Source: Planctopirus ephydatiae
GTDB taxonomy: Bacteria; Planctomycetota; Planctomycetia; Planctomycetales; Planctomycetaceae
Reading direction: 5' to 3'
Assembly: GCF_007752345.1 (NCBI RefSeq)
Contig: NZ_CP036299.1
Span: 5,118,001-5,182,000 of the forward strand
DNA length: 64,000 nucleotides
Below, in pieces: positions 1-64,000 of the stretch. The position numbers were made by a program, and so were the translations under genes. The notes under the pieces are model-generated. The model saw nothing but the letters and a program-made list of their open reading frames with translations. It ran no database searches and had not been told where the DNA came from. Positions within the stretch are counted from its first letter, which is position 1, and every line of letters starts with the position of its first letter.

Positions 1-108
1 TTGAAAAATGATTTCCTTTATAAATCTCATCGACACTCTTGGTCGAAATCGGTGATAAGTTTCATATCAGCCTTATTCCATGTTTTCACATCTTCGGAAA
101 GGAATGTA

Positions 109-1167
109 ATGCGTTTACCCGTATCCACTTGTCGTCGAGGTTTCACCCTCATTGAGTTGCTGGTGGTCATCGCCATCATCGCCATCCTGATTGCACTGCT
201 TCTCCCAGCTGTTCAACAGGCCCGGGAAGCAGCACGGCGGACACAGTGCCGCAACAACCTCAAGCAGTTAGGTCTCGCATTCCATAACTACCACGACGTT
301 CATAACCAGTTTGCGCTGTCGCAACTGGGGCCGACAACCACGGGTAACGAAGACTGGCGCGGCAATGGCCCACATGTTGGCATCCTCCCCTTCATCGATC
401 AGACTCCGCTCTACAACACCTACAATTTCAATGCCAACGCCTGGTGGAGTACCTCAGCTTCCGGCCAAGCCCACAATGTCTCCGCTGGTAACAGCCCCGG
501 ACGTCAGGCCATAGCTGGCTACCGTTGCCCGTCGGATCCCGCCGTTAAGTCCGATGGCACAGGTCGCCGCCCGGGAAACAACTATCCCGTTTGTCAGGGG
601 GCTAACGCCGGCATGTTCAACGATGGTGTCGCTGGTGGCTACAATGCCTCGAAAACCAACGGGATGTTCAACATGCGTGTGCCCGTCACCATGGCGAGTG
701 TCACCGATGGCACATCGAATACCATCCTGGCTGGTGAACAGGCTCTTTCTGGAGGCAGCGGAACGATTGGAACACTGGCGAACCTCCGTCAGGCTATTGC
801 TATTCCTTCGGGATGGGATGGCACATTCCTGACACAGGCTCAGGTCGATGACTGGGGCAGTCGAGCGGCGGCTGCAACAAGCAACATCCGCTCAGAAACT
901 GGAGACTTCTGGAACGCTGGTGTGCATGAACAAGGGACATTCAATACTCTGTTCCCCCCGAACTCTCGTTATCCGAACGTGACGGCACACTGCGCTGGCT
1001 GCGCTCCCGATGGCCCCGCCTCGGTCCCAGCTCGCAGCTATCACACAGGTGGCGTGCATGTGCTGCTGGCTGATGGCACTGTTCGATTTGTCAGCGACAA
1101 CATCGACCTGACCACCTGGCAGCGACTGGGCGCCCGTAACGATGGCCAGCAACTGGGTGAGTTCTAA
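109..1167 (+). CDS. DUF1559-family pseudopilin-like protein
   Basis: This 352-residue exported protein has a type IV pilin N-terminus. The prepilin motif RRGFTLIE lies at residues 9-16, with Gly11 as the peptidase cleavage point and Glu16 as the conserved Glu5 of the mature protein. A hydrophobic helix follows, then the QQAREAARR stretch typical of planctomycete DUF1559 proteins. The C-terminus carries the H-x-DG signature (VHVLLADGTVRF). These proteins are very abundant in planctomycetes and are thought to be surface or pseudopilus-like, but their role is not established. The reading frame stays open to base 1, but ATG at 109 is preferred because GGAAAGG lies just upstream and it puts the charged leader directly before the cleavage motif. 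A small lipoprotein follows. Confidence 0.9.
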   Translation: MRLPVSTCRRGFTLIELLVVIAIIAILIALLLPAVQQAREAARRTQCRNNLKQLGLAFHNYHDVHNQFALSQLGPTTTGNEDWRGNGPHVGILPFIDQTPLYNTYNFNANAWWSTSASGQAHNVSAGNSPGRQAIAGYRCPSDPAVKSDGTGRRPGNNYPVCQGANAGMFNDGVAGGYNASKTNGMFNMRVPVTMASVTDGTSNTILAGEQALSGGSGTIGTLANLRQAIAIPSGWDGTFLTQAQVDDWGSRAAAATSNIRSETGDFWNAGVHEQGTFNTLFPPNSRYPNVTAHCAGCAPDGPASVPARSYHTGGVHVLLADGTVRFVSDNIDLTTWQRLGARNDGQQLGEF

Positions 1168-1234
1168 ATCTTCCTGAATCAACTTGTTTTTTCTCAACAA
1201 CTCATACGCTTTCTATGAAGTAACAGCGCTCGTT

Positions 1235-1264
1235 GTGCCATGCTTGCAGCTCTGGGCAAGCATG
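1235..1264 (+). repeat. Dispersed palindromic repeat, copy 1
   Basis: A 30-base element begins GTGCCATGCTTGC and ends GCAAGCATG, so its ends CATGCTTGC and GCAAGCATG are inverted repeats around a short loop. Near-identical copies lie at 2873-2902 and 7657-7686, and an inverted copy at 53357-53386. All are intergenic or upstream of genes. Confidence 0.75.
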
Positions 1265-1325
1265 TCTTCGCAGCCAACTCAGCGCTGTTATCTTCTGAGA
1301 AACATATCATCAGGAAGCTCCACAA

Positions 1326-1661
1326 ATGAATCTTCGACATCAGATCTTTGGCTTTGGTTTGGGACTCGCCTTCTGCGGAGTTGCACTCCCGGGCTGCGGC
1401 GGTACCGCCATCAAAGTCGAAAGTCAGTCTCAACCTGCCGAAACCAGTGGCAAAGAGAACCTCAAGAAACGTCTCCAGGCCATCGCTGAGACTGGCTCCG
1501 GGGGAAGTGGTCTTTCGGGCATGCGTGAGTCCATTCTTGAACTCAAAAAGACGGAGCCTGAACTGGCCAATCAACTCCTGACAGAACTCGGCAAACTCGA
1601 AAAAACATCCAATGCGGATGTGATCAAGAAGGTGGCTTCTGGCATGATCGAGAAACTTTAG
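1326..1661 (+). CDS. Small lipoprotein
   Basis: This is a 111-residue lipoprotein. A hydrophobic signal peptide ends in the lipobox LPGC, with Cys24 as the lipidated residue. After a Gly/Ser/Gln-rich spacer the mature part looks helical and charged (SILELKKTEPELANQLLTELGKLEK). AGGAAG lies at a good distance before the ATG. It lies on the same strand as the DUF1559 gene, about 160 bases downstream, and is followed by a strong terminator. Short lipoproteins beside DUF1559 genes are common in planctomycetes. No function is assigned. Confidence 0.8.
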   Translation: MNLRHQIFGFGLGLAFCGVALPGCGGTAIKVESQSQPAETSGKENLKKRLQAIAETGSGGSGLSGMRESILELKKTEPELANQLLTELGKLEKTSNADVIKKVASGMIEKL

Positions 1662-1691
1662 TCTGTCCTCCAGCTTCCTTGAGTGATCAGC

Positions 1692-1734
1692 AGCCGGGCT
1701 TGCTTCAAATATCAGGCAAGCCCGGCTTGGTTTT
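1692..1734 (+). terminator. Rho-independent terminator after the lipoprotein gene
   Basis: A perfect 12-bp stem (AGCCGGGCTTGC pairing with GCAAGCCCGGCT at 1716-1727) encloses a 12-base loop and is followed by TGGTTTT. It lies 30 bases after the lipoprotein stop codon and separates that unit from the convergent gluQRS gene. Confidence 0.85.
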
Positions 1735-1794
1735 CACGGACGATTTCATCCAATTAAGTTCGATTTCGCCGATCATCCCCGCATGGGATCGACA

Positions 1795-2811
1795 TCATTT
1801 TCCCAGCCATCGATCCCAGATCTCTCTGGGGAAAGTCACGGGCTGTCTGGGAATCTTGTCCCAGGCAAACTCCGCAATCAATTCGGCCGGGGATACGGGG
1901 GCCTCGTCGCTGCTTAACCCCAGTGAACAGGCCAGCCAGCCGATGACCTCGCGAGAGTCCACACCGGCTTCCCGTAAGATTGACAGTCGCGAATCGCCGT
2001 GCCGCTTGGCCAGTCTTAAACCATCGGGCCCCTTCACCAGCGGCACATGAGCGAACTCTGGTGCAGTCCATCCCAGCACCTGATACAAAGCCAGTTGTCG
2101 ATAAGTGCTCGGGATCAGATCATCACCCCGCACCACTTCTCCCACCTCCATGTCGTGATCATCGACTACGACGGCCAGTTGATAGGCAGGTGTTCCATCT
2201 GCTTTGGCAATCACGAAGTCGCCCAGAGTGTGCGGAAGAATAGCACTCTGCTCACCGGCAATTCGATCCTCCCAGCCCATGGGCTTAGTAAAGCCTGCCG
2301 TGCGAAATCTCCAGCAGTACGAACCCTCAGCCAGTTGATCGGCATCAGCCACCTGGCGATGCCTGCAGGTTCCCGGATAAATCGCGGGCTCATGCCCCTG
2401 ATGGGGCGCACTGGCCGCCTGACTCACGTCAGCCCGGCTGCAAGTGCAAGGATAAATCCATTCTCCCTGCTGTAAAGCGTGGAAAATTTCCGCATATCGA
2501 GCCAGTCGCCGCGACTGCACAAAGCCATTCCATGCTGGATCATCCAACCAGTTCTGTGTCTTGGCGCTGTTGGGCTCGCTCGCAGAAGGTTGGGTGTTGG
2601 GCCCCTCGTCCCAATCCAGCCCCAGCCACGCCAGATCTTCAACAGCTTGTGTCATGGCCCACGGCTTGACCCTTGGTGAATCGAGATCCTCAATCCGAAG
2701 AATCAACTGCGAACCAGTCGATCGCGCAGCCAGCCACGCCACCAGAAACGTGCGGGCATTCCCCGGATGTTGTGCCCCGGTTGGTGATGGTGCCAATCGA
2801 CCTTTCGCCAT
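1795..2811 (-). CDS. gluQRS: Glutamyl-Q tRNA(Asp) synthetase
   Basis: This 338-residue truncated GluRS paralogue activates glutamate and attaches it to the queuosine base in the anticodon of tRNA(Asp). The class I signature appears as HPGN in a SPTGAQHPGNART context, followed by the family's LRIEDLDSPR. A zinc site is formed by CTCSRAD and a later Y-x3-C (YPGTC). RLAKRHGD replaces KMSKS. The anticodon-binding C-terminal half of GluRS is absent, as expected for GluQRS. The frame is open 112 codons further upstream, but the family N-terminus (AKGRLAPSPTG) fits the ATG at 2811. The upstream part holds a copy of the palindromic repeat, so it is unlikely to be coding. Confidence 0.93.
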   Translation of the reverse strand: MAKGRLAPSPTGAQHPGNARTFLVAWLAARSTGSQLILRIEDLDSPRVKPWAMTQAVEDLAWLGLDWDEGPNTQPSASEPNSAKTQNWLDDPAWNGFVQSRRLARYAEIFHALQQGEWIYPCTCSRADVSQAASAPHQGHEPAIYPGTCRHRQVADADQLAEGSYCWRFRTAGFTKPMGWEDRIAGEQSAILPHTLGDFVIAKADGTPAYQLAVVVDDHDMEVGEVVRGDDLIPSTYRQLALYQVLGWTAPEFAHVPLVKGPDGLRLAKRHGDSRLSILREAGVDSREVIGWLACSLGLSSDEAPVSPAELIAEFAWDKIPRQPVTFPREIWDRWLGK

Positions 2812-3140
2812 ATTCTTCCTGAGACCATGCCTCGTTTCACCCGCACGCTTTACAAAAATCACGCAAGATTTAGTGCCATGCTTGCAGCCCTGGGCAAGCA
2901 TGATCAAGCCATCTCTCCACGTACCTTGAATGACTGAACGACTGGAAAGTGAATTTCGTGACTCACCTTCTGAACTCTCGATCACAGTCTTTGGCATCTT
3001 GCTGGGCTCGAAAGCCCTAGAAAACTGTTCACCAGTCCACACCATTTCGGAAACTTCACTTTCGCTAAAGCCAGCAAAAGCGGTAAACTGCGAATAACTG
3101 GCAGAAACTGCCGAACTTCCCTTGGACGGAAAGGATTCCG
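2812..3140. promoter_or_regulatory. Divergent intergenic region gluQRS / SbcD-like gene
   Basis: This 329-base stretch between divergently transcribed genes should hold both promoters. It contains copy 2 of the palindromic repeat. AAGGA just before 3141 is the ribosome binding site of the SbcD-like gene. No convincing sigma-70 pair was recognised by eye. Confidence 0.4.
2873..2902 (+). repeat. Dispersed palindromic repeat, copy 2
   Basis: The 30-base element matches copy 1 except for one base in the loop, with inverted ends CATGCTTGC and GCAAGCATG. It lies upstream of gluQRS in the divergent spacer. Confidence 0.75.
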
Positions 3141-4469
3141 ATGACACAGTTCAGGCCCATGCGGTTTCTGCATGCCGCCGGCTTGATGCTGGAGCGGCCA
3201 CTTCTCGAAACGGGCGAACTGGCCGGAGACCTCGCGAAGACAGCCGCCCATGCCACGCTCTTTGCCTGGGAGCGACTGGTCGATCTGGCCATCGCCAAAG
3301 ATGTCGATTTTGTCCTCCTCACCGGTGAGACCTTCGACTTCCGCGAGGCCTCACTCGCTGCCGAAGTTGCCTTTCGACAGGGAGCCCAACGCCTGGACGC
3401 CAAAGAGATCCCTCTCATCATCGCTCCCGGCCAGCTCGATTCAGCCAGCGGCTGGGCCGCGATCCCTGCACTTCCGGAAAACGTCACCCTCTTCGAACAT
3501 GCCGAAGACCCGGCCATTGATCTGACTGTGGGCGGACAGACTTACTGTGCCATCGTGCCCATTACAGATTCCACCAGTGTTGATCCGCCCGAACTCGAAC
3601 GCTTGCGAGCCCGCGTGCCGAAAAAAGGCCAGGTCAATCCTTTTGTCGTCGGGGTTGTCTGTCATCGTCTCCCCAGCCAGAGTATGGCGGAAGCCGGGGC
3701 CACGCATGCGGCTCGTCGATATGTGTCGGTTCATTATCTCGCGCATGGTGGCCGCCAGTCGCCCGAGTTGTTGCCGATCACAGAAGGGCTCGTGCACTCC
3801 CCGCCATTACCGGTTCCGTTTCGTCGGCGTGACCTCACCACAGGTGCCACTCTGGTCGATGTCGATTCGACAGGTCGTATTCAGCTGACGAATCAACCAC
3901 TTTCCCCAGTCCGTCGATTCCAGTTCGCGATGGATATCAGCACACTGAAGTCGCGGTCACAGCTTGTCGAAAAAATGTTCGCCATTGTGCAGGAGCAGCA
4001 ACCTTTACCGCACGAATCGCTGAGGCTGGCTCACTGGTCATTCGTGGGGACCAGCGATGTTCTGCAGGATCTCGCCAGTGATGCGGCCATTGCCAATTTA
4101 TTGCGGCATCTCACCGACTGGACTGATCAACTCGAGACCGGCAAGTGGCGACATACTTGTCTTCCACGCTATGGCAGTCACTGGTACTGGCTTAATCAGG
4201 AGAACTCGCTCGAAGCCAATGCCCGGGAAGTGCTCGATCGAATTGAACCACGAGATGACGACACCTGGCAGACCTGGATGCTCGATCATCTTCCGGAACA
4301 GGATGACTTTTTCGCTGGCCTTCTGGCCAGTGTTGGCCCCCTCGACGAAGAACGAATTGCCGGTCAGGCTCGACAACTCTGCCACGAATGGCTTAGTGAC
4401 CTTGCCGATCTGACTGCTGCTGGAAGCTCTTCTGCGGATGGAAAAACGTCGGGAGATGTAACCCCGTGA
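3141..4469 (+). CDS. SbcD/YhaO-like phosphoesterase, degenerate active site
   Basis: This 442-residue protein resembles the SbcD/Mre11/YhaO exonuclease subunit in layout and in partnership with the next gene. The metal-binding motifs are eroded. The first motif, usually HAADLHLD, reads HAAGLMLE (residues 11-18), losing both ligands. GDxxD reads GETFD (62-66). GNHD reads GQLD (97-100). GHxH reads AHGGRQ. Only a VCHR histidine near motif IV remains. It is therefore unlikely to be an active Mn-dependent nuclease and may be a structural or regulatory partner of the ATPase. ATG at 3141 has AAGGA upstream. Its stop overlaps the start of the ATPase gene by four bases (GTGA), implying coupled translation. 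The family assignment rests on context plus motif positions. Confidence 0.75.
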   Translation: MTQFRPMRFLHAAGLMLERPLLETGELAGDLAKTAAHATLFAWERLVDLAIAKDVDFVLLTGETFDFREASLAAEVAFRQGAQRLDAKEIPLIIAPGQLDSASGWAAIPALPENVTLFEHAEDPAIDLTVGGQTYCAIVPITDSTSVDPPELERLRARVPKKGQVNPFVVGVVCHRLPSQSMAEAGATHAARRYVSVHYLAHGGRQSPELLPITEGLVHSPPLPVPFRRRDLTTGATLVDVDSTGRIQLTNQPLSPVRRFQFAMDISTLKSRSQLVEKMFAIVQEQQPLPHESLRLAHWSFVGTSDVLQDLASDAAIANLLRHLTDWTDQLETGKWRHTCLPRYGSHWYWLNQENSLEANAREVLDRIEPRDDDTWQTWMLDHLPEQDDFFAGLLASVGPLDEERIAGQARQLCHEWLSDLADLTAAGSSSADGKTSGDVTP

Positions 4470-7400
4470 AGATTTCGAATATCCATATCGATCGGTTCGG
4501 AGTCTGGGAAGATTTCGACCAGACCATCAAGCCCAATGGCCTGACGGTTTTCTACGGAACGAACGGCACTGGTAAAACCACACTGCTCAGGTTCCTCCGT
4601 GCCATGCTCTATGGCTTCACCATTGATGACCGGCAGATTGCCGACCGCTGGCGAGACCGCTTCAGCCGGGAAGGTTCGCTGGAAGTCCAGCATCAAGGTC
4701 GGACGCATCGCCTGCATCGTATGGCGACACTCGAAGGCGATGCCGGGCGTTTGACGATTGATGGCGTCGATGCCGCTCACGCAGCGAAGCCGCTTTACGA
4801 AGAACTCATCGGCCATCTCGACGCCCGCTTGTTTCAATCGGTCTTTGCACTCGGTCTGCCAGAACTTCAACAACTCGGCACTCTCGAAGACGAAGCGGTC
4901 GCCCGGCATATCTACGCCATGACTTTGGGCCCACAGGGTCGTCAGTTGCAGGATGCTGTGCCCAAGCTCGAAAGCTACCAGCGAGCCATTCGCAATCCGC
5001 AGGCGATGTCGGGAAAACTCCTCGAACTGGCTCAGCAGAGAACACGCCTGCGCGCTCTCAACGAAGCCGAATCGACCCGGCTCAAGCGACACCGCGAACT
5101 TCTCCGCAAGCGGGAGCAACTCGAAACCCGCCAGGAAAATCTCACCTCCCGGCAGGCAAATCTGCAGGCCGCATTGCTCGAAGCGCGCCATCTGCAACGT
5201 GTCTGGGAACCCTGGCGACTTGTCGGCCAGTGCCAGCGTGAACTCAGTGGTTTGCCCGAACTGCAAGCCATTGCTCCCGATACGATCTCGAAGCTTGATC
5301 GGATCGAAGCGGCAATCGTCACGCTGGGGCAGGATCGCGACACAGCCAGATCTCGTGTGCTTGCCATCGAAGAGAAACTCAAATCGGCCCGCAAACTGGC
5401 TGATTTTGGACGTTTTGGCCCGAGTCTGCATGCTCTCTGGGAACATCAGCCAGCCTGGCAGAATCAGGATGCCCATCGTCTGGCGGCCGAACAGGAACTC
5501 AGTACCGTCGAGCAGGATCTCACTCGGCGGCTTAAAGAACTGGGCCCCAAATGGACCAGACAACGGCTCAGTGAAATTGTCGATACTCCCGCGACTCATG
5601 CCGAGCTTCTCAGCTCGGCCCGTGGTTATCAGGATATGCGGGCCCGGCAACTGGCCAGGCAGCGTCGCTATCGCAAAAAGTCGAGTGTCTGCCACGACCG
5701 CGAACTGGCGCTGCGTACGACTCTGCTTGAACTGGGCATTCAAAGCGAGACCATCGAAGAGCCTTTGCACTTTGCTCGCCAGAGACTGGCTCATGTCGTA
5801 GAACTGGGCCGCTTGCGGATTGCTGCTGGCGAACATCTCGAACGAATTCGCGAAATTGAAAAGCAGCTCGAACGGATTCGCGTTCATTCGAGCATGCCCC
5901 CCTGGATTTTTACGCTGCTCTTCCTGTTTCTGGCGGCTGGCGTCGGGCTCCTCTTCTGGGGAGCATTAACGTCGATCACCACAGGTGTGCTGGTGGGTAC
6001 GATCTATGCCCTGGTGGGGGTCATGGCCATCAGCCTCTCGTATGGACTCAAGGTTCAATTCGAGCGTGATGCGGAAGATCAACTGCGTGCCATTCGTGAA
6101 ATTCGCCGGGATTATCAGGTGCGTCTGCACGGAGCCCGCGAACAGATGCGCGATCTCGCCCAGACCCACGACCTGATGGATGCTGCTGAACTCGAGCAGT
6201 GGATGCAGGGCGCCAATGATGGTGGTCTTATTGCTCAGGCCGCTGCCCGTCTGGCTGATCTTGAAAAATTGCAGCGGCAATTCCAGGAAATTCGCCGTGT
6301 CCGCAAGTCGTTAAGTGCCGCTCGTAAGAAACTTCAGGAAGGCCAGCGCGAACTCGCTCAGGCCCGGCACGACTGGAGCCGCAAACTGGCTGGTATCGGT
6401 CTGGATGAAACCACTTCGGTCTCCAATGCCTACTCGAGTTGGGAAAGAGTCCATGGTGCCTTCGAGCAATTGACACGTTCGCGAGAGCTGAGCCATCGCC
6501 TGAACGAGATTCGGGCTGAGCAGCAGGTCTTTCGGCAGAAAGTCGAAGCACTTGCCAAACGGATGGGCCAGAGTCTATTGGTCAATGCCAATCCCTTGCT
6601 GCCACTGGAAAACTGGCGTAAAGATCTCACGACCGCCTTGGAGAAACGGAAGGCCAAACGCAAGCTCGACCGCATGCTCGAAGGTCGACAGGAGCTTCGC
6701 TTCCAGCTTGATCGCAAACTTGAGCAGCAGCATCTGGATCATACGGCCATGCTCAGTGCCGCCGGTGTCCGCGACCGCGAAGGCTTGATTGATCGAATCA
6801 AGACCTGGGAAAAGCGTAAAGAGTGGGAACTGCGCCTCAAGCAGGCTCAGCACGATCTTGAACAGGCTGTGCAGTCACAACCCACTCTCGCCATCACCGA
6901 AGATGTGCTGCAAAAATTCAATCGCACACAAAACGATCAGCGAATTGGGGAACTCACCAAAGATCTGGCAATTGTCGAGCAGGATCTCAAGAAGCTTTAC
7001 GAAGAGCTGGGAAGTGTCAAACAGGAGACCAGGACTCTCGAAGCGGATACTTCCGGCATGACGCGCCGGCTCGAACTGGCCACACTTGAGCAGCAGATGC
7101 GCACTGGTCTTGAGGACTGGTATGCAGCGGCTCTTGCCGGTCAGAGTATGGAAGAGTTAAGGCAGCGCTTCGAGCGCACCAATCAGCCTCAATTGCTGGC
7201 CGAAGCTTCGCCATTCCTCTCGAAGCTCACCTGTGGCCAATACCCGAATATCTGGACACCACTGGGTCAGCATGCGCTGTGCGTCGATGATGATCGTCAA
7301 CAGCCATGGCCTGTCCAGATGCTTTCTGGCGGCACCCGTGAACAACTCTTCCTCGCCATTCGACTGGCCATGGTGCGAAGGTTTACGGCCCGAAATGTCG

Positions 7401-7609
7401 AGTTGCCCATGATTCTCGACGACGTGACTGTCAACTTTGACGAACATCGCTCAGGTGCTGCCGTCGATACGCTCATCGACTTTGCCTCGACGGGGCAGCA
7501 GGTGCTGGTCTTTACCAGCCACATGAGTTTTGCCGAGCAGTTCCAGTCTCGCGGGGTTGAACCCGTTTGGCTCTCGCGACTGGAAACGCATGCACGCCGG
7601 GCTGGCTGA
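4466..7609 (+). CDS. YhaN/SbcC-like AAA ATPase with membrane segments
   Basis: This 1047-residue SMC/Rad50-type ATPase has Walker A at residues 31-39 (GTNGTGKTT), long Glu/Arg/Gln-rich coiled-coil arms, the ABC signature LSGGTREQ near 953 and Walker B (MILDDVTVNFDE) near 982. Roughly residues 477-528, between the arms, form two hydrophobic segments where Rad50 has a zinc hook. This matches the Bacillus YhaN family and suggests membrane attachment. Such proteins pair with an SbcD/YhaO nuclease and are linked to DNA end processing. The GTG start overlaps the preceding stop, so the two proteins are probably made together. All ATPase motifs are intact, unlike those of the partner. Confidence 0.88.
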   Translation: MKISNIHIDRFGVWEDFDQTIKPNGLTVFYGTNGTGKTTLLRFLRAMLYGFTIDDRQIADRWRDRFSREGSLEVQHQGRTHRLHRMATLEGDAGRLTIDGVDAAHAAKPLYEELIGHLDARLFQSVFALGLPELQQLGTLEDEAVARHIYAMTLGPQGRQLQDAVPKLESYQRAIRNPQAMSGKLLELAQQRTRLRALNEAESTRLKRHRELLRKREQLETRQENLTSRQANLQAALLEARHLQRVWEPWRLVGQCQRELSGLPELQAIAPDTISKLDRIEAAIVTLGQDRDTARSRVLAIEEKLKSARKLADFGRFGPSLHALWEHQPAWQNQDAHRLAAEQELSTVEQDLTRRLKELGPKWTRQRLSEIVDTPATHAELLSSARGYQDMRARQLARQRRYRKKSSVCHDRELALRTTLLELGIQSETIEEPLHFARQRLAHVVELGRLRIAAGEHLERIREIEKQLERIRVHSSMPPWIFTLLFLFLAAGVGLLFWGALTSITTGVLVGTIYALVGVMAISLSYGLKVQFERDAEDQLRAIREIRRDYQVRLHGAREQMRDLAQTHDLMDAAELEQWMQGANDGGLIAQAAARLADLEKLQRQFQEIRRVRKSLSAARKKLQEGQRELAQARHDWSRKLAGIGLDETTSVSNAYSSWERVHGAFEQLTRSRELSHRLNEIRAEQQVFRQKVEALAKRMGQSLLVNANPLLPLENWRKDLTTALEKRKAKRKLDRMLEGRQELRFQLDRKLEQQHLDHTAMLSAAGVRDREGLIDRIKTWEKRKEWELRLKQAQHDLEQAVQSQPTLAITEDVLQKFNRTQNDQRIGELTKDLAIVEQDLKKLYEELGSVKQETRTLEADTSGMTRRLELATLEQQMRTGLEDWYAAALAGQSMEELRQRFERTNQPQLLAEASPFLSKLTCGQYPNIWTPLGQHALCVDDDRQQPWPVQMLSGGTREQLFLAIRLAMVRRFTARNVELPMILDDVTVNFDEHRSGAAVDTLIDFASTGQQVLVFTSHMSFAEQFQSRGVEPVWLSRLETHARRAG

Positions 7610-7656
7610 CGTCATTTTGCAGTTCGTACAGATACTACGATTCCACTACGCTTTGC

Positions 7657-7686
7657 GTGCCATGCTTGCGGCTAGGAGCAAGCATG
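7657..7686 (+). repeat. Dispersed palindromic repeat, copy 3
   Basis: The element runs from GTGCCATGCTTGC to GCAAGCATG with a slightly different loop (GGCTAGGA). It sits about 50 bases after the YhaN-like gene, in the 260-base convergent spacer before the DUF3050 gene, where no gene is convincing. It may help end transcription, but no T-run follows. Confidence 0.7.
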
Positions 7687-7869
7687 TTTGAAGGACTCTT
7701 TACGCGCCGTTGACTTCTGGGGTGATGAGCACGAAACGCTGGATCTTCTACAATTGGTCCCAGTACTGAAAACTTTCCCGCCTTCCTGTATCGAGGCGCC
7801 GGAGCAATTGGTGCTCAAATCCACAGGACGAAACGACGACAGGAAACCATACAGGGATCTTCGAAGGCA

Positions 7870-8691
7870 TTAAAGCCCTTCGTCATGAAAAGCCTTCAAG
7901 AGCCCATCCCAGAGAGCAATGCGGTGTTCAATGGCTCTTCCGGCGGCTACGAGTGCCTGCTGTTGCCATTGGGCATTTCCCTCACAAAGATGCTCCATGG
8001 CCAGACGAGCCAGTGGCCCGTGGCGATCGCCATCTAACTCGACATGTCGATGAAGATAATGCAGCAGGCGACCGACAGGAACCTGCTGCGGTTCGAGCAC
8101 AGGAATCAACCGGCTGAACATCTCGGGGATGATGTCTTCCCGGCTGTAAAAGAAGACCGCGGCGACCTCATGAGGCTGCCCCACCCGGCACAACTGCAAC
8201 GTAAAGCGGACAAACTCTTTGGTCGCAGTCAGCACGGGCAGCTGCTCAAGAACGCGATAGGTATCGGCACCATTTCCAATGCGCGAAACCAGTTGCTGAA
8301 TCGGCTTCGGATCCGCACCCAGTTCCGTCATGGCTTCGAGATACAATGCGTAATGGCTGATGTAGCCACCACGACCATCTTCATCACACTCTTCACCGAG
8401 CACAATTTCATTGATAAAGCGGCTAAGTTCCGGTCGAGGCGAAGGAACCCACGGAACTGTGGTGCAAGTGCAAAGTTGTTGCATCCGTTTGAGTAACGAC
8501 ATGAAATCCCACACAGCAAAAGCATGTTCTCTCATGAACAGGCGAATGCGGCCCAGTGAGTTCACCTCCTGATAGATCGGATGCTGGATCAGCCGCTCGC
8601 GCAAAGCTTCCAGTCGATCGAGAGGATTTTCCTCCTGAGCGGGTTCACTGGCAGCAGCCGATTTTTTCAATGAGCCAATGGCGGTGTTCAT
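7870..8691 (-). CDS. DUF3050 family protein
   Basis: This 273-residue protein belongs to DUF3050, a helical haem-oxygenase/TENA-like family of unknown function. Recognisable blocks are FMREHAFAVWDFMSLLKRMQ near residues 52-71, then TTVPWVPSP, a HYALYLEAM helix, the histidine-rich HRHVELDGDRHGP, and a C-terminal RIALWDGLL. The conserved His residues could bind a metal or haem, but this has not been shown for the family. The start ATG at 8691 has a weak GAAGAG upstream. It is followed in the same direction by no close gene and preceded by an unknown protein gene about 80 bases away, so the two may be co-transcribed. Confidence 0.85.
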   Translation of the reverse strand: MNTAIGSLKKSAAASEPAQEENPLDRLEALRERLIQHPIYQEVNSLGRIRLFMREHAFAVWDFMSLLKRMQQLCTCTTVPWVPSPRPELSRFINEIVLGEECDEDGRGGYISHYALYLEAMTELGADPKPIQQLVSRIGNGADTYRVLEQLPVLTATKEFVRFTLQLCRVGQPHEVAAVFFYSREDIIPEMFSRLIPVLEPQQVPVGRLLHYLHRHVELDGDRHGPLARLAMEHLCEGNAQWQQQALVAAGRAIEHRIALWDGLLKAFHDEGL

Positions 8692-8769
8692 CGCGAACTC
8701 TTCGAAGATTGTGAGAGATCGAAAAAGTGACTTTCAATCGAGCGTAAAGAACTGGCTTCGCTAGAAGAA

Positions 8770-9597
8770 TTATCGCAGAAAGCGACTCAGCGTCGACTCT
8801 GCGGCCGATTTTTCGAGGATTTCCAACCATTGGGAAGTTCTTTGGATCCGCATTTTCCATTGCTCGCGCAGGGCCGAATCGTGCTGAGCCAGCCGAAGAT
8901 CCTGAGCAAAGAGTTCTACTTCACTGACAGGCGAAAATTCTTCGGCACGCGGAGTCCCCCGGGCATCATGCACCCAGAAGCGGGGCTTGGCTGCTAAAGA
9001 AGGGTCAAGAAAACCATCGACCACTAATGAACCCACAGGGCCTACTGCTTCACACCACGCACGTGGCGGCAAGCCTGTGGCCACTTCCAGCGTGATAATT
9101 TGCTGAAGCGTTGAGATCGTCCAGACAATCAATTGTTGGTTCGATGCAAGGACTTCGGGCGCCACGGCAGTCTGGATGTTTACGGCAGCGACTTTCTCCA
9201 ATGGCCCCCAAAAGTGAGCCAGCGTCGTAGCCCCTTGCCACTTCAACCGATCCAGATGACCAGGTGCTGTTTCAGGGCCTGAAAGAGCCACACTCATCCT
9301 TCGCAACAGCCCCAGTGGTGATGACAGTTCTACAGAAGTCTGATGATTCTCGGAGGGAGTGATCCAGCTGGCTAACAGCTTTGCCAATGGATGAGAAAGC
9401 CAGGGTGTGGCATCAACCACGATCTGATGAGCAGTCGAATGCTCAACAAATCGGGCGGCATCCTTTCTGCCATCCAGTAAATGAATTTGTCCTGCCTTCA
9501 ACCGCGCTTCATCCCAGAGATCCTCTGGTTCCCACCAGGTAATCTCCAGGGGATCAAGCAGTTGGCTCAAGTCAGACTGGAGTTGGCGACAGGTCAT
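8770..9597 (-). CDS. Hypothetical protein
   Basis: I do not recognise this 275-residue soluble protein. It has no signal peptide or membrane helix. It is acidic N-terminally (EITWWEPEDLWDEARL) and has alternating hydrophobic segments (HQIVVDATPW, QLIVWTISTLQQIITLEV, GSLVVDGFLD). The pattern faintly resembles the C-terminal half of a Gfo/Idh-type oxidoreductase, but no Rossmann glycine motif is present, so I make no assignment. ATG at 9597 has GGAGAG at good spacing. A longer frame would need a TTG at 9654. It lies upstream of the DUF3050 gene on the same strand. Confidence 0.65.
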   Translation of the reverse strand: MTCRQLQSDLSQLLDPLEITWWEPEDLWDEARLKAGQIHLLDGRKDAARFVEHSTAHQIVVDATPWLSHPLAKLLASWITPSENHQTSVELSSPLGLLRRMSVALSGPETAPGHLDRLKWQGATTLAHFWGPLEKVAAVNIQTAVAPEVLASNQQLIVWTISTLQQIITLEVATGLPPRAWCEAVGPVGSLVVDGFLDPSLAAKPRFWVHDARGTPRAEEFSPVSEVELFAQDLRLAQHDSALREQWKMRIQRTSQWLEILEKSAAESTLSRFLR

Positions 9598-9674
9598 CTC
9601 TGGCTCTCCGCTCAAGTGGCTGAAACGATGATCTGCATGATTCTCGAACGACAAGTACTCTCACACAAAACAAA

Positions 9675-9712
9675 AACTCCCTGGAGGACTATAGGAGCCT
9701 TTCCAGAGAGTT
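9675..9712 (-). terminator. Terminator of the clpP operon
   Basis: Read on the minus strand, AACTCTCTGGA pairs with TCCAGGGAGTT with one mismatch, and TTTTGTTTTGTG follows directly. It lies about 30 bases beyond the clpP stop codon. Confidence 0.75.
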
Positions 9713-9743
9713 CATGAAATTTATAAAAAATGCAATGAGTCGA

Positions 9744-10352
9744 TTAGCCTTGAACGGCAGGCGATGCGGGCATCTTCTCAAGGATTTTATCGATCAGGCC
9801 ATAGGACTTCGCTTCGTCCGGCATCATGAAGTTATCGCGATCGGTGTCTCTTTCGATCTGGTCATAGGTTTGCCCGGTATGCTTGAGCAGAATCTCATTC
9901 ATCCGGCGCTTCACGCGGAGAACTTCCTTCGCGTGAATCTCCAGTTCGGTCGCAGTCCCCTGCATCCCAGCCAGAGGCTGGTGAATCATGATGCGGCTGT
10001 TGGGTAGAGCATGACGCTTACCTGCAGCACCGGCAGTCAGCAGCAGAGCACCCATACTGGCACACTGGCCAAGGCAATAAGTAGCAACATCACAGGAGAG
10101 ATACTGCATCGTATCGTAGATGGCCATCCCTGCAGTGATCGACCCACCAGGCGAATTAATATAGAGATGAATATCCGCTTTACTATCTTCAAATTGAAGA
10201 AAGAGCAATTGAGCGACGATCGTATTCGCCACAGTATCGTCAATACCACTGCCGAGAATGATGATGCGGTCGCGGAGCAGACGGCTATAGATATCCATCG
10301 CCCGTTCGTCGCGACCGTTCTTCTCGATGACGTAAGGAACCAGATTAGTCAT
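9744..10352 (-). CDS. clpP: ATP-dependent Clp protease proteolytic subunit (canonical copy)
   Basis: This 202-residue serine peptidase assembles into the double-ring ClpP chamber and degrades proteins fed by ClpX or ClpA/C. The catalytic triad is Ser99 (GQCASMGA), His124 (IMIHQPL) and Asp173 (DRDNFM), all at the usual spacing. The NSPGGS strand and the MVPYVIE-like N-terminus match the family. ATG at 10352 (MTNLVPYV) is chosen over an upstream in-frame codon because it fits the family. It lies about 100 bases downstream of a second clpP gene on the same strand, and the terminator at 9675-9712 ends the unit. Confidence 0.96.
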
Positions 10353-10454
10353 GCTGAATTCTCGCACGAGAAAGGGACGGTGATGAAAAATACGATCTGA
10401 GAGAGTTCTGTTGGTGCCGGGTCACCGATGGACGTCGGACACTACAAGTATTCG

Positions 10455-11105
10455 CTACGAAACAGTTGTGCCGGGAGCAGATTCACCTTCAACAGGCTTA
10501 TTAGCTGGGATCGGGATACCGACTGGTGGCTTCTTCGGGTTCGAGAGGACTTCATCGACGATGCCGTAATCTTTAGCCTGATAGGCATTCATGTAGTAAT
10601 CGCGTTCGGTATCCCGGGCGATAATTTCGATGGGCTGATTGCAGTGATGGGCGAGAATCTCATTGAGCACGCGGCGTGTATCGAGAATATCGCGTGCCTG
10701 AATTTCGATATCAGAAACCTGTCCGCCAACTTCACCGTAAGGCTGGTGAATCATCACTTTGCCGTGAGGGAGGCAATATCTTTTGCCTTTGGTTCCACCG
10801 GCCAGCACAATCGCCCCGCCACTGGCCGCCAGGCCAACGCAATAGGTGGCGATATCGCACTGCAGGAACTGCATCGTGTCGTAAATCGCCATAGTCGCTG
10901 TGACGGAGCCACCAGGGGAATTGACGTAGAAGTGGATATCCTGATGGCGATTTTCTGCCTGGAGGAACAGGAGTTTCATCACAATCAGATTGGCACTCGC
11001 GTCATGAATCGGGCCATCGAGAAAGATGATCCGATTTTCCAGCAGCAGGTCACCCAGACCCATTTGACGCTGCCGGGAATACCCCCCGGATGCACTTGCT
11101 GCCAT
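10455..11105 (-). CDS. ClpP paralogue
   Basis: This second ClpP-type peptidase (216 residues from ATG 11105) keeps the triad Ser95 (GLAASGGA), His120 (VMIHQPYG) and Asp169 (TERDYYM). Gly replaces the usual Met after the active Ser. The N-terminal [21 protein letters not shown] differs from the MVPYVIE type, and the tail is longer and proline-rich. Such paralogues often form mixed rings with canonical ClpP. The frame is open to a GTG at 11195. I prefer ATG 11105 because GGTGAG precedes it, but this is uncertain. The tandem arrangement suggests one transcript with clpP. Confidence 0.9.
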
Positions 11106-11507
11106 CCACTCACCCAGACCGGAATCAGGTCGTCCCACGAGAGGCACTCCTTCTGAATGTTGCTGGTTGTCGTGGCCAATACCATCGACTGTCACGAGTT
11201 TAAATCATCAAGGGTTCGAGTTTTCAGATTGTCTTTATCAGCATGTCTTCATCGCATTGCAGGTCGAGAATTTTTACTGAGTTACTCGACTCATCAGACC
11301 GGGCGATTCGAAAAACTCACTCCCGATTTTCGCGATCGCATGGGCTTTCCGTCTGATCATGACCGCAATCCGCCGTTCCCAATTCACTCACGGAACTTCG
11401 AGAACATTGATCAGTCGGAAAACTCTAACCAATTGTCTCTGATGCCAGCTTGTGAATCGAAAAGTGCCACTTCTTCCGAAGTGGCACTTTTCCAGATCGG
11501 CGAAGGA
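11106..11507. other. Spacer between clpP paralogue and tig
   Basis: No gene is seen here. The stretch holds the tig terminator at 11460-11491 and, between that and the clpP paralogue, presumably the promoter of the clpP pair. No clear promoter boxes were identified. Confidence 0.4.
11460..11491 (-). terminator. Terminator after tig
   Basis: A perfect 14-bp stem, AAAAGTGCCACTTC pairing with GAAGTGGCACTTTT, closes a four-base loop 17 bases beyond the tig stop. On the minus strand it ends in a TTTT run. This separates tig transcription from the clpP pair. Confidence 0.85.
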
Positions 11508-12959
11508 TTATTCCTCGCTGTCCTCTTCCTGACTATCCTCAATTGTTCCAGCAACTGATGTCCCGGCAACTGAGTAAGGCAAGGCGAAGGAGGTTTCCGT
11601 CTCAGAGATCTCCATCGGGATATCTTCAAAAGTGGCATGAGCCAGGATGTGATCCACAGCCTTGCGTTCGCGAATCTGAGCTTCGAGATTCTCAATCATG
11701 CCGTTCTTCTGCAGGCGGGCACGCAGCTTACGCGGTGTTTCCATCTGCTGGTAAGCCATGAGGCCAATCTCGGCATCAATTTCGTAAGGCTCGACTTCAA
11801 TCGATTCCTTCGTGGCCACACGGTCGAGAACAAAATGTTCCTTGAGTGCCTGACGAGTGGTCGTCAACGACTTCTGACGGAGTTCGTTTTCACGAGCACG
11901 AATTTCATCGAAGGAAAAACCAGCCTGCTGCATTTCGAGCATTTCGCGACGCAGGGCGTTCTCCACCTGACGGCGAACCAGCGATTCGGGCAGTTCCCAG
12001 TCAGCAGAGGCCGTCATCTGTTCGAGAACCTGACGACGTGTCTCCTGGCGCTGACGATATGTCACCTGGCGTTCAAGGGTCTTACGCACTTCATTGCGAA
12101 CTTCTTCAGCCGACTCCAGTGCGAATTCCTCAGCAATTTCGTCGACTGACTTCAGATCGAACTCAACGACATTCACCACAGTGACGTTGACCTGAATGGT
12201 TTCGCCGCGCAGTTCCACGTTTTCGGCTTCGGGTGTGACCACGAGGCTGGTCGTGAGGATATCGCCAGCTTTTGCTCCGATCAGCAGCTGGTCAAAACCG
12301 GTAATCTCGCCATCACGCAATTTCAGTGAGGGCCGAACGACCACGCGCTGATTGGAAACTGTCGAGAGTTTGTTATCAGCATGTCGGAATTCAAGAGTCA
12401 CGCGAGCGTAATCGCCGGCAGCGACAGGTCGATCAACGACACGTTCCGTGGCCCGTTCGATCTGGTAATCGCGAATTCGCTTCTCGATTTCGCTTTCTGT
12501 CACAGTATGCACAGGTCGCTTGATCGACAGGCCCGAGTAAGCCGGAATTTCAAACTCGGGGCGAACTTCGACATCGAATTCATATTCAAAATCGCCAGTG
12601 TCAGGGATCTGCAGGCTGGCCACATCGAACTGTGGTTCGTCAATCGGTTCAATCGACTTATCTTCGCCCAGCTGCTCGAGGCTCTCGATGAGGAGCTTTT
12701 CGCGAATTCGATCGGAAATCTCTTTATTGAAGCGGCGTTCAATCAATCCTGCGGGAACTTTGCCGACGCGAAAACCAGGGACAGCAGCAGAAGTTCCAAA
12801 CTCTTTCACACACTGCTTGCGGGCTTCCTGAATTTCTGCTTCCGCGATTTTCACGCGAACATGACGCCGACAGGGCCCGACCGTCTGAACATCGACTTCG
12901 AGTGCCAGCTTCCGCTTGTTGTCCGCATCAGCCACTGCCGCAACAGTTTCAGTCGACAT
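11508..12959 (-). CDS. tig: Trigger factor chaperone
   Basis: This 483-residue ribosome-associated chaperone binds nascent chains at the exit tunnel. The ribosome-docking signature GFRVGKVPAGLI is clear in the N-terminal domain. A peptidyl-prolyl isomerase-like domain follows (ARVTLEFRHADNKL to GFDQLLIGAKAGD), then a long helical C-terminal chaperone domain (RQVLEQMTASADWELPESL) and an acidic tail. The start at 12959 (MSTETVAA) is preferred over an upstream in-frame start in the promoter region. Tig next to clpP is a widely conserved order, although here a terminator lies between them. Confidence 0.95.
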   Translation of the reverse strand: MSTETVAAVADADNKRKLALEVDVQTVGPCRRHVRVKIAEAEIQEARKQCVKEFGTSAAVPGFRVGKVPAGLIERRFNKEISDRIREKLLIESLEQLGEDKSIEPIDEPQFDVASLQIPDTGDFEYEFDVEVRPEFEIPAYSGLSIKRPVHTVTESEIEKRIRDYQIERATERVVDRPVAAGDYARVTLEFRHADNKLSTVSNQRVVVRPSLKLRDGEITGFDQLLIGAKAGDILTTSLVVTPEAENVELRGETIQVNVTVVNVVEFDLKSVDEIAEEFALESAEEVRNEVRKTLERQVTYRQRQETRRQVLEQMTASADWELPESLVRRQVENALRREMLEMQQAGFSFDEIRARENELRQKSLTTTRQALKEHFVLDRVATKESIEVEPYEIDAEIGLMAYQQMETPRKLRARLQKNGMIENLEAQIRERKAVDHILAHATFEDIPMEISETETSFALPYSVAGTSVAGTIEDSQEEDSEE

Positions 12960-13248
12960 AAATGCCACTTTCAAATCAAGAATTTCATTCGGCAGCAGTC
13001 GTCGACTTCTGCCAACATTCCCAGTAATTATTGACTGTACAAAGTCTTTGACGAGCATCCATGCAGACAGCACTCAATCAGCCGGAAAAATTCCGTCTGA
13101 AAACGATAAAGGCGACCCGGAACTTGCTTTCCGCAGCTGACATCACGCCAACATGCGGTCAACTTCGTGCCAAGCCGCCTTCCTGCATCCGTCACGCAAC
13201 TTACTATGGAAGAATTGCGGTACAACAATCCATTCCATAAATCTCAAA
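12960..13248. promoter_or_regulatory. Region between tRNA-Gly and tig
   Basis: This stretch lies upstream of tig and downstream of tRNA-Gly, both on the minus strand. It must hold the tig promoter unless tig reads through from the tRNA. No gene or unambiguous promoter boxes are seen. Confidence 0.35.
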
Positions 13249-13320
<72 letters not shown>

Positions 13321-13842
13321 ATTCATTAGACTTGATAGAGGCTCACGCCTCTCAAAGTCCACCACGCATGATACGCACAGGATTTCATCCGTCAAGGCAA
13401 CGGGCCAGAGAGACTTCACCACCTCGCCAGAATCCACCGAATTGGCTCCCAGGCTCTGAAAGCTCGATCCTCTCGGAATGAACGATGCGTGGCGGATCGA
13501 CAACATGGTGTCATTCGTAAACATTCGCCGCAAGTCAATACAAAATAACATGTTGTGGAACAACGCTCAGATGCAGGCGAGTTCCTGTTTCCCTTTGGCA
13601 TCCTCCGTTGACAGAATCATGCACAGCATGCCCAACAACTTTGGCACTATCTTAAAACGTCCTAATACTTTACCCAGAAAGAACTTAAGACGCACAGTTC
13701 GGGCCTGCCAGAGAGGTTTGTTCCTGACGCCGACAGGAATTGGCATTCAAGCTGCTTTACAGATCATTCACTCTGCGAAACAAAACGTCTCATCGCGAGT
13801 CACACACAATTAGCGACGATTGTCGCCAGAAAGGTCACTCTC
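13321..13842. other. Spacer upstream of the Flp-like pilin gene
   Basis: No supported gene lies in this 520-base stretch. The frame at 13478-13813 has no family resemblance and no good ribosome binding site. A small hairpin (GAGGC-TCAC-GCCTC near 13339) sits upstream of the tRNA. The divergent promoters of the tRNA and the pilin-like gene should be here. Confidence 0.4.
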
Positions 13843-14151
13843 ATGTCTCTGCTCATCAACGCTCTTTATCGTGACGAAGCCGGTTTCATTGTCTCTGCCG
13901 AACTCGTGCTGGTTTCCACCATTGCAGTGCTCGCCATGATTGTCGGGCTCTCTGAGGTGGCCTTGAACGTCAATAACGAACTGGAAGATGTCGGCAGTGC
14001 TTACGGCAAAATGTCTCAAGCTTATCAATACTATGGTCTCGAAGGTCACAATGCCTGCTTCAGCGGCAGCAGCTGGTACGAAGTGATCGACTTCTGTGAC
14101 GAAGACAACAACATTGTTCCCAACAACGACTTCCTCGGCGAACGCATCTAA
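13843..14151 (+). CDS. Flp-like small pilin
   Basis: This 102-residue protein has a short charged leader (NALYRDEAG), then a single hydrophobic helix with an embedded Glu (FIVSAELVLVSTIAVLAMIV), and a polar acidic C-terminus with two Cys residues. This matches Flp/Tad-type pilins, which are processed by TadV-like peptidases; Gly14-Phe15 would be the likely cut site. No tad assembly genes are nearby, so it may use a machine encoded elsewhere. GAAAGG lies upstream of the ATG, and a strong terminator follows, so it is transcribed alone. Confidence 0.7.
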   Translation: MSLLINALYRDEAGFIVSAELVLVSTIAVLAMIVGLSEVALNVNNELEDVGSAYGKMSQAYQYYGLEGHNACFSGSSWYEVIDFCDEDNNIVPNNDFLGERI

Positions 14152-14201
14152 ACGAAAGTTCTGGCAATCGTTGTGATCGGTCGATTCGTGATGTCAAACA
14201 A

Positions 14202-14253
14202 CAGGCCGGAGAGTATCTTGTTCACAAGGGACTCTCCGGCCTGCCGCGTTTTT
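14202..14253 (+). terminator. Terminator after the Flp-like gene
   Basis: CAGGCCGGAGAGT at 14202-14214 pairs perfectly with ACTCTCCGGCCTG at 14231-14243, and TTTTT follows at 14249-14253. It lies about 50 bases after the pilin stop. Confidence 0.88.
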
Positions 14254-14356
14254 GGTCATTCGTTTCTGCATCAGATCTCACCCGAAGAAGACAGGGGGCG
14301 AGGCGGTCGAGAGTGATTCTGAGATCAACTCACGATGGTTTTTTGTGGAGTAACGA

Positions 14357-15028
14357 GTGCCTTCCTCCAGGTTCCGCATGACTCGCACCCATCTGGTGCT
14401 GCTGATCGTTTTCGTGAGCTTGAGTCTCGTGTGGCAGTTCGTCGTTGAGCGACAACCTGCTACATCATCGCCGCCATCAATAACTCAGAATCCAGCAGCC
14501 GCGACCAAGCCCACGCCTGATGAGAATCACACCTTGATGGAGGCTTCGAAGCCGGCAAATGCCGACGACCAACACGGCGCCTCACTGCCCGTTCAGCAAC
14601 CAGAGGCTTTGAGGAACTCTCCGTCTGATGCATCTCCCGTCACACGACCGGATGCAGGGAATTCACCCAGGAATTCGAAGGACGCTTCGCCTGAGAAATC
14701 GCCCACTCCCTCCGCTGAAAAGCGCTGGATTGTTGCTAAGCAGACGATCAAGGATTTGCAGGGGAAGGTGGTTTATCGAGGTGATATTGATCTGACCGAA
14801 ACGATCACCCGGATCGAAGCGGGCGAGAAACTCCGGTTTCGCAATGATGGCTCTGTGTTTCAAAATCGGGAACGCCGGTTGCCAACTCGAGAGGCGGGTT
14901 ATTATCGCGAGTGGGTGCATCCCACAGCGGCACTGGATGGGCCTGGCCCTCAGCGAATCATTACGGGAAAATCGGGTGAGATTTATTACACTGCCGATCA
15001 CTACGGCAGCTTCAAGAAGTTGAAATAG
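14357..15028 (+). CDS. Membrane-anchored or secreted guanyl-specific RNase (RNase Sa/barnase family)
   Basis: The 223-residue protein starts with a hydrophobic segment (LVLLIVFVSLSLVW, residues 13-26), either an uncleaved anchor or a signal peptide. A Pro/Ser/Ala-rich linker runs to about residue 120, followed by a C-terminal microbial ribonuclease domain. That domain resembles RNase Sa: YYREWVHP, GPQRIITGKSG and YYTADHYGSFKKLK. The catalytic triad Glu185, Arg200 and His215 is intact. Such enzymes cut RNA after G. The GTG start has GGAG eight bases upstream. A barstar-family gene follows 73 bases downstream, giving an enzyme-inhibitor pair. The anchor implies that the enzyme acts outside the cytoplasm. 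Confidence 0.85.
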   Translation: MPSSRFRMTRTHLVLLIVFVSLSLVWQFVVERQPATSSPPSITQNPAAATKPTPDENHTLMEASKPANADDQHGASLPVQQPEALRNSPSDASPVTRPDAGNSPRNSKDASPEKSPTPSAEKRWIVAKQTIKDLQGKVVYRGDIDLTETITRIEAGEKLRFRNDGSVFQNRERRLPTREAGYYREWVHPTAALDGPGPQRIITGKSGEIYYTADHYGSFKKLK

Positions 15029-15101
15029 TTCTGCTGCCAACTCGCCTTCCCAAGCCCGAATCACGCGATGGTTCAACCACGTCAACCGGCAGTGAGTACT
15101 C

Positions 15102-15509
15102 ATGTCATCCGCAAATCTTCCCTACGCCCGTTACTTTGAGCCACTCAGCCCGGCACAGCTTGCAGCCGGTGTGTTCGAAGTGACCATTCCTGCAAGAATT
15201 TCCTCGAAGCAGACACTGCTGGAAATTTACAGCCAGCAACTGCGCTGCCCCTGGTTTGGTCACAACTGGGATGCTTTGGCAGATGCCTTGAATGATCTAT
15301 CGTGGCTGCACGATCGACCGGTGGTGATTCGTCACGAAGATTTGCCCTTTGGGCCGGGAAGACGCAGCAGAAACGTCTATCTGGATGTCCTGGCGGAGGC
15401 AGTCTCCCGCTGGCAGGTCGATGATCCCGGGCGATTGCGAGTGTTGTTTCCGGAAGCCGACCTGGCAGGGCTTTATGGTCTCACACCTCGTTCTGATCAG
15501 TCTCAGTGA
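15102..15509 (+). CDS. Barstar-family RNase inhibitor
   Basis: This 135-residue cytoplasmic protein has the barstar core: a first strand and helix (SKQTLLEIYSQQL), then CPWFGHNWDALADALNDL, which matches the barstar helix that blocks the RNase active site through acidic residues, and a C-terminal LRVLFPEADLAGLY. It probably binds and neutralises the RNase encoded just upstream, protecting the producer. There is no signal peptide, as expected for immunity. The convergent receiver-like gene ends 8 bases away. Confidence 0.88.
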   Translation: MSSANLPYARYFEPLSPAQLAAGVFEVTIPARISSKQTLLEIYSQQLRCPWFGHNWDALADALNDLSWLHDRPVVIRHEDLPFGPGRRSRNVYLDVLAEAVSRWQVDDPGRLRVLFPEADLAGLYGLTPRSDQSQ

Positions 15510-15516
15510 CAGACTG

Positions 15517-15939
15517 TCAGTGAGATTTCTGTACGGGCATTGAGAGAGCTCTCGGGCTCGTCTGGCACTGCAAAATGGGATCGATCCATCTTTTCAGGTC
15601 GACACCCCGCACCGGGTTGGTCTCAAGATGTGCCACGCCCAGTTCGCGAAGCACCCATTCGAGTGGAGCCAGACGTTCATCACCAATCAGTATCAGTCGG
15701 GATTCTGGATGACGATGGCGTAACTCTTCGACCAACTCGACGCAACGCTCCGGACGCCTGCGCAGATCGACAACGACGCAGGCCGTTGTTTCATGAGGTG
15801 GGCCTGCTCTCTCTGCTCGAGCAGCAACGTGCCTCTGCCGCTCATTCCCTGCGGCAATCGAGATGTTCTCACCTCCGTACTGCCTCTGCAGTTCCGGAAG
15901 AAACCACTGCGACGGCTCATAAACGAGAATGCGGGCCAT
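15517..15939 (-). CDS. Receiver-like domain protein
   Basis: This 140-residue protein looks like a stand-alone receiver fold: MARILVYEP as first strand, ACVVVDLRRRPERCVELVEELRHRHP as the strand-helix carrying a possible phospho-accepting Asp, and SRLILIGDERLAPLEWVLRELGVAHL. The usual acidic pair after strand 1 and the conserved Lys are not evident, so it may not be phosphorylated. The frame is open further upstream, but ATG at 15939 gives the receiver-like N-terminus. No kinase lies beside it. The assignment is tentative. Confidence 0.55.
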   Translation of the reverse strand: MARILVYEPSQWFLPELQRQYGGENISIAAGNERQRHVAARAERAGPPHETTACVVVDLRRRPERCVELVEELRHRHPESRLILIGDERLAPLEWVLRELGVAHLETNPVRGVDLKRWIDPILQCQTSPRALSMPVQKSH

Positions 15940-16193
15940 GAAAAGCGATTTCCTCAAACAACATCGATCTCTGAATGCCGTTCGACCTTTTATCACGTGG
16001 GAGTGGCTGATGCGTGGATTCAACAGCCAGTAATCGATGAGTATGACGGCTTGTCGTACCAGGAGGCACATTCGTGCAAGATTGCGCTGAATGATAGATC
16101 GAAAACGACTACAAGTTTAGGGTCGAAATCATCGGTCTAAGTCCAATCGAAGAATTCAAAACCAGACCCGATGGCATACCCTGAGAGCTTCGC

Positions 16194-17441
16194 CTACTTG
16201 GTGGCGTTGTTTGCGCCAGCCTTCGCGGTGTCGAGGCCGAGTGGGTAATCGGTTTCGATGACGGCACTGGCGAGCATGGCGTCGAGGATTTTGCGAGGGT
16301 TGGGAAAACGGGTCGGCTCGATTTTCTTGTGGATTTCCTGCTGGACCTCTGCAAAGGGTCGCATGCCGGCCGATTCTCGCTCTTCCACAAACACAACCTG
16401 ATAGGCCCGGCCGATAATCGTCACATCGCTGAGTTCGCCGACTTTGGCTGTGAAGAGAATCTCTTCCAGCTTTTTATCACTCAGGCTCCCCTTTTGGGTC
16501 CAATCCCAGTGGCCACCCTCTTTCGCAGTCACCCCATCGGAGTACTTCCTGGCGACATCCTCAAAGGACTCGCCATTCGCCAGTTCTTCGAGTGCCGACT
16601 TCATCTTCACCCGGGCCTGCTCCTGATCGTTTTTCAGGAACGAGCACTGAATCTGTTTCCACTTCACGCGGGATTCAAGGCGGAACTCTTCGGGATGCGA
16701 TTCATAGTACTCCACCAGATCTTTACGATTGATGGGCTCGGGCTTACCGGCCTTGACTGCCAGATACTCCATCGCAATCCGGTTATTCTGGAAGGATTGC
16801 CGGACATCTTCCAGACAGGTCCCGCGCTTATTGAGTTCGTATTCCAGCTCAGGCTTGGTTTGAACTTTCAGCTGCTCTTTCAGCTTGACCATTTCTTTTT
16901 CAAATGCGGCTTCAAGATACCCGTCCAGCTGCTTCAGTTGATCAGGCTTCATGTCTGCACGCATGCGCTCGACGATTAACTGCCGCTCAACGTGTGCTCT
17001 CAGATTTTGAGCAATAATGTTCTCGCGTAGCAGATTGAATTTGTCGGGCGGGAGTTTTTCGCGGGCCTGAGCCAGAACTTCCCCATACCGCTCGAGGACT
17101 TCGCTGGCAAAAATCGGTGCGCCGTTCACCCTCGCCACCACCTGGGCACCGAAGACCGCATCATCATTCTGGGCCAGAATCGTTTCTTCCCCCGATGTCT
17201 GCACGATATCGCTGGTGGCGGCCTGCTTCAGTTTGAGCGAACCTTCTGCCAGCGCTTTATCGGCGGCATTGGCTCGCTCATCATTCAGTGACACTCTCCG
17301 GGGAGGAGGAACCATCACGGGATTATCGACTTTTTTAGTCAGCGAATTGCAACCACAGGGAATCACACTTAAACAGAGCATGGTTCCCAGAATGAGGCTT
17401 CTGGTGCAGGGCGGGACGATAGGCAGCATTCGGTCTATCAT
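16194..17441 (-). CDS. Parvulin-type peptidyl-prolyl isomerase lipoprotein
   Basis: This protein of about 415 residues has a signal sequence ending in a lipobox-like SVIPCGC and a SurA/PrsA-like helical chaperone region (ASEVLERYGEVLAQAREKL onward). A rotamase domain follows (WKQIQCSFLKNDQEQARVK to AYQVVFVEERESAGMRPF). It would help fold exported proteins at the membrane surface. GGHWDWTQKGSLSD and FEDVARKYSDG are typical parvulin segments. ATG at 17441 or 17429 places the signal peptide at the N-terminus; longer frames add an unrelated leader. It is transcribed away from the MFS gene. Confidence 0.87.
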   Translation of the reverse strand: MIDRMLPIVPPCTRSLILGTMLCLSVIPCGCNSLTKKVDNPVMVPPPRRVSLNDERANAADKALAEGSLKLKQAATSDIVQTSGEETILAQNDDAVFGAQVVARVNGAPIFASEVLERYGEVLAQAREKLPPDKFNLLRENIIAQNLRAHVERQLIVERMRADMKPDQLKQLDGYLEAAFEKEMVKLKEQLKVQTKPELEYELNKRGTCLEDVRQSFQNNRIAMEYLAVKAGKPEPINRKDLVEYYESHPEEFRLESRVKWKQIQCSFLKNDQEQARVKMKSALEELANGESFEDVARKYSDGVTAKEGGHWDWTQKGSLSDKKLEEILFTAKVGELSDVTIIGRAYQVVFVEERESAGMRPFAEVQQEIHKKIEPTRFPNPRKILDAMLASAVIETDYPLGLDTAKAGANNATK

Positions 17442-18057
17442 CGAGGAAGCTGCCTCTGCATAAGAAGGGATGTTGACAGTAGGTATATTGACAGTGCCGA
17501 ATTCGATGAGCCTGCCGGGGGATACAGATCGGCGAACTGTAGATCGATCAAAAAAGTGCTGCAATCCCGAGTTCACGCCCGAATGTCAGGTTTCACCCGC
17601 AATTTCTGCCTGTCGCGATTCCTTTCGCCTTAAGACAGATCAGGTTGTTGACGGAAAACAATAAGTGTTCATGTGATAAGTTCCCGATAGTTTCAGTGGG
17701 GATTCTCGCTGTTTCTCATGAAAGAAAGCCGATTGCCGGTGGAATTTCCCCATAGGGGAACAAGCTTGGCAAAAACTTGCGAATGTTTGGCCAGGAACCG
17801 TTTGCCTTTGGCCCGCATGGCTTTTATGCTCGCCAGCGATAATTCATCAACAAGTTTGGATGAATGAGTGGGTGATTCCTGTGGAGAATCCTCAGGTTTT
17901 CCCGCGACCGAATTGTGTGATCATCCGTGTAAAGGACTATCGGCTATTCTTATTCAGCTCTAAACTTGTTTAGACAACTGTTTGCATCGCCAGTTCTGAC
18001 TGTAGAATCTTAGTCTCGACTTTGCCCCACACTTTGTTGCCTGCCTGGAACCAATGC
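17442..18057. promoter_or_regulatory. Divergent spacer, parvulin gene / MFS gene
   Basis: This is a 616-base non-coding stretch between divergent genes. A small inverted motif, TTTCCCCATAGGGGAA, occurs near 17746 and could be an operator or a hairpin, but nothing further supports this. No gene is seen. Confidence 0.35.
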
Positions 18058-19599
18058 ATGTCTTCTTCACCTGCGGGCCTCTTGCCACCTCCGCCAGTTC
18101 CCATGGATATGACCCGCTGGCTGATCTGCACGATGGCCGCCATCGGCTTTGCGTTCGACATTTATGAGCTGCTGATGCTCCCCTTGATTGTCAGGCCTGC
18201 TCTGCTGGAACTTACCGGCGCACAACCAGGGAGCAAAGAGTTTCTGCAATGGGTCGGGATTCTGTTTTACGTCCCCGCATTTGCCGGGGGAGCATTTGGC
18301 CTCCTGGGAGGTTATCTGACAGATCGACTCGGTCGCCGCAGTGTGCTCACCTGGAGCATTCTGCTCTATGCCGGTTCTGCTTTTCTGGCTGGCTTTTCCA
18401 CCAATATCTGGATGCTGCTCTTTTTCCGCTGCACGATGTTTGTTGGCGTCTGCGTTGAGTTTGTGGCTGCGGTAGCCTGGCTGGCGGAATTATTCCCGAA
18501 TCCAACTCAGCGCGAAAGTGTTCTCGGCTACACCCAGGCGTTTTCTTCGATTGGCGGCTTGCTGGTCGCAGTGATGAATGGACTGGCGATACGTTTTGCT
18601 CCCGAATTGCCTGCCATTTTCATTCCAGAGATTGTCTCAGGCTTCTGGGGCACCATTGAACCGGCACACCATCACGAAGCCTGGCGATACACTTTGATGT
18701 CGGGGCTGATTCCTGCCATTCCCCTCATCATCATCAGACCATTTCTTCCCGAGTCGCCCGCCTGGAAAGAAAAGGCATCCAGCGGCACCTTGCGGCGGCC
18801 CAGCATTGCGCAACTCTTTTCGCCCCAGTTGCGTAAGACGACTATTGTGACCACGTTAATGTTCGCCATGAGTTATGGAGCTGCTTTTGGTGCCATCCAA
18901 CAGATTCCTCAAATTGTCCCAGGACTGGCCGATGTGAAGGAAAAAGCGATCGCTGCAGCCGAAAAGGCCAAGTTGCCACCCGATCCTGAACTGGCGAAAA
19001 AAGCCAAAATGGGTGCCATGCGGCAATACGAGCAGAAGATCGCCAGTGAATACACCAAGGTTCAGGAAATCGGCGGCCTCGTAGGTCGCTTTCTGCTGGC
19101 ATTACTGGCTGTGCGAATTCTCAGCCGGCGTAAACTCCTCTGGTGCCTGCAGATCCCGGGGATGATTGTTCTCCCGGCAGTCTTTGCCCTGTTTCTTCAG
19201 GTGGAAAATCGCACGTACTTCGAGATCGATCTCAATTCCATCTATCTGGGAGTTCTTCCCATCACCACGGTCTCGCTGGGTGTGTTTATCGCCGGCCTGT
19301 TTGTCGTGGGACAATTCAGTTTCTGGGGGAACTATTTGCCGCGTGTCTATCCACTTCATCTGCGTGGAACGGGAGAGAGCTTTGCTGCCAATATTGGTGG
19401 CCGGATGATCGGTACCAGTTTTGCGCTCGTCACGACGACCATTGCCGGGTTCTTGACAGCCAGTGCTGGTGCCGCTGGTGGGTTCTCGCCACCGATGGCC
19501 TTCTCTATTGCAGCTGCCAGCGTGGCCGGGTTTGTCACGTTAGTGGGCTTTGCTTTGAGTTTCTTCCTTCCCGAACCATCTGCAACAGATATGGATTAA
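18058..19599 (+). CDS. MFS transporter, sugar/metabolite:H+ symporter type
   Basis: This 513-residue membrane protein has about twelve hydrophobic helices. The loop between helices 2 and 3 carries the MFS signature GGYLTDRLGRRSVL, and WLAELFPNPTQRESVLG matches the metabolite/sugar symporter branch. A charged insert (EKAIAAAEKAKLPPDPELAKKAK) in the central cytoplasmic loop is unusual. The substrate cannot be read from sequence. ATG at 18058 is used because the longer frame needs a TTG. The gene is followed by the acyl-activating enzyme gene about 120 bases on, so it might be linked to that lipid locus, but this is only positional. Confidence 0.85.
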   Translation: MSSSPAGLLPPPPVPMDMTRWLICTMAAIGFAFDIYELLMLPLIVRPALLELTGAQPGSKEFLQWVGILFYVPAFAGGAFGLLGGYLTDRLGRRSVLTWSILLYAGSAFLAGFSTNIWMLLFFRCTMFVGVCVEFVAAVAWLAELFPNPTQRESVLGYTQAFSSIGGLLVAVMNGLAIRFAPELPAIFIPEIVSGFWGTIEPAHHHEAWRYTLMSGLIPAIPLIIIRPFLPESPAWKEKASSGTLRRPSIAQLFSPQLRKTTIVTTLMFAMSYGAAFGAIQQIPQIVPGLADVKEKAIAAAEKAKLPPDPELAKKAKMGAMRQYEQKIASEYTKVQEIGGLVGRFLLALLAVRILSRRKLLWCLQIPGMIVLPAVFALFLQVENRTYFEIDLNSIYLGVLPITTVSLGVFIAGLFVVGQFSFWGNYLPRVYPLHLRGTGESFAANIGGRMIGTSFALVTTTIAGFLTASAGAAGGFSPPMAFSIAAASVAGFVTLVGFALSFFLPEPSATDMD

Positions 19600-19721
19600 C
19601 TCAGTGATTCAGCATTCGAATTCGGGATTTTGATAATTCTTCGAGACGCTGAATTCCTGACTTCTAAAATCAAACAACATATTAAAAAACCAAAACACAA
19701 GACCAATTCTCAGGAACTGCA

Positions 19722-20819
19722 ATGGCTATGGTTGATACTGCCAAGATTGCTGCTGCCAAAGATCGACTTGATCAGCACACCGTGGAGACGATTCACTGGC
19801 ATTTCAGCCCGGAGACAGGTTCTCCTTTCTGGCTGGAAAAGGCCAAGACTTTTAACTTTGACCCTCTCAAAGAGGTGAAAAGCTTTGAAGACCTCAAAAA
19901 GTTCCCTCACTTTGAAGACGACTGGCTGCGTGGCGGGCCGATCAGTCGCTGGGTTCCCAAGGGCCTGGCCGGTAAACCTGTCTATGTTTTCGAAACAGGC
20001 GGAACGACCGGTTTGCCCAAGAGCCGCATGGTCATTGAAGATCATTGGATCGATTACGAAGAGTTCTCCAAAACATTGGACGACAAATGGTTCCCTCAGG
20101 GATCCAACTGGCTGATGCTCGGCCCTTCCGGCCCACGCCGACTTCGCCTGGCGATTGAGCATCTGGCTCAATGTCGCGGCGGGATCTGCTTCTGTATCGA
20201 CCTTGACCCACGCTGGGTCGTTAAGCTGCTCAAGCAGGGCCGCATCAAAGAAGCCGAAGACTATAAGAATCACTGCATTGATCAGGTGCTGACAATTCTC
20301 AAAGGTGGGCACGATATCAAGTGCGCCTTTATGACTCCCAAGCTGCTGGAAGCACTAGCTCTCAAGCTGATTGATAATGGGAGCAGTATTGCTGAAGAAG
20401 GGATTACAGGGATCTTTGGCGGCGGGACAGAATTCTCGCCCCAGTGGTATCGCTACTGCTGTGAAGAACTTCTCGGGCCGGATGTTTTCATGACTCCCAC
20501 TTACGGCAACACGCTCATGGGCCTCGCCTGTAGCAAACCTTTCGATCCTGCAGATAACTATAAGATTACCTACCATGCGCCCCAGCCGCGGGCGGCTATC
20601 GAAGTCGTCGATTTCAAGGACTACAACAAAGTGGTGGACTACGGCCAGACAGGCCGCGTGAAGCTCTACACGATGACAAAGGAACTCTTTGTGCCGGGCT
20701 TCATGGAGCGAGACGAAGGCGAACGTGAACTCCCCTGTGATAAGTTCCCCTGGGATGGCATCAGCGGCACCCGCCCATTCCATGAGATTGCTAAGAGTAC
20801 CACTGTGGGGGTTTACTAG
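19722..20819 (+). CDS. ANL-superfamily acyl-activating enzyme (PaaK/LuxE-like)
   Basis: This 365-residue protein resembles the short PaaK/LuxE branch of adenylate-forming enzymes. The phosphate-binding loop ETGGTTGLPKSR is near residues 91-102, and FGGGTEFSP and TPTYGNTLMG follow as later core motifs. The mobile C-terminal domain of full acyl-CoA ligases seems reduced or missing, as in LuxE. It would adenylate a carboxylate and pass the acyl group to a thiol. A downstream aldehyde-dehydrogenase-fold protein could reduce the product. ATG has AGGAA upstream. The substrate is unknown; aryl carboxylates are an alternative to fatty acids. Confidence 0.75.
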   Translation: MAMVDTAKIAAAKDRLDQHTVETIHWHFSPETGSPFWLEKAKTFNFDPLKEVKSFEDLKKFPHFEDDWLRGGPISRWVPKGLAGKPVYVFETGGTTGLPKSRMVIEDHWIDYEEFSKTLDDKWFPQGSNWLMLGPSGPRRLRLAIEHLAQCRGGICFCIDLDPRWVVKLLKQGRIKEAEDYKNHCIDQVLTILKGGHDIKCAFMTPKLLEALALKLIDNGSSIAEEGITGIFGGGTEFSPQWYRYCCEELLGPDVFMTPTYGNTLMGLACSKPFDPADNYKITYHAPQPRAAIEVVDFKDYNKVVDYGQTGRVKLYTMTKELFVPGFMERDEGERELPCDKFPWDGISGTRPFHEIAKSTTVGVY

Positions 20820-20855
20820 GCCATAAGCTCATCCATTTTTGCCTGGAGGTTTTAC

Positions 20856-21110
20856 ATGTCCTCAGCAACGGACGCGACGGCCGATAAGGCCAACTGGCTT
20901 TTCAAGCATCACATCGCTGGCCAGTTAATTGGGGAAAATCCAGAACTGTTTATCGCTATCGATGTCAATTCTGGTGATTACGAAGTCAACCCCAAAGGGA
21001 TATTGGCAATACAGCAAGTTCGTGCGAGACATCCGGAAAGTAAGCCATTTCTCAGGAAAATTGGTAGCCCGCTGGCTTTCTCAATGGGCTCGTGGCGTCG
21101 TGTTTCGTAG
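20856..21110 (+). CDS. Small partner protein of an aspartic protease cassette
   Basis: This 84-residue protein lacks signal or membrane segments. The segment ELFIAIDVNSGDYEVNPKGI followed by RARHPESKPFLRKIGS resembles short proteins that commonly precede retropepsin-like genes in bacterial genomes, some annotated as antitoxin-like. GGAGG seven bases before the ATG gives a strong start. Its stop is followed at once by the protease-like gene. No function is proven for these pairs. Confidence 0.6.
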   Translation: MSSATDATADKANWLFKHHIAGQLIGENPELFIAIDVNSGDYEVNPKGILAIQQVRARHPESKPFLRKIGSPLAFSMGSWRRVS

Positions 21111-21113
21111 TTG

Positions 21114-21503
21114 ATGGAAGGATCTTGCTTGAAGGGATACATCAACGACCGACTCGAACCAGTACTGCCAGTGTACTTGCAGGGGAATGACGATCGATCT
21201 CTTCAGGTGGAAGCGATCATCGACACAGGTTGTACAACCTATCTTGTGTTAGATCATGGTGCCATACAGGAACTGGGGCTAACTCCAATTGGCACTGGCC
21301 AGTACCTCACTGCTGATGGAAGCCTGGCTATTGGAGACATCTTTCAAGTTGATGTTGTTACGGAGTTTGGTCGTGCCACTGTCGAGGCCTATTGTGGCGG
21401 TACCTCAACACTCATTGGCATGGCTTTGCTGGCAGGGTTTTCACTTCCAATGAACATTGTCGCAGGTGGTGAGGTTGTACTAGATACTCTTGAAGACACC
21501 TGA
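21114..21503 (+). CDS. Retropepsin-like (clan AA) aspartic protease
   Basis: This 129-residue protein has the aspartic protease signature EAIIDTGCTTYLVLD near residues 36-50, with DTG as the catalytic motif. It also has the second-strand TADGSLAIGD and a hydrophobic-Gly stretch LIGMALLAGFSLPMNIV. One DTG per chain implies a dimer, as in retropepsins. The start is uncertain: ATG 21114 lies three bases after the upstream stop, and a TTG at 21129 would match the usual family N-terminus. It forms a two-gene cassette with the preceding small protein. Confidence 0.7.
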   Translation: MEGSCLKGYINDRLEPVLPVYLQGNDDRSLQVEAIIDTGCTTYLVLDHGAIQELGLTPIGTGQYLTADGSLAIGDIFQVDVVTEFGRATVEAYCGGTSTLIGMALLAGFSLPMNIVAGGEVVLDTLEDT

Positions 21504-21585
21504 AGTTTGAGCTGGCAACACTCCAACACTCCAACACGATCACTTTAAAATTATATTTTCTTACTCTTACATATCGAGTCCTACC

Positions 21586-23022
21586 ATGTTCGATGTTCCC
21601 ATTCTTCGTTTTGGTAAATCTTACGACAGTATGGAAAAAGTGGATATTAACCACTTTGAAACTGGCGAAACTCTGGCCAGACTGCATCAGGCCACAGGTG
21701 CCATGGTGAAGATGGATCTGCGAAAAGCCCAGCAGTCGCGTGAGGCACTCCGCCAGTTCTCCATCGACGATCTGATTGAGAAATGCACAAAGGCAGCCGA
21801 CCTTTACCTCAATGCCGAACTCCCTTGCGGCACCGGAATGCTCACTCCTGAGCAGTTCTGCAACATGCAGTCGGCGACGACAGGCATTCCCATTTCGCTC
21901 TGTGCCTTCAATATGCGAAAGAATGCGTACGTCCTCTCGCATATGGGCGAAGTGATCGACGCGCTCACACGCGGCCTGCCCCACGAGATTCTCTCGAAGG
22001 GCTACGGCATGGAATCGCGGGGAGTCATGGTCAGCTATCAGGCCACAACTCCCATTCTGGGGGCTGTTCTCCCCTCGAATTCGCCCGGTGTTCATACACT
22101 CTGGCTGCCAGCGATTCCCATGCAGATTGGTCTGATGCTCAAGCCAGGCTCACAGGAGTTCTGGACACCGTATCGCATCACAGAAGCGTTTTTTGCTGCA
22201 GGAATTCCTCGCGAGGCCATTTCGCTGTATCCCGGTGGACACGATGTCGGCGGTGGACTCTTGAGCGATGCTCATCGCTGCATGATCTTCGGCAGCCAGC
22301 AGACTGTTCAGCAGCATGCAGGCAATCCCCGCGTCTCTGTCCATGGCCCGGGGTTCAGCAAGATCATTCTGGGCGATGACCTCGTTGATCACTGGGAAGA
22401 TTACCTCGAGACCATGGTCGACAGCGTGGCGGCCAATGGTGGTCGCGGCTGTATAAATTGCTCCAGCATCTATGCCTCCCGGCATACGAAAGACATTGCC
22501 CAGGCAATCGCGAAGAAGATGTCCGAAATCGTGCCTCTTCCCGCAACGGATCCCAAAGCGATTCTCGCAGCATCCACGACAGCGGGTGTGGCTGAAAGTG
22601 TCTCGAACCAGATCGATGAAGGTCTGAAGGATGGCTACTCGACCGATGTCAGTGCGGCTTTCCATGGTGGCAACCGCATCGGGAAACTGGGGAAGTCCGA
22701 ATACCTGCTCCCGACGGTGATTCACTGTTCGTCACCCGAAGCCAAACTCGCCAATGCCGAGTACATGTTCCCCTTTACTTCGGTCGTCGAATGCCCACAG
22801 AATCAGATGATCAAGGCCATTGGCCCCACACTGGTCTGCACTGCGATCACGGAAGATCCCAAGTTCAGCCAGCAACTGCTCGATGCCTATAATATCGACC
22901 GGTTGAACATTGGCCGGGTCAAGACGGTCCAATTGAACTGGCTCCAGCCGCACGAAGGAAACCTGGTCGAGTTTCTCTTTAGAAACCGCGCCTTCCAGAA
23001 CAGCCCACCCCCGGCACATTAG
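21586..23022 (+). CDS. Aldehyde-dehydrogenase-fold acyl reductase
   Basis: This 478-residue protein has the ALDH fold: a cofactor region TTPILGAVLPSNSPGVHTLWLPA, a PGG turn, and the catalytic loop GGRGCINCS with Cys289. The general-base Glu motif (usually ELGG) reads VSVHGPG, so the water-activating Glu is missing. That loss is typical of acylating ALDHs and LuxC-type acyl reductases, which work on thioesters. With the upstream LuxE/PaaK-like enzyme it could reduce an activated acid to an aldehyde. It lies directly before the Pfa-like synthase gene. An ordinary aldehyde oxidation role is less likely, but not excluded. Confidence 0.78.
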   Translation: MFDVPILRFGKSYDSMEKVDINHFETGETLARLHQATGAMVKMDLRKAQQSREALRQFSIDDLIEKCTKAADLYLNAELPCGTGMLTPEQFCNMQSATTGIPISLCAFNMRKNAYVLSHMGEVIDALTRGLPHEILSKGYGMESRGVMVSYQATTPILGAVLPSNSPGVHTLWLPAIPMQIGLMLKPGSQEFWTPYRITEAFFAAGIPREAISLYPGGHDVGGGLLSDAHRCMIFGSQQTVQQHAGNPRVSVHGPGFSKIILGDDLVDHWEDYLETMVDSVAANGGRGCINCSSIYASRHTKDIAQAIAKKMSEIVPLPATDPKAILAASTTAGVAESVSNQIDEGLKDGYSTDVSAAFHGGNRIGKLGKSEYLLPTVIHCSSPEAKLANAEYMFPFTSVVECPQNQMIKAIGPTLVCTAITEDPKFSQQLLDAYNIDRLNIGRVKTVQLNWLQPHEGNLVEFLFRNRAFQNSPPPAH

Positions 23023-23312
23023 GCATCGTTCAGCGTCAGCTCTCCGAAGTCATGAATTTAGGACGATCTTTGACCGCACTGTTCTTGAGAGAGTCTCTTC
23101 TCCCGAGAATGGTGCGTTGTCGTTAATGAACCTCACAACCTGCCCGAATCCGAGCTGATCGCACTTTGCTTTGGAAGGAGTTGGCTTTGCCAGTCGCCTG
23201 AGGTTTGCTGTCTGGGTAGACTGGGGGGGTTGTTGCTGCCAAGAGCTACGCCTGGATCTGTGAACAGACGTGAGCCATTTTGAAATTCGACTTTTGAATG
23301 ATCTGACGCCCT

Positions 23313-26300
23313 GTGTCTCAACGCTCCCCAAGCTCTACTGATTCCCGTGAGAAAATCGCCATTGTTGGCCTGGGAGGGTACTTTCCCGGCGCGGGTGATT
23401 TGCATGGCTTCTGGGGCAATGTTCACTCAGGCGTTGATGCCGGGAGAAGCGTTCCGCAGGGTCGCTGGAGGTTGGAGAGCCGCTATGCACTGGGGCCGTT
23501 TTCTCAACCGGATAAAGCCCTCTCGACCTGGGGCTGCTATCTCGATGAAGGGGTCTGGAATCTCTTTCCCCACAGGCCGTCCATTTCCCAACATCTGCCC
23601 TCCATCACAGAAGCCGAATGGAACGGACTCGATCCCCTCTTTCGCCTCGGGCTGAAGACGGCCTTCCAGACCATCGAGAGCACTCAAAACTCAACGCTAC
23701 AAAGAACAGACCAGAGCAGGCCAGCCGCCCCGCTTAACCTACAGACGTTTGACCCGGGCCGCTGTGGTGTGATTCTCGGCAGTATTGCTCTCCCCATCGA
23801 AGCCATCAACGATCTGTGCTGGGATGTGCTGGGGCCGAGATACCTCTCGAAAGTGATCGAAGTCTCCACGGGAACAAAATCACACGGGCCCCACGGATCA
23901 GCAGATCCCCAGCGCTGGTCTGAGCAGAACCGTTACGCACTGGGTTTGCCCGCCGCTCTGATTGCTCGCGAACTCGGCTGGCGTGGCCCGGCATTCACGC
24001 TCGATGCCGCCTGTGCCTCATCGATCTACGCCGTCAAGCTAGCCATGAATGAACTCCGCGCAGGTCGAGCCGATGTGATGCTGGCGGGTGGGCTTTCCCG
24101 ACCCGATTGCCAGTACACGCAGATTGGATTCTCGCAGCTCAAGGCGCTCTCTCAAGGGCAGAAGTGCCGTCCACTCGATGCCCGTGCCGATGGGCTGGTC
24201 GTGGGCGAAGGGGCCGGGATGTTCCTGCTGATGAGGCTCCCGGATGCGATCGCAGCCGGTCTGGAAATTCATGCAGTGCTGGTGGAGGCGGGGCTTTCGA
24301 ATGATCGGGGTGGCAGCCTGCTTTCACCTCGGACAGAAGGCCAGTTACGGGCCATGCGCGACGCTTATCAGCGGGCGGGATGGTTGCCCGAGAGTGTCGA
24401 TCTCATTGAATGCCATGCCACAGGAACACCTGTCGGAGACCAGGTCGAAATTGCCAGCCTGCATGAACTCTGGCGGCAGGCGGGCTATCGCTCGTCGCGG
24501 GCTGTGCTGGGAGCGGTCAAATCCAATGTGGGCCATCTGCTGACGGGTGCCGGTGCTGCAGCTCTTATGAAAGTCGTGCTGGCAATCAAGCACCGCGTTT
24601 TGCCCTGTACGGCCAATTATGAGCAGCCAGCCGGTCTGCTGCAGGAACCACATTCTCCCTTTGCAGTTTTACGCGAGAGTCAACGCTGGGAAGCCCCAGG
24701 TCATGGTCTCCCCCGGCGTGCCGCTGTCAATGGTTTTGGATTTGGAGGAATTAACGGGCATCTGCTGGTGGAAGAGTTTCTCGAAGAAGCTTCTGAAAAG
24801 GAGACGGCGTTTCCTTCGACTCACCACCCGGTCCAGGTGAGTGTCGCTGCGGATCTGACGACGCCTCAGCCAGAACAAGAGCCAGTCGCGATTATTGGTT
24901 TCTCGGCAGCACTTGGCGAAGCATCGATCGAGCAACTGTTCGAGCGGTGGCAAAGCCGACATCCCGAACGGGAAGCTGCGCGAGCGGAAGATCCTCAACT
25001 CTCCTGGCCCGTGCAGCGTTTTCGTATTCCCCCCGTCGAGCAGCAGGATATGCTCCCTCAACAGGGTCTGATGCTCGATGTGGCGAGCGAAGCCAAAGCG
25101 CACGCGGGACTCGAAGGTTCGCTAGGAGATCGCTGCGGGCTGTTTGTCGGCATTGCCCTCGATATCGAATCGTCGAACTTTCATTTACGCTGGCGACTCG
25201 AACAGGAACTGCGCGACTCGGGAATCACTGCGACCGAACATCACGCAGCAGTCATCGAATCTCTGGTGAATGGGCTGCATCCTCCGCTCACCCCCAATCG
25301 AGTGATGGGGAATCTTGGTGGGATTGTGGCCAGTCGCGTCGCCCGCGAACTCGATTGCGGCGGCCCCTCGTTTGTCCTTTCGAGCGAAGAGGCGAGCAGT
25401 TTTGAAGCGATCCGTCAGGCTAGCGAAGCGTTACGATTAAAAGAGATCGATCTGGCACTGGCCTGTGCTGTCGATCTGCCGGATGCTGATCAAACCGGGT
25501 TGTGGAAGAGTACGCTTCCCGACAACTCGACCTATGGTGCCGGTGCTGTCGTTCTCAAACGGCTCTCGGATGCCCAGCGCGATGGCGACCAGATCTATGC
25601 CTTGATTGAAGAGGTCACGTCCGGTGCCGGTGCGGCTTCATCTGAGGAATTGCCACCCGTCTTCCCTTCGATCTCGGCTCTCCTGGGGCCTGCCGGTGTG
25701 GCTTCCGGGATGATCGACACCATTGCCGCTGTGGCTTGCCTCGCGACGCGATCACTCTCACCCGGTGCAGCCGATGCCCTCGGGAAAAGCGCGAAGGGCT
25801 GGCAATACTGGTTGAGAAATCGAGCTGAAGGTTCTCGCCGGGCCATTCTTCGAAGTCAATCTCCCATCGGTTTATGGAGTCTCCTCACGCTCAAGGAAAC
25901 TCCTCAACCGGTGTTTTCATCGCTGGAAGCGACCAGACTACACTTGACCGAATTGCCGCTGGTCATCTGGCCGGAACCACAAACTTCTGGTAGCGAGATT
26001 GGTACCGTTGCAGAAGCTTCGCCTGCTCACCTGACAACCCAACATCAACTGGCAGAGCGGGCGCGTTCGTTACTGGCTGCGTGGGAGAGTTCGGCTGTCA
26101 ATGGTTTGAGTGGGCGGCATGTGGGGCCCAGTCGGTGGCAGCACTTTTGCGAGGTGTACGCCGCCCGTCCGCAAGGAGTGACGCGACCACTCGCCATCCT
26201 CATGGTTTCATCGAATGCATCGGTGGCAAGCCTGCTGCAGCAAATCACGACGACTCAAGGCCAGGAAGAGTTGAGCCAAGAGGGTGTGCTCTACCTTTCT

Positions 26301-29300
26301 GCAGCACCTCAAGATCCCCAGCTGGCCTTTGTCTTCCCGGGTTCGGGGAGTCATTTTCTGGGAATGGGACGAGAGCTTGGGCAGGCTTTCCCGGAGATCC
26401 TCGAACAGCAGGATCGCGAGAATCTGCGACTGGCAGATCAGTACCGGCCTGACCTGTTGTGGAATGGCGAATCGTCAGCAGCCATTGCCGACGATCATCG
26501 GGCGATGATTTTCGGACAGGTGACGCTGGCCACGTTGATGTGCGATCTCCTGGCCCGTTTTGGAGTGGTTCCTCAAGTCGCGATTGGCAACAGCCTCGGG
26601 GAATCCTCAGCACTCTTCGGATTAAGAATCTGGACAGCCCGCGATGAAATGCTGTCGCGCATGCTGGCCTCGCGACTGTTTACCGGTCTATTAACACCAC
26701 CGTTCGATACGGCCCGCCAGGCATGGAACATTCCTCCCGATGAGCCTGTCCCCTGGACGAGTGGAGTGGTCGAATGCCCGGCTGATCGACTCTGGCCAGC
26801 CATTGCCAGAAAACCAAAGGTGGCATTACTGATTGTCCTCGCTCCGCAAAGATGCCTGATTGGCGGCGATGCAGCTCAAGTCGCCGAAATGCTGCAAGAG
26901 CTTTCGCTCTCGATCGCGCCTTTGCCGGCCCCCAGTACAGTCCATTTAAGTTTCGTACAGCAGGTGGAAGATCAGTGGCGGGCACTGCATCTGTTGCCTG
27001 TTCAAGAGCGACCAGAGATCACGGTCTACAGCACAGCGACATCGGCGGCATACATCCCTTCAACGACTGCCTGTGCTGAAGCCATTACTTCGCAGGCACT
27101 GCATACGATTGATTTCCCGGCAGTCATTGATGCCGCCTACCAGGAGGGAACCAATCTGTTTCTGGAGATCGGCCCGGGCAGCACCTGCACGCGTTTAATT
27201 GAAACCATTCTCGTTGACCACGATCAGCAAGTTTCCGTGCGGAGTGCCTGCCCGCTGACAGCTCATCCCGTGCGACATTTTGTCCGCACACTCGCATGGC
27301 TCGCTGTCCGGGGAGTGGCTGTCGATTTTGCTCCACTCTTTGCACCCTGCCAGCTCACGAAGCTCTTTGAAGGAAAACGAAAGCCGTTGGGCCTTCCCAC
27401 CAGCCCGCAGATCGAGATCCCGATCCGACGTTTGAACTGGAAGCAGATCCCCGTTGTGACAAGCGAAGTTGCGGGTGTTCTGCAAGAATTACTGCGGAAT
27501 GAAAGTTCTCGCTCAGAGACTCACCCTCACCCTGGCCCTCTCCCTGAGGGAGAGGGGATGATTGCTGAACAACTGATTGATACCAAGACATCAAGTGCGA
27601 CGCCCATGACGATGAATCCCCCAGAAACTCTCGAGGCAGCCGAAGCCGCTTATCTGGCATTCGAAGAGCGGTTAGCCCGCTTGCAGGCAGCGGGTGAGTT
27701 GGAGATCACTCCTCATGAGCAAGCTGTTCTGAGTACGAATTCGGTTTCTTCGAAACGCGACAAATCGACACCACCGCGGAGTCTCGCGCGCGAGGAATGC
27801 CTGGAGTTCGCGATTGGAAAAATTGGCGAGGCACTGGGGCCACTCTTTGCAGCGGCCGACCAATATCCCACGCGCGTGCGGCTGCCGGATGAGCCACTCA
27901 TGCTGGTGGATCGAATCACGAACATCGAAGGCGAACCACTGTCGATGTCGCACGGCTGCGTGGTGACCGAACACGATGTGCATGCAGCGCGGTGGTATCT
28001 GGATGGAGGACGGATCCCGACAGCGATTGCGGTGGAATCGGGTCAGGCCGATCTCTTTCTCGCTGGCTGGCTGGGGATTGATCTGCAAACCCGTGGCCTG
28101 GCGGTTTATCGTCTGCTCGATGCGATTGTCACATTCCACCGGGGTCTGCCTGTTCCTGGCGAAACGATTGTCTATAACATTCGCATTCTCAAATTCTTCC
28201 AGCAGGGTGAGACCTGGCTGTTCAAATTTGAGTTCGATGGAACAGTCAATGGCGAGCCACTCATTACGATGCGCGAAGGGTGTGCCGGGTTCTTTACGGA
28301 ATCGGCCCTGGCAGCAGGGAAAGGGATTATCCACAGCACACTCGATCTCGCACCGCGGCCTGGCAAGCTCCCTGCCGATTGGCGCGAACCCGTTGCCATC
28401 ACACCGGGGAGCCTGAGTGACGCACAGGTCGAACGGTTGAGAGAGGGGGATCTTGTCGGAGCTTTTGGTCAGACATTTGCCAATCTGCCATTGCACAAGC
28501 CTTATACCGTTCCGGGTGGCAAGCTGAGGCTCGTGGATCGAGTCCTCGAGATTGAACCTGGCGGGGGAAAGTATGGTCTGGGCCGGATTCGTGCCGCGCT
28601 CGATATTCATCCCGACGACTGGTTCCTCGAATGTCACTTCTGTGATGACCATGTGATGCCGGGGACTTTGATGTACGAGTGCTGCCTGCACACGCTGCGG
28701 ATTTATCTGCTCCGCATGGGCTGGGTGAGTGAAACCGGTGAGATCGTTTCGGAACCTGTCGTGGGGATCGAGAGTCGGCTCAAGTGCCGGGGGCAGGTGC
28801 TGGCCTCGACGAAAGAGGTCTGGTACGAAGTGACAATTCGCGAGCTGGGTTATGGAACGGATGGTTCCAATAGCGATGCTTATTGCCTGGCCGACGCCCT
28901 GATGTTCGCAGATGGCAAGCCGATTGTGGAAATCAGCAATATGTCGTTGCGGTTCACGGGGCTGACGAAAGCCCGTGTGGAAGCGATCTGGGCGGGACAG
29001 AAAACTGTCGAAATGGGACGGCCCACGACACAACAGTACGATGTGCGGCCTGCCATCTATCCTCTCGAACGGATTACGGCCTATTCGATTGGCAAGCCTT
29101 CCGAAGCTTTCGGGCCCGAGTACACCGTTTTCGACAATGAGCGCAAGATTGCGCGACTGCCCGGCCCTCCGTTTCAGTTTTTAGATCGGATTGTGGAAGT
29201 CGGTGGGCCACCTTTTGTGATGAAGGCTGGCTGTCATTGCGTCGCCCAGTACGATGTCCCTGTCGATGCCTGGTACTTCAGCGCCAATCGACAGCCCGAA

Positions 29301-30137
29301 ATGCCATTTTCAGTGCTACTGGAAACCGCTTTGCAGCCTTGTGGCTGGCTGGCGGCTTATGCCGGTTCGGCACTCACGAGCGAGACTGATCTCAAGTTTC
29401 GCAATCTGGGAGGCAAGGCGACTCAGCATCGGCCCGTGACTCCCGAGATTGGTACGTTGACCACCACAGCCCGCATGACGCAGGCATCGATGTCAGGAGG
29501 CATGATCATACAGCACTTCTCGATGGAGATGTTTGCGCGAGATGAGCGTGTCTATTCGGGAACGACTTACTTCGGGTTCTTTTCGGCAGCATCGCTCGCC
29601 AATCAGGTCGGTCTGCGAGATGCCAAACGTGTTGTGCTGGAGAATTACGCTGCTTCGGAAAGCTTCTCGCAAGCGCCTCCCTTTCCTGAAGCGAGTTATT
29701 CTTTTGTCGATCGAATCACGCATTGCCTTCTGCAGCAGGGAAGTGTTCCCGGGCGGCCCGAGCTGGCTGGTTTTGTCCGTGGGGAGGCCCAGGTCAATCC
29801 CGCAGCGTGGTACTACAAGGCGCACTTCTACGAAGACCCGGTGATGCCTGGATCGCTGGGGCTGGAAGCGTTTTTGCAGGTGATCAAGCACTGGATGGTC
29901 AAAGCCGAAATCGTGAGTACACATGGCGGTGTGAATTTCGAAACACCCGTGTGTGGTACACCCCAGGCGTGGGTCTATCGTGGTCAGGTGATTCCCAAAG
30001 ACCGCCTGGTGACGATTGATGCCGAGATCGTTTCGGTTGATCGAACAACCAATACGGTCATTGCCAACGGCTGGCTGGAAGTCGATGGGCGGGTGATCTA
30101 TCAGATGACGGGTTGGGCAGTGCGAGGTGTGGGTTGA
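23313..30137 (+). CDS. PUFA-synthase-like multidomain polyketide/fatty acid synthase
   Basis: This 2274-residue protein resembles PfaC with an acyltransferase inserted. KS (about 13-470) has Cys234 in DAACASS, His368 (CHATGT) and His407 (SNVGHL). A second KS-like domain (about 525-880) has Glu693 at the Cys position, like a chain-length factor. AT (about 1010-1330) has Ser1094 in GNSLGE. A low-complexity linker follows, then four hotdog units: pseudo (about 1540-1700), active His1775 (CHFCDDHVMPG), pseudo (about 1945-2080), and active His2171 (AHFYEDPVMPG). No ACP, ketoreductase or enoylreductase is seen, so partner proteins are needed. The start is GTG. The OleA gene follows. Confidence 0.88.
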   Translation: MSQRSPSSTDSREKIAIVGLGGYFPGAGDLHGFWGNVHSGVDAGRSVPQGRWRLESRYALGPFSQPDKALSTWGCYLDEGVWNLFPHRPSISQHLPSITEAEWNGLDPLFRLGLKTAFQTIESTQNSTLQRTDQSRPAAPLNLQTFDPGRCGVILGSIALPIEAINDLCWDVLGPRYLSKVIEVSTGTKSHGPHGSADPQRWSEQNRYALGLPAALIARELGWRGPAFTLDAACASSIYAVKLAMNELRAGRADVMLAGGLSRPDCQYTQIGFSQLKALSQGQKCRPLDARADGLVVGEGAGMFLLMRLPDAIAAGLEIHAVLVEAGLSNDRGGSLLSPRTEGQLRAMRDAYQRAGWLPESVDLIECHATGTPVGDQVEIASLHELWRQAGYRSSRAVLGAVKSNVGHLLTGAGAAALMKVVLAIKHRVLPCTANYEQPAGLLQEPHSPFAVLRESQRWEAPGHGLPRRAAVNGFGFGGINGHLLVEEFLEEASEKETAFPSTHHPVQVSVAADLTTPQPEQEPVAIIGFSAALGEASIEQLFERWQSRHPEREAARAEDPQLSWPVQRFRIPPVEQQDMLPQQGLMLDVASEAKAHAGLEGSLGDRCGLFVGIALDIESSNFHLRWRLEQELRDSGITATEHHAAVIESLVNGLHPPLTPNRVMGNLGGIVASRVARELDCGGPSFVLSSEEASSFEAIRQASEALRLKEIDLALACAVDLPDADQTGLWKSTLPDNSTYGAGAVVLKRLSDAQRDGDQIYALIEEVTSGAGAASSEELPPVFPSISALLGPAGVASGMIDTIAAVACLATRSLSPGAADALGKSAKGWQYWLRNRAEGSRRAILRSQSPIGLWSLLTLKETPQPVFSSLEATRLHLTELPLVIWPEPQTSGSEIGTVAEASPAHLTTQHQLAERARSLLAAWESSAVNGLSGRHVGPSRWQHFCEVYAARPQGVTRPLAILMVSSNASVASLLQQITTTQGQEELSQEGVLYLSAAPQDPQLAFVFPGSGSHFLGMGRELGQAFPEILEQQDRENLRLADQYRPDLLWNGESSAAIADDHRAMIFGQVTLATLMCDLLARFGVVPQVAIGNSLGESSALFGLRIWTARDEMLSRMLASRLFTGLLTPPFDTARQAWNIPPDEPVPWTSGVVECPADRLWPAIARKPKVALLIVLAPQRCLIGGDAAQVAEMLQELSLSIAPLPAPSTVHLSFVQQVEDQWRALHLLPVQERPEITVYSTATSAAYIPSTTACAEAITSQALHTIDFPAVIDAAYQEGTNLFLEIGPGSTCTRLIETILVDHDQQVSVRSACPLTAHPVRHFVRTLAWLAVRGVAVDFAPLFAPCQLTKLFEGKRKPLGLPTSPQIEIPIRRLNWKQIPVVTSEVAGVLQELLRNESSRSETHPHPGPLPEGEGMIAEQLIDTKTSSATPMTMNPPETLEAAEAAYLAFEERLARLQAAGELEITPHEQAVLSTNSVSSKRDKSTPPRSLAREECLEFAIGKIGEALGPLFAAADQYPTRVRLPDEPLMLVDRITNIEGEPLSMSHGCVVTEHDVHAARWYLDGGRIPTAIAVESGQADLFLAGWLGIDLQTRGLAVYRLLDAIVTFHRGLPVPGETIVYNIRILKFFQQGETWLFKFEFDGTVNGEPLITMREGCAGFFTESALAAGKGIIHSTLDLAPRPGKLPADWREPVAITPGSLSDAQVERLREGDLVGAFGQTFANLPLHKPYTVPGGKLRLVDRVLEIEPGGGKYGLGRIRAALDIHPDDWFLECHFCDDHVMPGTLMYECCLHTLRIYLLRMGWVSETGEIVSEPVVGIESRLKCRGQVLASTKEVWYEVTIRELGYGTDGSNSDAYCLADALMFADGKPIVEISNMSLRFTGLTKARVEAIWAGQKTVEMGRPTTQQYDVRPAIYPLERITAYSIGKPSEAFGPEYTVFDNERKIARLPGPPFQFLDRIVEVGGPPFVMKAGCHCVAQYDVPVDAWYFSANRQPEMPFSVLLETALQPCGWLAAYAGSALTSETDLKFRNLGGKATQHRPVTPEIGTLTTTARMTQASMSGGMIIQHFSMEMFARDERVYSGTTYFGFFSAASLANQVGLRDAKRVVLENYAASESFSQAPPFPEASYSFVDRITHCLLQQGSVPGRPELAGFVRGEAQVNPAAWYYKAHFYEDPVMPGSLGLEAFLQVIKHWMVKAEIVSTHGGVNFETPVCGTPQAWVYRGQVIPKDRLVTIDAEIVSVDRTTNTVIANGWLEVDGRVIYQMTGWAVRGVG
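27518..27558. repeat. Dispersed palindromic repeat inside the synthase gene
   Basis: The segment CCCTCTCCCTGAGGGAGAGGG is palindromic and flanked by GACTCACCCTCACCCTGG. It encodes HPHPGPLPEGEG in the linker between the AT and dehydratase domains (residues about 1403-1415). This peptide is a known outcome of a widespread bacterial repeat family. A related, inverted copy is at 48335-48379. Confidence 0.75.
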
Positions 30138-30270
30138 TCGTCGAGTCCCTGCGATGAGTTGTCAGGCGGGGCCACACCTGCGAATCTGTCAGGGGTTCGA
30201 GCGTTGAATATCCCGTGTGGAGATTCGAAACGACCGGCTCCGATTCCTGAAAACGGATCCTTTCATCGAT

Positions 30271-31434
30271 ATGCGTTACTCCAAAGTCTATATTGAAACG
30301 ATTGGTTACGAACTGGCGCCCGAAGTTGTTTCCTCGGTCGAGCTGGAAGAACGCCTGGCACTGGTTTACGAGAAGCTCAAAGTGAGCCCCGGGCAGCTTG
30401 AAGCCTGGACGGGGATCAGCGAACGCCGCTGGTGGCCGGAAGGCTATAAACTCACCAGTGGAGCAACAGCAGCGGCCCGCAGGGCACTCGAACAATCGAA
30501 CGTTTCGACGCGCGATCTTGGTGTGCTGATCTATGCCGGTGTCTGCCGGGAACAGTTTGAGCCGGCAACCGCGTGTGGCGTGGCAGCGAATTTGCGACTC
30601 TCCGATGACGTGGCGGTCTACGATCTCAGCAATGCCTGCCTGGGTGTGCTCAATGGGATCATCGATATTGCCAACCGGATTGAACTGGGACAGATTCGTG
30701 CGGGGATGGTCGTTTCCTGCGAATCGGCTCGCGAGATTATCGAGTTCACCATCCAGCGGTTGCTCGAAGACCCCACCATGGAGAATCTGACACATTCACT
30801 GGCCACGTTGACAGGTGGAAGTGGCGCGGTGGCTGTGATCCTCACCGATGGATCCTTCTCGCGAACACGCGGTCATAAACTGCTGGGTGGCAGCTTATTG
30901 GCTGCTCCCGAGCATCATGAACTCTGCCGCTGGGGTTTTGAATCTCTTTTACCGGCTGCCGTGAACAAGGTCGAGCAGGTGCTTCCCAGTGCCGTGACAC
31001 AAACGAGGCTGGGGTCACTCATGCCGCAACTGGTACAGCAGAAAGTGAGCGGGATCTTGCCCGCTAAACTGTCCCACGCCTTCCACCAGTTTATGCAGAC
31101 CGATTCGATTTCCGTCATGAAGTATGGTGTCGAACTGGGAGTCAAAACGTGGGCTTCGATGCTGGCCCGCTTTGGGCTGAAGCCACAGGAAATCGACAAA
31201 GTGATCTGTCATCAGGTGGGGAAGGGACATCGGGAGCAGGTTCTGAAATCGCTGGGAATTCCGCTGGAAAAAGACTTCCCGACCTTTCCCTTTCTCGGGA
31301 ACATGGGGACAGTCTCTTTGCCAATGACCGCTTCACTGGCGGAAGAGCGTGGTTTTCTGAAGAAGGGCGACCGCGTGGCATTTCTCGGGATTGGGAGCGG
31401 ACTCAACTGCCTCATGCTGGCTGTCGACTGGTAG
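30271..31434 (+). CDS. oleA: OleA-type thiolase-superfamily condensing enzyme
   Basis: This 387-residue protein matches OleA, which joins two acyl-CoA chains head to head in long-chain olefin biosynthesis. Catalytic Cys123 lies in LSNACLGVLNG, His314 in ICHQVG and Asn344 in LGNMG. Glu97 in QFEPATA matches the OleA glutamate supplied across the dimer. The C-terminal FLKKGDRVAFLGIGSGLNC is characteristic. ATG at 30271 fits the family N-terminus (RYSKVYIE); a GTG at 30217 would extend it. It lies 133 bases after the Pfa-like gene on the same strand. FabH-like function is the alternative, but the OleA features are stronger. Confidence 0.82.
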   Translation: MRYSKVYIETIGYELAPEVVSSVELEERLALVYEKLKVSPGQLEAWTGISERRWWPEGYKLTSGATAAARRALEQSNVSTRDLGVLIYAGVCREQFEPATACGVAANLRLSDDVAVYDLSNACLGVLNGIIDIANRIELGQIRAGMVVSCESAREIIEFTIQRLLEDPTMENLTHSLATLTGGSGAVAVILTDGSFSRTRGHKLLGGSLLAAPEHHELCRWGFESLLPAAVNKVEQVLPSAVTQTRLGSLMPQLVQQKVSGILPAKLSHAFHQFMQTDSISVMKYGVELGVKTWASMLARFGLKPQEIDKVICHQVGKGHREQVLKSLGIPLEKDFPTFPFLGNMGTVSLPMTASLAEERGFLKKGDRVAFLGIGSGLNCLMLAVDW

Positions 31435-31522
31435 TGGTGGAAGGTCAGCCAGGCCACCCCCGCTGTTTGTTGAGAAAACTCATGACATTTCGAAGAACTC
31501 GTTCCAGATAAGCCCAGCTAAC

Positions 31523-32929
31523 ATGTCGCGTAACTACATCAGTGAGAGCCTCTCACACGATCCGATTCACGGATACATTCCGTTCATTTCGCGCGCGGGT
31601 CTCCCTGCGGGAGAGACAGCCGAGCAGGATATCATTGATCATCCGTGGGTCCAGAGGCTCCGGCATATTCATCAGTTGCAGACAGCCTGGTGGGTTTTTC
31701 CGGCGGCGGAGCACATGCGATTTCAGCATGTGATGGGTGCCATGCATCTGGCCTCTGTCGCCATTGATTACTGGTACGATTCACTGTGCGATGCGTGCCG
31801 CAATGTCCCTTCGCGGCCTTATGTCGAATCGCTCTTACGCATGGCGGCCCTGCTGCACGATGTGGGGCATGGGCCCTTTGGCCACTTCTTTGATGATCAT
31901 TACCTGGCTCAGTTCGGTGTCACTCACGAAGATGTGGGGGGCGTGATTATCGAGCAGGAGCTGGGAGAACTGCTGCGGGGGATCCGGCGAAATCCGAAAG
32001 GAGAACTCAAGCCCCTGGAAGAACTCGATCCCCGGCAGATTTCGTGGCTGATCCGCCGGCCCAGGCCAGGTTCACCTGATGACGAAGGCCATCCCGACTG
32101 GCTCAAGAAACTGCGGGCGATGTTCAGCGGCATCTATACCGTGGATAACATGGACTTTGTTCTGCGCGATGCCTATATGACGGGCTACAACGTGCGGGCG
32201 TTTGATATCTCGCGGCTGCTCCACTATTCGTTCTTTACCCCTCAAGGCTTAACGATTCATATTCGTGGCTTACCCACGTTGATCAACTTTATCGAAACCC
32301 GTGCCAACCTCTTCCGCACGGTCTACTTTCATCGCACCGTGCGGGCCATCGATCTGGCGTTGGAAGATCTATTTCCCGAGACGATGCCACACTTGTTTCA
32401 AGGGAGCCCGATTGGTCAGTTGGAAAACTACCGCCGCTTGACCGAATCATCTTTTCTGGTCGATGTGGATCGCTTCTCGCAATCGACCGATCCTGCGACA
32501 CGCCAGTTGGGTGAGCGCTGGCAGAAGATTCTTTCACGCGAAGTCCATTGGAAGATGGCGACAGAGCGCACCATGGGGTACTACACCAGCAGTGCTGAGC
32601 GGATGTCGATCTTCTCGGAACCTGACCTCATCGAGCAGCGCTTGCGCGGCCGGTTGCCAAAGGATAAGAAGTCTATCGAATTGCGCATCGATGTGGCCCG
32701 GCATTATCACCGACCTAGTGGCAGGCTCCCAGTGGGTGGTCAAAATCATCTGTTTGATCCAGCGGCCAGTGGAATCACCGAGCTTTCGGATGATGAACTT
32801 TTCCGTCAGTTGCCGCTGAGTCTGTCGGTGTTCCGCGTGTACAGCCGGGATCACGCGAATGATAAGGCCATTACGATGGCTTTGCAGAGCCTGCTGGGCG
32901 ATGCCGGCGACGCCAAGACGAATATGTAG
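31523..32929 (+). CDS. HD-superfamily phosphohydrolase (SAMHD1/COG1078-like)
   Basis: This 468-residue protein has a classical HD metal site: His in RFQHVMGAMHLA, HD in ALLHDVGHGPFGH, and a later Asp in TVDNMDFVLRDAYMTG. The layout matches dNTP triphosphohydrolase-like proteins that hydrolyse nucleotides. The real substrate is unknown. ATG at 31523 (MSRNYISES) is preferred, since the longer frame overlaps the oleA end. It follows oleA in the same direction, with about 90 bases between, so it may be co-transcribed without sharing its role. Confidence 0.88.
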   Translation: MSRNYISESLSHDPIHGYIPFISRAGLPAGETAEQDIIDHPWVQRLRHIHQLQTAWWVFPAAEHMRFQHVMGAMHLASVAIDYWYDSLCDACRNVPSRPYVESLLRMAALLHDVGHGPFGHFFDDHYLAQFGVTHEDVGGVIIEQELGELLRGIRRNPKGELKPLEELDPRQISWLIRRPRPGSPDDEGHPDWLKKLRAMFSGIYTVDNMDFVLRDAYMTGYNVRAFDISRLLHYSFFTPQGLTIHIRGLPTLINFIETRANLFRTVYFHRTVRAIDLALEDLFPETMPHLFQGSPIGQLENYRRLTESSFLVDVDRFSQSTDPATRQLGERWQKILSREVHWKMATERTMGYYTSSAERMSIFSEPDLIEQRLRGRLPKDKKSIELRIDVARHYHRPSGRLPVGGQNHLFDPAASGITELSDDELFRQLPLSLSVFRVYSRDHANDKAITMALQSLLGDAGDAKTNM

Positions 32930-33285
32930 TGTGATTCATTTCGCGTCGAGAGCTGTCGAATTCTTCAGTCTTCCGCGAAACTTGTCTTGCCAGGTTGGGC
33001 AGCTTCTGCTATTCCCACCAATTGATCAATGTTTTCCTGCCTTTCTTTCGACCTTTGATCTCACCTCTATTCACTTTCCATCGATAGAAAATGAGCCTGC
33101 TCACAGGTTCCACTCCCCGGTTTTTGCTGCTCATTCCGTTCTAAACCTTTCCTGATTCATTTCGTGACTTCTCAATCACTGGCGATCATTTGAACCTTGG
33201 CTCATTTCTTGAGCGTCCGGGTAAGAAATCGTTGGTTTTGAGTTGATGATCCCTTTCTCATCTCCCGCCTTGTTTGCCCTCTCCT
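32930..33285. other. Spacer before the exported haem-motif protein gene
   Basis: This is a 356-base stretch, AT-richer and pyrimidine-rich, with no supported gene. It presumably contains the promoter of the following three-gene group. No clear boxes were recognised. Confidence 0.35.
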
Positions 33286-34551
33286 ATGAAACTCTGGCAA
33301 CACCCTGTTTTTGGCATGACGATTCTGACAGTCACTCTTCTAGCGAGTGCACTGGCGGAAGAAGTGCGCAGCAATGCCAGGTACGTGGTTCTGAAATCGG
33401 GGAAGGTCATCGAGGGTCAAGTGCGGCCTGTGACCGGCGGATATGCCGTCGAGCGAGGGGGCAGCACGATTTCGCTGCCGGATGAACAGGTGGCCTGCGT
33501 GGCCAGTTCCATGGCAGAGGCCTATCAGCAGATACGCGACCAGCGGAAGAAGCCAGGCGAGCGAAATCCGACGGTCGAAGATCATCAACAACTGGCCGAA
33601 TGGTGCCTCTCGCAAAACTTGTATCGAGAAGCCCGCGATGAGGTCCGCCTGGCGTTAAAGCTCGATCCTGAACGAACCGCTTTACGCCGGTTACTCATGC
33701 GTATTGAAGAAGTGCTTGATCCTGCTCCTGTGGCTGTGCAGCCGGCCCTACCCAGAACAGACGCTTTCGGTTATCAGGCCCGAAATGTCGAATCGCTGGG
33801 AGGCTTAACAACCGCGACCGCGACCGAGTTTTCGCTCAAAGTTCACCCGATTCTGATGAACAAGTGCGGCTTGGGAAGCTGCCACGGAAACTCCTCGAAG
33901 TCCGAGTTCCGCCTGAGTACCACACGCGTTTCCGGTGGGAGCCATCGGTTGTACGCCGAGCGCAATCTGGCCGCCGTAGCGAGTTTGATCAATCTGAGTG
34001 AACCCGAACAAAGCCAGCTTCTACTGATGACTCGCCAGATGCATGGCGGGATGAATCAGCCACCACTCCAGGGGTCGGCAGGCCGGCAGCAGATCGAAAC
34101 ACTGGAGCGTTGGGTGCACCGATATGCTGTCGAACGCAATCCGAAACTGACGGAAATGAATACTTATGCTCAAAGTGGATTGAATCGGCCGCAGTCCGCC
34201 GAAAACATGGAATCGACCGGGCAGATGCAAGTCAAATCGGGCGTGATCCAGGAGGGAGGCCTGCTGCCGCCTGTTCGCCAAACGGCGCCTGATGAAGATC
34301 AGCCGATCCATCCAGGTCGCGATGATGATACGGCAAAAAGTTCAGTTTCCGTCGAGGAAGAGACACCCCGTCGACATCGTCCGGATGCTTTCGATCCCGA
34401 TGCGTTCAACCGCAGGTATCACGGCCGTGAGGTACTGCGCGATCGAGCTTTGCGTGACCGCCAGAGTTCTCAAGCCACTGGACAAGCCACGGAATCAGCC
34501 CCACCTTCCGCTACCAACAACGAATCGTCTGCATCGAAAGGTCAGCCATGA
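33286..34551 (+). CDS. Exported protein with CX4CH haem-like motif
   Basis: This 421-residue protein begins with a signal peptide (MKLWQHPVFG then a hydrophobic run ending ALA). Next come a YVVLKSGKVIEGQV beta segment and helical repeat-like helices (REARDEVRLALKLDPERTALRR). KVHPILMNKCGLGSCHG follows, a planctomycete cytochrome-like motif with four residues between the Cys pair and its His. The C-terminal third is disordered and charged. It could be a periplasmic haem protein or a relic of the PSCyt family. Its stop overlaps the next start by four bases. Confidence 0.72.
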   Translation: MKLWQHPVFGMTILTVTLLASALAEEVRSNARYVVLKSGKVIEGQVRPVTGGYAVERGGSTISLPDEQVACVASSMAEAYQQIRDQRKKPGERNPTVEDHQQLAEWCLSQNLYREARDEVRLALKLDPERTALRRLLMRIEEVLDPAPVAVQPALPRTDAFGYQARNVESLGGLTTATATEFSLKVHPILMNKCGLGSCHGNSSKSEFRLSTTRVSGGSHRLYAERNLAAVASLINLSEPEQSQLLLMTRQMHGGMNQPPLQGSAGRQQIETLERWVHRYAVERNPKLTEMNTYAQSGLNRPQSAENMESTGQMQVKSGVIQEGGLLPPVRQTAPDEDQPIHPGRDDDTAKSSVSVEEETPRRHRPDAFDPDAFNRRYHGREVLRDRALRDRQSSQATGQATESAPPSATNNESSASKGQP

Positions 34552-35063
34552 TCACCAAGGTCAACACTCATCCGCTTGTGGTTTGGAGCGTCAAATGGCT
34601 GATGCTGGCTGTCGCTTTTGCCTGGCTGGTCGGTTGCTCGACGATGACGAAAAACATGCAGGATCCATTTCTGAGTTCCACGAAACCTGATGAGTTTTCT
34701 TGCGGAGAATCGCACAAAGCTTCCGCTCGAAGTTCTCGCAAGGCCTCCGCTTCGCAGCAGGCGGCCAAGCAGCCAAGCTATCCACCGATGGGTGCTTATC
34801 CGCCCGTTGATGATGCCTATGCGCGTTCGGCTCAGGCCACACGTTCAGCTCAGGCCAATCGTGCAGGCAGTATGCAGTATGGCATGCAGGTTTCGAGTGG
34901 CATGAATCCTCAAATGCCCGGTCAGATGTCGGGTGAGTATGGTGCAGCTCGTCCTCCCGCCAAAACAGCCTCGACCAAAAAGAAAGCGAAGGGAGACTTT
35001 GAAGACCCCTTCGCCACAGAAGAATTCGCCGCCAGCGAAGAGACCGGCCGGGCTTCTTTATGA
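34548..35063 (+). CDS. Lipoprotein, low complexity
   Basis: This 171-residue protein has a hydrophobic signal ending in the lipobox LVGC (Cys30), then a Ser/Ala/Gln/Pro-rich and Met-rich low-complexity region and a Lys-rich then acidic end (KKKAKGDFEDPFATEEF). Translation is coupled to the upstream exported protein by an ATGA overlap, so the two likely act together at the envelope. No family was recognised. Confidence 0.7.
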   Translation: MITKVNTHPLVVWSVKWLMLAVAFAWLVGCSTMTKNMQDPFLSSTKPDEFSCGESHKASARSSRKASASQQAAKQPSYPPMGAYPPVDDAYARSAQATRSAQANRAGSMQYGMQVSSGMNPQMPGQMSGEYGAARPPAKTASTKKKAKGDFEDPFATEEFAASEETGRASL

Positions 35064-35147
35064 ACTGAACACGACTTGGGGTACGCTATGCCGGATTCCT
35101 CCTTCGAGAAGTGAATTCGCCAGCATGCCGACACAGGACATGCCGAC

Positions 35148-38100
35148 ATGAAGTCTGTTCGTTTGCCTGCATTCCATGATCAACCTTCGATTTTCCACTG
35201 GCCATTGACCCGCATTGTCATGGTCTGGTGCGTGGCGATTGTCGGGATGAGCCTCTGCCCGGGAGTACTGTTGAAATCTCTCATAGCAAGTGAGCCTGTA
35301 CTCTCAGCAGCCGCTCCCCTGCAGGATGATGCGACGTTGCGGGCGGTCTGTACCGTAGGCAAAAAGCATATTTTCGCAGTGGGTGATCGTGGCGTCGTCT
35401 GGATCTCGAACGATGCAGGAGCCACGTGGCGGTTTTCACTGGCTCAAACTTCGCATCCTCACGGAACGGGTTCACCCAGGCTGATTCATTTGAAGTGTGC
35501 CCAATTCGTGACTGACCAGATTGGCTGGGTTGGTGGATGTGTGGGTGAACCTTCCGATCATCATCTGCAAGGTGTTCTGCTTTCGACCACAGATGGCGGC
35601 ATGACCTGGCAGGAACTGGGGGCTGGTCAGCTTCCGCCTGTGCAGCATGTGCAGTTTTTTGATATGGATCAGGCAGCCGTCGTCGTCGCTGCTGACGATG
35701 ATGTCCCCACGGGCGTGATGCGGACAGTCGATGGCGGAACCACCTGGCACCGGTTGGCTGGTCAAAGGCAGGGTCACTGGAAAACAGCCGCCTGGTTCAG
35801 CCCGGAAATGGGGCTGGTTGCGGGGAGTGATCTGAAGATTTCACTGGTCGGTGATGAGCAGCTGTTGCCTTCCAAAATGCCGGGTGGCAGCTTGCGAACA
35901 CTTCGTGGCGCTTTCGTAACGAAAGATGAACGCGGCTGGCTGGTAGGTGATGGTGCCACCGTCTTGACAACCACGAATGGTGGGATTGTCTGGGATCTTC
36001 CTCAGGGTGAGTTTCCACCGGCAACTCGAAAATTGATGGATTTTCGAGGAGTGCATGGTCTGGGTGAGCATGTCTGGATTGTGGGCTCTCCCGGCTCTGT
36101 GATCTGGCATTCCCCGAATGCTGGCCAAACGTGGGAGAACATCATCACGGGCGAGACGGCTCCTTTGGAAGCCGTCCGTTTTGTGCCGACGACGGCCGAT
36201 CAGTTGGATCATGCCGCCACGGGCTATGCCGTCGGACATCTCGGGTTGATTCTCAAGACGACCGATTCGGGCAAAACCTGGAAGGCTTTACGAGGCGGAG
36301 GTCGCAGAGCCGCACTGACGATCATGCCCGCTCGCACAGAACGCATCTCTTCGTGGGCGTTGGCGAAAGCCAGTGGTGAGCAAGGGTATCGATCGAGTGT
36401 GATTCTGCTTTCAGCGGGCCTTGATGCGAAACTGGAGCATGAAGAGGGGCTGATTCACAGTTCCAGCAATGAAGAACTTCGGCGGGCAGGCGTGCTGCTG
36501 GCGGGTGGTAACGCACTGGAAGAAGGCTGGGCCTTCCCACTTTCGACACCGGGGATGCAGCACAATCGCGAGGCCCTCTTTCGTGATTGGATGCTCAAAA
36601 CAGAAAACAAGCTGCCCGAGATGTTGCTGGGACAGATTGTGCGTCACTTGCGAACGTGGCGACCCGACGTCGTCATGATCGATCAACCGGCGGCTGATGA
36701 TGCAGTCGCTCAGTTATTGTTTGCAGCGATGTGCCGGGCCATTCCTTTAGCGGCTGATGCGACGAGATTATTCGAGCAGCAGGAAGTTGTCGGGCTGGCG
36801 CCGTGGTCAGTCTCGCGGGTTCTTCTGCGATTGCCGGATGGCAGTGTGGGTGATGCTCAAATCGAAGGCTTTGATTTTTTGCCGCGAACGGGTGTCTCAG
36901 TCAAAACAGCAGCGGCGAGAGCCGATGGGCTGTTAGAGATTCAAAGGCAGGGTCTCCAGCAGCGCGAGGCTTATCGGCGACTTGACCCGGCTCAGCTTGT
37001 GGGTGGCATTGGTTCGTTGCCAGCCGTCAGTGCGCAGGCTTCACAGGATCTGTTCGTGGGGCTGTCGATATCCCCTGGGACGGCGGCTCGTCGAGGCCTG
37101 CTCCCTGTCGATGATCAGATTCTGGCAGAGCGCATGAAGGCGGCCGCCAAGCTGCGGAATGTCGAGTCGTTTACTGGCCAGCAACTGGGTGATCCCCGTG
37201 TGGCGGGACAGATGCTGGCACAGGTGGGGCCCATCCTCGCTGGTCTTGATCATGCTCAGGGAGCCGCATTTCTGGCACAGTTGGCCCGCGATTATCGACA
37301 GCATGATCAATACGAGCTGCTCGAACAGACGCAACTCGAACTGATCCGCAGATATCCCACTTCGCCAGAAGGGACCTCGGCTCTGCGCTGGCTGGTCGCT
37401 TACTGGACGAGTGGCGAAATGATGTACCAGCTCTCACGAAAAGAAGGTTCTCTGACCAGTGTGGTGACAGCCGACACACAGCCAGTCATTCGCCGGGTGG
37501 GTGCGAATGGCGAAGAACTCGCCAATGAAGATGGTTCGTATAGTTCGCGGGATCGCTCGCCCATTGTGCGGGCTCGGGCAGAAGGTCGGTTGCAGTCGGG
37601 TCGGGGAGATTATCAGAGCGATCAGCTCAAAGGACGACAAAAGCGTGCTGCAGAACTTCTGGCTATGCTGGAGCTGCAGGAACCGAGGGTGTTTCAATCC
37701 AGTGAGGTTCAGTTTCCACTGGCGGCACTGAAGAGACATCGAGGATCCTTTGGTGAAGCCGATAGTATTTATCGCTCTTTGCTGATTCGCCAGCAGGCCC
37801 AGAGTGCAGAAGCGTCGGCCGAAATCTCGACAGATCCGATTCATCAGATTGCTGCCATGGAGATGTGGATCACGGCGGCGACGGGAGCATCACCCGGCAC
37901 AATCACGACCTCACAGTATGTTTCGCATAAGCCCGTGCTGGATGGACTCCTTTCCGATGATTGCTGGCAAGTGGCGAAGGATCTGCGATTACAGAAGCCC
38001 GGCTTATCCAACCTGGAACTGGCTGATCAGCCGCGCGATTTTGTGATGATGGCTCACGATCGGGAATTTCTCTATCTGGCCGGGAAATGTCATCGACATC

Positions 38101-38495
38101 CCGGGCATCGAGCGAGCCCGGTGGAGACGAATGGCCGGACGTACGATGCTCCTCTGGAGGAACTCGACCGGGTGAGGATTTCGCTCGATATCGACCGCGA
38201 TTATGTCTCGGCTTATCACTTTGAGATTTCGGAAACAGGTGCGGTGAGTGAGAGTTGCTGGGAGCGGGTGCGCTGGAATCCGGCCTGGTTTGTGGCCGTC
38301 GATGGCGATGCTGAAGGCTGGAGATTTGAAGCCGCCATTGCGTGGAGTGAACTGGCTGCGCAGGCTCCAGCGACCAATCATGTCTATGCCGCCAAAGCGA
38401 TGCGTATTCTGCCAGCCATTGAAACCCGCCACTGGCCGCCCGCGACAACGGATTCTTCGGCCAATGTGCCAATTGGCCTCATTCGATTTGAGTAA
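35148..38495 (+). CDS. Exported YCF48-like propeller protein with C-terminal CBM9-like domain
   Basis: The 1115-residue protein has an N-terminal hydrophobic segment, then several YCF48/BNR-type repeats (WISNDAGATWRF, LLSTTDGGMTWQEL, MRTVDGGTTWHRL, LTTTNGGIVWDL, LKTTDSGKTWKAL) forming a beta-propeller. A middle region (about 400-520) includes LRTWRPDVVMID, which recalls PIG-L deacetylases, but the metal motif is not convincing. A helical region follows, and a C-terminal CBM9-like domain (PVLDGLLSDDCWQVA to GWRFEAAIAWSELA). It is probably an envelope protein binding or sensing glycans. It starts about 85 bases after the lipoprotein gene and may share its transcript. Confidence 0.72.
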   Translation: MKSVRLPAFHDQPSIFHWPLTRIVMVWCVAIVGMSLCPGVLLKSLIASEPVLSAAAPLQDDATLRAVCTVGKKHIFAVGDRGVVWISNDAGATWRFSLAQTSHPHGTGSPRLIHLKCAQFVTDQIGWVGGCVGEPSDHHLQGVLLSTTDGGMTWQELGAGQLPPVQHVQFFDMDQAAVVVAADDDVPTGVMRTVDGGTTWHRLAGQRQGHWKTAAWFSPEMGLVAGSDLKISLVGDEQLLPSKMPGGSLRTLRGAFVTKDERGWLVGDGATVLTTTNGGIVWDLPQGEFPPATRKLMDFRGVHGLGEHVWIVGSPGSVIWHSPNAGQTWENIITGETAPLEAVRFVPTTADQLDHAATGYAVGHLGLILKTTDSGKTWKALRGGGRRAALTIMPARTERISSWALAKASGEQGYRSSVILLSAGLDAKLEHEEGLIHSSSNEELRRAGVLLAGGNALEEGWAFPLSTPGMQHNREALFRDWMLKTENKLPEMLLGQIVRHLRTWRPDVVMIDQPAADDAVAQLLFAAMCRAIPLAADATRLFEQQEVVGLAPWSVSRVLLRLPDGSVGDAQIEGFDFLPRTGVSVKTAAARADGLLEIQRQGLQQREAYRRLDPAQLVGGIGSLPAVSAQASQDLFVGLSISPGTAARRGLLPVDDQILAERMKAAAKLRNVESFTGQQLGDPRVAGQMLAQVGPILAGLDHAQGAAFLAQLARDYRQHDQYELLEQTQLELIRRYPTSPEGTSALRWLVAYWTSGEMMYQLSRKEGSLTSVVTADTQPVIRRVGANGEELANEDGSYSSRDRSPIVRARAEGRLQSGRGDYQSDQLKGRQKRAAELLAMLELQEPRVFQSSEVQFPLAALKRHRGSFGEADSIYRSLLIRQQAQSAEASAEISTDPIHQIAAMEMWITAATGASPGTITTSQYVSHKPVLDGLLSDDCWQVAKDLRLQKPGLSNLELADQPRDFVMMAHDREFLYLAGKCHRHPGHRASPVETNGRTYDAPLEELDRVRISLDIDRDYVSAYHFEISETGAVSESCWERVRWNPAWFVAVDGDAEGWRFEAAIAWSELAAQAPATNHVYAAKAMRILPAIETRHWPPATTDSSANVPIGLIRFE

Positions 38496-38559
38496 CGATT
38501 CCTGCAGATGCGAAGGGTGACGTTCCTGAGTAGACTTGTGTCAGAGAGAAGTGAGCACC

Positions 38560-39561
38560 ATGACACTCGTCGATTCTTTTGGACGCACGCACAATAACCT
38601 GCGCATCAGTGTAACGGATCGTTGCAACATCCGTTGCTTTTACTGCATGCCCGAAGGGCCGGTGCAGTACATGCCGCGGCAGCATCTGCTGACTTACGAA
38701 GAAATCACCGAACTGGTGACGATCTTCGTCTCTTTAGGAATTGATCGAGTCCGGCTGACGGGTGGCGAGCCACTGGTGAGGCAGGATCTTCCAGTATTGA
38801 TCAAGTCGCTCAAAGCGATTGATGGACTGGTCGATATTGGCCTGACAACGAATGGCATTCTGCTGGCTGATCAGGCACAGGCCCTCAAAGAGGCAGGACT
38901 GTCGCGGATTAATATCAGCCTGGATGCCCTCGATGAAGCCTCGTTTCGTGAGTTTGCCCGCAGGGATGGATTAGAGGCTGTCCTGAGGGGAATTGAAGCG
39001 GCTCAGCGCGTGGGGCTGGACCCCATCAAGATCAATGCGGTCGCTGTTCGCGGACTGACGGAAAAGCAGATCATTCCTTTTGGTGAATTTGCACTGAAGA
39101 CAGGTATTGATGTCCGCTTTATTGAGTACATGCCACTGGATGCTGAGAATCAGTGGGAGCGGGAGAAGGTGCTGTTTGCAGGCGAGATCCGGCAGGCACT
39201 GATCGAGCACTTCGGGCCATTAACGCCAGAATCAACGAGTTCTCGCGAAGCACCGGCCACCGACTATACGTTTGCCAACGGACAAGGTCAGATCGGGTTT
39301 ATTGCTTCAGTGAGTGAGCCTTTCTGCAACCGCTGCAACAGACTCCGGCTGACAGCCGATGGCAAACTGCGCAATTGTCTGTTCAGCCTGGAAGAAACCG
39401 ATTTGAAATCGCTTCTGCGTTTAGAAGAATCGGTCGATCATCGGAAAAGATTGATTGCTGAAGCTATTCGAGATTCTGTGGCTCACAAGAAGGAAGGGCA
39501 CGAAATCAATACCGCACGGTTCATTCAGCCAGCCAGACCCATGCATTCGATTGGCGGCTGA
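38560..39561 (+). CDS. moaA: GTP 3',8-cyclase (molybdenum cofactor biosynthesis)
   Basis: This 333-residue radical SAM enzyme makes the first intermediate of the molybdopterin pathway from GTP. The N-terminal cluster motif CNIRCFYC follows LRISVTDR. The C-terminal second [4Fe-4S] site is CNRCNRLRLTADGKLRNC. The chain ends in the conserved Gly-Gly (HSIGG), needed for function in this family. ATG at 38560 with GAGAGAAG upstream is preferred over the longer frame. No other moa genes are in the window. Confidence 0.96.
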   Translation: MTLVDSFGRTHNNLRISVTDRCNIRCFYCMPEGPVQYMPRQHLLTYEEITELVTIFVSLGIDRVRLTGGEPLVRQDLPVLIKSLKAIDGLVDIGLTTNGILLADQAQALKEAGLSRINISLDALDEASFREFARRDGLEAVLRGIEAAQRVGLDPIKINAVAVRGLTEKQIIPFGEFALKTGIDVRFIEYMPLDAENQWEREKVLFAGEIRQALIEHFGPLTPESTSSREAPATDYTFANGQGQIGFIASVSEPFCNRCNRLRLTADGKLRNCLFSLEETDLKSLLRLEESVDHRKRLIAEAIRDSVAHKKEGHEINTARFIQPARPMHSIGG

Positions 39562-39586
39562 GGCCATTCCGCAGGGAGATCAAATC

Positions 39587-40228
39587 ATGCCGTTTCTGGG
39601 CCTGAACTGGGATTGGATACTGGCGTTCAAGCTGGGCATACCCGCTTTGATGGCCTGCGTGGGAGCCATCTCGCTGATTCATCAGTTGTTGAAGCGGATG
39701 TCGCAAGTGTCAGTCGATGCGACCGTCGTGCGGCAATTGACTCATCGGGACAGCGAAGGCGATCTCATGACGAAAAGTGTCTTCCAGTTTGAGACGGAAG
39801 ACGGTGTGCATGAGATTGAAGACGTGATGGCTTTCCGGCCACCGGCTCACAAAATCGGGCAATCGATCACAGTGCTGTACCCAATCGGGCATCCCGAACA
39901 GGCGACAGTTCGCAGGGACTGGGTTCTGGTCGTGCTTCTGGGGATGATTGTGATTGGTACAGTGATCGTCGTGTTTGTCGTCCAACAGGAATGGAAGATC
40001 ATGCGGGCTGCCGATCCACTGCTGGATCAGGCTGCCAGTGGAATGTTTTTACTTGAGGAGGCTTTTGATCCGGGTGATTCCGATCGAGTCAGTAGCCAGT
40101 TGGTGGCAGAGTCTTCTCAGAATACGGATCGACTCCTCTTGCCGATCTGGTTCCAGTGCGTCACAACTTCTCATTCGATCTGTGATGAGCATGAAGTTAT
40201 GCAATACAGCGATACAAATGGCTGCTAA
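39587..40228 (+). CDS. DUF3592-domain membrane protein
   Basis: This 213-residue protein has an N-terminal helix (ILAFKLGIPALMACVGAISLI), then a beta-rich domain with VFQFETEDGVHEIEDVMAFRPPAHKIGQSITVLY, typical of DUF3592, and a second helix (WVLVVLLGMIVIGTVIVVFVV). Family function is unknown. GCAGGGAG precedes the ATG at 39587. It follows moaA by about 25 bases and is probably co-transcribed, with no evident functional link. Confidence 0.75.
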   Translation: MPFLGLNWDWILAFKLGIPALMACVGAISLIHQLLKRMSQVSVDATVVRQLTHRDSEGDLMTKSVFQFETEDGVHEIEDVMAFRPPAHKIGQSITVLYPIGHPEQATVRRDWVLVVLLGMIVIGTVIVVFVVQQEWKIMRAADPLLDQAASGMFLLEEAFDPGDSDRVSSQLVAESSQNTDRLLLPIWFQCVTTSHSICDEHEVMQYSDTNGC

Positions 40229-40259
40229 GTGAGATTTTCAGCGGTCACCAACTCTCGAA

Positions 40260-41201
40260 ATGAGCCTCCTGATGAAGCTGGGTTACAATACGAATGGGCT
40301 AAGCGATCACCGCTGGGACGATGCACTGGAACTCATTGCCAAAGCGGGTTATCGCTCAGTGGCGATTACAGTCGATCATCACTGTCTGGATCCTTTTGCC
40401 GTCGATTTTCCCCGGCAGCTCGAGCGATATCAGCGGGCACTCAAGAAGCTGGGCCTTTCGTGTGTCATCGAAACAGGTGCGAGGTTCCTTCTGGATCCTC
40501 TCAAGAAGCATGAGCCCACACTCATCAGCGGTGATGCCAGAGCCCGCCAGCGACGCATCGATTTTTTGAAGCGGGCAATTCATCTCGCGGATGACCTTGA
40601 AGCGGATTGCGTTTCGTTCTGGTCGGGAATTCTTCGAGAACCCTGGCCACGCGAGAAGACGATGGAGATCCTCGCGGAGGGGATTCGCGAAGTCTGCCAG
40701 CATGCAGCCCATTATGGGATCAAGCTCGGATTCGAACCCGAACCTGGCATGTTTATCGAAACGATGGCCGACTTTCGCGAACTGGATGAGCGAGTCGGGC
40801 AGCCCAATCTCGATTTAACGATCGATGTCGGGCATCTGTACTGCGTGGAAAAGCCTGTAATTGCGACTTCCGATTCAAACCCCGAATCATCAAAAGCAAA
40901 TGAATTGAGCCGGAATCATACTGCCCAGACCTGCTCACTCCGCCGTCGGCAGACCGAACTGCTGGTCATCCCGCATCTTTTGGAATGGGGCCCGCGGATC
41001 GTCAATGTCCACCTCGAAGATATGCGGCGTGGTGTGCATGAGCACTTGCGTTTTGGAGAAGGTGAAATCGATTTCGCCGCCGTCATGCAGGCCTTTCGCG
41101 ATATCTCGTATCAGGGTGGCCTGCATGTGGAACTGAGCAGGCACTCTTATATGGCCCCACAGGTACTGCAGGAATCGTTTGAGTTCCTGAGCCAGATATA
41201 A
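40260..41201 (+). CDS. Sugar phosphate isomerase/epimerase-like TIM-barrel protein
   Basis: This 313-residue protein has the xylose-isomerase-like barrel: an N-terminal LGYNTNGL, VAITVDHHCLDP, LGFEPEPGMFIET with the metal-binding Glu, LDLTIDVGHLY with Asp and His, IVNVHLEDM, and a final GGLHVELSRHSY with Glu. These give the four metal ligands of the family. A polar insert (about residues 205-240) sits in a loop. The substrate is unknown. It follows the DUF3592 gene by about 30 bases. Confidence 0.82.
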   Translation: MSLLMKLGYNTNGLSDHRWDDALELIAKAGYRSVAITVDHHCLDPFAVDFPRQLERYQRALKKLGLSCVIETGARFLLDPLKKHEPTLISGDARARQRRIDFLKRAIHLADDLEADCVSFWSGILREPWPREKTMEILAEGIREVCQHAAHYGIKLGFEPEPGMFIETMADFRELDERVGQPNLDLTIDVGHLYCVEKPVIATSDSNPESSKANELSRNHTAQTCSLRRRQTELLVIPHLLEWGPRIVNVHLEDMRRGVHEHLRFGEGEIDFAAVMQAFRDISYQGGLHVELSRHSYMAPQVLQESFEFLSQI

Positions 41202-41294
41202 GAGTGAGAAAGTGTCGATTGAGAACGGGAAACTCTGGCTAGTCCTGACAAAGAACCCAGAAGCGTTGGATTGGTTGAGTTCGCTGTTTGAAAT

Positions 41295-44200
41295 TTAAGG
41301 GGCTTCGATGGGGGAGTGGTGTGGAAGCGTTTGCCAGTTGACACCGACATCAGTGCCATCGGTCGCGGCATTGAGCAGCGGGTTGGAATCACTGGTGGCA
41401 TCGAGTTCCACATCTTCCGGGATGAGCGTATCGAAGGGTTTGAGCATCCAGCGTCCGCGCCATTCAATGGCCAGATTCTGTGAGGATGAGAGTTCTCCAC
41501 CCACACTCCAGAATTGCTTCCATTTGTCGAATTTCATCTTGTAGGCCGCATTGGAAGTCTGCCAGATCGGCTCAATAGCATCATAGAAATTGCGTTCACC
41601 CGACCAGGACAGGAACCTGCGGAGATCGGTCTCACCCGCCATTCCCTGCTGCAGAATGAGTGGCTTTCCATGCCCGACCGCCAGAATCGAATTGCGCAGC
41701 GTGACTGCCAGTGGCGTCAGGCTCACCGAGAAATCATCACCACTCCCCAGCTTCAGGAAGTGCTGGCGGGTCAAGACGGTCACATGATTGAAGTTGATTT
41801 CGACGCGATCCACTTCTGCCATGACATCCATGAGGCCCATCGAGCGAAAAATATCATCATCGACGGCAATCACTGAATTCTCGACAACGTACCGGGCGGG
41901 GGCAGGATCATCGAGTGTGCAGAACCTTGAAGTGCCACGAATCAGGCAGCTGGACAATGTGGTTTCGGGAGTGCTGGCTGCTCCGGGACCAGTCTTCATC
42001 CCTGCAATCATCGTAGGAGCCTGCCCGGCGGGTGCCGATTGCCTCAATACAGTGGCAGCCGATTGACGAGGATTGCGGACTGTGATCCGGACATTCTGCA
42101 ATGAGAGTTTGTCAATTCGCTGCGTGCTGAAAAGAGACCACAAATCGGCCGTGACCGTTTCCGGGAGATCCCACTCCAAATCGATATTGATAACCGCTAG
42201 AGACCCGCCCGTCATAGTGATCATGCTGGGTTGGAGACTGTCTTGAGGAGCAAATCGGATCGTGGGACGGAACCCTTTCGCAGCCCGAATGGTGAGCGAT
42301 TTTCCCGAAAGTCGGATCGGTTTCTCGGAGGGGAGCAGACGCCCCTGATACCGCAATTCGATGACATCACCTGATTTGGCAGAGACACAGGCTGCTTCCA
42401 GGCTGTCAAAACCTTTGCCATCGACGATCCGTACTGGTGCCACCACGAGACTGGGGGCCGCTGGTGAGCGATCAATCAGAGATCGTTCCGCCAGACTTTG
42501 ATCCGGGCCCATGCGCTCCGAACCAGTGCGATCTCGGCTGCCATTCAGATCCGTCGCCGGAGAACTACCCATTAAGGGTGCAGTGCTGGAAGAACCCGTT
42601 GTTGTCGCAACGGACTTCCCCGAATTCGTGCTTTCCGACAGCCCATTGAGAGAGCGAGGAAGTGAACTCTCAGGGAGACCGGTTCGATTTTCGGTTGGAG
42701 ATCTCGACTGGCCGGTTCCTGCACTGGGTAGTGCTACGCTGGGGAGTGATGCCCCTGAATTGGCTGAACCTGTGCTGGAGGAAGGCTTGGTGGAAAAGAT
42801 GTTCTCCAGCCAGCTGGACGGACCAAACGAATCATCGAATGGAATCAACAGTGGCGAAATCGGGTTCACACGACTTGATGAATTGCCACTGGAATTCTGC
42901 GAGATGGCGGCCTCAGGATGATCGGTCGAGTCAGTGGAAGTGATCCCCTCGGCGTTAGGTCGCTGCGATGTTGTCGGGAAACTTACGGCTCCAGATGTCA
43001 TATCGGCGGGGAAACGAATTTGATCAGTCGGGAGTTGAGGAGCAAGACCAGTGCCTGTTCCACCCTGCCCTGTCAGTTCAACCGGTGCCGGAACTGGCGG
43101 GCGCTCCTGGCCAGAAGCCGAGTTGCTCCCCACGAGATTGCTGTCTTGGGGGAAGGTCGTGCTTCGGGAACCGAGCCCCTCAACGATTTGTGATTGAGCA
43201 CGAGCGAGAGGCGCAATACCACCCGTTGGGGTGTTAGCCAGCAGGGGACTTCGTGTGTCTGGAAGGGGACGTCGCTCCAGCGGGTTGCGAGGGGTTGCTC
43301 CCACCTGAACAGGATTTAAAGAATCGCTCTGGCCATCGGACTGCCAGGTGTTGTTACGAGCATCTTTCTTCACGGGGAAGAGCTGCGGAAAGCGATCCAG
43401 AAGGACAACGACCATCACCAGCAGGGCGACCGTGGCCAGCCAGCCGATGTTTTGTCGAATTCCATCCTGCAGACGATTGCGAGGCGGCGCCATGACCACT
43501 GAACCCGAAGTGGGAATACCCATCTGCCGAGCGAGGATCGTCAAATCTCCCAGCAGTTCTTCAGCTGAGTAATAGCGCTTGCGTCGATCACTGGCCATCA
43601 TCTTGCGTACAAGCATCGAGAGTGCCGGTGAGACGAGGCGGTTCTTGACGGCAGGATCCGGAGATTCCCGGCCCTGATGATCCAGCAGCTTCTGCAGCAC
43701 TGTCCCCTCAGGATAGGGCGGTTCACCCGTGAGCATGTGATAGAGCGTGCATCCCAGCGAATAGATGTCACTGCGGACATCGACGGTGCGGGGGTCTTTG
43801 GCCTGTTCCGGTGAGATGTAATCAAACGTGCCCAGTGTGGTTCCCGCGACCGTGAGTTCTACAGATTCCTCACTAAGCTGGCAGCGGGCCAGCCCCAGGT
43901 CAACCAGTTTGACCCGACCATTTCGATTGATCAGGATGTTCGAAGGTTTGATATCGCGATGCACGACATTCATGGCAGAAAGATGAACCAGCGCTTCTGC
44001 CAGTTGAATCGTGTAGTAGACGGCCTCTGCAGGATCGATGCGGCCTGACTGCCGGATGCGATCTCGCAGGTTGCGACCTTCGACATACTCGTAAGCAATG
44101 AAATGCAGACCACGGTCTTCACCACTCGAGAAAACACGGGCCACGTTGGGATGATCGAGTGAAGCCGCAGCACGGGCTTCGTTCTGAAAGCGGGCGACGC

Positions 44201-44801
44201 TCGATTCATCGCGCGATTGTCCGGGGGATAGAATCTTCAGTGCCACCTGACGCCGCAGAACTTCGTCCTCTGCCAGAAACACCGAACCCATCCCGCCGAC
44301 ACCCAGCCTCGAGATGAGTCGGAAATGGGCCAGTGACATCTCTTCGAAGAGCTGCTGATCAGAACTTGCGTTGTTCTCTGCCGAGTTGGGGAAGAGTCGC
44401 TTGAGCAGATAGGAATCCGCATTGACAGTCCGCGTTCCCGAGAGCTCTCCCGGCTCATCCTGCAAACCGGCTTCAACAGGCTCCCCGTCCGCTGATCCCC
44501 CACCGGCTGATTGGAGATCAGAAGATCTGGAACGAGAACGGGACGTCACTGCAGAACTCTTCGAGTGGCTCCGAGAGAGTTGCTCGGGCTGAGGAAGCCG
44601 CACGACCGTTTCAGGCTCGGCTGTGGCCATGTCATGTTGCCAGGGGAACTGCCCGGCCTGAGGATCAACACCAGATTCGGCATGAGGATCACGCTGTAGA
44701 TCACCTGAGGCAGGTGGAGCGGAAGCGGCTGAAAGTCCAGACGCAGCTTCGCCTGCCCGGTGAGGGAAGGTGAGTTGCGATTTGGAGCCACGATCCGCCA
44801 T
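41295..44801 (-). CDS. Ser/Thr protein kinase with TM helix and extracytoplasmic beta-helix domain
   Basis: This 1168-residue kinase has a disordered N-terminus, then a kinase domain at about 160-425. It shows the glycine loop LGVGGMGSVF, catalytic Lys in VALKIL, HRDIKPSNIL, the DLG form of DFG (LVDLGLAR), GTFDYISPEQ and DIYSLGCTLYHMLTGEPPYP. One membrane helix follows (IGWLATVALLVMVVVLL), then a long Ser/Pro/Gly-rich region. Last is a beta-helix-like domain (VRIVDGKGFDSLEAACVSAKSGD onward). It probably phosphorylates cytoplasmic targets in response to an external signal. ATG at 44801 is favoured over a TTG at 44849. Large kinases of this type are common in planctomycetes. Confidence 0.88.
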   Translation of the reverse strand: MADRGSKSQLTFPHRAGEAASGLSAASAPPASGDLQRDPHAESGVDPQAGQFPWQHDMATAEPETVVRLPQPEQLSRSHSKSSAVTSRSRSRSSDLQSAGGGSADGEPVEAGLQDEPGELSGTRTVNADSYLLKRLFPNSAENNASSDQQLFEEMSLAHFRLISRLGVGGMGSVFLAEDEVLRRQVALKILSPGQSRDESSVARFQNEARAAASLDHPNVARVFSSGEDRGLHFIAYEYVEGRNLRDRIRQSGRIDPAEAVYYTIQLAEALVHLSAMNVVHRDIKPSNILINRNGRVKLVDLGLARCQLSEESVELTVAGTTLGTFDYISPEQAKDPRTVDVRSDIYSLGCTLYHMLTGEPPYPEGTVLQKLLDHQGRESPDPAVKNRLVSPALSMLVRKMMASDRRKRYYSAEELLGDLTILARQMGIPTSGSVVMAPPRNRLQDGIRQNIGWLATVALLVMVVVLLDRFPQLFPVKKDARNNTWQSDGQSDSLNPVQVGATPRNPLERRPLPDTRSPLLANTPTGGIAPLARAQSQIVEGLGSRSTTFPQDSNLVGSNSASGQERPPVPAPVELTGQGGTGTGLAPQLPTDQIRFPADMTSGAVSFPTTSQRPNAEGITSTDSTDHPEAAISQNSSGNSSSRVNPISPLLIPFDDSFGPSSWLENIFSTKPSSSTGSANSGASLPSVALPSAGTGQSRSPTENRTGLPESSLPRSLNGLSESTNSGKSVATTTGSSSTAPLMGSSPATDLNGSRDRTGSERMGPDQSLAERSLIDRSPAAPSLVVAPVRIVDGKGFDSLEAACVSAKSGDVIELRYQGRLLPSEKPIRLSGKSLTIRAAKGFRPTIRFAPQDSLQPSMITMTGGSLAVINIDLEWDLPETVTADLWSLFSTQRIDKLSLQNVRITVRNPRQSAATVLRQSAPAGQAPTMIAGMKTGPGAASTPETTLSSCLIRGTSRFCTLDDPAPARYVVENSVIAVDDDIFRSMGLMDVMAEVDRVEINFNHVTVLTRQHFLKLGSGDDFSVSLTPLAVTLRNSILAVGHGKPLILQQGMAGETDLRRFLSWSGERNFYDAIEPIWQTSNAAYKMKFDKWKQFWSVGGELSSSQNLAIEWRGRWMLKPFDTLIPEDVELDATSDSNPLLNAATDGTDVGVNWQTLPHHSPIEAP

Positions 44802-45558
44802 GCGAGAACCTGTTGCCTTTCGTCGATCGAGATTGTTTCGAGAGTTCAAATTTGAGGGAGTTCGGTTTCAGTTGTCAGATGCACCCATCAGAAGAGTCGG
44901 GTGATGCCATCGATGTGAGAATTGGTAATGGATGTTTCCGCGATGCTCGTTGAAAGTAATGTTTTCCAAATCCTGCTCAAGGACATCGAAAAGGCTGTTT
45001 GATCAGGTTGTGAGAAGTCGCGTTCGAACGTTTCGAGAATTGTAGTTGATCCTGCTTCATCAAGAACCCCCATAGACGAGTGGAAGCTCTCCTGATTTCT
45101 GATTCTTAACGACAAATGGACGCAAAAGACCCGCAGAAAGTTCTCTTCAACCAGTGAAATTCTCAAGAGTGGAGATTCGGAACGATCGACGCGTTACTGC
45201 ATGTTGATTTGTCGAACTGATTTTGTGAGCAAAGTTGCGTGGAAAGGGACTGACATCACCGGGAAACCCCCATCAAAGAGCGATTGCCAGCCAGCCGACA
45301 GAACGGCCCCACCATTATAATCTGCAATCTTTGCGCCAAACAAAGACTTATTGAATTCGAAGATGAAATCGCTCAGGAATCATCAATTTCTGCCCGAGGC
45401 GGCGGCCTTACAAATGGAAAAATTTGCAAAATCGAACATCAAGCCGCGTAGAGACCTGCTCCCCCATCAGATCGTGCAGCGTCTGTTGCACAGGGTGACA
45501 GCAAATCGAGCCAGAACAAACTCAAGGACCGCAAATTCAGAGAATCCACAGCCTCTGG
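44802..45558. other. Spacer between the kinase gene and a small helical protein gene
   Basis: No gene is supported in this 757-base stretch. A frame at 45351-45608 overlaps the small minus-strand gene and has no resemblance to any family. The kinase promoter should lie near its left edge. Nothing else stands out. Confidence 0.4.
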
Positions 45559-45879
45559 TCAGGCCGACTGGTCACTTTCCAGAAGCGTATGAAGATCTTC
45601 TGCAATGAGAACGAGCCCATGCTCCAGTGTGGCATAGAGTTCGCTGCTATAGCGCTCGCTGGCCAGTACCTGCTGGATCTGATGGCGAATGGAGATATCA
45701 GGAATGCCACCCAGATCGGACTCCTGAGGTTTGCAGAGTTTTCGCAGTTCGTGAACCTTGGGAGAGAAACCCTGTTTGAGATGCTCTTCAAAATCGCGCG
45801 AAAGGCGCTCGGCCTCGCGAAGTTTTTCCCGCAGAGTCATCTCCTCCAGACGAAGAGAGCTGGATCGTGGAACGTTCAT
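45559..45879 (-). CDS. Small helical hypothetical protein
   Basis: This 106-residue soluble protein is rich in charged helices (LRLEEMTLREKLREAERLSR and HQIQQVLASERYSSELYATL), suggesting coiled coils. GGAG lies eight bases before the ATG at 45879, which decides the start over an upstream GTG. It is not recognised as a known family. The amino acid composition looks like real coding sequence, but confidence is moderate. Confidence 0.5.
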   Translation of the reverse strand: MNVPRSSSLRLEEMTLREKLREAERLSRDFEEHLKQGFSPKVHELRKLCKPQESDLGGIPDISIRHQIQQVLASERYSSELYATLEHGLVLIAEDLHTLLESDQSA

Positions 45880-46059
45880 TGGTATCACTCCCGCTGCTCA
45901 CATCCGACTGGTTCTCAGCACCACAAAGGTCTATCCCGCAGCCTGAGTGTTTCAATCATCTGCAAACTTCTGTAAAAATTAGATCACTCTGTATGCAGAA
46001 TTGCTAATTTATTTTTGGCGACTTCATCAAAACCTCGTCGAGTCCTATGGCCCATTGAC

Positions 46060-46764
46060 ATGAGAATCCTTCTCATCGCGGATATTCATGCCAACTTTGT
46101 GGCCCTCTCCGCCATTCAGGAATCGTTCGACGCCTGCCTGTTTCTTGGAGATGCTGTCGAGTACGGCACAGATCCAGCCCCTTGCCTCGATTGGATCAGA
46201 GGGCATGCGACGGCCGTCGTAAGGGGCAATCACGATCATTCAACGGCCCAAAGAGTGCAATCACAGGGGGCCTCTCCTTTACGAAGGCTGGCAGCCGCCA
46301 CACGAGCGATCAACGAGCGTGTGCTCACCGCTTCACACCGCAAGTTTCTCTCTCAGATGCCGCTGACGAGAAGTCTCGAACTCGACGGCCAGAAGTTTTT
46401 CCTCGTGCATGCGACTCCACGTGACCCGATGGATGAGTACCTTCCCGAAGATGCTCATGCCTGGCAACAGCGGCTCTCCTTTATCGAAGCCGATTTTGTG
46501 TGCGTAGGCCACACCCACAAACCCATGCAACTGCATCTCGGCCAGACACAAGTGATCAACCCCGGCAGTGTGGGCCAGCCGCGCAATGGAGTTCCGGAGG
46601 CACATTACGCCATCATCGAGCAGGGAAAAGTTGCCTTTCGCACAGTCCCCTACGATATCAGCCGGGCTGTTGGACAGATGCGCGAAGCGGGGCTGGAAGA
46701 ATCGCTGATTGAGCTAGCCGAGCATCTATTGAGAACCGGCGGATCACTTCCCGCGAGTGTGTGA
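46060..46764 (+). CDS. YfcE/MJ0936-type metallophosphoesterase
   Basis: This 234-residue phosphodiesterase has a complete metal site: ADIHANF (DxH), FLGDAVEYG (GD), RGNHDHS (GNHD), LVHATP (H) and VGHTHKPM (GHxH), ending with the typical NPGSVGQPRNG. It probably hydrolyses small phosphodiesters. It shows what an intact calcineurin-like site looks like in this genome, in contrast to the SbcD-like protein at 3141-4469. ATG at 46060 gives the family N-terminus MRILLIADIH. Confidence 0.92.
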   Translation: MRILLIADIHANFVALSAIQESFDACLFLGDAVEYGTDPAPCLDWIRGHATAVVRGNHDHSTAQRVQSQGASPLRRLAAATRAINERVLTASHRKFLSQMPLTRSLELDGQKFFLVHATPRDPMDEYLPEDAHAWQQRLSFIEADFVCVGHTHKPMQLHLGQTQVINPGSVGQPRNGVPEAHYAIIEQGKVAFRTVPYDISRAVGQMREAGLEESLIELAEHLLRTGGSLPASV

Positions 46765-46936
46765 TCCACTTTGATGAAACTCCCGCGAACTTCTGATGGA
46801 GTTTTACTTTTCTCACTGGAAATTCACGCCTGGAGAAATTCCCCTGTTGCTGAAACGACGATTATAGTCATACTGGTTTCAGAAGGCCGGATGGCCCGGC
46901 CGAAATGATGCGGCTCGACACACACAGGGGTAGTGC

Positions 46937-48277
46937 ATGCGACTGGAGCACAGTTCGACGCAAGGCAAGCTCTTCGTTCTCGACACCAACGTCATCCTTC
47001 ACGATGCGGGGTGTTTATTTAACTTCGAAGAGAATGACATCGCCATACCGATCACTGTGCTGGAGGAACTCGATCGATTCAAAAAAGGTAACGACGACAT
47101 CAACTTTCAGGCCCGTGCGTTCCTCCGACGATTGGACGAACTCGCGGGCGATGTTCTTTCTGCAGATGGCGCAGCTTTAGGCGATGGCTTAGGCCGCATT
47201 CGCGTGGTGCTCCGTGGGCACTTTACCGCCCGCATGCGGGAAACTTTTCTTTCCGATGGCCCGGATCATCGCATTCTCGATGCCGCACTCACTCTGCAGG
47301 AAACGTCGGCACCCCGGCCCGTCATTCTGGTTTCCAAAGACACAAATTTGCGGATGAAGGCCAAATCCCTCGGGCTGCCCGCCGAAGATTACTCGACCGA
47401 TAAGGTCGAAAGCTTCGACAAGCTCTATACCGGCAAGCGGCTGGTCACGAACATGCCTTGCGAAAGTGTTTCCGCCTTCTATGCCGAGGGTGGCCGCGTG
47501 TCAGCAGAAAGCCTGCCGGAAGTAACCACACCTCGCGCTAACGAGAACTTCATTCTGCGGAATGGTTCGCGTTCGGTTCTGGCGATGTACAACGCGGAAG
47601 AAAATGCGTTTCACCGCGTGGAACGAACCACTGCACTGGGTGTGGTTCCTCGAAATGCCGAGCAGCACTTTGCACTGCGGGCACTTCTGGATGATGACAT
47701 CAAGCTGGTGACGATTGCCGGCAAAGCCGGTTCGGGAAAAACTTTGCTCGCCCTGGCAGCGGCTCTTGAATGCCGGAGTAACTACCGCCAGATTCTGCTC
47801 GCCCGGCCTGTCGTGCCTCTGTCGAACAAAGACCTGGGCTATTTGCCGGGGGATGTGCATGCCAAGCTCGACCCTTACATGCAGCCACTCTTTGATAATC
47901 TCGCGGTGATCAAGCATCAGAACCATGAAGGCGATACGGCAAAACTGGTGCAGCAGATGCAGGAAGATCATCGGCTCGAAATTACGCCACTAGCGTATAT
48001 CCGCGGCCGCAGTTTGCAGCGGGTCTTCTTTATTGTCGATGAAGCGCAGAACCTGACCCCTCATGAAGTGAAGACCATCATCACGCGGGCCGGCGAAGGG
48101 ACAAAAATCGTCCTGACGGGTGACATCCACCAGATCGACCATCCCTACCTCGATTCGCTCTCGAACGGGCTGTCGTATCTCATCAACCGCATGGTCGGCC
48201 AGAAGCTCTACGCCCACGTGACGCTGGAAAAAGGCGAACGCTCCCAACTCGCCGAACTCGCCACCGATTTGCTGTAA
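46937..48277 (+). CDS. PIN domain-PhoH ATPase (YlaK-like)
   Basis: This 446-residue protein joins an N-terminal PIN RNase domain ([22 protein letters not shown], later [15 protein letters not shown]) to a PhoH ATPase. The ATPase has Walker [12 protein letters not shown] near residues 261-271, Walker [15 protein letters not shown], and [13 protein letters not shown]-PhoH fusions are thought to act as RNA helicase-nucleases. All PIN acidic residues and both nucleotide motifs look intact. ATG at 46937 is used. The hairpin at 48294-48324 lies just beyond the stop. Confidence 0.93.
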
Positions 48278-48293
48278 CCCACGCCCCTCTTCA

Positions 48294-48324
48294 ATGCCCG
48301 GCGTTGACCTTAAACGCCGGGCAT
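48294..48324 (+). terminator. Hairpin after the PIN-PhoH gene
   Basis: ATGCCCGGCGTT pairs perfectly with AACGCCGGGCAT around a seven-base loop, 17 bases after the stop codon. No clean T-run follows, so it may be a weak terminator or part of the repeat that continues to 48379. Confidence 0.5.
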
Positions 48325-48379
48325 CTGCATTTACTCCCTCGCCCAGTCATCTGGGAAAGGGCCGGGGTGAGGGCGAGTC
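48312..48379 (+). repeat. Composite dispersed repeat, copy flanking left
   Basis: This stretch starts AAACGCCGGGCATCT, continues ACTCCCTCGCCCAGTCATCT and ends GGGCCGGGGTGAGGGCGAG. A degraded relative lies at 49709-49757, and the last part (48335-48379) is an inverted relative of the element in the synthase gene at 27518-27558. Confidence 0.65.
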
Positions 48380-48435
48380 CCATTGTCGAAGGCACTTGTG
48401 CGAGTGCGGAGGGTGACTGTCGAATTTGAAGAAGC

Positions 48436-48768
48436 CTACTGCCATATCACTAAGCGGAAGCTTCCCTTGACGGAACGTCCATCGTCATGCAGCTGCAAAT
48501 TAGTGATTGCTAATAGTTCGCCTTTTCGAACTGCGGCAACGCCAATCGCAGCAATCTTGTCATCTGCTTCGTCCAGCAGGCTGAAGCACTGATCATTGAC
48601 CAATTCCGTCCACTCCATAAAGAGATGTCGGACTTGCGAGTATCCCGGTGCTGGAGTGAAGTCGCCACACCAGGCTCCTGAGATGTCGTCATTCACCAAA
48701 AACTCACCCAGCAGCCCGATCTCCCGGCCATGGAGCAAGATCGTGTCACCGACATGAATCTCTGACAT
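48436..48768 (-). CDS. Small hypothetical protein
   Basis: This 110-residue protein has no signal or membrane segment. It begins MSEIHVGDTILLHGREIGLL, which looks like a small beta-barrel start, and ends with a beta-rich segment KGSFRLVIWQ. AGGAGAG precedes the ATG at 48768. I do not recognise the family. It lies between the PIN-PhoH gene and the chlorite-dismutase-family gene, on the opposite strand. Confidence 0.55.
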   Translation of the reverse strand: MSEIHVGDTILLHGREIGLLGEFLVNDDISGAWCGDFTPAPGYSQVRHLFMEWTELVNDQCFSLLDEADDKIAAIGVAAVRKGELLAITNLQLHDDGRSVKGSFRLVIWQ

Positions 48769-48926
48769 AACGATGCTGCTCTCCTTTTGAAATTGGAAAG
48801 GGTGATGACTTTCCATTCAAGAGAATTTGAGGAATGGACATTGGTGTTTTCAAGTCGGGAGTATTCTGCCGCATTTCTTGTCACCGGCCATCTTCGGGCG
48901 GCATCTCACCTGCAGGAGGGTGCCAA

Positions 48927-49691
48927 ATGACTGAACGACCACAGGACTCTGTGAATACAAACTCCTCGCGAAGGCGTTTTCTGGGCGGGGGAGTTGCGGG
49001 GCTGGTGGTCGGCTTACAGACCTCTGCCAGCCTGGCTGCGTCACCCCCTGAGGGAAAGTCGTCCACCACCAATATTTCAGCCGTTGACCAGAGCAAGGTG
49101 GAAGCCGTGCATGCCGTGAACTCGCGTTTGTTCAGCTTTTGTGGAGGGCTGACAGGTGACTGGATGGTGACTTCTGTCCGCGCGATTTGTGGTGAAACGC
49201 TGCCCGATGCGGAAAGGCTGCACATTCATCAGGGACTTGGCAACGCCCATGAAGCTCTGTCATCAGACACAAAGTGGTGTCTTCGCGGGGTGACGAGTAA
49301 TGACCGCTATGTGACACGTCCTGAAAAAGAACTCCTGGTGGCAAAGCAGGCACCACTCGGGAGAGCGACAGCGACACACGCAGCACTGATTCCCATCCGA
49401 AAATCAGCCGCCTGGTGGGCGATGACTCAGGACGAGCGGCGTGCCCTATTTGAGGAAGAGTCGCAACACATCAAGATCGGTATGGACTATCTGCCGGCGA
49501 TTGCCCGCCGGCTGTATCATTGCCGGGATCTGGAAAGCAAAGAGCCCTTTGATTTCCTGACATTTTTTGACTTCGCACCCAGCGACGAACCGTTATTCGA
49601 TCGCATGCTGGAAAGGCTGCGCTCGACTCGCGAGTGGAGTTTTGTAGATCGAGAAGTTGACATTCGAATGAAAAAGGTGACGCCAACCTGA
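48927..49691 (+). CDS. Tat-exported chlorite dismutase-family protein
   Basis: This 254-residue protein carries a Tat signal (SSRRRFLGGGVAGLVVGL). The mature part matches the Cld superfamily. IPIRKSAAWWAMTQDERRALF is followed by HIKIGMDYLPAIARRLYHCRDL, with the likely proximal haem His in YHCRDL. FDFLTFFDFAPSDE and WSFVDREVDIRMK close the domain. Family members are haem enzymes that decompose chlorite or act in haem synthesis (HemQ). Export by Tat argues against HemQ. GGAGGG lies upstream of the ATG at 48927. Whether the distal Arg is kept is not settled by eye, so activity is uncertain. Confidence 0.8.
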   Translation: MTERPQDSVNTNSSRRRFLGGGVAGLVVGLQTSASLAASPPEGKSSTTNISAVDQSKVEAVHAVNSRLFSFCGGLTGDWMVTSVRAICGETLPDAERLHIHQGLGNAHEALSSDTKWCLRGVTSNDRYVTRPEKELLVAKQAPLGRATATHAALIPIRKSAAWWAMTQDERRALFEEESQHIKIGMDYLPAIARRLYHCRDLESKEPFDFLTFFDFAPSDEPLFDRMLERLRSTREWSFVDREVDIRMKKVTPT

Positions 49692-49708
49692 TTACCCGGT
49701 ACGTACCT

Positions 49709-49757
49709 TGAACGCCGGGCGTCTTCACTGACTCCCTCGGCCTGTCATCTGTGAAAG
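49709..49757 (+). repeat. Composite dispersed repeat, degraded copy flanking right
   Basis: TTGAACGCCGGGCGTCTTCA is followed by ACTCCCTCGGCCTGTCATCTG and GAAAG, which aligns with 48311-48358. The terminal GGTGAGGG portion is lost. It lies just after the chlorite-dismutase-family gene. Confidence 0.6.
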
Positions 49758-49885
49758 CAAGTGTTCCATCGTCAAAGGCAAATGTCCTGAGGATGCCAAG
49801 GAAAGGCCTCTCACGTCCGCGTTGCCTCGGAAAGGAATCTACAGCCATGTACCATTTATTCCACGCTTCCTCAGACTCAACACTC

Positions 49886-51085
49886 TCAGGTTGTAGGCAG
49901 ATCCTGTTCTATGTCTGTTATATCATTGGCTATATCCGTAAAAATATCTGACAACACTTTCCGAGCATCCGAATCAGTCATTTGTTCAACTTGACGTTCA
50001 AGGTACCTTGCAAATAGTCGAGCCCGTTTTAGCCGGTCACGAATGTCTCTTACGTCCTTAATAGAAGCACGAGCTTGACTTTCTAATACTGGCGTATCAA
50101 CAGCAATGGCGTCAATATACTCGAAAGTACGTACAAGCGTACTAATATGAAAGCTACCCACGCTAGTAATTCGCACATCCGTTCCCAGCACTGGAGTTTC
50201 CCTCTCTCTATCGCGATACTCACCAGGTCCTTCAACGCAATCACGTTTAAACAGAAATAATAGTGTATCGTTGACATGATTAATTGAGTAACCCAAGGAT
50301 GCAAGATGATCTTGAATCAATGCAACGTTGATAAAACCATACCGATCTACACTATTTGCATGCCGTTGACAGAAGTCTAAAATAAGAACTCTTGAGAAGT
50401 GCTCTGTTGGATCTGTATGCAAAATATCAAAAAGATTTGTGAAGAGCGATGCATTTGGCTCAAAGTGGATAAATGGCCCATAAATCATTGCCCTCAAACT
50501 CTCATGTGGAGCAAGAGTGTAATCACCTTCACTTGTCATTATAGAAAGTATCTTATGGGTATCTAGATGCCTGCTAGTAATCATCTTCTTCACGTAATCC
50601 ATCACCTTACGTATATTACCGTTCGACACAGCCCTGTATTGCTCCGCAAGCGCCGGATTTCTGTGAATCGATTGGTCGCACATTAAGAAGAATCGCGACG
50701 CCTCTGGCAGCCTCGACTCCGTCTCGTCATCAAACATTGCTTGCTCGCCATCCAAGGTTGCGTTGGGATACGCTTCTGATGGTAGACTTCTTGCGGCGTA
50801 CTGACTTGCATATTGAAATCGCTTTCTAAGCACAGTACCTATATCGGGTTGCGGAATAATCAATGTTCGCGGAGCCATTGTGTCGAGAAGCCCGATCGCA
50901 CTCGATCTCTGCATAGTACCTGGCCTAAGACAAACAAACACTAAAACACCCCAGTCATTCGCCATTGCGGCAGCTCGCAAGAATGCCTGTTCTTGAATAT
51001 CGTCACTACGGCGATCTAAGTTGTCAAAGAAGATGGCAACGGACTTCTGATGCGATCTACGAATGAACTTCATAACGTATGCCAT
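49886..51085 (-). CDS. C-terminal part of the split nuclease-NTPase (Walker B part)
   Basis: These 399 residues continue, in the same frame and after a single TAA, the protein encoded by 51086-52339. Walker B is near the start: SVAIFFDNLDRRSDD (residues about 15-29), the FFDNLDR form seen in STAND/KAP-like NTPases. A sensor-like VFVCLRPGTM follows. The rest is helical, with segments that could be a winged-helix and effector or sensor region (FLLMCDQSIHRNP, TEHFSRVLILDFC). Walker A is absent from this part, so it cannot hydrolyse ATP alone. No ribosome binding site precedes the ATG. It may be read-through product, a re-initiated subunit or dead sequence. Confidence 0.7.
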   Translation of the reverse strand: MAYVMKFIRRSHQKSVAIFFDNLDRRSDDIQEQAFLRAAAMANDWGVLVFVCLRPGTMQRSSAIGLLDTMAPRTLIIPQPDIGTVLRKRFQYASQYAARSLPSEAYPNATLDGEQAMFDDETESRLPEASRFFLMCDQSIHRNPALAEQYRAVSNGNIRKVMDYVKKMITSRHLDTHKILSIMTSEGDYTLAPHESLRAMIYGPFIHFEPNASLFTNLFDILHTDPTEHFSRVLILDFCQRHANSVDRYGFINVALIQDHLASLGYSINHVNDTLLFLFKRDCVEGPGEYRDRERETPVLGTDVRITSVGSFHISTLVRTFEYIDAIAVDTPVLESQARASIKDVRDIRDRLKRARLFARYLERQVEQMTDSDARKVLSDIFTDIANDITDIEQDLPTT

Positions 51086-52339
51086 TTAACGATCAGGTTC
51101 ATTCGTGAACGTCTCGATAAAATCGACCTCTGCATATTGAAGTTCGTCTGGCTTATCCTTCAGTAGAACACCTCGTGGTGATTTCCGGAACACTTCTAAC
51201 TCTTGCTTGAGGACTCTTCTCGCAAAAGGGTCTTCATCAAAATCTATTTTATACCTCCTCAACTGTTCTTGGATGTGCCTCATTACAAAACTTGGAACTT
51301 CAGCAGCAGTGGCGGGAGTACGCAAGAAGTCCAAGTCAATCTGTAGATACTTCTTAGATAACACATCTTTCGCCTCAATATGTCGAAGATACTTCAAGAA
51401 AGTGGATTTTCCATGTCCGATCCTTCCAAGAATGACAACTGGCTGTTCGTGGTCGGATCGATTCTGATGCTCTAGGACTGACCTTCGTCCCACAGGATTA
51501 ACTGAGGCGTTGGCAAGCCGCTCGTCAGTTAATGCACGCTGCGTTAGAAGTGTGTGGGCAGTCCTTAACATGTCTTCAGAAGGTTTAGAGGGGATGTAAC
51601 AATGACGCAGGAATAGTTCATTATCTTGATCACTGTCTACGGCATCCCAGATAAGTTGCAAAACGCTGCCTACTGCATGCGACAGCACATTTCGGTCTGC
51701 AGCGATGGGATAGCCGTTGATTTTTGTTGACAACTTCGCCGGGGCAGGTGCACGGCGGGTGTCGAGAAGTAGTTGGGTTGGCAAGTTTGAGCGAATCGCC
51801 ATCGGACTGAAACATTCGAAAAACATCCTGAACTTTCGTGTTCTTATCGCTTCGATAGACTCGAACACGTACACCAGCCGTTCGTCAACTTGTTGATCTG
51901 GCACAAATGTCATACTAAGAAGCCATTGGTGTCCGTTTGTTATTGCCGAATATCGAGCACCACGTTGATTCGCGTAGTTCTGAACTTGGGTAAGCGCCTC
52001 CGCAGCTTCTTTGCACTCGGAAGCAATTAGCCCAAATGGAACTGGCTCTGATGGATAGGCTCGACCGGGAAGCACAAACATTTTCCCCTCACGCTTTGCC
52101 TCTAGGACGAGGGAACACTTAGGCCTTCCAAACTCGTAATCGAGATATCCAACGTTTCTTACGTGCCTCTCTGTTTCAACATCATTGACATGCCATTGGA
52201 GGACATTGAATAGTATTTGATCAATGAACCGTAGACGTGTTGTTGCTTCGTTGATGTCGTCATTGATGTTGAGTATTAAGGCGTCACATAACTGTTGGAG
52301 TGTTCGGTGTGCATCGTCAGCTAGCCATTCTGTTGTCAT
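51086..52339 (-). CDS. N-terminal part of the split nuclease-NTPase (HsdR-like nuclease and Walker A)
   Basis: These 417 residues begin with a domain resembling the type I restriction HsdR N-terminal nuclease: GYLDYEFG with a possible catalytic Asp, CSLVLEAKREGK as ExK, then ALTQVQNYANQRGARYSAIT followed by NGHQW, the HsdR_N hallmark. A linker leads to Walker A, ILGRIGHGKSTFLKYLR (about residue 305). Walker B lies beyond the TAA at 51086-51088, in the next feature. The block is visibly AT-richer than its neighbours, suggesting transfer. A role in defence against foreign DNA is inferred from the domain pairing only. Confidence 0.72.
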   Translation of the reverse strand: MTTEWLADDAHRTLQQLCDALILNINDDINEATTRLRFIDQILFNVLQWHVNDVETERHVRNVGYLDYEFGRPKCSLVLEAKREGKMFVLPGRAYPSEPVPFGLIASECKEAAEALTQVQNYANQRGARYSAITNGHQWLLSMTFVPDQQVDERLVYVFESIEAIRTRKFRMFFECFSPMAIRSNLPTQLLLDTRRAPAPAKLSTKINGYPIAADRNVLSHAVGSVLQLIWDAVDSDQDNELFLRHCYIPSKPSEDMLRTAHTLLTQRALTDERLANASVNPVGRRSVLEHQNRSDHEQPVVILGRIGHGKSTFLKYLRHIEAKDVLSKKYLQIDLDFLRTPATAAEVPSFVMRHIQEQLRRYKIDFDEDPFARRVLKQELEVFRKSPRGVLLKDKPDELQYAEVDFIETFTNEPDR

Positions 52340-52676
52340 GTTTCTCTCAAGTACGATGTTTATTATGTCGAGCTTTTTGTGTATTCCCTATAAAGCATTG
52401 AGCTCGATCCGGACTTCTCTCACCAGATCTTTTTCAACATATTAGATGTCATTAGTCAATGATACGAAAATCCGGGATTTCCTCACCAAAGTGGATCCCG
52501 CCAGCTTACCTGCAATTTGCTGCACATGACAAATGGTTCATTTTGAACGAGGACATTTGCTGTCGTTTTTCCCGAGATGGATACGCTAACAGAAAGAGGG
52601 TTCTTACGAGCCCCGAAACGCCTCAATAAGATCAATGAATACCTACCATTCAAGCGAACAACTACCACATCCAACC
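52340..52676. other. AT-rich spacer upstream of the split NTPase
   Basis: This is a 337-base stretch between divergent genes. It is AT-rich near the NTPase start and turns GC-richer towards the HD-like gene, marking the right edge of the possible transferred block. No gene, attachment site or inverted repeat pair was recognised. Confidence 0.35.
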
Positions 52677-53249
52677 ATGAACTACTCCACCGCCCTTAAA
52701 GCTGTCATGGCTGATGCGCGTTATCAGCGGAATCTGGATTGGGGGAAGCCGCGGGCGGGGCATCCGGAGGCGACGGTTCGTGCTCATATTGCCGAGATTG
52801 AACCAAACCTGGAGCGGCTCGCGCCGAAGTTGTCGCCGGTCGAGATCGACAAGTTACGGCTGCTGATCCATACGCACGACTCATTCAAAGCCGAGGCGGA
52901 AGCCGGGGTGCCGATTACTCACCCGGCGAGCCATGCCTCGCTGGCCCGGTCGTTTCTGGCGGAGTTTTGTGACGATGCGGATCTGCTGGCGATGGTGCAA
53001 TACCACGACGAACCCTTCGCCCTCTGGCGGCAGGTGAGTTCCAAAGGGACTTACAACCGGGAGAGACTCCAGGCTCTCGTCGAGGCGATTGAAGACTGGC
53101 ACCTGTTTCTGGCTTTCAACATCATCGATGGTTGCACAATAGGGAAAAGCCGCGAGCCTTTGAGATGGTTCTTTCAGGAGATTGCCGGAGTGGGTCATCC
53201 TCGACTGAGCCATTTGCGATTGACGGATAGAGATATCATTACTGGCTGA
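52677..53249 (+). CDS. HD-domain-like hydrolase
   Basis: This 190-residue protein has an HD-like arrangement: His in ATVRAHIAEI, HD in LLIHTHDSFKAEA, and YHD in LAMVQYHDEPF, with a later Asp in FNIIDGCT. It is probably a small metal-dependent phosphohydrolase of unknown substrate. ATG at 52677 or 52635 could start it; neither has a clear ribosome binding site. Base composition is like the host, unlike the upstream NTPase. Confidence 0.6.
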   Translation: MNYSTALKAVMADARYQRNLDWGKPRAGHPEATVRAHIAEIEPNLERLAPKLSPVEIDKLRLLIHTHDSFKAEAEAGVPITHPASHASLARSFLAEFCDDADLLAMVQYHDEPFALWRQVSSKGTYNRERLQALVEAIEDWHLFLAFNIIDGCTIGKSREPLRWFFQEIAGVGHPRLSHLRLTDRDIITG

Positions 53250-53356
53250 AGTGACAGCCGGGAAGAACTATAGAGGTGAGAAGATGGTGCATTTCGAGGA
53301 CTCCATGCACCTGGTACGTTTCCCTGAAAACAATTGCGCTTCATTGGTCGCGAAGA

Positions 53357-53386
53357 CATGCTTGCTCAGAGCCGCAAGCATGGCAC
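53357..53386 (-). repeat. Dispersed palindromic repeat, copy 4 (inverted)
   Basis: On the minus strand it reads GTGCCATGCTTGC to GCAAGCATG, matching copies 1-3, more than 45 kb away. It lies downstream of the GT87-like gene. Confidence 0.72.
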
Positions 53387-53433
53387 ACAACACAGCGTCA
53401 TGACGTTACTCGTTCATCGGTCATGAAGGGACT

Positions 53434-54741
53434 TCAAGCGGCGAGGTCTTTGGCTGGGGTTAACGACGTGGCTGTTTCGGATACCCTCGAAGCCTCGCGG
53501 AGTTCTTTGAGCCATTGCCGAAAGGCCAGAGCGGCGAACAGGGTCGTCGCGAGAGGGGCGAGCCAGACAGCGCGTTCCTGAGCGGTGATGAGTCGACCAA
53601 TTTCAAAGTTGCCCACAATCAGCACTGCGAGAATCGCATAGAGTATCGTTAAGCCACGCGAGCCACGGAGTGCCGCCTCAAAGAGCATCCAGCCCACAGC
53701 GGGGGCAATGCAGGCATAGGTATTCGGTTCCGTCCGTGGATTGAGCAGCATGAGGTATGTCGCACTCATCAGGAACAGCCAGGCGGCTGTGCGAGCGGGG
53801 CTGAGCCGTTGTTGAGTCAGCCAGAAGCCACCCAGCGTAAGACCTGCTACAAGGAGTCTGGTAGCCGTTTGTAACCATGCCGGGGCATTCCAGCCAAACG
53901 CGGCAAAGGCCCCAAAAAAGTGGGCGTAGAGGGCCTGGGATTCACCCACCTGATACGAAATGCGCAGCATGGCGAGCATATCCTGATATTGATCCACCAC
54001 ATAAGCAGGCCATTGCATGAGAAAAGGAGAGAGAGCGAGCAGCACGATTCCTGCGACCAGCCGGAGCCTCAATGCGGGATAGACTGCACCAGCCAATAGG
54101 AGCATGACAACGATCAGGGGCTTGAATGCCATACCGAGACAGAGCCAGAAGGCCGCTTTCGTCCATTCCTTTTGAGCGAGCGCATGGGCAGCCGATAGCA
54201 TGGCAGCTGTCATATGGATGGTCGATTGCCCATTGCGCAGGGCACTGAAGGCGAGAGGTAACGTGACCAGCGAGACGATCCAGAACATGGCATCGCTGGC
54301 GGCGGGATGGAGCAGCCGGCACAGACTGCGCAGTGCGAGAGCCAGCCATGCCATGCCAATCAATCGCCAGATGACGTCGCCGACGGGAACCGGCAGATAG
54401 GTGAGTGGCAGAAAGACAAGAGCCGCCTGGGGGAGATAAAGGAAGCCATCTCCGTTGGTGTTGTACATTTCTTCGCTGGCCCGCCACGCCATGGCTGCGT
54501 TGCGATAGTTAATGGCGACCGAGCGATACTGCTGCTTGAGATAAAAGCCGCAAATGACCACGGCAAGGATCGCCCACAAAGCCCAGGTGGCCGTAGGAGT
54601 CCAGCGGCGTGAGTTTTGTGTCCAGAGGGGGAGTGTGGCTGAACCTTCAGGTCGCATATCATCAGGCAATAGTCCGCCCGAAGTATGATCCAGATCTGCG
54701 TTCACTGGAGTTGCGTTCAACAGAGCGAAACGATTGTGCAT
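53434..54741 (-). CDS. GT87/DUF2029-type membrane glycosyltransferase
   Basis: This 435-residue protein has roughly ten hydrophobic helices. The short loop YLPQAALVFLPLTYLPV and the segment FSALRNGQSTIHM, then MAFKPLIVVMLLL, match DUF2029/GT87 polyprenol-phosphate-mannose-dependent transferases (the NGQ and K-P motifs). It would add a sugar to an envelope glycan or lipid from the outer face of the membrane. ATG at 54741 with GGAAGGA upstream decides the start. It lies downstream of lipA on the same strand. Confidence 0.82.
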   Translation of the reverse strand: MHNRFALLNATPVNADLDHTSGGLLPDDMRPEGSATLPLWTQNSRRWTPTATWALWAILAVVICGFYLKQQYRSVAINYRNAAMAWRASEEMYNTNGDGFLYLPQAALVFLPLTYLPVPVGDVIWRLIGMAWLALALRSLCRLLHPAASDAMFWIVSLVTLPLAFSALRNGQSTIHMTAAMLSAAHALAQKEWTKAAFWLCLGMAFKPLIVVMLLLAGAVYPALRLRLVAGIVLLALSPFLMQWPAYVVDQYQDMLAMLRISYQVGESQALYAHFFGAFAAFGWNAPAWLQTATRLLVAGLTLGGFWLTQQRLSPARTAAWLFLMSATYLMLLNPRTEPNTYACIAPAVGWMLFEAALRGSRGLTILYAILAVLIVGNFEIGRLITAQERAVWLAPLATTLFAALAFRQWLKELREASRVSETATSLTPAKDLAA

Positions 54742-54849
54742 CGCACGTCCTTCCCGGTGCAATTGGCCTTGCAAGCCGGGAATTTACGAAGTCTGCTCAA
54801 CATCCGTCCAGACGGATTTGCATTTTCACTGTCAGCCAGGTGGGCGGAG

Positions 54850-55878
54850 TTATGCCTGACCAGCGACGTGGGCCATTTCCCCCGCGTGGTAGCTGGAGCG
54901 GACGAAAGGGCCGGATGCGACCATCGAGAAGCCGAGGCCCCGGGCCAGTTCACCCAGTTCGTCGAATTCTTCGGGAGGGACATACCGTTCGACGGGAAGC
55001 ATATCGGGGGTGGGTTGCAGGTATTGGCCCAGAGTGAGCATATCGCAGTTGACGGCCCGGAGATCAGCCAGAACTTCCAGCAGTTCGTCCCGGGTTTCGC
55101 CCAGACCGAGCATCAGGCCTGTCTTGGTCAGCATATCGGGAGCTTCTTCTTTGATTTGTGCCAGCAGATTGAGAGTGCGCTGGTATTCGGCATTGCGGCG
55201 AACGCGGTGATACAGCCTGGGGACAGTCTCGGTATTATGATTAAAGACATCCGGCCGGGCTTCGATGACTCTCGAAATCGCAGCGCGGTTTCCTTTGAAG
55301 TCGGGAGTGAGAACTTCGACCTGAGCCCCCGTTCGCTCGCGAACAGCCAGAATGCATTCATAGAAGTGGTTGGCACCACCATCGGGCAGATCGTCACGAG
55401 TGACGGAGGTGATGACGACGTATTTGAGCCCCAGGCGGGCCGCTGCTTCAGCGACGCGACCGGGTTCATCGAGTTGGACGACTTCCGTTTTGCCGCGAGG
55501 GACGGAGCAGAAGCCGCAGGGTCTGGTACAGACGTTCCCCAGCACCATGAATGTGGCGGTCTTGGCCGACCAGCATTCGGTGCGGTTGGGGCACTTGGCG
55601 CTTTCGCAGACCGTTTCGAGTTTGAGGTCGGCGATCACATCCGAGGTGTATTGCATGCCGGCTTGAGGGAGTGGGCGTTTGAGCCACTTGGGAAGCCTCA
55701 GGCGAGTTGTAGTCACCGCTTCGAGATGCGGACTAGCTGCTGACCCGCAGGAACTGGGTTGAGCGGCTGAAGCCGGAGTGGCTGAGCTGTCGCATCCACC
55801 ACTTCCACATTGACTGGCGGCAGAACCACTGGCTTCGAAACCGTTAGGCAGAATGGGCAGCAGGTTGGGTGAAGACAT
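54850..55878 (-). CDS. lipA: Lipoyl synthase
   Basis: This 342-residue radical SAM enzyme inserts two sulfurs into octanoyl groups to form lipoyl. It has both clusters: the auxiliary CESAKCPNRTEC and the radical SAM CTRPCGFC. GKTEVVQLDEPGRVAEA, LKYVVITSVTRDDLPDGGA and LLEVLADLRAVNCDMLTLGQ match the family. An unusual Ser/Gly/Cys-rich N-terminal extension of about 55 residues is present. The start overlaps the end of lipB by 35 bases, so the two are translationally linked. Confidence 0.95.
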   Translation of the reverse strand: MSSPNLLPILPNGFEASGSAASQCGSGGCDSSATPASAAQPSSCGSAASPHLEAVTTTRLRLPKWLKRPLPQAGMQYTSDVIADLKLETVCESAKCPNRTECWSAKTATFMVLGNVCTRPCGFCSVPRGKTEVVQLDEPGRVAEAAARLGLKYVVITSVTRDDLPDGGANHFYECILAVRERTGAQVEVLTPDFKGNRAAISRVIEARPDVFNHNTETVPRLYHRVRRNAEYQRTLNLLAQIKEEAPDMLTKTGLMLGLGETRDELLEVLADLRAVNCDMLTLGQYLQPTPDMLPVERYVPPEEFDELGELARGLGFSMVASGPFVRSSYHAGEMAHVAGQA

Positions 55879-56611
55879 AAATTTTCCTGACAGTACGCCG
55901 GAGTGAAGGATGTCCGGTCGTCAAATGATAGCGGGGATAATCGAGAGCGGCAGCCAAGTGACGCACAAAAGCTTCACGAACACTTGAGAGAGCGGTCGGT
56001 GCCCGTCGGTGAGCGGCCAGCGTGGAGACACGTCCATCATGGGTTCCCCAGTCCACCAGTCGCAAGGCCGGCGGGGGAATAGAGACGTTGATAAACATAC
56101 CTTGATGAGTAATGCCTCGTCGGCAGCCCGTGCCAATAAAGGCAAACTGCCCGCAGCGACCAGCCAGGCCAGGTGATTCCGGGTGTGATAGAGCCGGGGC
56201 TTTGAATTCGGTGGCTAATCCCACCAGAGCGGTTTCGAGCCTGGTGCGGTATTCGAGGAGTGACCAGCCTTTGCGATCGATGGGCAGGAGCACGTAGGCA
56301 GCGAGCTGGCCGGGAGTATGCACCCAGGTTCCGCCCGGTCGATTGAGCCACTGTGTGGGCATTTCGCGGGAAGTGAAATCCACGGGCTCGGCGAGAAGAT
56401 CTGCCCGGCTGCCCTGCCTGCCGATGGTGACAGTGGCGGGGTGTTCGCAGAAGAGGGCATAGCCTTTCGTGTCGTCGCGTGCGAGAAGTTCTTCGAGGAG
56501 TTGCTCCTGCAACCTTTGACCCGAGTCGAAATCGACCATTCCCAACAGATGGAAGTGGAGCGCTGACGACGATCTCGCAATCTGGCTCCAATTCGGGGGC
56601 GGGGTAGGCAT
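55844..56611 (-). CDS. lipB: LipB-like octanoyltransferase, catalytic dyad not evident
   Basis: This 255-residue protein has LipB features: HPATVTIGRQG, NRPGGTWVHTPGQLAAYVLLP in place of RGGxxTxHGPGQ, and RRGITHQGMFINVSI. The Lys usually in AKI is Gln155 by alignment, and the acyl-accepting Cys of NPCG corresponds to Trp188 (VDWGTHDG). Other Cys residues (153, 163) exist but not at the expected place. It may be inactive, or use another nucleophile. The gene overlaps lipA, so it is likely still involved in lipoylation. Manual alignment is the basis of the residue claims. Confidence 0.75.
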   Translation of the reverse strand: MPTPPPNWSQIARSSSALHFHLLGMVDFDSGQRLQEQLLEELLARDDTKGYALFCEHPATVTIGRQGSRADLLAEPVDFTSREMPTQWLNRPGGTWVHTPGQLAAYVLLPIDRKGWSLLEYRTRLETALVGLATEFKAPALSHPESPGLAGRCGQFAFIGTGCRRGITHQGMFINVSIPPPALRLVDWGTHDGRVSTLAAHRRAPTALSSVREAFVRHLAAALDYPRYHLTTGHPSLRRTVRKIYVFTQPAAHSA

Positions 56612-56797
56612 GGAAAATTCTGGCTGGTGAATACGAATACACAGAATCTTAAGCGGCCTGGATCAGGCGAAGGCTTCTCTGGATATTGTACCAGCAGGAG
56701 AGGCAGACAAGAGGGTTCGACGATCTGCCTGAGCAAGTTTCCCCAAGGAAAAGTGATTCAAAGCGATGCAATTGGCACAAAACACCTGAGGATGTGA

Positions 56798-57025
56798 TCA
56801 GTACTCTTCGGCATCTCCGGAGTCGTGTTGGGAATTGGAATCTGTCCGTTCCTGAAGTTCGAGAATGCGGTCTTCGTCGAGATGATCGACAATCTGGTAC
56901 TTACCATCCCACCAGCGGGAAAAATCGACGAGCTTGCACCGTTCGCTGCAGAAGGGGAAATAGGCATTCACGCTGGCTTGCGGCGCGACATGCTGACAAA
57001 TCGGGCAGGTGGTGGGCCGGATCAT
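56798..57025 (-). CDS. yacG: YacG-like zinc-binding protein (DNA gyrase inhibitor family)
   Basis: This 75-residue protein has four Cys in a treble-clef-like zinc site: TTCPICQHV, then FPFCSERCKLVDFSRWWDGKY, the YacG pattern (CxxC and CxxxC followed by LVDLGxW). YacG binds gyrase B in Escherichia coli. The frame extends 66 codons upstream without family resemblance; ATG at 57025 gives the usual size. An acidic tail follows the zinc domain. Confidence 0.8.
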   Translation of the reverse strand: MIRPTTCPICQHVAPQASVNAYFPFCSERCKLVDFSRWWDGKYQIVDHLDEDRILELQERTDSNSQHDSGDAEEY

Positions 57026-57219
57026 GGGACGTTTCCACTGAGAAGTCGTTTCCACTGAGAAACTGGGAACACACTTCTCGTGCACCAGCGGTTTGCAGGC
57101 CCACGAGAAGTATGTTTTCACATCGAACTCATCACGGAGTATATCCAGTGAAAGGCTGACTTCCCAATTGTTGACGGAGTGGAATGATCGTGGGCTCGAA
57201 GTTGTCGATGGGGATTTCA

Positions 57220-58608
57220 TCAATCTTCGGCTTTGCCATCGTCGCTCATTTTCACAATTTTGGGATCAAAGCGAGCGAGAATCTCGACGAGATCAGACTG
57301 TGCCTGCATCACATCCAGAATGTTCTTGTAAACGCCGGGCACTTCGTCGGAACCGGCCGAAATGACGCGAACGCCTTTCGCTTCGAGTTCTTTGCGAACT
57401 TTGGAAAAGTTGAATTGATCGCGGGCTTTGGTGCGGCTCATCACCCGGCCGGCCCCATGAGAAGCTGACTCGTAGCTTTCAGCGACCCCTTTGCCTTTCA
57501 CGATGAACGCCGGGTCGGCCATGGAGCCAGGAATCACTCCGAGAACACCTTGACCTGCAGGAGTGGCGCCTTTGCGATGGACAATCAGCTCGCGACCGAA
57601 ATGGACTTCTTTCCACGCAAAATTGTGGTGATTTTCGACACCAGCAATAATGCGTCCACCAAGTTTTTTGCTCACCAGACGATGAATCACATCGTGATTG
57701 GCAGCAGCAAAATCACCCATCAGATTCATGGCAGCCCAGTACTCCTGGCCAGCTTCGCTATCGAGCGACAGCCATGCCAGGCGGCCAAAGTCTTCACAGC
57801 CTCGCGGCAAACGGGCTTGCGCCATCCGGCTGTAAGTATCGCACACCGCTGCTCCCGGGCCACGGCTGCCACTGTGGCTCAACAGAGCGGTGTAAGTTCC
57901 AGCCTCCAGGCCCAGTTCAGGACTGGCTGCTGCGAGAGTCAATTCGCCGAACTCGACGAAGTGATTGCCCGAGCCGCTGGTTCCCAGTTGGCGACGGGCT
58001 TTGTCTTTATGTTCACGGGTAATGCGCGTGATGTTCCAGTCGGCATCCAGCACGGCATGATCCTGTGGCTTTTCGTGGACGGCACCCACACCAAACCGCG
58101 TACCCGCTTCAATCGCATGGCGAAAGCGTTCGAAATTCGTCGCCAATTCCGATGGTGGAACATCCAGTACAGAAAGCTTCATGCGGCAGGCAATATCCAC
58201 ACCCACGGCATAAGGCGCGACGGCATTTTCCAGAGCCAGCACACCTCCAATGGGCAGCCCATAACCGACGTGAGCATCTGGCATCAGGGCCGCACCATGA
58301 GCCATCGGCAGCAGACAGGCAGTCCGCATCTGGGCATGTGCAGCCGGGTCGATCTCCTCACCCCACGTCTTGTAAGCGGCAGGAACTTCGCGCTTGCTGG
58401 TGACAGGTTCGCTGATCAGCAGTTGGGCCAAAGCTCCACAGAACTCGTGTTCGACAAAAGCTGCAGGGTTGGCCACGACTTCGGCCAGCAGAGTTTTGAC
58501 ATTGATTTCGCGACCGTGTTCGCTGGCCTTGATCTGCTGAATGGTCTGAATGGCAGGCACGATCGCATGATCGGGAACACCGATTTTATGCAGTTGAGAA
58601 GTGTTCAT
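57220..58608 (-). CDS. rtcB: RNA-splicing ligase RtcB
   Basis: This 462-residue ligase joins RNA 2',3'-cyclic phosphate to 5'-hydroxyl ends using GTP and Mn. Conserved features are HVGYGLPIGGVLA, GVDIACRMKLSV, GSGNHFVEFGEL, HSGSRGPGAAV, HHNFAWKE, VHRKGATPA and the guanylylated His in SHGAGRVMSR. ATG at 58608 (MNTSQLHKIGVPD) fits the family. No RtcA or RtcR gene is nearby. Its stop lies about 200 bases from yacG on the same strand. Confidence 0.95.
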   Translation of the reverse strand: MNTSQLHKIGVPDHAIVPAIQTIQQIKASEHGREINVKTLLAEVVANPAAFVEHEFCGALAQLLISEPVTSKREVPAAYKTWGEEIDPAAHAQMRTACLLPMAHGAALMPDAHVGYGLPIGGVLALENAVAPYAVGVDIACRMKLSVLDVPPSELATNFERFRHAIEAGTRFGVGAVHEKPQDHAVLDADWNITRITREHKDKARRQLGTSGSGNHFVEFGELTLAAASPELGLEAGTYTALLSHSGSRGPGAAVCDTYSRMAQARLPRGCEDFGRLAWLSLDSEAGQEYWAAMNLMGDFAAANHDVIHRLVSKKLGGRIIAGVENHHNFAWKEVHFGRELIVHRKGATPAGQGVLGVIPGSMADPAFIVKGKGVAESYESASHGAGRVMSRTKARDQFNFSKVRKELEAKGVRVISAGSDEVPGVYKNILDVMQAQSDLVEILARFDPKIVKMSDDGKAED

Positions 58609-58766
58609 CTCGATCATCCAAATTCTGTTGGAAGCGCCCTCATCGGGCACGGAATGCTGTGAAGTTGTCGTCGATGTTCCGTTGGTATTGATCCATCAGT
58701 CGATGATGGCCAGCCGATTCGAAGTCAGTGGACACCGCAAAAGCTGGTGAGGTTCACCAGGTCTTC

Positions 58767-60215
58767 TCATGAGGGATTGTTTGTGGTTTCTTCTGTGGAG
58801 TGATAGCCACTGAAAATGGAGAGAATCAGTCCCAATGCAACGGCAGGAAGGACAATCAGCAGCAGTCGATCGGCATAACTGACAGCCAGATGATGCATGG
58901 CCATGCAGACCGCGACGAAGAGGATCGGCACAATCGGGTAGCCAGGCACTTTGAAGGGACGTTCGCGGTGCGGATCGACTTGCCGGAGGATCAGGACACT
59001 CAGACCCGTCAGGCCCAGAAACAGCCAGAACAGTGGGGCCGACATGGCGAATAGCGTCGAAAAACCACTGTCAAAGTTGCTCCAGGTGATCGTGGGAAGA
59101 TAAGCCATTTCCAGGAGTTGATTGAGTGCTTCCTGACCGGTTTTCGTGCCGAAGAGCAGAATCAGCCCACTGCTGACGATCCCCTGCACAATCAACGAGA
59201 TATAGGGCGATTGCCGGTGTCGTGAAAGCCAACCCAGCGGTGCGAGGAGCCTGTGTTCCTGACCAACCGCCTGATGGACGCGTGCAACGGCCAGAATCAG
59301 GCTGTTCAATCCACTGAAGGCCGAGATCGCCACAACGACATGCATGGCCCGGGCGGCGTAATCTCCCAGCATCAGCCGAAAGAGGTCGCTGGGTGGTGTT
59401 TTGGAAGCGGCCAAACCAGCGGCCCCCAGCCCTCGTAAATAAGCCAGATTGATCAGCAGGTAGAGGATCGCCACCAGCCCCAGCCCAATCCACAACGCGC
59501 GAGGAATATTCTTCCCCGGGTGATGAATTTCGGCTGCCACAAAGCCCGCATCGTTCCAGCCACCATAGGCGTACATCACCAGCAGTAAAGCGACTCCCAG
59601 ATTGGGAATCTCACTGATGACGACCGGCTGGCTGAATCCCGGATCGGCACTGCCAAAACAAAGACCTGCTACGATCAAGGCACTCAGCCCAAGGATTTTG
59701 AGCGAGACGAGAATCCATTGCACGATAGCACCGGCCTGAATCCCGATGAGGTTGATCACCGTCAAGAGGGCGACTGCCAGCATGGCACCCCAGGCGACTT
59801 GAGATGCAGCCGGAATCGCAGCAAGATCTGTTAAGAACATTCGATTGGCGAATTCGGAGAAAATCCACGCCAGAGCCCCAATGCTGCCAGTCTGTACGAC
59901 GGTGAGCTGCAGCCAGCCAAACAGAAAACCTGCGACAGGCCCATAGGCGCGTGTGAGATACCAGTATTCGCCCCCTGTTCGCGGATAAGTGGTCGCCAGT
60001 TCGGCGTAACAGAAAGCGCCCATAAGGGAAATGAGAGCGCCGGCAATCCACAGGCCCATCATCATCAGTGGGCTGCCACTCAGGAAGAGAACTGTGGGCG
60101 AGGTAAAGTAAATGGCACTGCCAATCACAATCGCCACGATGAGATTGACACCATCCGCCAGTGAAAGATGCGTTCGTGAAGGTGTTGTTTCTGGCTCCTG
60201 TGTGGTGTTCGTCAC
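58767..60215 (-). CDS. Amino acid/polyamine permease (APC superfamily)
   Basis: This 482-residue membrane protein has about twelve helices. ADGVNLIVAIVIGSAIYFTSP is the typical first helix with a broken segment, and YAELATTYPRTGGEYWYLTRAYGP and MYAYGGWNDAGFVAAEI match the LAT branch. It probably exchanges amino acids; the substrate is not predictable. It lies just downstream of the spacer shared with gspE and starts at the ATG at 60215. Confidence 0.86.
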   Translation of the reverse strand: MTNTTQEPETTPSRTHLSLADGVNLIVAIVIGSAIYFTSPTVLFLSGSPLMMMGLWIAGALISLMGAFCYAELATTYPRTGGEYWYLTRAYGPVAGFLFGWLQLTVVQTGSIGALAWIFSEFANRMFLTDLAAIPAASQVAWGAMLAVALLTVINLIGIQAGAIVQWILVSLKILGLSALIVAGLCFGSADPGFSQPVVISEIPNLGVALLLVMYAYGGWNDAGFVAAEIHHPGKNIPRALWIGLGLVAILYLLINLAYLRGLGAAGLAASKTPPSDLFRLMLGDYAARAMHVVVAISAFSGLNSLILAVARVHQAVGQEHRLLAPLGWLSRHRQSPYISLIVQGIVSSGLILLFGTKTGQEALNQLLEMAYLPTITWSNFDSGFSTLFAMSAPLFWLFLGLTGLSVLILRQVDPHRERPFKVPGYPIVPILFVAVCMAMHHLAVSYADRLLLIVLPAVALGLILSIFSGYHSTEETTNNPS

Positions 60216-60555
60216 TCTGCTTCCTAGCCTGTTGTCTGAGTTCTCAGATTCGTATCGTGCCAGCCCATCGGCCGCTTCTGAGTTTATCGTTGTCTCAATC
60301 TGAGGAAACCGTCCCGGAGGCCGACCAATTGCCAGACTTTGCTGGAAATCTGCAGAACATGCTCGCTGAAAGCCACATTTCCTGCCACCAAGGAGATGGG
60401 AGGGGTGTTATTGAACGAAGAACGAAAAAATTCATTTTGGCAATAATGATCGGTTTTGGAGCGATTGGTAAACAATTTTGATTTCTGGGGAGATCTCTAG
60501 AGAGTTGGGCCGTAGTCTTTGCGTGTGGTGTGTTGAACCGTTGCTGGGTATGTGC
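60216..60555. promoter_or_regulatory. Divergent spacer, permease / gspE
   Basis: This 340-base stretch should hold the promoters of the permease gene and of the secretion operon. An open frame runs through part of it but needs a TTG start. No distinct operator was recognised. Confidence 0.35.
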
Positions 60556-61767
60556 ATGTCGATTTCTCTCCATCCATTGACCAAAAACAATTTGAAGATT
60601 GATGGCGCGTTGGCTCGATGTCAGTTGCCCTGGGAGAACCTGAATCTGCAGGACGCCGACTTTGCTGTGCGGGCCGTCGAACAATTGCTTCGCCTGGCGA
60701 TTGATGAGCGTGCGAGTGATGTGCACCTGGTCCCCTCCCCTGCAGGATTGCAGATTGCTTTCCGGCAAGATGGATTGCTGGAGCCGATGGGGAGCTTCCC
60801 ACCTGAAGTTTCGCCACTGATCATCAATCGCATCAAAGTTCTCGCTCAACTGCTGACTTATCGGACAGACCTGCCTCAGGAAGGCCGCCTCAGGTTGCCC
60901 GAGTTTCCGGGGGAATTGCGGGCAAGTACTTTCCCGACCATTCATGGCGAAAAGGTGGTGGTGCGTCTTTTTATTGGTTCCGGTCAGTATCGAGTGCTGG
61001 ATGAGCTGGGCTATACACCTCAGGTGCAACTCGGGTTAGAGCAGGCACTGTTGCAGACCAGCGGGATGCTGCTGCTTACCGGGCCAGCCGGGAGTGGAAA
61101 AACGACGAGTGCTTATGCCTGTTTGAGGTGGCTGCAAGCGTATCGCAAGGGGCAATGCAGTCTGGTCTCGCTGGAAGATCCCGTCGAGGCGATTCTGCCT
61201 GGCGTTTCGCAGACGCAGGTTCGCAGGGGCACGGAATTCAATTATGCCCTCGGATTAAGGTCACTTTTACGGCAAGATCCGGATGTAATTTTTGTGGGGG
61301 AAATTCGCGATGCCGAGACGGCTCAGACGGCCTTTCAGGCCTCACTGGCGGGTCATCTGGTGATTTCAACATTTCATGCGGGCTCAGCGGGCGATGCGAT
61401 TTGCCGATTGACGGATCTGGGGGTCGAACCTTTTCTCCTTCGCAGCGGCTTGATTGCCGTGCTGTGCCAGCGACTCGTCAAACGACTCGCCAAAGATCGA
61501 GAGACTTCCTTTTCAACGAGGCGATACGAGGGTCGTTTTGTCGCTGCGGAACTGATGGAGCCGGAATTGCATCACCTGGCTCGACCCATTATGCGTAAAG
61601 TGAATGGCAAGCGTCTTGAGGAACTGGCAGCCCGGCATGGTTTCGTTCCCTTGCGGGAGGCACTCGAAGAGGCTGTCCGTACCGGGAAGACCGACTGGCA
61701 TGAAGTTTATCGAATTCTAGGGACTCGACCAGTGGATGAACGCCGGGATGTTAGTGAGGGATTATAG
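60556..61767 (+). CDS. gspE: GspE/PilB-type secretion ATPase
   Basis: This 403-residue hexameric ATPase powers a type II secretion or type IV pilus machine. It has DERASDVHLVPSPAGLQIAFR, Walker A GPAGSGKTTSAY, the Asp box QDPDVIFVGEIRDAETAQ, Walker B in that segment, and a His box TFHAGSAGDA. It lacks the long N-terminal domain and the four-Cys zinc finger of many GspE proteins, so it is a short form. ATG at 60556 (or 60550) starts it. Two GspF genes follow. Confidence 0.88.
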   Translation: MSISLHPLTKNNLKIDGALARCQLPWENLNLQDADFAVRAVEQLLRLAIDERASDVHLVPSPAGLQIAFRQDGLLEPMGSFPPEVSPLIINRIKVLAQLLTYRTDLPQEGRLRLPEFPGELRASTFPTIHGEKVVVRLFIGSGQYRVLDELGYTPQVQLGLEQALLQTSGMLLLTGPAGSGKTTSAYACLRWLQAYRKGQCSLVSLEDPVEAILPGVSQTQVRRGTEFNYALGLRSLLRQDPDVIFVGEIRDAETAQTAFQASLAGHLVISTFHAGSAGDAICRLTDLGVEPFLLRSGLIAVLCQRLVKRLAKDRETSFSTRRYEGRFVAAELMEPELHHLARPIMRKVNGKRLEELAARHGFVPLREALEEAVRTGKTDWHEVYRILGTRPVDERRDVSEGL

Positions 61768-61949
61768 ATTCAGATCATGGGTCTTGAACAGGGCTGTTGT
61801 TGTTGATGACTGGAGTGTTGCGTGTCCACCAACAGTTCAATCATCGATGAACTCTGATCGAATGAATTCCTTCGATTCTATATACTGATAAAATTTGTTA
61901 TATATTTCATAAGCACATAGTCACCCATTAGAAAATCTGCGGGCGAATC

Positions 61950-63038
61950 ATGTCTGCCACACAGGCTGTTGTTATCTCTTCTGCGGCACTCAGGGCTCTG
62001 AATCAAGAGCTGGCCCTATTGATTCGAGCAGGAATTCCTTTAGAAATCGGATTTCAGCAACTGGGACGGGGTTCATCGAGTGATCTCGCCCGCCTGGCGG
62101 AACGCATTGGTGAGCGATTGCAGCAGGGGCAGGCCCTCGATCTGGCGATTGCTTCAGAAAATACGCCTGAAGCTCGGCTCTACGCCACGATTGTCCAACT
62201 CGGGATTCGCAGTGGTCGACTTCCGGAAATGCTGGAATCGATGGCACATCTGGGCGATCAGATGTCGGCTGTTCGTGAAGAGTTTCACAGAGTCGCAATT
62301 TACCCGACGATCGTTCTCGTGTTGACGTATCTGTTGATCTGTGGTCTGGCGATCTGGTTCATACCCCGCTGGCTCCTCACGTTGGAAATGTTTCGTATTC
62401 AGGGGGGCTGGATCGAGGTGGCGTTGCGCTCGATTCATGACTACGCCAACTACTGGATGCCTCTGATACCGATCCTGGCGATATTTGTCCTCTGGGCCGC
62501 AGGAAGGACATCGATTGTCCGGGCAGGTCTCCTGGAAACGAGAGCCAGTGTCTGGCCTGGTTTGCAGGTAGTGAGTGGCGGACTGTCATGGCTGATCGGT
62601 CTTCCGGATGCAGTGCGGTGGGTGCAATGGCTGCATATCTGCGGCTTGCTGACAAAAGAAGGTTTGCCCATTGAAGAATGTTTGAAATCGTCAAGTTATC
62701 TGTTGGGAACGGGGCGCATGCAGCAAGATTCGCGGGAAGCGTTGCAGGCCATTTCAGCCGGCATCAGCCCGGAGGCTGCGCTCTTGCGGATTCGTGATTT
62801 ACCCCCCTTTGTGGCCGATGCTATTGAGATTGGCATTCGTACCAATTCACTCCCGGTGGCGCTGGAGTTGTCGACCGGTGTGATGTTTCGTCAGTTGCAG
62901 TCTCGCCTCGAATGGTTGTCGGGATTGATTCCGCTGGTGTTAACCTTGCTGATCGGGGGAGGTTGTGGATTGCTCTATGTGGTGGCAGTCTTCGGGCCAC
63001 TGATGGTCTTCTGGTCAGGGTTATCGCTCCAATCGTGA
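61950..63038 (+). CDS. gspF: GspF/PilC-type inner membrane platform protein
   Basis: This 362-residue protein has the GspF double-repeat layout: N-terminal ELALLIRAGIPLEIGFQQLG, three hydrophobic segments (IYPTIVLVLTYLLICGLAIW; YWMPLIPILAIFVLW; LIPLVLTLLIGGGCGLLYVV) and a second copy LHICGLLTKEGLPIEECL. It anchors the ATPase and the pseudopilus. It lies after gspE, with an AT-rich gap of about 180 bases containing TATACT and TATATT that may hold a promoter. Confidence 0.85.
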   Translation: MSATQAVVISSAALRALNQELALLIRAGIPLEIGFQQLGRGSSSDLARLAERIGERLQQGQALDLAIASENTPEARLYATIVQLGIRSGRLPEMLESMAHLGDQMSAVREEFHRVAIYPTIVLVLTYLLICGLAIWFIPRWLLTLEMFRIQGGWIEVALRSIHDYANYWMPLIPILAIFVLWAAGRTSIVRAGLLETRASVWPGLQVVSGGLSWLIGLPDAVRWVQWLHICGLLTKEGLPIEECLKSSSYLLGTGRMQQDSREALQAISAGISPEAALLRIRDLPPFVADAIEIGIRTNSLPVALELSTGVMFRQLQSRLEWLSGLIPLVLTLLIGGGCGLLYVVAVFGPLMVFWSGLSLQS

Positions 63039-63170
63039 AAAGGTATTCAAGCGTTATCCATAAAGAATCCAGGTATGTAGTATACAGACATGCATGTAGA
63101 TGCCCATCAAACGTTGAATCAATAATTATCATCGGCGATCGCGCAGTTGGGGTTTTATAGAGGATGTGAG

Positions 63171-64000
63171 ATGCCTGAATATCTCTATCAAGCGATCAAG
63201 GCGAGCGATCCTTCGCCTGGAGCATCGTCGAGAACAGCGACACGCGAAATCATCCGCGGGCGGATGAAAGCGGCCAGCGACAATCTGCTGGGGGACTTGC
63301 TGCGTGAAGAGGGATTGGAACTGATCAGTTTTGAGCGTGCCGACCGCCTGGAGTCGTTCGGGCTGGCAGTGCTCCCGATTTTCCCTGAAGTCACGACTGA
63401 TCATCGAGCACAGACGGAGATCCCGCCAGAACTCTGTTTACGCCTGCTGGCAGAAGAGAGCCCGTCCCGGAAAGACCGCAAAAAACTGCTGCATGCCTGG
63501 AAACGTTATCGACATGATCAGGATCTCGCGGCCACGATCCAGTTTGCCGGTGCGGCATTACCGGCAGATCTGGGGACATACCTCAGCGATTTACAAGATG
63601 GTCGTTTGACAACAGCCCTCTTACGCGAATTGATGCTGGCACGGGCCAGAGAAAAACTGTTTCGTCAACGAATTTTCTTTCAGATTGGAACCCCGTTCTT
63701 ATGGTACGTCGTCACAGTCATGATTCTCGTGGCTGCAGGGACAATTATTGTTCCTCGATTCAAAATGATGTTTGATGATTTCGGAACTCGCCTCCCGTTA
63801 TTTACAAGCCTGGTGATCGGATTTTATGATTTTCTGACCGGCTATTCGCTGATACTTCTTTTCCTGGTCGCACTGGCAATCGGCAGCTGCGTGATCCTGA
63901 CGCGATTCACAACCTTCGGGCGTTTATACCGCCGTTTGATGATCTATGTTCCCTTGATTGGTCGCCCGATTTATCATTTAAAGTCAGCCACCTATACAGA
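63171..64000 (+). CDS. Second GspF-like protein, 3' end outside window
   Basis: This partial protein (276 residues visible) starts MPEYLYQAIKASDP, the usual GspF start, and has a GspF-type helical N-domain, then membrane segments (PFLWYVVTVMILVAAGTIIV; YSLILLFLVALAIGSCVIL) with IYVPLIGRPIYHLKSA. A GAGG sequence lies before the ATG at 63171. Two GspF-family genes in a row suggest a duplicated platform or two subunits. The right end is cut by the window. Confidence 0.82.
   Translation, partial: MPEYLYQAIKASDPSPGASSRTATREIIRGRMKAASDNLLGDLLREEGLELISFERADRLESFGLAVLPIFPEVTTDHRAQTEIPPELCLRLLAEESPSRKDRKKLLHAWKRYRHDQDLAATIQFAGAALPADLGTYLSDLQDGRLTTALLRELMLARAREKLFRQRIFFQIGTPFLWYVVTVMILVAAGTIIVPRFKMMFDDFGTRLPLFTSLVIGFYDFLTGYSLILLFLVALAIGSCVILTRFTTFGRLYRRLMIYVPLIGRPIYHLKSATYT

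Follow-up and report, generated by a model that had tools for sequence, protein, structure and literature searches.

The pfaBC-oleA locus of Planctopirus ephydatiae, which lies in the window analyzed here (the whole stretch of 64,000 nucleotides), very likely belongs to a hydrocarbon pathway of the Pfa plus OleABCD kind whose genes are scattered over five sites. In this chromosome, pfaBC-oleA was found at 5.14 Mb, the PfaD-PfaA genes at 1.52 Mb, and the genes for OleB, OleC, and OleD at 4.29, 0.38, and 3.09 Mb, respectively (Table 1), and the pathway was likewise distributed over five places in a sister genome, G092. The evidence comprises gene identity from models and homology, co-occurrence, the descent of OleA and OleC, conserved motifs, and purifying selection, with OleB and OleD more weakly supported in both identity and descent; the reactions and the product are predicted by analogy with characterized relatives. 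This is a known pathway with a dispersed operon rather than a new pathway.

Table 1. Features of the window (window coordinates) and putative pathway genes elsewhere in the chromosome
Feature	Position	Strand	Basis or remark
MFS transporter	18022..19599	+	upstream of ligase; profiles gave no link
EhpF-like adenylating enzyme (ligase)	19722..20819	+	PDB 3hgu/3l2k; neighbor, apparently outside hydrocarbon pathway
Small clan AA aspartic-protease-like ORF	21111..21503	+	between ligase and ALDH; profiles gave no link
EhpG-like ALDH-family reductase (ALDH)	21586..23022	+	profiles, alignments; ligase partner, apparently outside hydrocarbon pathway
pfaBC fusion, polyunsaturated-type synthase	23313..30137	+	domain profiles, active-site motifs
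KS of PfaBC	about 23349-24623	+	ketoacyl-synt match
PfaB-type AT of PfaBC	about 26319-27251	+	AT match
oleA	30217..31434	+	NF006720, alignments, fold comparison; 79 bp downstream of pfaBC
49-aa insertion in OleA (residues 244-292)	30946..31092	+	alignment; role unassigned
OleC beta-lactone synthetase	380298-381965 of chromosome		NF006754, 720 bits (cut-off 478)
PfaA	1.51-1.52 Mb, L006:6181-13074		TIGR02813, 1390 bits (cut-off 1010)
PfaD enoyl reductase	1.51-1.52 Mb, L006:13127-14833		TIGR02814, 622 bits (cut-off 449)
OleD candidate	3089304-3090266 of chromosome		homology; best models the two for OleD, 423 and 367 (cut-off 580 each, not reached)
OleB candidate	4294786-4295628 of chromosome		62% to the operonic OleB of relative G007

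The reading frames of the ligase, the ALDH, the synthase, and OleA, which an earlier note had grouped as one lipid locus, were all open. As that note had proposed, the synthase is Pfa-like. Its domains are, in order, KS, a second KS that resembles CLF and lacks the active Cys, AT, and two pairs of inactive and active FabA-like dehydratases, with profile matches to two ketoacyl-synt domains, the AT, and four FabA stretches; KR and ACP were also looked for with domain profiles, and neither was matched. The KS motif DAACAS was located at residue 231, LSSEEAS at the corresponding CLF-like position (689), and the AT motif GNSLGE at 1092, and the active dehydratase motifs ECHFCDD (1773) and KAHFYED (2169) were each paired with a copy from which the His was missing (AARWYLD at 1558 and DAWYFSAN at 1985). 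The protein combines a PfaC-type KS-CLF and FabA-like dehydratases with a PfaB-type AT, as a Pfa-type synthase does, and scored 78 bits against the PfaB family model TIGR02816, below its cut-off of 144. The identification of the downstream gene as oleA was upheld by a score of 515 bits against NF006720 (cut-off 285), and a conserved Met19 suggests that its true start is at 30271. Residues C141, E115-P116, H332, and N362 were invariant in an alignment of 20 sequences, and a Glu117-Pro pair is given as the OleA hallmark in PMC7064751. The fold matched that of Xanthomonas campestris OleA (Z 45.8, rmsd 3.5, 342 aligned), so that a thiolase fold, the catalytic Cys, the general-base Glu of the EP motif, the His, and the Asn were all present.

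The earlier note had described OleB, OleC, and OleD as absent, which holds locally but not for the genome, where candidates for all three were found, and the genome check that it recommended for PfaD and for a PfaA with ACPs and KR located both proteins. PfaA carries KS, AT, two PP-binding (ACP) domains in tandem with two DLGIDSI motifs, KR, and PS-DH, the composition of a Pfa-type synthase, and PfaD and OleC each exceeded the cut-off of their family model. Against two stricter models for olefin beta-lactone synthetases, OleC scored 637 and 600, below both cut-offs (900 and 850). The OleB candidate matched haloalkane dehalogenase models alone, below cut-off, in a library that holds no dedicated OleB model. 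A 3523-aa PKS at 3.14 Mb was considered as PfaA and dropped; it carries an AT, an AAT block, and a KS pair of its own, and the 1.51-Mb protein passes the PfaA cut-off.

Of 170 genomes of the order, 28 carried PfaD, and the same 28 carried the dehydratase region of PfaBC. The 405-aa OleA type (at least 70% identity) was present in 24 of the 25 genomes with a strong PfaBC and, among the matches listed, best first, in none of the 145 others; since the Pfa-positive genomes possibly represent one or a few lineages, these are counts of genomes and not of independent events. A strong OleA was not found in G147, a 1340-contig assembly that has PfaBC and PfaD; G139 yielded an OleA fragment alone, and in both G134 and G136 the OleA match contained a stop codon. 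Gene order was surveyed in 20 regions, chosen for long contigs, from two related families (f2, n = 8; f3, n = 12) out of 131 matching genomes, which include 23 of family f1. PfaA, PfaBC, OleA, and OleB were consecutive and on the same strand in all 20, OleC and OleD were close by in 17, and PfaD preceded PfaA in each of the six regions that were extended upstream. PfaBC was split in two of the 20, into three ORFs in L144 and two in L148. Pfa synthases elsewhere yield EPA or DHA (PMC3098273, PMC6463001), and the synthase could in principle mainly supply polyunsaturated fatty acid to membrane lipids while OleA uses other chains, an explanation to which we assign very little probability, given that OleA adjoins the synthase throughout the surveyed regions and that its distribution follows that of the synthase so closely.

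In phylogenetic trees, OleA and OleC of this genome clustered with the operon-type proteins, separated from the Pfa-free set by branches with 100/100 support. The corresponding split was weak for OleD (92/40), and three Pfa-free OleB proteins were placed beside the Pfa-positive ones (95/90), so this tree does not decide whether OleB descends from the operon. Compared with G092, the dN/dS values of PfaD, PfaBC, OleA, OleB, OleC, and OleD were 0.03 to 0.12. Because of the shared occurrence of its genes and the intact gene order in the other families, the PfaBC-OleA locus is, judging from sequence comparison, the remnant of a broken operon, the six tested genes of which appear to be still under selection. 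The distance of OleBCD from oleA in this genome would also fit an OleA that acts without these partners and gives a polyunsaturated ketone through spontaneous decarboxylation, as in the 31:8 ketone made by OleA without OleBCD (PMC6463001). We regard this as quite improbable, since an operon-descended OleC and candidates for OleB and OleD are present and all are under purifying selection.

The ligase and the ALDH upstream of the synthase appear to form a carboxylate-to-aldehyde reductase of the EhpF/EhpG type, a separate two-enzyme system that lies beside the synthase by chance. The nearest solved structure to the ligase was EhpF (E 4e-43, residues 17 to 353 of 365), in keeping with an EhpF-like short ANL enzyme, and no Pfam family was matched at E 0.001. 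Ordinary ALDHs have a general-base Glu motif at a position where alignments of this ALDH gave VHGPGFSK, with the catalytic Cys (C289) kept; the loss of the Glu had been correctly noted before. LuxC and LuxE act by adenylation followed by reduction to the aldehyde, and the pair here has this logic in common with them; however, neither protein matched a LuxC or LuxE family model in Pfam-A at E 0.001, and the earlier assignments as LuxE/PaaK-like and LuxC-like were dropped, EhpF being the clear sequence relative. As for EhpF and EhpG of the phenazine (D-alanylgriseoluteic acid) operon, a ligase and an ALDH are adjacent in Pantoea agglomerans, Burkholderia ubonensis, and Streptomyces sp. Mg1; the ligase was 30 to 35% identical to the plasmid-borne relatives listed, and the ALDH was 20 to 25% identical to three plasmid-encoded partners, with the Cys invariant. 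In contrast to that operon, the planctomycete pair is near-universal in its family, and the neighboring genes examined included none for phenazine.

Of 20 one-contig genomes for which both positions were listed, 15 had the ligase and the ALDH next to each other (<1 kb), as expected of partners. Because they occurred in 160 and 156 of the 170 genomes, respectively, with or without the synthase, whereas the synthase occurred in 28, we place them outside the hydrocarbon pathway. That all four genes form a single route, whether to a new product or to aldehydes, ketones, or alcohols, is extremely unlikely. Pair and synthase are close together on one strand in this genome, G092, and G093, but they were seen side by side in this genus only, and an opposite-strand ORF of unassigned family separates the ALDH from the synthase in G092. 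Outside the genus, the distance between them was 0.14 to 2 Mb in the one-contig cases (G090, G134, G140, and G148), the other draft genomes having them on separate contigs and being uninformative about distance, and the closest outside relatives of the pair belong to phenazine or aromatic gene sets. The four genes are therefore not one unit; when the set was checked for co-conservation, the synthase and OleA passed and the ligase and ALDH failed as members. Nor is the set novel, as had been suggested, with OleBCD candidates, PfaA, and PfaD in the same chromosome and the ligase and ALDH an independent pair. A downstream HD-domain gene was dropped as a partner, as it adjoins oleA in this genus alone among the regions fetched, and promoter-like and terminator-like sites showed no excess over shuffled sequence.

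The suggestion that a PUFA-type synthase feeds OleA toward long polyunsaturated hydrocarbons is well supported by these comparisons. In the proposed dispersed pathway, PfaA (KS-AT-2xACP-KR-DH), PfaBC, and PfaD would use malonyl units to build a polyenoyl chain bound to ACP, with PfaBC contributing the chain-length factor, the PfaB-type AT, and the dehydratase/isomerase pairs. Two such chains would be joined head to head by OleA, giving a beta-keto acid that OleD would reduce before OleC closes the beta-lactone. OleB would then strip CO2 from the lactone to leave a long polyene with an odd number of carbons, the C31:8/C31:9 kind being the most likely. The ancestral arrangement would have been the operon pfaD-pfaA-pfaBC-oleA-oleB-oleC-oleD, as in the related families, broken at gene boundaries in the family of this genome. 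C31:9 formation in Shewanella depends on Pfa and OleA, and in that hentriacontanonaene route a PUFA-type synthase likewise supplies OleA, followed by OleD, OleC, and OleB (PMC6463001). The putative system here differs from the Shewanella route in the fusion of pfaB and pfaC, the five loci, and the OleA insertion. Among the secondary lipid synthases described by Shulse and Allen (2011), Type I contains a fused pfaBC and is linked by those authors to olefins; their Type J, from Planctomyces limnophilus, has just two genes, pfaD then pfaA, is apparently partial, and has three ACPs in PfaA (PMC3098273). The order of the two genes at 1.52 Mb is the same, whereas PfaA here has a DH and two ACPs; the pfaBC absent from Type J was found beside oleA. 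The partial Type J cluster probably supplies this pathway's other half. Among the papers listed in searches of the open-access literature for Pfa/Ole genes or C31 polyenes in Planctomycetes, none was recognized as a description of this scattered arrangement.

The OleA insertion was 49 aa long in all 13 Pfa-positive relatives, compared to a corresponding stretch of 9 aa in all eight Pfa-free relatives, and residues 246 to 287 had a pLDDT of <50 in the predicted structure. It was 32 to 50 aa in the 12 f3 sequences; in f2 it was 57 aa in one of eight and 10 to 12 aa in the other seven, which shows that the insertion is dispensable for Pfa linkage in general. Some f3 genomes align to OleA over residues 18 to 248 alone and may lack it. 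Among the sequences examined, insertions of 32 to 57 aa were confined to Pfa-linked OleA. The idea that this insertion, which precedes the C-terminal half of OleA, serves to dock the acyl-carrying synthase is a very unlikely one; if it were true, partner recognition and not gene linkage would hold the route together, and in the family of this genome the operon could have scattered to five or more loci with its function kept.

The C31:8 and C31:9 polyenes are stated to be known in Planctomycetes in PMC2649909, which cites descriptions of the other genera Schlesneria and Singulisphaera. The results presented here propose a gene set for such C31 polyenes and complete the "partial" Type J synthase described from Planctopirus-like bacteria. 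Genome mining that relies on clusters would overlook the pathway here, since its genes are unlinked. Taken together, these genomes form a natural gradation, from an intact operon to complete dispersal, with the tested genes remaining under selection.

The chromosome of Planctopirus ephydatiae (genome G000) spans 5.21 Mb on a single contig, and a check of the open reading frames in the window confirmed the placement of the four (ligase, ALDH, synthase and OleA) that the earlier note had proposed as one lipid locus. In a profile search, the 2274-aa synthase matched two KS domains, the second of which lacks the active Cys, along with a PfaB-type AT and four FabA-like stretches, with no KR match and no ACP match; by its domains it is a PfaB-PfaC fusion (PfaBC). 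PfaC proteins generally carry pairs of one inactive and one active dehydratase domain. The four dehydratase domains here fit two such pairs, because a motif search located catalytic His motifs (ECHFCDD and KAHFYED) in domains 2 and 4 only. The oleA gene starts 79 bp past pfaBC, and alignments showed that its product keeps the active-site Cys, Glu, His and Asn of Xanthomonas campestris OleA. The predicted structure superimposed on that enzyme with Z 45.8 and an rmsd of 3.5 over 342 residues; in a structure search with this model, ranks 1 to 18 were Xanthomonas OleA entries plus one X. oryzae homologue labelled FabH, and the next structure had Z 36.7. A palindromic REP-like element with a CCCTCTCCCTGAGGGAGAGGG core lies in frame within the synthase linker, where it is translated as HPHPGPLPEGEG; it was the sole match in the window to its 15-base pattern when both strands were searched.

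The remaining pathway genes were sought elsewhere in the chromosome. PfaA, with ACPs and a KR, and PfaD, which the earlier note had suggested looking for, were both found with scores over their cut-offs. The proposed absence of OleBCD held at the locus but not genome-wide, since OleC and candidates for OleB and OleD are encoded elsewhere. The Pfa-Ole gene set is spread over five places in G000, and over five in its sister genome G092 as well. The table also lists other polyketide synthase genes of this chromosome.

Features of G000 and of its sister genome G092 (L numbers are fetched regions)
Feature	Location	Score or remark
Ligase	Window 19722-20819 (+)	
ALDH	Window 21586-23022 (+)	
pfaBC (synthase)	Window 23313-30137 (+)	
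REP-like element	Window 27521-27557	
oleA	Window 30217-31434 (+)	
PfaD	G000 1.51-1.52 Mb	622 bits, cut-off 449
PfaA	G000 1.51-1.52 Mb	1390 bits, cut-off 1010; KS-AT-2xACP-KR-PS-DH
OleC	G000 0.38 Mb	720 bits, cut-off 478
Candidate OleD	G000 3.09 Mb	53% to operonic OleD of genome G007
Candidate OleB	G000 4.29 Mb	62% to operonic OleB
Type III polyketide synthase (chalcone/stilbene synthase family)	L006:16202-17350	Upstream of pfaD
3523-aa PKS	L007:9416-19987 (G000:C1:3137416-3147987)	Two KS, AT, four ACPs, KR, DH domains; between the ACPs and the KR, an AAT (acyl-CoA:6-aminopenicillanic acid acyltransferase) domain
2286-aa PKS frame, KASIII-like gene, several KAS II-like genes	G000:C1 about 4.79-4.81 Mb (L005, L008)	
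291-aa ORF of G092	L056:15514-16389	Opposite strand, between ALDH and pfaBC

Within the order, a homology search found the PfaBC dehydratase region in 28 of 170 genomes, and PfaD in the identical 28. Three of these (G001, G107 and G108) have a divergent version, with 36-44% identity to PfaBC and 49-52% to PfaD. The 405-aa OleA type, at 70% identity or more, was present in 24 of the 25 genomes with the strong PfaBC version and, among the matches listed, in none of the other 145, the three divergent genomes included; these are counts of genomes and not of independent events. The sole exception, G147, is an assembly in 1340 contigs; G139 has an OleA fragment only, and the OleA matches of G134 and G136 are interrupted by a stop codon. 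Most other genomes have, among the matches listed, a different, shorter OleA (43-49% identity). Genomes of the order that lack Pfa (regions L068, L069 and L083 are examples) keep this short OleA along with OleC and OleD. A second, divergent PfaC-PfaA-PfaD type cluster, linked to its own PfaA, was seen in G107 (L074, L090) and G001 (L091, L092), and divergent PfaC/PfaD-type genes are present in G108.

A class-wide search returned OleA at E 1e-60 or better in 131 of 397 genomes, and 20 regions picked for long contigs were taken from two other families (f2 and f3). PfaA, PfaBC, OleA and OleB were consecutive on the same strand in all 20, OleC and OleD accompanied them in 17 (the exceptions being the fetched regions L134, L146 and L150), and PfaD lay ahead of PfaA in each of the six regions extended upstream. 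In L144, PfaBC is split into three ORFs and OleC into two; in L148, PfaBC is split into two. Judged from gene order, the G000 arrangement is a broken operon, and the order displays stages of its break-up: pfaBC-oleA-oleB-oleC-oleD lie together in G007 and G069, with pfaD on a different contig; oleABCD lie together in G142, on a contig other than that of pfaBC; pfaBC-oleA are still joined in G000, with oleB, oleC and oleD each alone; and everything except pfaD-pfaA is separated in G148. In the OleA and OleC trees, the G000 proteins fell among the operon proteins, with the Pfa-free set split off by 100/100 branches; the corresponding split for OleD had only 92/40. The OleB tree gave a Pfa-positive clade (92/95) but is not decisive for descent, because three Pfa-free OleB proteins adjoin that clade (95/90). 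Selection maintains all six genes compared between G000 and G092, with dN/dS values of 0.049 for PfaD, 0.120 for PfaBC, 0.031 for OleA, 0.045 for OleB, 0.080 for OleC and 0.085 for OleD.

The likeliest product, by analogy, is a C31 polyene. In the Shewanella model, the Pfa synthase supplies a 16:4 chain to OleA and OleABCD yield a 31:9 hydrocarbon, a 31:8 ketone being formed by OleA without OleBCD (PMC6463001). For Deltaproteobacteria and a Planctomycete, Shulse and Allen proposed Type I clusters, which have a pfaBC fusion, as the source of olefin precursors (PMC3098273). According to Rattray and colleagues, C31:8 and C31:9 hydrocarbons had already been detected in some Planctomycetes; the sources they cite include the species descriptions of Schlesneria paludicola and Singulisphaera acidiphila (PMC2649909). 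Neither the reaction types nor the Pfa-Ole link is new, and Ole genes of Planctomycetes have been published (PMC7158056, PMC10176705). Shulse and Allen also reported from Planctomyces limnophilus a Type J cluster of only two genes that seemed to be incomplete, in the same pfaD/pfaA order as in G000 (PMC3098273). As far as the literature searched shows, an unlinked pfaBC-oleA that completes Type J is new, as are the graded operon dispersal with selection kept and an insertion in OleA. This insertion is 49 aa long in all 13 Pfa-positive OleA proteins of the family of G000, 32-50 aa in 12 of 12 f3 sequences, and 57 aa in one of eight f2 sequences (10-12 aa in the other seven); the same stretch is only 9 aa in eight of eight Pfa-free relatives. 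The insertion, modelled at low confidence in the predicted structure, is not a general requirement of Pfa-fed OleA, because most f2 operons lack it.

The ligase and ALDH fared differently from the synthase and OleA. Co-conservation of the four proposed members was upheld for the synthase with OleA and failed for the upstream pair, as ligase (160 of 170 genomes) and ALDH (156 of 170) far exceed the synthase in distribution. Among the 20 one-contig genomes for which the listed matches give both places, 15 have the two genes adjacent (<1 kb), and the others (G005, G014, G091, G149 and G157) have them apart; a further one-contig genome, G003, falls outside the 20 since its ligase place was not among the matches listed. 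The pair was seen next to pfaBC only in the genus of G000 (G000, G092 and G093; in G094 they are on different contigs), and in the genomes outside this genus that carry both on one contig (G090, G134, G140 and G148) the distance between them is 0.14-2 Mb. An ORF of 291 aa without a Pfam match lies between ALDH and pfaBC in G092; it is absent from this position in G000 and G093. We read the pair as a separate, predicted two-enzyme carboxylate reductase, because it is nearly universal in the order, was seen next to pfaBC in one genus only and is parted from it by an ORF in G092. Both genes are strongly conserved, with very low dN/dS (ligase, 0.010; ALDH, 0.026).

The ligase, formerly described as LuxE/PaaK-like, resembles along almost its whole sequence EhpF of the phenazine (D-alanylgriseoluteic acid) pathway (PDB 3hgu/3l2k, 4e-43). 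Relatives were found in 28 plasmid records: 18 from Streptomyces, 4 from Pantoea, 2 from Streptantibioticus and one each from Halomarina, Halalkalicoccus, Escherichia and Burkholderia. Of four such regions examined, those of Pantoea agglomerans, Burkholderia ubonensis and Streptomyces sp. Mg1 had an ALDH relative adjoining the ligase relative, and that of Streptomyces sp. Mut1 had a PKS there instead. The G000 ALDH shares 20-25% identity with these three partners in an alignment in which the Cys is invariant, and the lack of the general-base Glu pointed out earlier was borne out, in the partners as well. In Proteus mirabilis, the pair carries the names ehpF/ehpG (PMC11278526). The aldehyde product of this EhpF/EhpG-like pair may be the more interesting question.
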